This document shows, piece after piece, positions 1 through 27,519 of a stretch of 27,519 nt of DNA (the first letter of the stretch is position 1; every line of letters starts with the position of its first letter). A program made the translations under genes and the position numbers. The notes below the pieces were generated by a model. It was given only the letters and a program-made list of their open reading frames with translations. It made no database searches and had not been told where the DNA came from. The stretch comes from a virus. The stretch is taken from positions 36,056 through 63,574 of IMG/VR virus record IMGVR_UViG_3300030118_002802. The stretch is one strand, 5' to 3'.

Positions 1-552
1 AAAACAAAACCAACAGCAGAGGACAGAGTTATATCAGCTAAGAACGTACAATTTCATTGTTATGATATAGTTGATGAGGCTAAAACGTTTAAACAACGTA
101 TTAATTTTATTAAAAAAGCTGTACCTGAAAGTAACTGTATTAAACGCGTGTATACTATGCAAATTACTTCTCATGAAAATGCATTAGTATTTCATGAAAG
201 CTTTAAAGCTGGAGGTTACGAAGGCTCTATATTACGTACTAACGATGTGTATCAATGTAAAAGATCACATAGCCTTAGAAAGTTCAAAGACTTTCACGAT
301 TCCGAAGCTACTATTGTAGGTTTTGTAGAAGGTAAAGGTAAGCGTAAAGGTACGATTGGTAAGTTTATAGCTGAAGACGCCGATGGTAATATGTTTGGTA
401 TGCCTGTTATGGATAAGTTTAAATACTTACAAGATAATTTTAAAGTTATGCAAGGTTACATAGGTAAAACAGCAACCTTTACATACTTTGAAAGAACAAA
501 AGCAAATAGTTATAGACACCCATTATTTAAATGTATTAGAGATTATGAATGA
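1..552 (+). CDS. ATP-dependent DNA ligase, C-terminal part (5' end outside window)
   Basis: The frame is open from base 1, so this is the 3' part of a gene; about 183 residues are visible. It would seal nicks during phage replication and recombination. Seen: the ligase motif GGYEGSILR (nucleotidyltransferase motif IV region), then LRKFKDFHDSEATIVGF, which matches motif V with its two lysines. An OB-fold region follows, with a basic GKGKRKGTIGKF stretch and a C-terminal FERTKANSYRHPLF motif VI-like end. The catalytic KxDG lysine motif lies upstream of the window. The layout is that of short T7-type phage ligases (family knowledge). An ATG at 148 would drop the conserved region just before motif IV, so it is not the true start. 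The stop overlaps the next start (ATGAATGA). Confidence 0.9.
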   Translation, partial: KTKPTAEDRVISAKNVQFHCYDIVDEAKTFKQRINFIKKAVPESNCIKRVYTMQITSHENALVFHESFKAGGYEGSILRTNDVYQCKRSHSLRKFKDFHDSEATIVGFVEGKGKRKGTIGKFIAEDADGNMFGMPVMDKFKYLQDNFKVMQGYIGKTATFTYFERTKANSYRHPLFKCIRDYE

Positions 553-685
553 AAAATTATTAAATAGAATAAAACAGTGGAACAAAATAAAGTATCCTAA
601 TGACAATGAAACAAGAATAATCATTGCAAAATTAAAACCAAATAACGAGGGGACTGTGACAACAGCCCCTAATAATAAGGAGTAA
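545..685 (+). CDS. Small hypothetical protein (46 aa)
   Basis: The ATG at 545 overlaps the ligase stop codon, which suggests translational coupling. An in-frame ATG at 488 would run 65 bases into the ligase gene and is less likely. The product is a small charged protein starting MNEKLLNRIKQWNKIKYP, with no recognisable motif. It lies in the replication operon between the ligase and an HTH protein. Real coding status is supported only by its tight fit between neighbours. Confidence 0.5.
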   Translation: MNEKLLNRIKQWNKIKYPNDNETRIIIAKLKPNNEGTVTTAPNNKE

Positions 686-692
686 CAAGCTT

Positions 693-1313
693 ATGTCACA
701 TACTAGAAACCTAAAATACCTAAACGATAACCGTATTGTATATCGTAGACACCCAATATCTGACAAACCAGATCAAGAAAATGAAGTGTTTATGTTTTAC
801 ATGAATGGTACGTATGAATGTTATGAGCTATTTAGAAGTAGAGCTCAAATAACAACGTACAAGTCTTTAAAGTGGCATTTGCTTGTTTTATGGTATTTAA
901 ACCCACAGCTTGATCAAGATGCTTTTACTAGACTAGCAGAAGTTATTTGCCATAAACCAAATGGTTTTGTTTCTTTTAACATTAAAGAACAAGTGTTAAC
1001 AAGAATAATATACGAAGTTAGCATGTTAGATTTAGAACGACCACCTAAAAACAAACTACGTAAAGTTATATTTAAACCATTTAATGGCATGTGCAAAGAA
1101 GAAAAGCTACGTATTGTAGGTGAGTTAATAGGTAGAACTAAAAAAGTACACCCAGATGACATATACGAGTGCATGTTTGATTTACATGATATGGGTAAAA
1201 AAATTACTATAGGTAGAATAGCAGGCTTATTAGACTGCTCAAAAAGAACAATACATAGAAATATGTGTGTAGAATTAAAAAGAGAAAAAGAATTATTAAA
1301 TCAACAACTATGA
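693..1313 (+). CDS. Hypothetical protein with C-terminal helix-turn-helix (206 aa)
   Basis: I do not recognise the family. The last 40 residues, KITIGRIAGLLDCSKRTIHRNM, read as a helix-turn-helix of the kind used for DNA binding, so a regulator or DNA-associated replication protein is possible. The N-terminal 150 residues are rich in aromatic and basic residues without a clear motif. An AAGGAG-like element sits about 10 bases before the ATG, one of the few Shine-Dalgarno-like matches in the window. Its stop overlaps the start of the sigma-like gene (ATGA), so the two are probably co-translated and may work together in gene control. Function is inference. Confidence 0.7.
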   Translation: MSHTRNLKYLNDNRIVYRRHPISDKPDQENEVFMFYMNGTYECYELFRSRAQITTYKSLKWHLLVLWYLNPQLDQDAFTRLAEVICHKPNGFVSFNIKEQVLTRIIYEVSMLDLERPPKNKLRKVIFKPFNGMCKEEKLRIVGELIGRTKKVHPDDIYECMFDLHDMGKKITIGRIAGLLDCSKRTIHRNMCVELKREKELLNQQL

Positions 1314-2050
1314 AAAAATACAATTCTAACAATTATAGTATATACAAGAAAGATGTTAAAAACAATCAACCTAAAAATAAAGATTATTGGGATTATACAA
1401 GAACAGAGTTGATTGTAAAGTTTCTACCGCTTGTAGAAAACTTAGCTCGTAAATTTTCAACATCTAAACAAGCAATAGGTATAATGAATTTATCAGACTT
1501 AATACAAGATGGTAATTTAGCTTTAGTAAAAGCTGTTGATAAAATAACGTGGCAAACTATAAAAGACTCTAAAGATCATGAAAAAACATTAAAGTCTTTT
1601 TTATCTAAAAGAATTAAAGGTGCTATACGTAGAGGCATTGATAAAAAACGAGGTACAATGCGTATACCAGAGCATAAAATAAATGATATAAGAAAATCAA
1701 AAAACAAAGATGAATCAAATGTATTTTTTAACTCTGTGTTTTCTAGCTTAGATGAAATACAAGAACAAAAACCGTGGTTTGATGTACAGCAAGATGAGAG
1801 CGTGTTACACAACGGTCATATAGAAAAGTTTTTATTAGAAGTTACAGAAGCTTATTTAACTAAAAAAGAAAAACAAGTATTAAGATATAGCTTTGGTTTA
1901 AATTGTGAAAAGCTATCAGCAAAAGAAATAGCTGAAAGAATAAATATAAAAGGTGACAGTGCTTATGTTAGAGTTTCACAGCTTAAAAAACAAGCGTTAG
2001 ATAAATTAAGAGATAAGTTAAAACACTCGCAAGTGATTGATATAGAGTGA
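1310..2050 (+). CDS. Phage sigma-70 family RNA polymerase sigma factor (246 aa)
   Basis: Probably redirects host RNA polymerase to phage promoters. Seen: a region 2-like segment at residues about 33-113 (LIVKFLPLVENLARKF, then LSDLIQDGNLALVKAVDKI, then KSFLSKRIKGAIRRGI), followed by RGTMRIPEH, which resembles the start of region 3. Region 4 is at about 178-238: LTKKEKQVLRYSFGL with helix-turn-helix LSAKEIAERINIKGDSAYVRVSQLKKQALDKLR (split here only by residue count). The ATG at 1310 overlaps the upstream stop (ATGA) and is preferred over an in-frame ATG at 1265 that lies inside the previous gene. At 246 aa it is shorter than housekeeping RpoD and lacks region 1.1. Confidence 0.85.
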   Translation: MKKYNSNNYSIYKKDVKNNQPKNKDYWDYTRTELIVKFLPLVENLARKFSTSKQAIGIMNLSDLIQDGNLALVKAVDKITWQTIKDSKDHEKTLKSFLSKRIKGAIRRGIDKKRGTMRIPEHKINDIRKSKNKDESNVFFNSVFSSLDEIQEQKPWFDVQQDESVLHNGHIEKFLLEVTEAYLTKKEKQVLRYSFGLNCEKLSAKEIAERINIKGDSAYVRVSQLKKQALDKLRDKLKHSQVIDIE

Positions 2051-2109
2051 CTTGCCGTTAAATTTAACAAAAAACATGTAATAATATATATACACCAAAT
2101 ACCAATAAT
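2051..2109 (+). promoter_or_regulatory. Candidate promoter before the ERF gene
   Basis: This 59-base gap is one of the few real intergenic spaces in the left arm. It holds TTTAACAAAAAACATG followed by TAATAATATATATAC, an AT-rich box that also appears as GATAATATAT just before the gene at 5590. It could be a promoter read by the phage sigma factor. The high AT content makes chance matches common. Confidence 0.25.
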
Positions 2110-2673
2110 ATGAAAGAATTAAACCAAAAACTAGCAGTAGTTCAAACAAAACTCAAAGCTAAAAAATCAAGTTACAATGCTTTCGGTAAGTACTATTTTA
2201 GAAAAGCCGAAGATATTCTAGAGGCAATAAAGCCTTTCTTAATAGAACAGGGCATTACAGTTACAATAAACGAAGAAATAATTTCAAACGAACCTGTTCC
2301 AATAATAAAATCAATAGCAACAATTTCAGATGGTAAAGATTATTTAAATGCAACAGCAGTTGTAGGTGTTGATCTTACTCAAAAAGGTATGCAAACAGCT
2401 CAACAGTTTGGTGCGGCATCATCATACGGTAAAAAGTATGCTTTAGGTAATTTATTCTTAATAGATGATACAGAAGATGCAGACGCAAGCAACGACCACG
2501 GTAAATCAAAAGCTGTAAACAAAATAAAGCAAGCTGCAAAACCTGCTATAACTAAAGATCAACTAACAAAAGCAAAAGAATATATAGCGTCAGGTGGTAG
2601 TATAGATGCTATTGAAACTAAATATAAATTAACAGATGAACAAAGAAAAGATCTTACAAAGATTAAGAAATGA
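2110..2673 (+). CDS. erf: ERF-family single-strand annealing recombinase (187 aa)
   Basis: Promotes annealing of complementary single strands in phage recombination and genome circularisation. Seen: an N-terminal part with KYYFRKAEDILEAIKPFL, then GVDLTQKGMQTAQQFGAASSYGKKYALGNLFLIDD (two adjacent stretches), followed by an acidic DTEDAD. The aromatic and glycine-rich SYGKKYAL core with the acidic follow-up is the ERF family signature. A lysine-rich linker (GKSKAVNKIKQAAKP) leads to a C-terminal helical region that may bind partners. It overlaps the downstream exonuclease gene by 38 bases; annealase plus exonuclease is the usual phage recombination pair. Confidence 0.88.
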   Translation: MKELNQKLAVVQTKLKAKKSSYNAFGKYYFRKAEDILEAIKPFLIEQGITVTINEEIISNEPVPIIKSIATISDGKDYLNATAVVGVDLTQKGMQTAQQFGAASSYGKKYALGNLFLIDDTEDADASNDHGKSKAVNKIKQAAKPAITKDQLTKAKEYIASGGSIDAIETKYKLTDEQRKDLTKIKK

Positions 2674-3367
2674 TGAAGACTATTATGGTGATTTTGGTAA
2701 TCAATTTTTATCTAACTCACACGTTAGTAGATTATTAAAAGACCCATTAAATGTTTTCAAACCTAGCAAACCGTCACCAGCGTTTTTAGTTGGTGGTTAT
2801 TTTCACACGTGTATACTAGAACCAGATAAACTAGAAAAGTTTAAAGTAGTTAAGTCAAGCACTAGAAACACTAAAGAATATAAAGACGTTAGTGGTGGTG
2901 AGCTATGTCTACTACAAAAAGAAGTAGACGAAATTGAGTTAATGAGAGATAAACTTATGGCTAATGATATATGCAAAGACCTTGTGCAGTTAGGTAATGT
3001 AGAATACGAAGTACCAGGTATTACAGATTTGTTTAACAACAAGTGGAAAGGTAAAGCAGATATTATTAATCATGATGAAAAATTAATTATTGACTTAAAA
3101 ACAACAGCTGATATTGATAAGTTTCGATGGTCAGCGTCTAAATTTAACTATGATTCTCAGGCTTATATCTATAGTAAGTTATTTGGGTATGAGATGCTAT
3201 TCATAGTTATTGATAAAGCCACGCATAATATAGGCATGTTTGATTGTTCACCTGAGTTTTATGAACGTGGGGAAGACAAGGTGCGTAGAGCAGCGGAAGC
3301 TTATGACCTGTTCTACAAGACCAAGGACTTTGATCCTAAACAATACTTCATAAGTAAAACCCTTTAA
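2636..3367 (+). CDS. PD-(D/E)XK exonuclease, RecE/DUF3799-like (243 aa)
   Basis: Predicted to resect double-stranded ends to give ssDNA for the ERF protein. Seen: NQFLSNSHVSRLLKDPLNVF near residue 22, GGYFHTCILEPDKLEKF around residue 53 (His57 as in RecE-type nucleases), KGKADII with Asp142, LIIDLKTT with Asp153 and Lys155 forming the DxK catalytic pair, and SQAYIY with Gln175 and Tyr179 as a QxxxY motif. This is the arrangement of the DUF3799/exodeoxyribonuclease VIII-like family. The ATG at 2636 lies within the erf gene; no later in-frame ATG keeps the N-terminal motif, so this start is chosen although the overlap is long. A non-ATG start nearer the erf stop is possible. Confidence 0.85.
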   Translation: MNKEKILQRLRNDEDYYGDFGNQFLSNSHVSRLLKDPLNVFKPSKPSPAFLVGGYFHTCILEPDKLEKFKVVKSSTRNTKEYKDVSGGELCLLQKEVDEIELMRDKLMANDICKDLVQLGNVEYEVPGITDLFNNKWKGKADIINHDEKLIIDLKTTADIDKFRWSASKFNYDSQAYIYSKLFGYEMLFIVIDKATHNIGMFDCSPEFYERGEDKVRRAAEAYDLFYKTKDFDPKQYFISKTL

Positions 3368-3377
3368 ACCATTTATT

Positions 3378-3536
3378 ATGTCAAAAAGAACATGTGATGT
3401 AACAGGTATAAAGACTAGTGCTGATAATTTTTACAAAAATCAAAGTCATTTGAAAGCTGTAGATAATATCAGGAGAAGTACTAATGTTACAAAAAAGCAA
3501 TTAAAAAGAATGTTTAACCAAATAAATAATTATTAG
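3378..3536 (+). CDS. Small hypothetical protein (52 aa)
   Basis: An ATG at 3378 opens a 52-codon frame that ends in TAG one base before the next gene's ATG, filling the gap exactly. The product begins MSKRTCDVTGIKTSADNFYK and is basic (many Lys/Arg), with one Cys followed by a Gly turn. It has the look of a small nucleic-acid-binding or accessory protein, but I cannot name a family. It lies between the recombination exonuclease and the SSB-like gene. Confidence 0.6.
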   Translation: MSKRTCDVTGIKTSADNFYKNQSHLKAVDNIRRSTNVTKKQLKRMFNQINNY

Positions 3537-3537
3537 T

Positions 3538-3843
3538 ATGGCAAGTATTATTAAAACTAGTATTAACCTTAATAACATACCTAAAGATAAAATATACGAG
3601 GGTAAAAAAGGTAAATACTTACCAATTACAATTACACTGAACAATGAACCAGATCAGTTTGGTAACCAAGGTCCAGTTGTAGTTGAACAAACTAAGGAGG
3701 AAAGAGATGCTAAAGAAGCTAAAACCTACTTAGGTAATGTTAAAGTAGTTTGGACTGATGGCAACAACGTTGACAGAGCTCCAATGGATAATCAATCAGC
3801 ACCGGCAGCTGCTCCTGCTCCAGCTGAAGACTTACCGTTTTAA
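3538..3843 (+). CDS. Putative single-stranded DNA-binding protein with DLPF tail (101 aa)
   Basis: Probably coats ssDNA during replication and recombination. Seen: a compact beta-rich N-terminal domain (INLNNIPKDKIYEGKKGKYLP, ITITLNN and YLGNVKVVWTDG in order), then a low-complexity Ala/Pro linker and the terminal residues AEDLPF. An acidic tip ending in Leu/Ile-Pro-Phe after a flexible linker is the classical SSB partner-docking tail. The domain, about 75 residues, is shorter than a standard OB-fold SSB, so it may be a divergent or minimal SSB. Position just before the primase-helicase and after the ERF/exonuclease pair supports the role. An SSB-like accessory protein is the alternative. Confidence 0.65.
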   Translation: MASIIKTSINLNNIPKDKIYEGKKGKYLPITITLNNEPDQFGNQGPVVVEQTKEERDAKEAKTYLGNVKVVWTDGNNVDRAPMDNQSAPAAAPAPAEDLPF

Positions 3844-3846
3844 TAA

Positions 3847-5556
3847 ATGATTCAAGAGATCAATGGATTTTTGATTGATAAGTACAATCAATATGAACTT
3901 AAAGATGGTGCAAAACAGGGTGTATGCCCTTTGTGCTCTCATACTAGGAAACCTAAAAATCAAAAACTACAATGTGCTAGTTATGATTGGGAACGTGGTC
4001 TCGGTACTTGTCACAATTGTGATACTACTTTTCAACTTCATACTTACCAACGCAAGGGTGCAAGCGAGAAGGTTTATGTTAGACCTACTAAGCCCACCGA
4101 CTTTAACGAGGTTAGTACGAAGGTTGAAAAATGGTTTAAGTCTCGTGGTATAAGCAAGCAAACTTTACAAGATCTACGTGTAGATGAAGGTAAAGAGTTT
4201 ATGCCACAGACTGGTAACCAAGAAAACACAATACAGTTTAATTATTATATGGGTGATCAACTCATAAATATTAAATATCGTGACGGTAGAAAAAACTTTA
4301 AGCTTTATAAAGGTGCTGAAAAAGTATTTTATAATATTAACAGTATTGTAGGTTATGACACTTGTGTTATTGTTGAAGGTGAAATGGATGTGTTAGCTTT
4401 ACATGAAGCTGGTGTTAAAAATGCTATTTCAGTTCCTAACGGAGCTACGTTAAATAGAAATAATTTAGATTATCTAGATAATTGTATTGATTACTTTGAC
4501 GATAAATCAAAAGTAATAATAGCAGTTGATGCAGATGAGCCTGGTCAAATGCTACAACGAGAGTTAGTTAGACGTCTTGGAGCAGAAGTATGTTACATTA
4601 TAGATTTTAATGGTAACAAAGACGCTAACGACTATTTATTAGAACATGGTGCTGAAGCTTTACGTGAAGCTGTTAATACAGCAAGGCCTGTACCATTAGA
4701 AAATGTATCAACCTTAAAAGACATAGAAGATGAACTTAAAGACTTTGTTAAAAATGGATTTAAACCCGGATTTCAAATCGGACTTAAAAACTTTGATTCT
4801 ATTTTCAGTACTTACACCGGTCAGTTTATTACTGTTACCGGCATACCTAGCTCTGGGAAGTCTGACTTTGTTGACCAGATGGTTGTGGGATACAACCAAC
4901 TATATGGTTGGAAGACTGCGTATGCAAGTCCTGAGAACCAACCAGTCTATCTCCACGCGCACAAGCTAATGCGTAAACACTGGCAAGACATGCCACGTGT
5001 AGGTGATATTGGAGGTAATAAATGGGAACAAGTATCTAATCATGTTAATGATAACTATTTCTTTATTGATATGGACAAGTATAGTTTAGAGTCTGTATTA
5101 CGTAAAGGTGCTGAACTTGTTAAACGTAAAGGTATTAAATGTTTAGTACTCGATCCGTTTAATAAGATTAGAGATGTAGATGCTAAGTCAGATGATGTAA
5201 ACCGTTATACAATGGATTACTTAGCTAAGATCGAAGCTTTTTGTAAAAAGTATGATGTGCTTACATTTATTGTAGCGCATCCAACTAAAATGTATAGAGG
5301 TCAAGATGGTAAAATTGAAGAACCTACTATGTATAATATAAAAGGCGGTGGTGAATGGTACGATGCTAGTTATCACGGTTTATTAGTACACAGAGATTAT
5401 GAAGCTAAAACAACTAAAGTTAAAGTACTTAAAGTTAAGTTTCAAAACCTCGGTGAAAACGGTGGTGAATCACATTTTACCTGGGAACCAAGGTCTGGTA
5501 GTTTTGTGCCTCATGAATCAGAGGTAAACGAAAACGATCCAATGCCTTGGGAATAA
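3847..5556 (+). CDS. Bifunctional DNA primase-helicase, T7 gp4-like (569 aa)
   Basis: Unwinds DNA at the fork and makes RNA primers. Domains in order: a zinc-binding primase domain with Cys27, Cys30, Cys55 and Cys58 (CPLC ... CHNC); a TOPRIM domain with VIVEGEMDVLALHEAG (Glu177) and VDADEPGQ (Asp228, Asp230), then KDANDYLL; and a RecA-like hexameric helicase domain with Walker A GIPSSGKS (Lys338) at about residues 332-339, Walker B-like CLVLDPFNKIRD, and TFIVAHPTKM. Length matches T7 gp4 (566 aa). The gene follows the SSB-like gene by three bases. Base composition and codon choice around the Walker A motif differ from the flanks (see findings). Confidence 0.95.
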   Translation: MIQEINGFLIDKYNQYELKDGAKQGVCPLCSHTRKPKNQKLQCASYDWERGLGTCHNCDTTFQLHTYQRKGASEKVYVRPTKPTDFNEVSTKVEKWFKSRGISKQTLQDLRVDEGKEFMPQTGNQENTIQFNYYMGDQLINIKYRDGRKNFKLYKGAEKVFYNINSIVGYDTCVIVEGEMDVLALHEAGVKNAISVPNGATLNRNNLDYLDNCIDYFDDKSKVIIAVDADEPGQMLQRELVRRLGAEVCYIIDFNGNKDANDYLLEHGAEALREAVNTARPVPLENVSTLKDIEDELKDFVKNGFKPGFQIGLKNFDSIFSTYTGQFITVTGIPSSGKSDFVDQMVVGYNQLYGWKTAYASPENQPVYLHAHKLMRKHWQDMPRVGDIGGNKWEQVSNHVNDNYFFIDMDKYSLESVLRKGAELVKRKGIKCLVLDPFNKIRDVDAKSDDVNRYTMDYLAKIEAFCKKYDVLTFIVAHPTKMYRGQDGKIEEPTMYNIKGGGEWYDASYHGLLVHRDYEAKTTKVKVLKVKFQNLGENGGESHFTWEPRSGSFVPHESEVNENDPMPWE

Positions 5557-5589
5557 CAAAATAAATACGAACACTTAACGATAATATAT
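5557..5589 (+). promoter_or_regulatory. Candidate promoter/leader before the 5590 gene
   Basis: This short AT-rich gap holds ACACTTAACGATAATATAT, resembling the box before the ERF gene at 2051-2109. It may mark the start of a second transcription unit covering the nucleotide-metabolism genes. Weak evidence, because such strings are common at this AT content. Confidence 0.2.
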
Positions 5590-5868
5590 ATGGGTTTCAA
5601 CAGATGGAAAAGAGCTCCTAGCAAACCAGTACCAACAAGGTCTTGGTCGCCTGAAGAAATGAAGGTTATAGGCTTTGTTATGAATAAAGGTATATCTATA
5701 AGTATTAGTCCAGACTGGAAAGATGAATTTAGTAGATGGCAAATAGATATTAAAATAGGCAAAACAATTCATGTTGATCCAAAAAGATATACAGATGAAA
5801 ATGTATATGATAAAGTCGTTGAGTATTATAATTACTACTATGACAAATACAATAAAAATAATAAATAA
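5590..5868 (+). CDS. Hypothetical protein (92 aa)
   Basis: Not recognised. The sequence starts MGFNRWKRAPSKPVPTRSWS, has SISISPDWKDEFSRWQIDIK, a run that could form a small beta sheet, and ends in a Tyr/Lys/Asn-rich tail. No signal peptide or membrane segment is visible. It opens the gene group that leads to the dCMP hydroxymethylase and overlaps the next small gene by 29 bases. It is small, soluble and of unknown role. Confidence 0.6.
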   Translation: MGFNRWKRAPSKPVPTRSWSPEEMKVIGFVMNKGISISISPDWKDEFSRWQIDIKIGKTIHVDPKRYTDENVYDKVVEYYNYYYDKYNKNNK

Positions 5869-5977
5869 CAATAAAATTAAATTAACTATTAACAACAAAC
5901 CAATGATACTAAACAAAGTTGATACAACAGGTGGACGTAAAAAATGGTTTGTATATAACGGATATATTTATGCATAA
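5840..5977 (+). CDS. Small hypothetical protein (45 aa)
   Basis: The ATG at 5840 starts a 45-codon frame that overlaps both neighbours; its stop overlaps the hydroxymethylase start (ATGCATAA). The product is basic and reads like two short beta strands (KIKLTINNKPMILNKVD, KKWFVYNGYIYA). A longer reading from 5771 would run deep into the preceding gene and is not preferred. I see no known motif. It could be a coupling leader for the downstream gene. Confidence 0.45.
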   Translation: MTNTIKIINNNKIKLTINNKPMILNKVDTTGGRKKWFVYNGYIYA

Positions 5978-6608
5978 ATTTAGAAACGCAAACACAGCTT
6001 ATGAATATTTACATGATCGTATAATACAAGATGGTGTTGACTTTGCAGATACTAAAGCTTTGTTTAATGTCGGTGTGTATATTACAGATTCACAAGATAA
6101 CAAAATAATAAACAGAGAACGTAACTGGAAACAAGATTACGCTGAAGCTGAATGGCAATGGTATTTATCTGGTGATCGCAATATAGCTAAGCTTGGTGAT
6201 TTGTACGGTAAAGTTCCGGCTATATGGAAACGTATGGCTGATACAGATGGTAATGTTAACTCTAACTATGGTTGGCAATGGCAACGTAACGGTCAAATAG
6301 ACTGGGTAGTTAACTTACTAAAGACACAACCAAACACAAGGCAAGCGGCTATATCAATATATGACTGTAAAGAACATGATAAGTATTATAACGATACACC
6401 TTGTACTTATGCTATTCAGTTTACAATATTACACGGTAGACTTGATATGTGTGTAACAATGCGTAGCAACGATTTGTGGTATGGTTTTTGTAATGACCAG
6501 TATTGTTTTTCTAAACTACAAGGGTTAATTGCTTTTAAACTAAATATTGAACCAGGTGTATATTATCATTTCGCACATAATATGCATCTATATAATGATA
6601 AGATATGA
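5970..6608 (+). CDS. dCMP hydroxymethylase, T4 gp42-like (thymidylate synthase superfamily, 212 aa)
   Basis: Predicted to convert dCMP plus methylene-tetrahydrofolate to 5-hydroxymethyl-dCMP for modified phage DNA. Seen: AEWQWYLSGDRN (Glu61 matches the thymidylate synthase active-site Glu), PAIWKRMAD, NVNSNYGWQW (T4 gp42 has NSNYGW at the same place), TPCTYAIQF with catalytic Cys145, MRSNDLWYGFCNDQY, and MHLY (His206, Tyr208). In thymidylate synthases the last-but-one motif is RSxDxxxGxPFN, with Asn reading dUMP. Here, as in T4 gp42 (MRSND...GF.ND), that Asn is Asp (Asp176), the known determinant of dCMP preference. The second Arg of the phosphate-binding pair is Gln125. The protein is shorter than gp42 (about 246 aa) at the C-terminus. 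The start overlaps the upstream stop. A dCMP methylase is the alternative. Confidence 0.86.
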   Translation: MHKFRNANTAYEYLHDRIIQDGVDFADTKALFNVGVYITDSQDNKIINRERNWKQDYAEAEWQWYLSGDRNIAKLGDLYGKVPAIWKRMADTDGNVNSNYGWQWQRNGQIDWVVNLLKTQPNTRQAAISIYDCKEHDKYYNDTPCTYAIQFTILHGRLDMCVTMRSNDLWYGFCNDQYCFSKLQGLIAFKLNIEPGVYYHFAHNMHLYNDKI

Positions 6609-7402
6609 CGTATTGTATTTACCATATACCGGGTGTAAAAATAGGTGTAACAAACAACGTGTATGACCGTGTTGAAAAGCAACAAGGCTATAGAGACAAT
6701 GAGTATGAAATACTTGAAATGTCAGATGATATAGACTATGTATCTCGTAAAGAAAGAGAACTGCAAATAAAATATGGTTATCCAGTTGATGAAAAACTAT
6801 ATAGTAAATTAAAATGTAATCAAATGAAAATTAATGTAACAGAAATGACTACGACATTCCCTTGTCCAGTCAATAAACTTAAAGGCAGGCTTATGGATAA
6901 CATAGGTATGTCATGGGATACTCCTTTCGGTGAAGTTAAATTAACTAAAAAATCTATTGATTGGATAATACAAAATGTAAAAGACTCTCAGTATACAGAA
7001 ACAAGATGTTATGTATACAACAGAGCTTTTGCTAGATGGTTCGATAACAACGATGCTTATGAAACTAGAACTGGTGGCATCATGATGGACTATAATAAAA
7101 AATGTGAAACAATGTGTAGGTTTGATAAGATAAGACTATGGGCTGAAGACAGAGGCTTATATCACAAAGGCGATCTTAAAACACAAACACTAAAACTAAT
7201 GGAAGAAGCTGGTGAAATATGTAGAGCTGTGCTTAAAAAAGATCAAGATCAAGTTATTGATGGTATTGGTGATTGTGTTGTTGTGCTAACTAATTTAGCT
7301 CATCTTGCAAGTACTAGTATTGAAAATTGTATTGATGCTGCTTACGATGAGATAAAAGATAGAACAGGTAAAATGAGTAATGGAACATTTAAAAAAGATT
7401 AA
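6605..7402 (+). CDS. GIY-YIG-like domain fused to MazG-type NTP pyrophosphohydrolase (265 aa)
   Basis: Two domains. The N-terminal part (residues 1-60) reads MTYCIYHIPGVKIGVTNNVY, with CIY and KIG in place of GIY and YIG, Arg22, and a downstream Glu in SRKERELQIKYGY, as in compact GIY-YIG nucleases. The middle (about 80-165) is not recognised. The C-terminal part (about 172-265) is an all-alpha NTP pyrophosphatase: FDKIRLWAEDRG, KLMEEAGEI (Glu200, Glu201, Glu204) and DGIGDCVVVLTN (Asp223), the usual Mg-binding ExxE...D set. It starts in an ATGA overlap with the hydroxymethylase. In T4 the hydroxymethylase works with gp56, a dCTPase of the same fold superfamily, so dCTP breakdown to dCMP is a plausible role here (inference). 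Confidence 0.75.
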   Translation: MTYCIYHIPGVKIGVTNNVYDRVEKQQGYRDNEYEILEMSDDIDYVSRKERELQIKYGYPVDEKLYSKLKCNQMKINVTEMTTTFPCPVNKLKGRLMDNIGMSWDTPFGEVKLTKKSIDWIIQNVKDSQYTETRCYVYNRAFARWFDNNDAYETRTGGIMMDYNKKCETMCRFDKIRLWAEDRGLYHKGDLKTQTLKLMEEAGEICRAVLKKDQDQVIDGIGDCVVVLTNLAHLASTSIENCIDAAYDEIKDRTGKMSNGTFKKD

Positions 7403-7404
7403 TT

Positions 7405-7713
7405 ATGTCAGATAGAGAAATTATGGACGCTAAAAACGGTATCGTAGCTAGAAAGTCTTATGGCTTTAGAGATACAGTAGTTAAAAACGTTGTTGATAAG
7501 TTTGTTAAAAGATCAGATGTTGGTTATGAAAAGTACGGACAAACATTACACGACGAAAGAACTTCTGGTATTAAAAACCTAGTTGATTATTTAAATGATA
7601 TACAAGAAGAGCTTATGGATGCGATACTGTATATTCAAACAGCTAGAGAAGAGCTTAGAGATTTATCAGAAGAAGCTATGATAGATAAGTTCAGAGATGA
7701 AGAGGAAATATAA
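7405..7713 (+). CDS. MazG-like / all-alpha NTP pyrophosphatase family protein (102 aa)
   Basis: Probably a small nucleotide pyrophosphohydrolase or a diverged relative. Seen: VDKFVKRSDVGYEKYGQTL followed by YLNDIQEELMDAILYI with Glu-Glu and Asp in helical register, typical of MazG-like phage proteins. It then has a charged helical tail. The last 17 bases overlap the endonuclease gene. Having two such domains side by side, right after a dCMP hydroxymethylase, suggests control of a specific dNTP pool. The substrate cannot be told from sequence. Confidence 0.65.
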   Translation: MSDREIMDAKNGIVARKSYGFRDTVVKNVVDKFVKRSDVGYEKYGQTLHDERTSGIKNLVDYLNDIQEELMDAILYIQTAREELRDLSEEAMIDKFRDEEEI

Positions 7714-8146
7714 ACGTAAACGAGGTCCTGTCGTTTCAAAAAAAGTCACATACGATGGGATTAAGTTTGCATCCGGTTTAGAACGTTACATGTACCAAGT
7801 ATTAAAGAAAGCTAAAATACACGCCGATTATGAAGGCTGTACGTTTACTTTACAAGAAGGCTTTATGTTAAATAATGAAAGCTACGAAAGACAAAGTAAT
7901 GGTAAAGGTGAAATGGTTAATAGAGGTTGTAAAAAAATATTACCAATTAAATATACACCAGACTTTGTAGGTAGTTCATTTATAATTGAATGTAAAGGTA
8001 GAGCTAACGAAAGCTTCCCAATGAGATGGAAAATGTTTAAAAAATATGTTAATCACAAGATGTCTCATGTAACTTTATATAAACCTCAAAATCAAAAAGA
8101 GTGTGACAAAGTAATAGAATTAATAACTAAAAAAAATAAAAGATGA
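7697..8146 (+). CDS. T7 endonuclease I-like Holliday junction resolvase (149 aa)
   Basis: Predicted structure-specific PD-(D/E)XK nuclease that resolves branched replication and recombination intermediates and may degrade host DNA. Seen: a basic N-terminus (MKRKYKRKRG), FASGLERYMYQVLKKAKI with Glu29 (T7 gp3 has FRSGLE), then IKYTPDFVG with Asp89 and FIIECKGR with Glu98 and Lys100. These match the four catalytic residues of T7 endonuclease I, and length is the same (149 aa). A 40-residue insert between the SGLE and PDF motifs is longer than in T7. DUF1064-type phage nucleases have a similar motif set and are the alternative. The stop overlaps the next start (ATGA). Confidence 0.8.
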   Translation: MKRKYKRKRGPVVSKKVTYDGIKFASGLERYMYQVLKKAKIHADYEGCTFTLQEGFMLNNESYERQSNGKGEMVNRGCKKILPIKYTPDFVGSSFIIECKGRANESFPMRWKMFKKYVNHKMSHVTLYKPQNQKECDKVIELITKKNKR

Positions 8147-8286
8147 AAGTAAAAAATTGGGAAATAAGTCTTGGTTTTTACCCTGGTATTTTAACAGGGT
8201 TTAGATCTTATCAAGAACAAAATAAAACAAATCATGTATTGTACATACCTTTTATTGATGTGTGCGTAACACTACACAAACAATGA
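8143..8286 (+). CDS. Small hypothetical protein upstream of the reductase (47 aa)
   Basis: The ATG at 8143 overlaps the endonuclease stop, and its own stop overlaps the reductase ATG at 8283, so it is bracketed by two ATGA couplings and is very likely translated. The product starts MKVKNWEISLGFYPGILTGF and ends with HVLYIPFIDVCVTLHK, an aromatic, beta-rich small protein. From memory, similar WEISLGFYPG proteins sit next to nucleotide-metabolism genes in other marine phages, but I cannot name a function. Confidence 0.72.
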   Translation: MKVKNWEISLGFYPGILTGFRSYQEQNKTNHVLYIPFIDVCVTLHKQ

Positions 8287-10154
8287 TAGAGCTTAACAAT
8301 AAAATACTCTCGGATATAACTGTGCACATGAAGTATGCTAAGTATATCCCTGAGTTAAAACGTAGAGAAACTTGGGAAGAGTTAGTTGATCGTAATAAAG
8401 CTATGCACATACGTAAATACCCAAGTCTAAAAGAACAAATAGAAACTAATTATAAATATGTTTATGAAAAGAAAGTCTTACCGTCAATGCGATCGTTGCA
8501 ATTCGGTGGCAAGCCTATTGAAATTAGTCCTAATAGACTTTATAATTGTGCCTACTTGCCTATTGATCATATTGATGCTTTTAGTGAAGTTATGTTTTTA
8601 CTGTTATCAGGTTGTGGTGTAGGTTATTCAGTACAATTACATAGCATTAAAAAGTTACCAGAAATAATAAAACCACACGCTGTAAGAAAACGTAGGTTTG
8701 TTATAGGTGATAGTATTGAAGGTTGGTCTGATGCTATTAAAGTATTAATGAAGTCTTATATGGGTAACAAACGTTCTTCTAAAATAAAGTTTGATTACTC
8801 AGATATAAGACCTAAAGGTGCTAGACTAGTTACATCAGGTGGTAAAGCACCAGGTCCTCAACCTCTGAAAGAGTGTATTGTAAAAATTAAAGGTATATTA
8901 GATGCAAAACAAGACGGTGAAAAACTTACTAGTGTTGAAGTACATGACATTGTGTGTCATATCGCTGACGCTGTGCTTGCTGGCGGTATTCGTAGAGCTG
9001 CTCTTATTAGTTTATTTTCGGCTTACGACGAAGAAATGATTGCTTGTAAGTCAGGTAATTGGTGGGAAACAAACCCACAAAGAGGTAGAGCTAATAACTC
9101 TGCCGTGCTTATGAGACATAAAATAACTAAAGAGTTTTTCCTAGACTTATGGAAACGTATAGAGCTGTCTGGTAGTGGTGAACCTGGTATATACTTTAAT
9201 AACGATAAAGAGTGGGGTACTAATCCGTGTTGTGAAATAGCATTAAGACCTTTTCAGTTTTGTAACTTATGCGAAGTAAACGTATCAAATGTAGTTGATC
9301 AAGATGATTTTAATTCAAGAGTTAAAGCTGCTGCATTTATAGGTACATTACAAGCTGGTTATACAGAGTTTCATTATTTAAGAGAGATATGGCAAGAGAC
9401 AACAGAACGAGACGCGCTTATAGGTGTGTCAATGACAGGAATAGGGAGTGCCGCTGTGCTCCAGCTGGATATGAAGGAAGCTGCAAATATAGTAAAAGCG
9501 GAAAACAGAAGAGTAGCAAATCAAATAGGGATAAACCAAGCAGCACGTACAACATGCGTTAAACCTGCAGGGACGACATCTCTTGTACTTGGAACATCTT
9601 CTGGTATACATGCATGGCATAATAAATATTATATCCGTAGAATGCGTGTAGGTAAAAATGAAGCTATATATAATTATTTAAAAGCTAATCACCCAGAACT
9701 TATACAAGACGAATATTTTAGACCACACGATACTGCTGTTATTGAAATACCACAATCAGCACCTAAAGGTTCTATAATTAGAACTGAGTCTGCATTTGAT
9801 TTATTAGAGCGTGTTAAACGTGTAGCTACAGATTGGGTTGTTACAGGTCATAAAACTGGTAGTAATACACATAATGTATCTGCTACAATAAGTTTAAAAG
9901 AAAAAGACTGGGAACCTGCTGGTGAATGGATGTGGAAAAACAGAGATAAGTATAATGGTTTATCTGTATTACCTTATGACGGTGGTACATACACTCAAGC
10001 TCCTTTTGAAGATATAAACAAAGCTAAGTATGATGAAATGACTAAGCTACTTCAAGATATAGACTTAACTAAAGTTGTTGAAGAGTTTGATAACACAGAT
10101 CTATCCGGCGAATTGGCTTGTGCCGGTGGTTCTTGCGAAGTAACAAGCCTATAA
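8283..10154 (+). CDS. nrdJ: Class II (adenosylcobalamin-dependent) ribonucleotide reductase (623 aa)
   Basis: Reduces ribonucleotides to deoxyribonucleotides with a B12 cofactor; no separate small subunit is needed. Seen: VLPSMRSLQFGG, then YNCAYLPIDHIDAF with Cys89, LLLSGCGVGYSVQ, the active-site NPCCEIALRPFQFCNLCEVN, ARTTCVKPAGTTSLVLGTSS followed by GIHAWH, and the C-terminal CAGGSC with Cys613 and Cys618 as the redox-shuttle pair. It matches the monomeric NrdJ/RTPR type and is shorter than the roughly 740 aa Lactobacillus enzyme. The ATG at 8283 overlaps the preceding stop; a longer start at 8262 lies inside that gene. A block near 9420-9610 has unlike codon use (see findings). Confidence 0.93.
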   Translation: MIELNNKILSDITVHMKYAKYIPELKRRETWEELVDRNKAMHIRKYPSLKEQIETNYKYVYEKKVLPSMRSLQFGGKPIEISPNRLYNCAYLPIDHIDAFSEVMFLLLSGCGVGYSVQLHSIKKLPEIIKPHAVRKRRFVIGDSIEGWSDAIKVLMKSYMGNKRSSKIKFDYSDIRPKGARLVTSGGKAPGPQPLKECIVKIKGILDAKQDGEKLTSVEVHDIVCHIADAVLAGGIRRAALISLFSAYDEEMIACKSGNWWETNPQRGRANNSAVLMRHKITKEFFLDLWKRIELSGSGEPGIYFNNDKEWGTNPCCEIALRPFQFCNLCEVNVSNVVDQDDFNSRVKAAAFIGTLQAGYTEFHYLREIWQETTERDALIGVSMTGIGSAAVLQLDMKEAANIVKAENRRVANQIGINQAARTTCVKPAGTTSLVLGTSSGIHAWHNKYYIRRMRVGKNEAIYNYLKANHPELIQDEYFRPHDTAVIEIPQSAPKGSIIRTESAFDLLERVKRVATDWVVTGHKTGSNTHNVSATISLKEKDWEPAGEWMWKNRDKYNGLSVLPYDGGTYTQAPFEDINKAKYDEMTKLLQDIDLTKVVEEFDNTDLSGELACAGGSCEVTSL

Positions 10155-10169
10155 TTTAAATTTAATATT

Positions 10170-10370
10170 ATGTATTCAGAAAACAAAGTAATTCAACTGT
10201 TAGCTCAAATGGAAAAAGAGTTTGAGAACTGCGTATTTGACGCTGAAAAGTTTGTAGAAGGTAACAACTCTGCAGGCACGAGAGTCAGAAAGTATATGCA
10301 GGTTATAAAGAACTTAGCTCAAGAAGTTAGAGTTGAAGTTCAACAACAGAAGAACTCTGTTTTAGCGTAA
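10170..10370 (+). CDS. Short histone H1-like (Hc1 family) protein (66 aa)
   Basis: Small basic helical protein of the type found in Bacteroidetes, proposed to bind and compact DNA. Seen: an N-terminal helix (KVIQLLAQMEKEFENC), then KFVEGNNSAGTRVRKYMQ, followed by NLAQEVRVEVQQQK. The G-N-x-(S/A)AGTR-x-RK core followed by a helical E-R/E-Q-K tail is what I recall for the short Hc1-like proteins of Bacteroidetes. It is the last gene before the terminator at 10374, 15 bases after the reductase. It may package phage DNA or alter the host nucleoid. Assignment is by pattern memory, not a search. Confidence 0.68.
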   Translation: MYSENKVIQLLAQMEKEFENCVFDAEKFVEGNNSAGTRVRKYMQVIKNLAQEVRVEVQQQKNSVLA

Positions 10371-10373
10371 AAC

Positions 10374-10399
10374 AAAAGGGGCTAACGCCCCTTTTTTTT
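10374..10399. terminator. Bidirectional intrinsic terminator between convergent gene blocks
   Basis: AAAAGGGGC - TAAC - GCCCCTTTT forms a perfect 9-bp stem with a 4-base loop, followed by four more T on the + strand (T8 in total). On the - strand the A run gives four T after the stem. It ends the rightward block after the Hc1-like gene and the leftward block after the 32-aa membrane peptide, whose stop codon (10398-10400) touches it. Confidence 0.9.
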
Positions 10400-10496
10400 A
10401 TATCCACTTATCAAGATCTTTATCTTTTATTTTAATATTAAGTTTACCTACAAAAAGCAAACCTATTAAAGCTATTATAAAACAATTAGGACACAT
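10398..10496 (-). CDS. Small single-span membrane peptide (32 aa), candidate lysis accessory
   Basis: The ATG (10496-10494) overlaps the endolysin stop as TAATG, and the frame ends at the terminator. The product starts MCPNCFIIALIGLLFVGKLN and ends in a charged KIKDKDLDKWI tail: one hydrophobic helix with a CPNC pair in front and a charged tail. Position directly after the M15 endolysin and the TAATG coupling suggest a holin-like or other lysis accessory. At 32 residues chance remains possible. Confidence 0.5.
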   Translation of the reverse strand: MCPNCFIIALIGLLFVGKLNIKIKDKDLDKWI

Positions 10497-10957
10497 TATA
10501 TATGTATGTATTTAGTTCTGCCATTTATTTTCTTAGCAATAGTTAATTTTTTTCTATTATCTCTATGCGTTACGTAACTAACATGAACCCAGTTTGGATT
10601 ATCATCTGTACCAAACTCCCATATTAATTGATCAAAGTCTAAATTATCTTTTATAAAGTGAAACATTTCTGCATTTGTTTTATGTTTAAATGTATCATCA
10701 ATATCTATAGCTTGACCTTTCATGTGCTGTGATCTAGTACTACCACCTATAGCAGTGTTTACTGGTTTACCTCTAAAAAAACTATTTATTTTTATAGGCC
10801 CACCAACCCACTTTCGAAGAGGTTCAAATATGTTTTCGGCTATAGCCTTCATACATTTTAACTGTTCTTCGTTAGGTGTATTATCTAAATCTAATCTCTC
10901 GCCTGTTCTACTGTAAGTTCCTTCTTTCCAACTTACATGCTTACTTATTCTTTCCAT
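10496..10957 (-). CDS. M15A-family peptidase, probable endolysin (153 aa)
   Basis: Predicted Zn-dependent D-Ala/L-Ala type peptidase that cuts peptidoglycan cross-links at lysis. Seen: FEPLRKWVGGPIKINSFFRG, SQHMKGQAIDID with His78 and Asp85, LIWEFG with Glu114, and PNWVHVSY with His125. His, Asp and His are the zinc ligands and Glu114 the likely general base of the M15A (PF08291) fold. There is no signal peptide, so a holin would be needed. It lies at the 3' end of the - strand virion operon, with a 32-aa membrane peptide after it, as in a lysis cassette. Its start abuts the stop of the upstream basic protein. Confidence 0.9.
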   Translation of the reverse strand: MERISKHVSWKEGTYSRTGERLDLDNTPNEEQLKCMKAIAENIFEPLRKWVGGPIKINSFFRGKPVNTAIGGSTRSQHMKGQAIDIDDTFKHKTNAEMFHFIKDNLDFDQLIWEFGTDDNPNWVHVSYVTHRDNRKKLTIAKKINGRTKYIHI

Positions 10958-11128
10958 TTATTTTTTCTTTTTACCTCCACCAAATTTGCTTGGACCACCA
11001 GCTCTAGTACATCTTACGCCCCAGCCAGAAGCATAAGCACTAGGCCAAACTTTAAATTTACGTTTTGCCGCAGCTTTGCAAGCTGCAGATATTTTTTTAA
11101 ATACAGGTTCTGCTTGTTTAAATGCCAT
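10958..11128 (-). CDS. Small basic phage protein, KVWPSAYAS type (56 aa)
   Basis: A 56-codon frame fits exactly between its neighbours. It begins MAFKQAEPVFKKISAACKAA, has KFKVWPSAYASGWGVRCTRA in the middle and ends GGGKKKK. The WPSAYAS...V+C+R motif recurs in small basic proteins of marine phages and of large algal viruses (memory). The very basic, Gly/Lys-rich tail suggests a DNA-contacting virion protein. It shares the MAFK start with four nearby genes. Function unknown. Confidence 0.75.
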   Translation of the reverse strand: MAFKQAEPVFKKISAACKAAAKRKFKVWPSAYASGWGVRCTRAGGPSKFGGGKKKK

Positions 11129-11134
11129 AATTAA

Positions 11135-11425
11135 TTATTTTTCTCCACATTTTTTACTAGGGTTACCAACTTGTACCCAATTTTCTTTTTCAAACCAGTC
11201 ACGTAATGTAGCTCCTTTTTTACGAGCTCCTTTAACGTATGACTTACTTGATCTTTTATACTTACCACCTTTAGCTGCAGATCTTTTAGCCCTTACGACT
11301 CTAGCTCTTTCAGCTTTACTCATGCTACGAACTTTAGCAGCAGGTAGACATACTTTTTTAGTACCTCCTCCTTTTACTTTGCTTTTTTTCTTTTTAGCAA
11401 GTGGTGATGTCATTTTAAAAGCCAT
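11135..11425 (-). CDS. Basic phage protein, DUF5872-like (96 aa)
   Basis: Starts MAFKMTSPLAKKKKSKVKGG. It has KKVCLPAAKVRSMSKAERA, then AKGGKYKRSS and GARKKGATLRDWFEKENWVQ, followed by VGNPSKKCGEK. The KGxxLRDWFxKExWVxVxxPxKxCG end is one I associate with DUF5872, seen in phages and nucleocytoplasmic large DNA viruses (memory, not searched). It is strongly basic and probably a virion component bound to DNA. It lies six bases upstream of the 56-aa basic gene in the same block. Confidence 0.75.
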   Translation of the reverse strand: MAFKMTSPLAKKKKSKVKGGGTKKVCLPAAKVRSMSKAERARVVRAKRSAAKGGKYKRSSKSYVKGARKKGATLRDWFEKENWVQVGNPSKKCGEK

Positions 11426-11426
11426 A

Positions 11427-11594
11427 TTATCTACCTTTAGTACTCATATTAGTACCTCTTCTACTTAAATTATTATTCATACCAAATATTTTTTTTACAC
11501 CTTGTATTAAGTATTTACCTGGATACCAAGTGTTTTTTCTTCTTCTAGCTCCTCTTAATTGACCGTCTCTTGGTCCTGCCATTTTAAATGCCAT
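11427..11594 (-). CDS. Small basic hypothetical protein (55 aa)
   Basis: A 55-codon frame between two basic genes. Product: MAFKMAGPRDGQLRGARRRK, then NTWYPGKYLIQGVKKIFGMN and an Asn/Arg-rich tail ending STKGR. The upstream 20 bases and first five codons closely match those of the gene at 11425 (TAATATGGC-TTTAAAATG). It has no known domain. Very basic, likely structural or DNA-associated like its neighbours. Coding status rests on tight spacing and the shared start signature. Confidence 0.65.
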   Translation of the reverse strand: MAFKMAGPRDGQLRGARRRKNTWYPGKYLIQGVKKIFGMNNNLSRRGTNMSTKGR

Positions 11595-11595
11595 A

Positions 11596-11889
11596 TTATT
11601 TCTTTTTTCTAGTTCTTTTTAATTGTGCTTTAGCAGCTTTAGCCATTGCAGCTTGTCTAGGTTTTTTACCAAATCTAGCTCTCTGTTCAAGCACTGTTAA
11701 TATTTGTATCTTTCTAGCATAAGGTTTACTTATACGTTTTACTTTTGCTATTGTTTTTCTAGCATCTTCTACTGTAGCATATTTAATACTAACAGTATCT
11801 TTAGGGTTTTCATCAGTATAAAGTCTTCTTCCGCTACCTTTTGGTTTCTTTCCTGTTCCTACTTTAGGATCTTTTCTTTTTCTTGGCAT
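11596..11889 (-). CDS. Basic phage protein, DUF5824-like (97 aa)
   Basis: Starts MPRKRKDPKVGTGKKPKGSG, then RRLYTDENPKDTVSIKYATV followed by EDARKTIAKVKRISKPYARK, QILTVLEQRARFGKKPR and a Lys/Arg tail. The KPKGSGRRLYTDENPKDTV...ILTVLEQRA pattern is the one I recall for DUF5824, a family found in marine phages and large algal viruses. No enzymatic motif is visible. High positive charge and location in a block of basic proteins suggest a virion or nucleoprotein role. It overlaps the upstream gene by 26 bases. Confidence 0.75.
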   Translation of the reverse strand: MPRKRKDPKVGTGKKPKGSGRRLYTDENPKDTVSIKYATVEDARKTIAKVKRISKPYARKIQILTVLEQRARFGKKPRQAAMAKAAKAQLKRTRKKK

Positions 11890-12046
11890 TTGCTGTTTGC
11901 ATATTTATAAACCAGTTAGCTAATTGCTTGTCTCTTGCTGTTGCTCCTTTTCTAGCTTTTAACTTTCTAGCTTTAGTTATTGTTACATCACCACCGTATA
12001 GTTTTGATATACGTGCTTTTAATACACCTCTATAAGCTTTAGGCAT
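11864..12046 (-). CDS. Small basic hypothetical protein (60 aa)
   Basis: Starts MPKAYRGVLKARISKLYGGD, has KARKLKARKGATARDKQLAN followed by WFINMQTANAKKKKRS. It is very basic, with a helical C-terminal half. It overlaps the genes on both sides (26 and 8 bases). I do not recognise a family. Spacing, strand and composition match the surrounding basic genes, so it is probably part of the same virion-associated set. Confidence 0.65.
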   Translation of the reverse strand: MPKAYRGVLKARISKLYGGDVTITKARKLKARKGATARDKQLANWFINMQTANAKKKKRS

Positions 12047-12497
12047 TTTTCTTTTTATCTTTACCTAAACGTTTTCTAACTATATTCATTGTTGTTTTCA
12101 TTTTTCTAGCATAGCTAGGATTTTTACCTCTATTAAAAACAACTTGTTGGTTTAAACTACCTATTATTCTTTTAAGATTACCTCTTCTTGTTTTAATTAA
12201 CCAGCTAGCTAAACCACTTGCTGATAAACTTTTAAATTTACCTTTAGCATCCGGTGCATCTGAGTGTTTAAAATCACCCATCTTTTTTGATTTCTTTTTA
12301 AAAACTTTTTTTGTTTTTATATTAGTATCATAACCTTTAGCGTCTTCTGCTTTTTCTTGTTCATAATCACTAACTTGACCCTTATGTAAAGTCATATCAT
12401 CGGCGATATGAAAACCTCTCTTTTTAGCATATTCTTTTGTAACTGGACCACTAGGTATCCTGTAAAGCTCAGATATATCTTTTAGTTTAAATGCCAT
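12039..12497 (-). CDS. Basic phage protein (152 aa)
   Basis: Starts MAFKLKDISELYRIPSGPVT and ends with a helical basic domain: SLSASGLASWLIKTRRGNLK, RIIGSLNQQVVFNRGKNPSY, ARKMKTTMNIVRKRLGK. The LAxWLIKTRxGxxKRIxGSLNQQVVFNRxKxPxYAxKM pattern is one I have seen in marine phage genomes without a named function. The middle is lysine-rich and probably flexible. It carries the MAFK start shared in this block. Likely virion-associated. Confidence 0.68.
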   Translation of the reverse strand: MAFKLKDISELYRIPSGPVTKEYAKKRGFHIADDMTLHKGQVSDYEQEKAEDAKGYDTNIKTKKVFKKKSKKMGDFKHSDAPDAKGKFKSLSASGLASWLIKTRRGNLKRIIGSLNQQVVFNRGKNPSYARKMKTTMNIVRKRLGKDKKKNA

Positions 12498-12506
12498 AAT
12501 ATTATT

Positions 12507-12992
12507 TTAACAATTCCACCTACGTCTTGCAGCTAAACCTCTTTTACTTTTCCAACCTTTTGATCTAGCACAAAACGATTTTCTACGTTTAGCAGCCTTA
12601 CTACCTTTCTTTAATTTAGAAGGTGGTGTTGTTACCGCTGTTTTTAATTTACTACCTGGATTTTTACGTCTATATTCTCTTACACCTTTTTCAGTCATAC
12701 CACCACCTGCTTTACCACCAGTGCCTGTAGACTTAGCTTTATTAAAGTTTTTACCAGGGCCTATAGTTCTACGAACATCAGGTTTTCTTTTTCTCTTTTT
12801 TCTTTTTTTTGTAAATGGTCTTCCTTCAGCATCAGTAAAAGGTTTAGCAGGAAACAAGTCATGATATTCTTCATGTTCTGTTTCTGTTTTAAACTTATTA
12901 TGAGGTTTCTTTTCCTCACTAATAACTTTACCTTTTTGTATTTTAACTTTGTAACCCATGTGTTTAAATGGGTTGTTCATTATAAAAGCCAT
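12507..12992 (-). CDS. Basic phage protein with DUF6321-like C-terminus (161 aa)
   Basis: Starts MAFIMNNPFKHMGYKVKIQK, continues with a lysine-rich linker (TKKRKKRKRKPDVRR), and ends with GGGMTEKGVREYRRKNPGSK, LKTAVTTPPSKLKKGSKAAK and RRKSFCARSKGW followed by RRRWNC. The GxxxGxREYxRxxxGSxLKxxV...RRKSFCARxxGW...RRxWxC pattern corresponds to DUF6321, known from phages and large algal viruses (memory). Three Cys/His-like positions could bind metal. This is the longest member of the basic block. It begins one base after the stop of the upstream structural gene. Confidence 0.78.
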   Translation of the reverse strand: MAFIMNNPFKHMGYKVKIQKGKVISEEKKPHNKFKTETEHEEYHDLFPAKPFTDAEGRPFTKKRKKRKRKPDVRRTIGPGKNFNKAKSTGTGGKAGGGMTEKGVREYRRKNPGSKLKTAVTTPPSKLKKGSKAAKRRKSFCARSKGWKSKRGLAARRRWNC

Positions 12993-12993
12993 A

Positions 12994-13293
12994 TTACTCT
13001 ATCATTACACTAACATCTGGGCTTGTGCCCTCTGTTGTTATTTTTAAACTTAATATAGATGTATCTACATTTACGTTATCATCTAAAACTAAAGAAGCTC
13101 CAACAGGTATAGTAACGAACTTGATTAAATAAGCATCGTTAGAAGTAGTACCATCATGTTTAAACAAACTAACAATAACAGCATTAGAACCACTATTGTT
13201 ACTAATATTAATTTTTGAAACTTGTGTATCAGAATCAAAATCTACTAACGTAGTTGTAGTAGCACTACTTATATTTGTTAAGCCTCTTTCCAT
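12994..13293 (-). CDS. Putative small structural (tail/head accessory) protein (99 aa)
   Basis: A beta-rich protein: SSATTTTLVDFDSDTQVSKI, NISNNSGSNAVIVSLFKHDG, LIKFVTIPVGASLVLDDNVN, then SILSLKITTEGTSPDVSVMIE. The alternating strand pattern with IPVGASLVL is common in small appendage proteins encoded near phage tail fibres (general knowledge). No signal peptide. Its start overlaps the upstream stop as TAATG. Exact role not known. Confidence 0.6.
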   Translation of the reverse strand: MERGLTNISSATTTTLVDFDSDTQVSKINISNNSGSNAVIVSLFKHDGTTSNDAYLIKFVTIPVGASLVLDDNVNVDTSILSLKITTEGTSPDVSVMIE

Positions 13294-13553
13294 TAAACAT
13301 CTATATTATAATCATATATAAAATCTTCAAACTCCCACTCTTCTATACCAGAGTTGTCACCAACCCAATCGCTATTATTAGTAAACGTATAGTTAGATAA
13401 CTCTGTTGTATTAGAAAAGGTGTTTAAAGCACCATCTATATTATCGCTTGTAATCACTATGTTTTTACTATTATCAACACTCTTTAGTGTATAAGAAATA
13501 TTTTCTTTATTTAAAGAATCAAAAACCTCTGATGTTACTATATAATAATTCAT
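13293..13553 (-). CDS. Hypothetical protein (86 aa)
   Basis: Acidic, Asn/Asp/Ser-rich protein starting MNYYIVTSEVFDSLNKENIS and ending SGIEEWEFEDFIYDYNIDV. No recognised domain. It is coupled on both sides (ATGA upstream with the LamG gene, TAATG downstream), within the tail appendage block, so a virion accessory role is likely but unproven. Its low charge contrasts with the basic proteins that follow. Confidence 0.6.
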   Translation of the reverse strand: MNYYIVTSEVFDSLNKENISYTLKSVDNSKNIVITSDNIDGALNTFSNTTELSNYTFTNNSDWVGDNSGIEEWEFEDFIYDYNIDV

Positions 13554-14452
13554 ATACTTATTATTGATGAGTCTCCACTTACGGTAAAAGCTGGTGCGCC
13601 ATTACCACTACTATCGTTACCATTACCAGCCTCAAAAGTATAATACCCTTTTAAATTGCTAGCACAACTATGTGTTGTTGCGTCTAATCTTGTGCCACCG
13701 TTATATAACTCACTAACCTCTGTAGCTGAAAGCTGTTTATCCCATATAGTTAAATCATTGTAAACAGTGTTAGTGCTATTACCGCTTTTTGCTTCATTAG
13801 CAACATTAGAGCCAATAGCTATTTGTCTATCTTGACTACTGTCCATAGCTGGATTACCTACATTTCTACCGTTTACATAAAACCCTACACCTAAAGAAGC
13901 ATCGTTCCAATAAGCGGTCATGTGAGCAGACGCAGCACTGTCTGTACCGCTTAACGCTAATGTTATCATTGTAAAGTTGTCATCACCGACGTTACCTCTA
14001 TTAGTAGCCGACCAATAAGTAGAAGCACCGCCTGTACCCGATCCAGTGTGTAAACCAGCAGCAACTCTCGCTGTATTATAGTTTCCGCTAGGTGAATGAA
14101 ATAACCAAAAGTTTTGTCTATAGTTACTATTGTTGTGACCAAACTCCGCGAATAATCTATTATTTGATTCGTTATAATATATTCTAAACATATCGTTTCT
14201 AGTACCAGTGCTACCAGTTTGATTAGAGTGAAAAAAATGTATGTTTGTATTTAAACTTGATGACCAACCAGCTCTAACCCAAAAAGAAACCGTGAACGGT
14301 GTTAACTCTGTAAAGTTAAAGTTACCGTTAGTATCAGATATTTTAATGAGATTAGAAGATCCAGTTGTTATAGATTTTGAAACGGCTTTGTTATCTGCTA
14401 TAGCAACAGGACCTGGAGCCACAAATGAATATGGATTAATTATAAAACCCAT
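13550..14452 (-). CDS. LamG/concanavalin-like domain appendage protein (300 aa)
   Basis: Probable receptor- or glycan-binding tail appendage. Seen: a short N-terminus MGFIINPYSFVAPGP typical of phage appendage proteins, then a LamG_3-like jelly roll: LTPFTVSFWVRAGW, a middle with several predicted strands, VGFYVNGRNVGN, YNDLTIWDKQLSATEVSELY, and LKGYYTFEAGNGNDSSGNG. The pattern WxxxLSxxEVxxLYNGG followed by GYYxFExGxGxxxxDxSGNG is characteristic of the family. Lies directly downstream of the tail fibre gene (TAATG). The start resembles the MAFIM/MAFKM starts downstream. Confidence 0.8.
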   Translation of the reverse strand: MGFIINPYSFVAPGPVAIADNKAVSKSITTGSSNLIKISDTNGNFNFTELTPFTVSFWVRAGWSSSLNTNIHFFHSNQTGSTGTRNDMFRIYYNESNNRLFAEFGHNNSNYRQNFWLFHSPSGNYNTARVAAGLHTGSGTGGASTYWSATNRGNVGDDNFTMITLALSGTDSAASAHMTAYWNDASLGVGFYVNGRNVGNPAMDSSQDRQIAIGSNVANEAKSGNSTNTVYNDLTIWDKQLSATEVSELYNGGTRLDATTHSCASNLKGYYTFEAGNGNDSSGNGAPAFTVSGDSSIISI

Positions 14453-15888
14453 TATTGATTACCTATTATAGCTACTTTTAAACCAGCGCCAGGTGTTGAT
14501 AAAACATTATTAATTGTAATTTTTATTTCAGCGTCATTTGAACAACCTGTAGTGTCTTCATTAAGGGTTGCTTGTGAAGCAGCTTCCTCAGATGTTGTTT
14601 CTTCAGTTTCTATATGAAGTTTTATGTCTCCACTAAATATGCTACTACCGTTGTTTGTTATTTCAATATTAGTTTTTCCTCCAGCTTCATCACCAGAAGC
14701 AGCCGTTGTTAAGCTAGCCTTTACCGCTGTTATAGTAAAAGCGTAAGGCATTCTAAATGTAACTTTAGTACCAGTAGTTAAATTACTAGTTTCATCAGAG
14801 CAGGCTATAACAAAGCTTTCTGTAGTAGAGCTAGATGCCGCAACTAAATCTATAGTACCATCAGAGTCTTGATATGTAGCTGTCACGTTAGTCTCTGTGT
14901 TGCCAGTAAACATAGCTCCAACTATATCTTGAACTTGCTCGTTGCTTAATTGCGTGTTAGTATCAGTAGAAACAAGATCTATTGTACCGTCCTCATCTTG
15001 ATATGTTGCCGTGATATTTGTTTCCGTATTACCTGTAAACATAGCGCCTACAATGTCTTGAACCTGCTCATTAGTTAACTGTGTATTAGTAGAAACAAGA
15101 TCTATTGTGCCGTCTTCGTCTTGGTATGTTGCTGTAATATTTGTTTCTGTATTATCTGTAAACATAGCACCCACAATGTCCTGAACCTGTTCATTGGTTA
15201 GCTGTGTGTCTGTATTTGTTGTGTAGTTTGGAGTACCAAAAGTACCGTCGTGCTTTAAAAACTGACCATTTTCACCCGCAGCTGGTAATAAATTACCATT
15301 ACCAGTTCCTAGTAAAGTTCTAATTTCGCTTGCTGTTTGGTCTGCTGTAGCACCAGCTTCTATTCCGTTTAGCTTAGTATGATCAGCATTTGTAAAAACG
15401 TTAGAATCATCAGCTTCTTCTACTGCTGTTTTAACTTGATCGTTAGTTAATTGTGTGTTTGTATCTGTGTCAACCCAAGGTACATTTACTACTAATTTAT
15501 CTTGGTGATCACCACTTGATATTCTTTGTATTACATAATATCTACCAGAAGTTGTTGTAGGTGTTTGTGTTGCTGTTTCTGCAATACTGCTAAATATTTT
15601 TACCCCGCCTAATGCGGTTGGTCTTGCTCCTAATATATTTAGAGTTGCAGAGTAATCACCACCAGTAGTGTTTAACTCGTTGTCTACACTTATACCAGTA
15701 CCTCCCGTTAAGTCTACACCTGTAATATCTCCAGACGATGTAGTTATAGTTGATTTAACTATTTTGTTGTTTGAATCTAAACCTAAATTACCACCACTAA
15801 CAATAGTTCCTGTGTTAATGTTTTCTAAGTAAACATCACTACGAAATCTTGCTATTAAGTTCCATATATGTTGACCTACCCATTTCAC
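14452..15888 (-). CDS. Tail fibre protein with tandem repeats (478 aa)
   Basis: N-terminus MKWVGQHIWNLIARFRSDVY leads into Gly/Thr-rich sequence (SGGNLGLDSNNKIVKS) typical of fibre shafts. The middle has HTKLNGIEAGATADQTASEI, a common phage fibre motif, and then three copies of a roughly 42-residue unit (QLTNEQVQDIVGAMFTxNTE, TNITATYQDEDGTIDLVS) at residues about 226-350. The C-terminal 120 residues form a beta-rich domain (TGTKVTFRMPYAFTITAVKA, NIEITNNGSSIFSG) ending LKVAIIGNQ. Expected to form a trimeric fibre for host contact (inference). The start overlaps the stop of the T9SS cargo gene. Confidence 0.82.
   Translation of the reverse strand: MKWVGQHIWNLIARFRSDVYLENINTGTIVSGGNLGLDSNNKIVKSTITTSSGDITGVDLTGGTGISVDNELNTTGGDYSATLNILGARPTALGGVKIFSSIAETATQTPTTTSGRYYVIQRISSGDHQDKLVVNVPWVDTDTNTQLTNDQVKTAVEEADDSNVFTNADHTKLNGIEAGATADQTASEIRTLLGTGNGNLLPAAGENGQFLKHDGTFGTPNYTTNTDTQLTNEQVQDIVGAMFTDNTETNITATYQDEDGTIDLVSTNTQLTNEQVQDIVGAMFTGNTETNITATYQDEDGTIDLVSTDTNTQLSNEQVQDIVGAMFTGNTETNVTATYQDSDGTIDLVAASSSTTESFVIACSDETSNLTTGTKVTFRMPYAFTITAVKASLTTAASGDEAGGKTNIEITNNGSSIFSGDIKLHIETEETTSEEAASQATLNEDTTGCSNDAEIKITINNVLSTPGAGLKVAIIGNQ
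14840..15212 (-). repeat. Three tandem ~125-bp repeats within the tail fibre gene
   Basis: Each unit encodes QLxNEQVQDIVGAMFTxNTETNxTATYQDxDGTIDLV. The first two units are nearly identical in protein, and the third has QLS, NVT and DSD changes. Many differences between units are at synonymous third positions, so the copies are not a recent DNA duplication. They may allow changes in fibre length by recombination. Confidence 0.85.
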
Positions 15889-18044
15889 TGTTTTATTATT
15901 CTATTAATATATGTTTTTTCGTTATCAATTATATGTATTAGATATATTCCAGGAATCAAATAGGATACATCTAAGACATTTATATTTTGTTTTGATATAA
16001 TCATATCCCCTAGATAATTAAATACGTTTATATCAACATTTTTATTTATGTTAATATTGTTAATAACTGGGTTTGGAAATATTTTTATACCACTTCTATA
16101 CTCTATAATATTAGTAGGACCAGTCCAACCATCTTGACAATAGTTATAAAGATCAATACAAGTATTATCCCACTCTACATCACAGCAGTAATCATCAATA
16201 TCTATAACCCACTCAAAACAATCATTAGGAATATAGTATATATCACCAACGTTACAACCAGCAGAGTAATAGCAAGAGCTGTCGGGTGTGTTAACCATCG
16301 AATTATAATTAACAGCGGTCGGATCATTACAACCAACAATAGGATAAATACAACTACCATTATCAGCATTTGCAAGCACGTTATAATTGAGTGCAGTAGA
16401 GTCTGTACAACCGTATGTATATGGAATACAACTTCCGTCATCTGTGTTTGCGTTAGAGTTATAGTTAAACATTGTTGGATCAGTGCAACCATAAACAAAA
16501 GGTATACAGCTACCATCATCAACGTTAGCGTTAGCGTTATAATTAAAAGCTAAAGGTTGCATACAACCTAATATAACAGGTATACAACCACCGTTATCTA
16601 TATTAGCTAAACTATCATAGTTAAAAGCTGTAGTATCAGTACAACCAAACATAGCTAAAGTTTGACAACTGTCTTGTACCATTACATCAGAAATATAATT
16701 GTTAGCAGTGTCAACATGATATTCTAAATACGCTGGCGAAGTACAACCAGGGTAATAATAACACGTTTCATTTACGTTTGCTAGGCTATCGTAGTTCCAA
16801 GCTGTTGAATCTAAACAACCATAAACCTTTTCAATACACTCATCACCACAATACGTTTGAGCTGTGTAAACAAAAAACGGCTGTATAAAAGGAGGTTGTA
16901 TACTTATAACAGTATCGCCAAAAGGATTTGTTAAAGTAAAACCACATTCCAAAGCTGTCATACTAGCCTGTTGGTTTATAAAAAATTTAAACTTAACTTG
17001 CTCAGGTGCGTTTAAAACTATAGATGTAGTTTGATTAAAGCCAGATAACAACACGTGTTCTGTTGTGTCATCTTGATAAACCTCTAATCTACTACCTACC
17101 CAACCGTTACCAGCTAAATCATGAAGTGTTAAGTTAAAAGAACAACTATCAACATAATCCATGTAGTTAGCTGTTGAGTCGTAATTAAAAGCTGTTGAGT
17201 CTATACAGCCAATAATTTTTAAAGTAATACAACTACTATCGCTTACAGTAGCTATAGGATTATATTCTAAATAATTATCATCTGTACAACCATAAATAGG
17301 AGGCGGTGGTGTACATGTATCTGAGATAATAACGTGACTACTATCATTACCAAAGTTAGCGTCTGTACCGTAAACTAAAGTATCACCGCACTGAATAACA
17401 TAATAAGAACCATCTTGTCCACCCCATAAACTACCAGCCATACCGTCACCGTATTGATCTTCTATTACAAAAACAAACTCTCCAATAGGTAAACATATTA
17501 TATGGCTTTGTGGTTGATAGTCTGGCGCGTTTGTATAAGGCCCGTTAAAAAACATAGTATTACCCAACGTGTCTTCTATACGCCAAGAGGTTTCGTCTGG
17601 GTATTGATCGGTATTTATTTGTATTAATGTAGGTACACAAGGACCAGGTGGTGGTGGATTAGGTAAGCATTGGGGCACCGGCCTATTATGTATCAAACCC
17701 GTTGTAAAAGTACTTACAGGGTAATCAACTATAGTATCTCCACACACTGTAACATAATACTCACCATTAATTATACCATCACCATAACTATCATATATAA
17801 CAAAAGAAATATTAATTGATGTATCTCCAATATATATAGTATCATAATTCATAACATTAGGTGTTGAATAATGACCATATTGAACTTCAGCTATAACAGG
17901 TCCTTGATAAGCAGAATCATATAATATCCATCTATTTTCAGAAGGATAACTATCTGTTTTTAAATGTATAATAACTTCTATTGAATCTGTAGGTGATCCA
18001 AGTGTTAATATAGGTAATAAAAGTATAAATAAAAATTTTTTCAT
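15885..18044 (-). CDS. Secreted Cys-repeat protein with T9SS C-terminal sorting domain (719 aa)
   Basis: Predicted export by Sec and then by the host type IX secretion system to the cell surface or medium. Seen: signal peptide MKKFLFILLLPILTLGS; two related beta domains with IYDSYGDGIINGEYYVTVCG and IEDQYGDGMAGSLW (about residues 20-230); a third with LTLHDLAGNGWVGSRLEVYQ; about nine repeats of the form GCxDxxAxNYxxxANxDxGSC; a CFEWVIDIDDYCCDVEWDNT motif common in secreted flavobacterial proteins; and a final 72 residues with FPNP, INVFNYLGD and YLIPGIYLIHI, ending in RIIKQ, as in Por-type (TIGR04183) sorting domains. It lies between the tail fibre and a thioredoxin-like gene, coupled by ATGA. 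A host-derived moron or a virion adhesin are both possible. Confidence 0.85.
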   Translation of the reverse strand: MKKFLFILLLPILTLGSPTDSIEVIIHLKTDSYPSENRWILYDSAYQGPVIAEVQYGHYSTPNVMNYDTIYIGDTSINISFVIYDSYGDGIINGEYYVTVCGDTIVDYPVSTFTTGLIHNRPVPQCLPNPPPPGPCVPTLIQINTDQYPDETSWRIEDTLGNTMFFNGPYTNAPDYQPQSHIICLPIGEFVFVIEDQYGDGMAGSLWGGQDGSYYVIQCGDTLVYGTDANFGNDSSHVIISDTCTPPPPIYGCTDDNYLEYNPIATVSDSSCITLKIIGCIDSTAFNYDSTANYMDYVDSCSFNLTLHDLAGNGWVGSRLEVYQDDTTEHVLLSGFNQTTSIVLNAPEQVKFKFFINQQASMTALECGFTLTNPFGDTVISIQPPFIQPFFVYTAQTYCGDECIEKVYGCLDSTAWNYDSLANVNETCYYYPGCTSPAYLEYHVDTANNYISDVMVQDSCQTLAMFGCTDTTAFNYDSLANIDNGGCIPVILGCMQPLAFNYNANANVDDGSCIPFVYGCTDPTMFNYNSNANTDDGSCIPYTYGCTDSTALNYNVLANADNGSCIYPIVGCNDPTAVNYNSMVNTPDSSCYYSAGCNVGDIYYIPNDCFEWVIDIDDYCCDVEWDNTCIDLYNYCQDGWTGPTNIIEYRSGIKIFPNPVINNININKNVDINVFNYLGDMIISKQNINVLDVSYLIPGIYLIHIIDNEKTYINRIIKQ
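16260..17300 (-). repeat. Region of about nine ~24-residue Cys/Asp repeats in the T9SS cargo gene
   Basis: The consensus is (Y/L/I)GCxDxxAxNYxxxANxDxGSC(I/Y). Two copies precede and seven follow the third beta domain. Each has two Cys and several Asp/Asn, consistent with disulphide and possibly Ca binding (inference). They are divergent at DNA level. Confidence 0.8.
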
Positions 18045-18046
18045 AA

Positions 18047-18397
18047 TTAAAACTTGCTCATTAATAATTCGTTTATATATTCTTGTACTTCTTTTCTAGT
18101 TGCTAATAGCTTAAAACTAAGATCAGCCTGAAACCTTGCAACCTCTTCTCCATCGTCAAAAACGATTATTGTAGGTACTACTGCTATTTTATATTTTTTA
18201 GCGCAGTCACCTTTACCAACGTCCATGTTTTCTTTCTTAACATCTGACAATTTACTAAACCACTCTACGTTGTTTGATTTATTCCACTCCGCATTAAAAT
18301 GTATAACTTTTACTTGTGAGAACGCTACTGATATTGTAAATACAAATATCATTATCATTAGGTATACTACCTTTGATAGATCAATTTTATTTTCCAT
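18047..18397 (-). CDS. Exported thioredoxin-fold protein lacking the CxxC (116 aa)
   Basis: A hydrophobic segment at residues 9-27 (VVYLMIMIFVFTISVAFS) is a signal peptide or TM anchor, so the domain should be periplasmic. The rest follows thioredoxin: VKVIHFNAEWNKSN (strand, then where WCxxC is expected), a helix, KYKIAVVPTIIVFDDGEEVA with the conserved cis-Pro75, then ARFQADLSFKL. Asn39 and Asn42 stand in place of the two redox Cys, so disulphide chemistry is not expected. The only Cys, in KGDCAKKYK, precedes the cis-Pro strand. Lies two bases upstream of the T9SS cargo gene; a folding-helper or binding role is possible (inference). Confidence 0.72.
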   Translation of the reverse strand: MENKIDLSKVVYLMIMIFVFTISVAFSQVKVIHFNAEWNKSNNVEWFSKLSDVKKENMDVGKGDCAKKYKIAVVPTIIVFDDGEEVARFQADLSFKLLATRKEVQEYINELLMSKF

Positions 18398-18405
18398 TTT
18401 ATTAT

Positions 18406-18687
18406 TTATCTGTTATATAATTTATCCTCTATTTTTTCAAGAGTAATTTTAATTTCTTCAACGTCTTTTTGTGTATCCATAATAGTGTTGCGTATCATTT
18501 GATCTTTCATATCAAACTCTACGCGAGTTATTTCTGGGTCAGGTGGCGCTGGTAGTTCTTTAGCTTCAGCTATATCAGCTTGCAACATAAACCACATACT
18601 TATTAATGTAGCCATTGCAAACCCTATACCTATCATTGTTTTTATACTTAATTTAAAAGACGTATCTTCGTTTAATTCTTTTGTCAT
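18406..18687 (-). CDS. Membrane protein with coiled-coil tail (93 aa), holin-like candidate
   Basis: One hydrophobic helix at about residues 16-36 (MIGIGFAMATLISMWFMLQA), then ELPAPPDPEITRVEF and a charged heptad-like helix (QKDVEEIKITLEKIEDKL). The N-terminus MTKELNEDTSFKLSIK is cytoplasmic-like. One TM plus a coiled coil fits a small holin or a membrane-anchored virion or envelope protein; sequence alone does not decide. The start overlaps the upstream stop as TAATG, in the envelope-protein cluster. Confidence 0.6.
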   Translation of the reverse strand: MTKELNEDTSFKLSIKTMIGIGFAMATLISMWFMLQADIAEAKELPAPPDPEITRVEFDMKDQMIRNTIMDTQKDVEEIKITLEKIEDKLYNR

Positions 18688-19196
18688 TATCCAACGTTTA
18701 TATTGTTAGTTTTACGCATAGTTATTTGTCCAGGTTTTTTATTTGGTACAGTTTTATTTGGGTCTTTTGTTTCGTCGTTTGCTTTTTTAATTACTTCGCT
18801 TGTCTTTTTAGCGTTCTTAACTTGCTTTCTTATTTTATCAGCTGTTCTAGCAGCAGTTATTGTTTGTGTGCCTGGAACAAATGCCACGGCGTTTAAACCA
18901 GCATTTACTAAGTGTTTTTTTGCTTCGTCTTTATCTCCTTCGTATGCCGCGTAACCAGCTCGACCAAGAGACACAAGCGCATTTGCTCCGTCAACTACGT
19001 TACCAATTAGAGGAGCATTACCAAGCATAACACCATAATCCTGCATAGTGTCTAACCAACTGTGATTATCTTTTAGAGGACTTCTATTTCCTAAACCTTG
19101 TCTAAGTTTTCTTTGTATTTCAGGACCTTTACAATGACACCTACTAGGGTGTCTTCTAAGGCCATGCATATATTTTCTCGCTTTGTGTTTTCCCAT
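18687..19196 (-). CDS. Hypothetical protein with pre-toxin-like helical region (169 aa)
   Basis: Basic N-terminus MGKHKARKYMHGLRRHPSRC with a CHC, then DTMQDYGVMLGNAPLIGNVV, DGANALVSLGRAGYAAYEGD and NAGLNAVAFVPGTQTITAAR, followed by a Lys-rich tail. The order hydrophobic helix, PLIGNVVDGANA, short charged hairpin, then AFVPGTQ resembles the helical regions preceding toxin domains in polymorphic toxins (memory). No toxin active site is visible. Could also be an internal virion protein that interacts with membrane. Function unknown. Confidence 0.6.
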   Translation of the reverse strand: MGKHKARKYMHGLRRHPSRCHCKGPEIQRKLRQGLGNRSPLKDNHSWLDTMQDYGVMLGNAPLIGNVVDGANALVSLGRAGYAAYEGDKDEAKKHLVNAGLNAVAFVPGTQTITAARTADKIRKQVKNAKKTSEVIKKANDETKDPNKTVPNKKPGQITMRKTNNINVG

Positions 19197-19198
19197 GA

Positions 19199-20239
19199 TT
19201 AAAATATTACATAGTTAATACCGCACTTAAAGTCGTACCATGTTCTATTCCAGTACTTATTGTATCTACCCTCTGTAAATAAACCTAAATGCTTGTTTAA
19301 TTTATAACCAAATATAAGCCCACCAGATAAATCATACCATTGTTTGTTGTCATTATATTCATGGTAAGAGTATTCTCCACCATCATCGTAGTGGTAAGGC
19401 ATTACGTTACCCCAAGTATGTAGCCATATATTTTTTTTATAATAATAGTAGTCAAAACCAATTACCAGTGACTGTAAAAGTTTTCTGTCTAGTTCATTTT
19501 TTTTACGTTCAACATAATTTTTTAATACAACTGGTATAACTACTTCTTCCCAAACTTCATTACTAGTAGCTACAATATTACCATCTGGATCTTTATATTC
19601 TGAGTTCCAAACATCAACCTCGTAACCTTCTTGTATAGCTAAATAAGTGTAATGTATATAATCGTTTTCTAAACTCCAGTCATCTAGCGGGTCATAACCA
19701 TAAGGCTCAGACATTCTTTGTACAGCGCCGATGTTAAAGCTAAGTTTACCAAAGTCTTTTTTATATCTTTGTGATGTTTCAAAGTATTCTACATCCGCAA
19801 AACCATCTTTTAAATATTCTGCTTTTAAAACATAATGTTTGTTAACATATCTTACAAAGTGATTTTGATCTATATAAGAAACACCTTCTTGTCTTTTGTA
19901 ATCTACCTCAAACAAATATTCAAAAGGAGCTAAACCAACTGTAGCAGCATCACCATAAGCAGACTCTGTACCGTCTTTAAATTTACTTACATCTTCATAT
20001 TGAAAACGTTTTATTTTACGTATGCCTAACGTTAAAGAGTAATCATAAGGTGTGGTTATTGTATCGTAACCTAAAACACCATCATAAACAGAATATACAT
20101 TTTCATTTGCTAAAGATGTGTTACCGTTTACAGCAGCGTAAAACGTAGAGAATTTAAATATCTGACTACAACATTTTTTAGGAGTTGAACAAGCAGATAG
20201 TATTAATAATAATATAACAATTAATCGTGATAATAACAT
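19199..20239 (-). CDS. Putative outer-membrane lipoprotein, beta-barrel-like (346 aa)
   Basis: The N-terminus MLLSRLIVILLLILSACSTP is a lipoprotein signal peptide with lipobox LSAC (Cys17 lipidated). The mature part alternates aromatic beta strands: YSLTLGIRKIKRFQYED, VLKAEYLKDGFADVEYFETS, LVIGFDYYYYKKNIWLHT, LSGGLIFGYKLNKHLGLFTE, and it ends WYDFKCGINYVIF, a C-terminal aromatic strand typical of outer-membrane barrels. Cys17 is followed by STPKK, without an acidic patch like the Bacteroidetes surface-export signal, so it may stay on the inner face. Overlaps the giant gene's end by 19 bases. I know no homologue. Superinfection exclusion or lysis at the outer membrane are possible roles (inference). 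Confidence 0.65.
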   Translation of the reverse strand: MLLSRLIVILLLILSACSTPKKCCSQIFKFSTFYAAVNGNTSLANENVYSVYDGVLGYDTITTPYDYSLTLGIRKIKRFQYEDVSKFKDGTESAYGDAATVGLAPFEYLFEVDYKRQEGVSYIDQNHFVRYVNKHYVLKAEYLKDGFADVEYFETSQRYKKDFGKLSFNIGAVQRMSEPYGYDPLDDWSLENDYIHYTYLAIQEGYEVDVWNSEYKDPDGNIVATSNEVWEEVVIPVVLKNYVERKKNELDRKLLQSLVIGFDYYYYKKNIWLHTWGNVMPYHYDDGGEYSYHEYNDNKQWYDLSGGLIFGYKLNKHLGLFTEGRYNKYWNRTWYDFKCGINYVIF

Positions 20240-23200
20240 AGTCCTGATTTATTTTTAGTTTTCATTTTACAACGTTTACCGTCTTTCTTTATATGTGAGC
20301 ATTGAACTTCTTTGTCTCCTTGTTCTACCTCATCGTGTATTGTACAGAAAGACTTACCAGGTAAAGCTTCGTTTCTACAACGCTTACCTGATCTACTAAT
20401 TGCAGCGCATTGAACTTTTTTACCTTCTTTCTTTTCTTCTTCTTGTAGCTTTTTATTTTCTTCTATTTTAACTTTATTTTCAGCTTCTTCTTTTTCTTTT
20501 CTTTCTTGCTTTTTTATTTCGTTTTTCTTTTTTCTTTCTTCTTTTTGTATTTCTTTAACCTCTTGCTTAGCATCTATAACAGCTTGTGGTTTAATACCAA
20601 AGTTCCAAGTGCTCCAACCAAGCATTAAAGCTATTCTTTCCCACGTTTTGTTATCAGAGTTCATGGCCTCTCTTATATTTCTAATCTTAGAATACAATCT
20701 ACTTAGCGGTACATTTGTTATAGCTTCTGTAGCAGAAAACGCAGCTTCATATATAGGGTTGTCAAACTGAGTTAAAGACATTTGCTTTATAACTCTTTCG
20801 TTAAACTCCCAGCTTTGTGTAGCTGAATAAAGTTTTCTAGCTTTAATACCAACAGGTGGTGATAAGTTTAACATCTCTATAAGAGTGTAAGCATGATCTG
20901 GTTGATATTTGCTTTCTTCTTGTTCCATAAACTCTAGCACCATATTTTTTAACGTTGATACAGCTGCACCCGCAAAACCAGAACCTCTTAATAAAGAGTC
21001 GATCATACCATTACCTATATTAAAGTATTTATCATCATTATCTTTTTCTTCTTCTTCATCATCACCAAATGCTACAGCAAATAAAGCTTGTTGTAAACCG
21101 TAGAATATAGCGTTTTGTATAGCGCCATAATAAAGTATTTTTGATATATGAGTTTTAGCATCACCTCTACCGTTTACTAAATCTTGCATAGCTCTTTTTA
21201 TTAACCTGTTGTACTGCATAGGTGTGTTTTGAAAAGCTAATATTAGTTTACCTAGTGGTGAAGCTTGTTGTTGTGATATTTTATCTGGTCTAGCAGACTG
21301 TTGAGTTTCTTCTGCTATTTCTTGAAAGTCTTCAAAAGCTTTTGTTTCAGCTTCTTTTTGATTTAAGCCTTGTTCTAAATAACTATTAACTCTGTTTCTA
21401 TAAAAACTAGCACCACCCATAGCTATAGCAAAACTATCTGCCATTTGTGTAGGTAAGAAACCTTTTTGTAATATATAACCTATAACAGCTCTAACAGGGT
21501 TTTTAGAATTACGTATAGCTTCTGCCATTTCTTTAGCATTTAAGTCTTGTTGTAAACCAGATCTTCTTTGTTTTAAAAAGTCTGAGTTAAATAAAGATAT
21601 AAAATCTGTAGCAAACTGTTTAGGGTTGGCAAGTGTTTTAGCTACTTTTAAAGGGTTATTATCTGACCAGTTTATAAAGTTAACCGTAGATAAAGTTTGT
21701 AGTACAGCTGATCTAGCGTTAAAGAACATTGTTGCGCCAACAGAGCCGTTTATCCAGTCCATAAAACCATTCATTAACCTTGACATACCTTCAGGTCTGT
21801 TACTACCGCTTTTCATACGGTATATAACATCTTTTAATGCTTCTACATAGTTAGGTCCATATACAGCTTGTAGCTTATTCATATTTTCTTCAGAGAATAT
21901 AGTATCAACATTATTATTAAACTCTGATAATAAATTATCTCTAGTGTTATCAGCAGCTGAATTTGTAGCTATACTAATATTTTCAGCCAACCAAGCGTCG
22001 TCAGGAGCAACTAAACCTCCAGCTTTTTGATTTATAGCTTCAACCCCGTCTGCAAAAGCTTTAACGTCTGGATTAGACTCTACGTGCTTTACTAATTCGT
22101 TAATATCTGTTTGTGACATACCTGGTATATCAAAACCGTTTCTTGTGTAGTTATAAACTCTTACAGCTTGATCAAGAGTAAACTCTAACCCTGGTATATC
22201 TTTGTTTAGCTTTTTAGCTATATCTTTGTTTGCTTTTTTAAGAGCCCTCATGTCATAAGACACAGATTGCTTTAACATGTGTAAAGCTCTCATTGCTTTA
22301 GCATAAGGATCAAATAACTTATCTTTAAAAAACTTATGATGTCTTTCGCCTTTTTTACCCTTACCTAACAAAGAATATATTAAGCCTTTAAAATCTTCGG
22401 CTGATGGTGGTAAGAAAAACTTAAACCTACCTTTACCCTTACCTCTTCTAATAGCTTTAGCTTTGCTAAACTTCTTTTCTCTAGCTACACCTTTAGTTTC
22501 TTCCAGTATAATATCTAAATCAAGATCTTCTTTCATGTCGTTCATACCATCTTCAACTATATTGTCAAACTGGCTAGAATCAAATTCTTTACTAAAATTA
22601 AATCTAGCTTGAACAGAACTACCCTTAATATCTAGCTGATCCATCATATCTTTAACAGCTTCTACGTTAGGCAAAGCATCATCAACAAAATACATATCGT
22701 TATAACCCTCTGCGTATTTACCTGCCATCCACATAGCTTTTGCTTCACCCGTACTATTACCTAAACCGGTTATATTTTCTAAAGGTAAGTTTATACCTTT
22801 TGATTTTAACCAGCCATGTATAGCTACAGCGCTTTCTTGAGGTCTTGCTGTTAATATATAATTGTTTTGTGGTCCAAACTTAGCTATTCTGTTTTTAAGC
22901 TTTTGAAACAAAGGGCCTTCAACACCACCTCTTACGTTTATAAAGTCATCAAAGTTAAAATCAAAACCTTTAGCCATTAGTTCAGGTCCTTTTATAGGCC
23001 AGTCAGCGCTACTTATTCTAGTTTCTTTACCTGTTGTTGGATCTGTAGCTATTATAAAGTTATCTCCATCTATAATTAATGTTTCGTCAAAATCAAAAGC
23101 AGACATACCTCTAGATTTAGGCGCTGGTTTACTAAACATATATCCAGAGTTTATTATGTTACCTAACATTTGCTGGCCACTTTGATTACCTTTTTCTAAA

Positions 23201-26200
23201 GCTTTTGTTGTTTCTATCCAGTTTTCACCTATAACATCTGTATTTTTAGGATTTATACTTCTTATAGGAGCAATACTATTAATATCATACTTACCAGGGT
23301 TTTTTAAGTACTGTAGCATCGTTCTTAAATTAAAAGATCTGCTAGTACCGTCCATTGTTGGTAACGTTTGTAACCCAGCATCATCTATAAGTTTATTGTG
23401 CTCATAAGATATTACTTGAACTTGATAACCGTCCCATATTTTTTTATCTAACCTTCTATTGTTATCGTAAGACTGTACTATTTCTGTTGACACTTGAACT
23501 TTAGATTTCATGTGCTCGTATTGAGTAACTTGGTTTATAGAAAGTTTACCTCTATTTTTAACAATATCCATAACGTTATCGGCTATAAACTCAGCGTTAG
23601 CAGATCTTCTTATTGGAGCTTGCATATCAGAACCAAGCATGTTAGTTAATAAAGCTATATCAGTCTTGTCTAAGTTTCCATTATCTAATCTATCATAAGC
23701 ATTGTCAAACATTATTTCTACAACTTCTCTAGCCTCCATAGACGCAGCCAGTCTATCTTTATATGTTTGCTCAGCTCCTTTTGTTTCTATATCTTTTAAA
23801 AACGCCTCTGTGTTTTCTTTAGGTAAAGTTGTTTCTAAAGGGGTTTGTGAGCCATCAGGATTGGTTAAAACGTATTGTCCAGTTTTAGGACTTATTATAC
23901 TATAACCGTTAGGCAAACCTTGATTTACTAAAGATAAAAAATCTGATTTACCTGTAGTTACTTGGTATCTATTTTGTTTTGAATATGTTGTTTTACCGTC
24001 TTTTATTCTTTTTAAACCTTTTCCTTTTACGTAGTTAGGGTTTTCTACAACGTCACCACCATCTTCTCTAGGTATAAATCTACCGTCACCAATTTTACCC
24101 ATAGAACTAAAAGCACTAGAAAGATGTCCTATAATTAATTCAGCTCCTTTTTTAATACCTTTAGTTTCTACTATTTTAGATGTAGATATAGTTAAGTTTC
24201 TTCTAGCTTTATTAGCACCTTCAATACTGTTAACCGTGTTGGCTACAGTAATTTTCTTACCATCAGCATCTCTGTTTTTAAATACATCGTCTAAGCTATC
24301 TACAAAATTTTCTCTTTGAAAGTTTTCTAACATAGCTTCTGTAGGAGTAACAGTCTCACCTAAAATTTGTTTAGACTCTAAGTAGCCATCTACTTCTGAC
24401 TGAATTTTATTTCTTAATCTTGTTTTTTGAGAGTTTGTTAGTAAATTACCTACAACATTATCAATAGCTTTATCAATAGATTCTGTTGATATATCATTAC
24501 TCATTTGCATAACTACTTCTGGAAACGCTGCGTTAATTACGTTTTGAGCTTCACTGTTTTTTGAAAATGCCATTTGAGACTTACCGTCAGCTAACTTAGC
24601 TCTTATAGCTTCTGTAGCCGTGCCGTTAGTTATACTGTTTAATCTTGTTTCTTGATTAGCCGCTAACTGTGATAACGATGTTACTAATTGTCTTATAGCT
24701 CCATCATTAGCAGTACCTGTTTCAAAAGTACCATCTGGTGTTATACCAAACAAACCTAAAAAGTTATCTCTTTCTACACTATCTATTTTAGTCTGCGATC
24801 TCTTTTGACCTAATTTTTTACTAGCACCTTCAGATACTTTTAACCTTTCACCAGTAATATACAAATCACCTAACTTTGTATCAGCAATACCCGTAGCTTG
24901 ACCACTTCTAGTTTCACCTTCTGGTAATAACTGAAACAATATGTCATTAAAAGTACCGTCAGCATTTGTTGATAAAGCTAATATTTTTTCTTGAGCAGAC
25001 TTTCTTTGTTTAGCATCCAAATCTTGATTTGCAAGTACTCTTAAAGGGTCAATACCAAATTCCGCAGATAATGTCTCTAAGACGTTATAAAGAGCCCCAG
25101 ATGGAGACGCATCAGCGGTTTTTGTAGGGTTAAATAATTTTGGTTCACCAGTCTTTTTATTTACTATTATATTACCACTTTTATCTTTTCTAGTTATTTT
25201 ATCAACACCAGCTACAAGTTGTTTAAAATCTTTGTATGTTAAGTCTGTAATATCTAGATTTGCATTTACTATAGTGTCACGTAATGATTGTCTAGTGTCT
25301 GCGTCTAAGCCTAAAGCTTCTTTAACTTTTACTTCGTTTATTAGTTCTCTTGCCGCTTGTTTTCTACCAGGTGATAGATCCATGTTTTCTAAAGCTTCTA
25401 AAGCACTATCTCTTTCACCTATTAAAACATCGCTTAATGTTCCAGCGTCACCAACAGGTTTATCTAAAGAAGTTTCTTCTACTCTGTTTTCTCTTTTGTA
25501 CTCGTTCATTACATCACCTTTAGCTCTATATATAATAGATCTACCAGCTCCACCGGATACACCCGTTAACCAACCAAATAAACTTTTGTTTTTATCTAAG
25601 CTATAGTTTTGTAAAAACCTTCTACCTACTTCTTCTTTAACTTTTCTAGTAAATTCACGTAAAGCTTCTGGTGGTAAACCAAGCTCTGTCATACCTTGCT
25701 GTATTAAAGCATCTAATGATCTACCTTCTACTATAGCAAAATAAGCATTTGTAAAATCTGGCGTAAGAGCAAACTCAGCTTGTGATACATGTTTAGGTGT
25801 ACCGTCCTCGTTTTGAACAAAATTATCAAACGTTTGTTTTAAATCTGGGTTTGACTTTACGTTAGCGTCTACAGCTCTTGAAAACTGTGTTTCACTTTTT
25901 ACTTGCTCAGGAGTTCTAGCATCTTTAAACATTTTACCTTTAGCTCCTTTCTCAAGCATTTTAATAATAGCTTTGTTTGGTTTATTATTTTTTACAGATA
26001 CATCAAAGTCTTTTATAAAGTTTAATATATCTTTCTTTGAGTCTAGCTTTATTTCTCTACCTAAATAGTTTTGAGAAAAACGTCTAAACATACTAGCTAT
26101 TTTTTGTAGTCCATTTTCTTTTATAGTAGCGTTACCATCTCTAACCATTTCAGTTATTATGGTCATTTTTTCTTCTGGCCTAACAGCATTATCATAAACT

Positions 26201-27519
26201 TTTACTCTAGCATTAAAAGAAGATTCAGCTGTTGTGTTTTTAAACTTAATATCACCGTCATCTACTAACTGGTCTACAGCTGAACCAAGAGTTTCTCTTG
26301 CTACAGGATCAGCTTTTAAAGTATTAAAGAAAGCAGCATGAACAAACTCATGAGAAGCAGTATTAAGCATACCGTTTTCTAAAGCTGTTTCTTTATTTAT
26401 TATTATATCTAAACCAACAACTTTACCGTCATTAGTTAATCTAGGAGCAAAAGCACCATAGTTTCTAGCGTTACCTTCTGCAATATTTAATACAGTAGAG
26501 GCGTCAGCTTCTGCATTATCTATTTGATCTATAGCTTGTCTAGCTTCATTTCTTTCTTCTTGCGTAGAGTTTTTATCTTTTAAAATTTGTTGATAACCTT
26601 CTTTTAAACCATCTAGCTGCATAGAAAAATCAACAACATTATCATAGTCTCTACCAGTATAACCTTCTGTTATTTTATTTTTTAAATCATTAGTGTTTGT
26701 TTCTTCAACGTTAATTTCAACAACACCTCTATCGTTTATTTTATCTTGATAAAGTTTTATAGCATCTACATTTTGCTTGTAGATCTTATCTATATCTTCT
26801 TGTTTTACACCATCTAGTATTTTGTTTTTACGTTTATTTAATTCATCTACCTTGCTTTGAAGATCTTGTGTTTTATTAAGTTTTTCTTCAGCTGATAGTT
26901 TTGTATCACTAGATATATCTTTAGACTGATTAATATAAGACTGTTTTTCTTTATCTATATCTATAAGTTCTTTTTTTTCTGAGTCATTTAAAGCGTCAAC
27001 TCTTTTTATATCGTTGTTTAGCATTTGCTGAGACATGTCTGTTAACTTAACATATTCGTCTTCAAGCTTTGCTATAGTCTCTGTATCAGCTGTTTTTATT
27101 TCTTCTTGTATTTCTAACAAACGCCTACCTATTTCAGATCTATTTTGATAAGTACTAGATGATTGAAAAGGACTATATAGCTTGCTAAATAATCTAGGTG
27201 TTTGTATAGCGCTGCTTATAATACCACCACTAGCAAAAGCTTCTAGACCACCATCATATATATTAACGTCATTTTTTCCAGATATAAATATATCAGCACC
27301 GTTACTAGTAAAAGTAGCAAAAACCTCAGAACCACCTTCTCCAATAAATTCTCTACCAAAAGATCTTGTGTTTTTAAAAGTAAAAACTTCATCTTTTAAA
27401 TACTTACCGTAACTTGTTTTTATTTGTTTTTTAAACTTTGGTTTTCTTAAAAAGCCTTTTGTTTTATTTACAGCTCCTAAAGTTATTCTTTCACTTAAAA
27501 CTTCACCAATACCAGTTAA
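20221..27519 (-). CDS. Giant multidomain polyvalent protein, probably virion-internal (at least 2432 aa, N-terminus outside window)
   Basis: The frame stays open to the right edge, so the start lies beyond 27519. In protein order: REFIGEGGSEVFATFTS and hydrophobic GGLEAFASGGIISSAI (27210-27350); coiled coils (26700-27120); zincin motif HEFVHA (26338-26352); a sigma-like segment with NKSLFGWLTG and SLDKPVGDAGTLSDVL (about 25430-25600); a HAD phosphatase with FDFDETL (23077-23097), ILTARP (about 22842-22860), GEAKAMW and YFVDDALPN (about 22668-22694); a helical region like LPD38 with ATMFFNARSAVLQTLSTVNF and LAFQNTPMQYNRLIKRAMQD (about 20900-21750); a Lys/Glu coiled coil; and two C-terminal Cys/His knuckles. 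Such fusions are known as phage large polyvalent proteins, thought to be ejected with the DNA (inference). Confidence 0.85.
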   Translation of the reverse strand, partial: LTGIGEVLSERITLGAVNKTKGFLRKPKFKKQIKTSYGKYLKDEVFTFKNTRSFGREFIGEGGSEVFATFTSNGADIFISGKNDVNIYDGGLEAFASGGIISSAIQTPRLFSKLYSPFQSSSTYQNRSEIGRRLLEIQEEIKTADTETIAKLEDEYVKLTDMSQQMLNNDIKRVDALNDSEKKELIDIDKEKQSYINQSKDISSDTKLSAEEKLNKTQDLQSKVDELNKRKNKILDGVKQEDIDKIYKQNVDAIKLYQDKINDRGVVEINVEETNTNDLKNKITEGYTGRDYDNVVDFSMQLDGLKEGYQQILKDKNSTQEERNEARQAIDQIDNAEADASTVLNIAEGNARNYGAFAPRLTNDGKVVGLDIIINKETALENGMLNTASHEFVHAAFFNTLKADPVARETLGSAVDQLVDDGDIKFKNTTAESSFNARVKVYDNAVRPEEKMTIITEMVRDGNATIKENGLQKIASMFRRFSQNYLGREIKLDSKKDILNFIKDFDVSVKNNKPNKAIIKMLEKGAKGKMFKDARTPEQVKSETQFSRAVDANVKSNPDLKQTFDNFVQNEDGTPKHVSQAEFALTPDFTNAYFAIVEGRSLDALIQQGMTELGLPPEALREFTRKVKEEVGRRFLQNYSLDKNKSLFGWLTGVSGGAGRSIIYRAKGDVMNEYKRENRVEETSLDKPVGDAGTLSDVLIGERDSALEALENMDLSPGRKQAARELINEVKVKEALGLDADTRQSLRDTIVNANLDITDLTYKDFKQLVAGVDKITRKDKSGNIIVNKKTGEPKLFNPTKTADASPSGALYNVLETLSAEFGIDPLRVLANQDLDAKQRKSAQEKILALSTNADGTFNDILFQLLPEGETRSGQATGIADTKLGDLYITGERLKVSEGASKKLGQKRSQTKIDSVERDNFLGLFGITPDGTFETGTANDGAIRQLVTSLSQLAANQETRLNSITNGTATEAIRAKLADGKSQMAFSKNSEAQNVINAAFPEVVMQMSNDISTESIDKAIDNVVGNLLTNSQKTRLRNKIQSEVDGYLESKQILGETVTPTEAMLENFQRENFVDSLDDVFKNRDADGKKITVANTVNSIEGANKARRNLTISTSKIVETKGIKKGAELIIGHLSSAFSSMGKIGDGRFIPREDGGDVVENPNYVKGKGLKRIKDGKTTYSKQNRYQVTTGKSDFLSLVNQGLPNGYSIISPKTGQYVLTNPDGSQTPLETTLPKENTEAFLKDIETKGAEQTYKDRLAASMEAREVVEIMFDNAYDRLDNGNLDKTDIALLTNMLGSDMQAPIRRSANAEFIADNVMDIVKNRGKLSINQVTQYEHMKSKVQVSTEIVQSYDNNRRLDKKIWDGYQVQVISYEHNKLIDDAGLQTLPTMDGTSRSFNLRTMLQYLKNPGKYDINSIAPIRSINPKNTDVIGENWIETTKALEKGNQSGQQMLGNIINSGYMFSKPAPKSRGMSAFDFDETLIIDGDNFIIATDPTTGKETRISSADWPIKGPELMAKGFDFNFDDFINVRGGVEGPLFQKLKNRIAKFGPQNNYILTARPQESAVAIHGWLKSKGINLPLENITGLGNSTGEAKAMWMAGKYAEGYNDMYFVDDALPNVEAVKDMMDQLDIKGSSVQARFNFSKEFDSSQFDNIVEDGMNDMKEDLDLDIILEETKGVAREKKFSKAKAIRRGKGKGRFKFFLPPSAEDFKGLIYSLLGKGKKGERHHKFFKDKLFDPYAKAMRALHMLKQSVSYDMRALKKANKDIAKKLNKDIPGLEFTLDQAVRVYNYTRNGFDIPGMSQTDINELVKHVESNPDVKAFADGVEAINQKAGGLVAPDDAWLAENISIATNSAADNTRDNLLSEFNNNVDTIFSEENMNKLQAVYGPNYVEALKDVIYRMKSGSNRPEGMSRLMNGFMDWINGSVGATMFFNARSAVLQTLSTVNFINWSDNNPLKVAKTLANPKQFATDFISLFNSDFLKQRRSGLQQDLNAKEMAEAIRNSKNPVRAVIGYILQKGFLPTQMADSFAIAMGGASFYRNRVNSYLEQGLNQKEAETKAFEDFQEIAEETQQSARPDKISQQQASPLGKLILAFQNTPMQYNRLIKRAMQDLVNGRGDAKTHISKILYYGAIQNAIFYGLQQALFAVAFGDDEEEEKDNDDKYFNIGNGMIDSLLRGSGFAGAAVSTLKNMVLEFMEQEESKYQPDHAYTLIEMLNLSPPVGIKARKLYSATQSWEFNERVIKQMSLTQFDNPIYEAAFSATEAITNVPLSRLYSKIRNIREAMNSDNKTWERIALMLGWSTWNFGIKPQAVIDAKQEVKEIQKEERKKKNEIKKQERKEKEEAENKVKIEENKKLQEEEKKEGKKVQCAAISRSGKRCRNEALPGKSFCTIHDEVEQGDKEVQCSHIKKDGKRCKMKTKNKSGLCYYHD

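Follow-up and report, generated by a model that had tools for sequence, protein, structure and literature searches.

Sequence comparison and structure modelling indicated that this phage encodes an enzyme that, as its counterpart in phage T4 does, very probably hydroxymethylates the cytosine nucleotide from which DNA is built. We consider it highly likely that the protein is a folate-dependent dCMP 5-hydroxymethylase, and that 5-hydroxymethylcytosine (5hmC) replaces much or all of the cytosine in the phage DNA and blocks type II restriction at C-containing sites. The stretch of DNA analysed (referred to as the window; 27,519 nucleotides) comprises bases 36056–63574 of a 63,574-bp virus record (63.6 kb), and the whole record holds one gene of the thymidylate synthase (TS) family.

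This gene lies within a dense early operon on the plus strand (Table 1), and its coordinates, its length of 212 aa and the positions of its motifs all agreed with the initial annotation. More specifically, MRSNDLWYGFCND corresponds to residues 164–176 and NSNYGW to residues 97–102, and RSNDLWYGFCND and NSNYGW were both found where they had been placed. An alternative in-frame TTG start is possible at 5919, while the relatives start at about the ATG at 5970. The protein matched PF00303 (E=1.3e-24), in line with a TS fold, and the PHROG thymidylate synthase family (2.9e-40), and its top PDB match was the T4 dCMP hydroxymethylase (1b49, 1e-15). It ends four residues past the H-x-Y motif, with no long TS-type tail, and in IMG/VR it was matched by 536 stretches.

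Table 1. Features of the window referred to in the text (window coordinates).
Feature	Position	Strand	Remarks
ATP-dependent DNA ligase, C-terminal part (DNA_ligase_OB_2)	148..552	+	
Primase-helicase (TOPRIM + DnaB-like)	3847..5556	+	upstream in 68/81 loci
Conserved 92-aa protein, no function assigned	5590..5868	+	just upstream of the hydroxymethylase gene in 67/81 loci
Predicted dCMP 5-hydroxymethylase (T4 gp42-like)	5970..6608	+	Glu61, Ile85, Trp86, Ser98, Tyr100, Arg124, Asp142, Cys145, Thr146, Arg165, Ser166, Asp176, His206, Tyr208
MazG pyrophosphohydrolase domain protein (C-terminal MazG; GIY-YIG-looking N-terminus by eye only)	6605..7402	+	EEAGE...DGIGD intact; candidate dCTP pyrophosphatase
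Small MazG-like protein (ExxMDAxxY)	7405..7713	+	71/81 loci
DUF1064 endonuclease / Holliday junction resolvase-like	7697..8146	+	
Class II (B12-dependent) ribonucleotide reductase	8262..10154	+	class I NrdB/NrdA here in about 30 relatives
719-aa protein with T9SS type A sorting domain	15885..18044	-	

The residues of the active site were compared in a MAFFT alignment of the window protein, its relatives, T4 gp42, E. coli ThyA, SPO1 gp29, ViI and other phage enzymes, and invariance was counted over the window protein and 80 IMG/VR relatives (81 sequences). Asp176 aligned with T4 Asp179 and E. coli Asn177, in agreement with the motif offset, and this position was Asp in all 81 sequences and thus not so by chance. 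Equally invariant were the catalytic Cys145 (T4 Cys148) and Glu61 (T4 Glu60), together with Asp142 at Cys–3 (T4 Asp145), Ser98 and Tyr100 (T4 Ser94 and Tyr96). According to the ternary complex of the T4 enzyme (PMC6400193), Asp at Cys–3 (Leu in ThyA) with Ser94 and Tyr96 forms the hydroxymethylation signature, and Asp145 is needed for hydroxymethylation instead of methylation. Thr146 at Cys+1, also without exception among the 81, is in the same state as in T4, and positions 177 and 147 (Cys+1) are those that best separate C-modified from unmodified phage contigs in the MetaGPA study (PMC8670742). Finally, Ser166 and Arg124 (T4 Ser169 and Arg123), likewise invariant, correspond to the deoxy- over ribo-substrate state, since work on MilA (PMC5175136) has deoxyribose selected by Ser/Arg rather than Ala/Lys. 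Counting against the assignment, T4 Arg124 is replaced by Gln or His in the window protein and its relatives.

The initial annotation had taken the Asn-to-Asp switch as the basis of dCMP preference. Asp at 177 is by itself not decisive, because the td protein of Escherichia phage UPEC01 (Straboviridae) carries it in an otherwise ThyA-like context, with Leu and His at Cys–3 and Cys+1; Asp176 as sole proof was consequently dropped. T4 td (1tis) has Asn at this position. The UPEC01 td gene (L102, 633–1493) adjoins a DHFR gene, and its product might be a methylating enzyme that uses dCMP.

An AlphaFold2 model of the window protein, built with 22 sequences (pLDDT 90.4, pTM 0.89), retrieved in Foldseek the CMP hydroxymethylase MilA (5jnh; 1.4e-17, TMq 0.86) and the T4 dCMP hydroxymethylase (6l18, 6a9a) as top matches, with thymidylate synthases close behind. 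In a maximum-likelihood tree, the window protein, its IMG/VR relatives and gp32 of Bacteroides phage BF486P2 formed one clade (98/85), with ThyA and the dUMP hydroxymethylases as groups apart from it; T4 gp42 sat on a long branch, and the tree gives no resolution of the deep order. The wider residue set, the fold and the tree all support the dCMP hydroxymethylase assignment proposed from the motifs, and neither a misaligned Asp176 nor a position among dUMP-specific enzymes was found.

Since the window protein has the TS fold and is labelled thymidylate synthase by PHROGs and NCBIfam, it might be an ordinary thymidylate synthase or a dUMP hydroxymethylase, yielding dTMP or hmdUMP. However, its D/T/D state at Cys–3, Cys+1 and 179 differs from both the L/H/N of ThyA and the D/N/(A or I) of dUMP hydroxymethylases such as SPO1 gp29 and ViI, its NCBIfam scores fall far under the cut-offs, and its clade is separate; on residues and tree both activities were set aside as scarcely credible. 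A dCMP 5-methyltransferase (XP12-like), making 5-methyl-dCMP and DNA with 5mC, seems very improbable, if slightly less so. With Asp at 177 as its only change, E. coli ThyA does turn to dCMP as substrate and 5-methyl-dCMP as product (cited in PMC8670742), and many restriction enzymes would be blocked by 5mC too, but the Asp at Cys–3 with Ser and Tyr two apart is invariant here, whereas methylating thymidylate synthases have Leu at Cys–3 (PMC6400193). A flavin-dependent TS-like dCMP monooxygenase of the 9iqc kind, making 5-hydroxy-dCMP, appears just as implausible as an ordinary thymidylate synthase. Although 9iqc and 9iqu were found by both sequence and fold (rank 34, TMt 0.77), 9iqc ranks under the T4 enzyme and MilA, and the window protein has the Glu of folate chemistry (Glu60) besides the hydroxymethylation signature; this comparison covered sequence and fold matches and the residues of the window protein. 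The literature search found no paper on 9iqc, nor on BF486P2.

The gene neighbourhood was compared over 81 loci, and showed a kept order of primase-helicase, small ORF, hydroxymethylase, MazG-domain protein, small MazG-like protein, DUF1064 endonuclease and ribonucleotide reductase. The gene of the MazG-domain protein overlaps the hydroxymethylase stop codon and is the next gene in 79 of the 81 loci; within the set compared, this fused type is specific to the clade of carriers. Because of this adjacency, and because pyrophosphohydrolase domains co-occur with TS in the modified MetaGPA contigs (PMC8670742), a dCTP-lowering role for the MazG-domain protein is plausible by analogy. We nevertheless gave less weight to the MazG neighbours as a sign that dCTP is removed, given that the small MazG is also present in relatives without the hydroxymethylase. 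The DNA_ligase_OB_2 domain is associated with C-modified contigs as well (PMC8670742). At the ribonucleotide reductase locus, the enzyme switches between class II and class I within the clade.

The Bacteroidetes-type host named in the initial annotation is well supported by three kinds of sequence kinship. The terminase is 64% identical to that of MW202828, about 46% to those of the Flavobacterium elemo phages and 36–39% to those of Cellulophaga phages, the primase-helicase is nearest to that of Cellulophaga phi10:1, and a T9SS type A sorting domain (PF18962, 2.7e-7; TIGR04183, above cut-off) forms the C-terminus of the 719-aa protein. The host might export this phage protein through the T9SS. 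A similar C-terminus was seen in G003, while the homologues in G008, G012 and G014 differ at the C-terminus. Because the first 98 bases of the record (G000:1–98) recur exactly at window positions 27421–27518, one base before its end, the record, although classed as linear, probably represents the whole of a circularly closed genome of about 63.5 kb.

Modification of cytosine throughout a genome should weaken the selection against restriction sites. We therefore compared observed counts of the 12 C-containing 4-bp palindromes with their maximal-order Markov expectation in 26 carriers (the record itself and 25 related viruses with the same gene) and in 16 terminase-related phages without the enzyme; the 14 IMG/VR contigs that supplied the metagenomic controls gave no PF00303 match. 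None of the 26 carriers avoided any of these palindromes (O/E 0.86–1.00 overall), whereas 15 of the 16 relatives strongly avoided one to six of them, with GATC absent against 87–178 expected in most of the 15. AT-only palindromes were avoided by neither group. The groups differed (Fisher 1.6e-10, Mann-Whitney 2.6e-6), but both values overstate the evidence: on the terminase tree the carriers form one clade, corresponding to a single change (SH-aLRT 97), and carriers and controls have different early modules throughout, so that the contrast is not independent replication. In the enzyme-free relatives L209–L228, L086, L123 and L205, GATC is often fully missing over tens of kb, as are CATG, CTAG, GGCC or CGCG, implying that these Bacteroidetes phages face restriction that is both strong and varied.

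Outside this clade, nattely and AB434P2 carry such enzymes and avoid no palindrome, yet ATCCB, T4 and BF486P2 carry them too and avoid GATC and/or CTAG only; GGCC, CCGG, GCGC and CGCG are avoided by none of these five. From the comparison of carriers with controls, the escape from host restriction proposed in the initial annotation gained indirect support, limited to one transition.

Two further readings concern the consequences of the enzyme rather than its chemistry. The lack of palindrome avoidance could be independent of base modification, reflecting restriction-poor hosts or an early module that holds some other anti-restriction gene. The single transition and the wholly different early module would fit this explanation, but we regard it as rather unlikely, as controls of GC similar to the carriers still show strong avoidance, and phi10:1, with a related primase and no such enzyme, avoids GGCC, CGCG and GATC. 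Somewhat more weight, though still short of an even chance, goes to the idea that hmC is further decorated (with a sugar, a carbamoyl or another group) by an enzyme too divergent to recognise. The initial annotation had placed any hypermodification enzyme outside the window, but a search of the whole record recognised none. GT2 glycosyltransferases (PF00535) were found in 0 of 37 records, carbamoyltransferase models gave nothing above cut-off in the same 37, a relative of the ATCCB glucosyltransferase was seen in 0 of 30 (a query without positive control), and no large unassigned enzyme was common to the six genomes compared. On the other side, the homologues of ATCCB and nattely adjoin beta-glucosyltransferases, many ORFs of the record are without any family match, and a CMP-Kdo-like cassette that includes apparent glycosyltransferase genes is present in four relatives. 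This cassette (L073, 11170–16561; L075, 13618–18427; L080, 15156–19965; L084, 11768–17138) follows a class I ribonucleotide reductase and encodes a JmjC/cupin protein, a cupin, a KdsB-like cytidylyltransferase, a KdsA-like synthase and two proteins that look like glycosyltransferases but match no Pfam family, making it a candidate for virion, surface or hmC glycosylation.

Other T4-type parts went undetected as well. DNA polymerases A, B and C (PF00476, PF00136, PF07733) were not found above cut-off in the record and 29–36 relatives, and the T4-type dNMP kinase (PF21448) was found in 0 of 37 records. Either host enzymes serve as kinase and polymerase, or the phage versions go unrecognised; we lean, at moderate odds, towards the kinase and replicase of the host serving and hmC remaining undecorated. 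Most likely, hmC replaces cytosine, possibly unglycosylated, and blocks restriction. While the fold, the invariant residue signature, the tree, the gene order and the lack of site avoidance are observations, we infer a pathway, from the activity and the degree of replacement to the role of MazG, the use of host kinase and polymerase and the lack of a further sugar, in which Cys145 would attack C6 of dCMP, Asp176 would read and protonate N3 of the cytosine, and methylene-THF would deliver the carbon. Water activated by Asp142, in place of hydride, would then complete hydroxymethyl-dCMP. A kinase of the host would probably phosphorylate this product and a host polymerase would build it into DNA, while the MazG-type pyrophosphatase of the next gene probably lowers dCTP. 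The resulting DNA would carry 5hmC for much or all of its cytosine, and type II restriction would be blocked at C-containing sites.

HmC DNA is established for T-even phages. What stands out here is that a compact, predicted dCMP hydroxymethylase is fixed across a broad clade of environmental phages that has flavobacterial kin, that further parts of the T4 type seem to be missing, and that the palindromes give a signal. We only tentatively suggest that a large and uncultivated Bacteroidetes podovirus-like lineage makes unglycosylated hmC DNA through host kinase and replicase, without a phage DNA polymerase, dNMP kinase or hmC transferase, and that gain of the module ended site avoidance clade-wide. 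If true, this clade would let one ask how cytosine can be replaced by a phage that has no polymerase or kinase of its own and no glucose shield. Relaxed restriction pressure would moreover be a genome-scale trace, checkable in any sequenced phage, and the palindrome test could help to tell, without data other than the sequence, which phage genomes are modified.

The initial annotation knew of no described case in flavobacterial phages with this replication module. A literature search, with most subscription journals outside its reach, indeed found no paper on hmC in these phages, but the homologue is not unprecedented, as copies with 43% identity and an annotation as dCMP hydroxymethyltransferase occur in Bacteroides phages, besides the many IMG/VR matches. 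The closest is BF486P2 gp32 (WAX06796.1, annotated deoxycytidylate 5-hydroxymethyltransferase), a sister branch with 43% identity over 98% and all signature residues. BF486P2 differs in belonging to another phage lineage, in encoding a dUTPase nearby as well as another, divergent copy (gp27), and in avoiding GATC and CTAG. Gp27 (L002, 17156–17917) is a very divergent TS-like protein with Leu for the catalytic Glu60, whose closest PDB entry is still the T4 dCMP hydroxymethylase.

T4 gp42 (PDB 1b5d, 6a9b) shares with the window protein the fold, the catalytic and specificity residues and the absence of a long TS C-terminal tail, but identity in the fold match is about 22% and T4 Arg124 is Gln in the window protein. 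T4 furthermore encodes a polymerase, the gp56 dCTPase and, beside gp42, a beta-glucosyltransferase, whereas no DNA polymerase A, B or C and no GT2 glycosyltransferase was recognisable in the window record. The TS-like proteins of Lactobacillus phage ATCCB and Enterococcus phage nattely have the Asp179/Asp145/Thr149 signature at 35–37% identity, but are followed by a beta-glucosyltransferase gene, have a longer C-terminus and come from phages of Firmicutes hosts. The C-modified metagenomic contigs of MetaGPA (PMC8670742) likewise combine a TS with Asp177, co-occurring pyrophosphohydrolases and DNA ligase domains; they differ in that selection experiments point to modified DNA in them and in that many encode a carbamoyltransferase, which was not found in the window clade. 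MilA (PDB 5jnh), the top fold match, also hydroxymethylates a cytosine nucleotide, but prefers CMP via Ala176 and Lys133, whereas Ser166 and Arg124 of the window protein correspond to the dCMP state.
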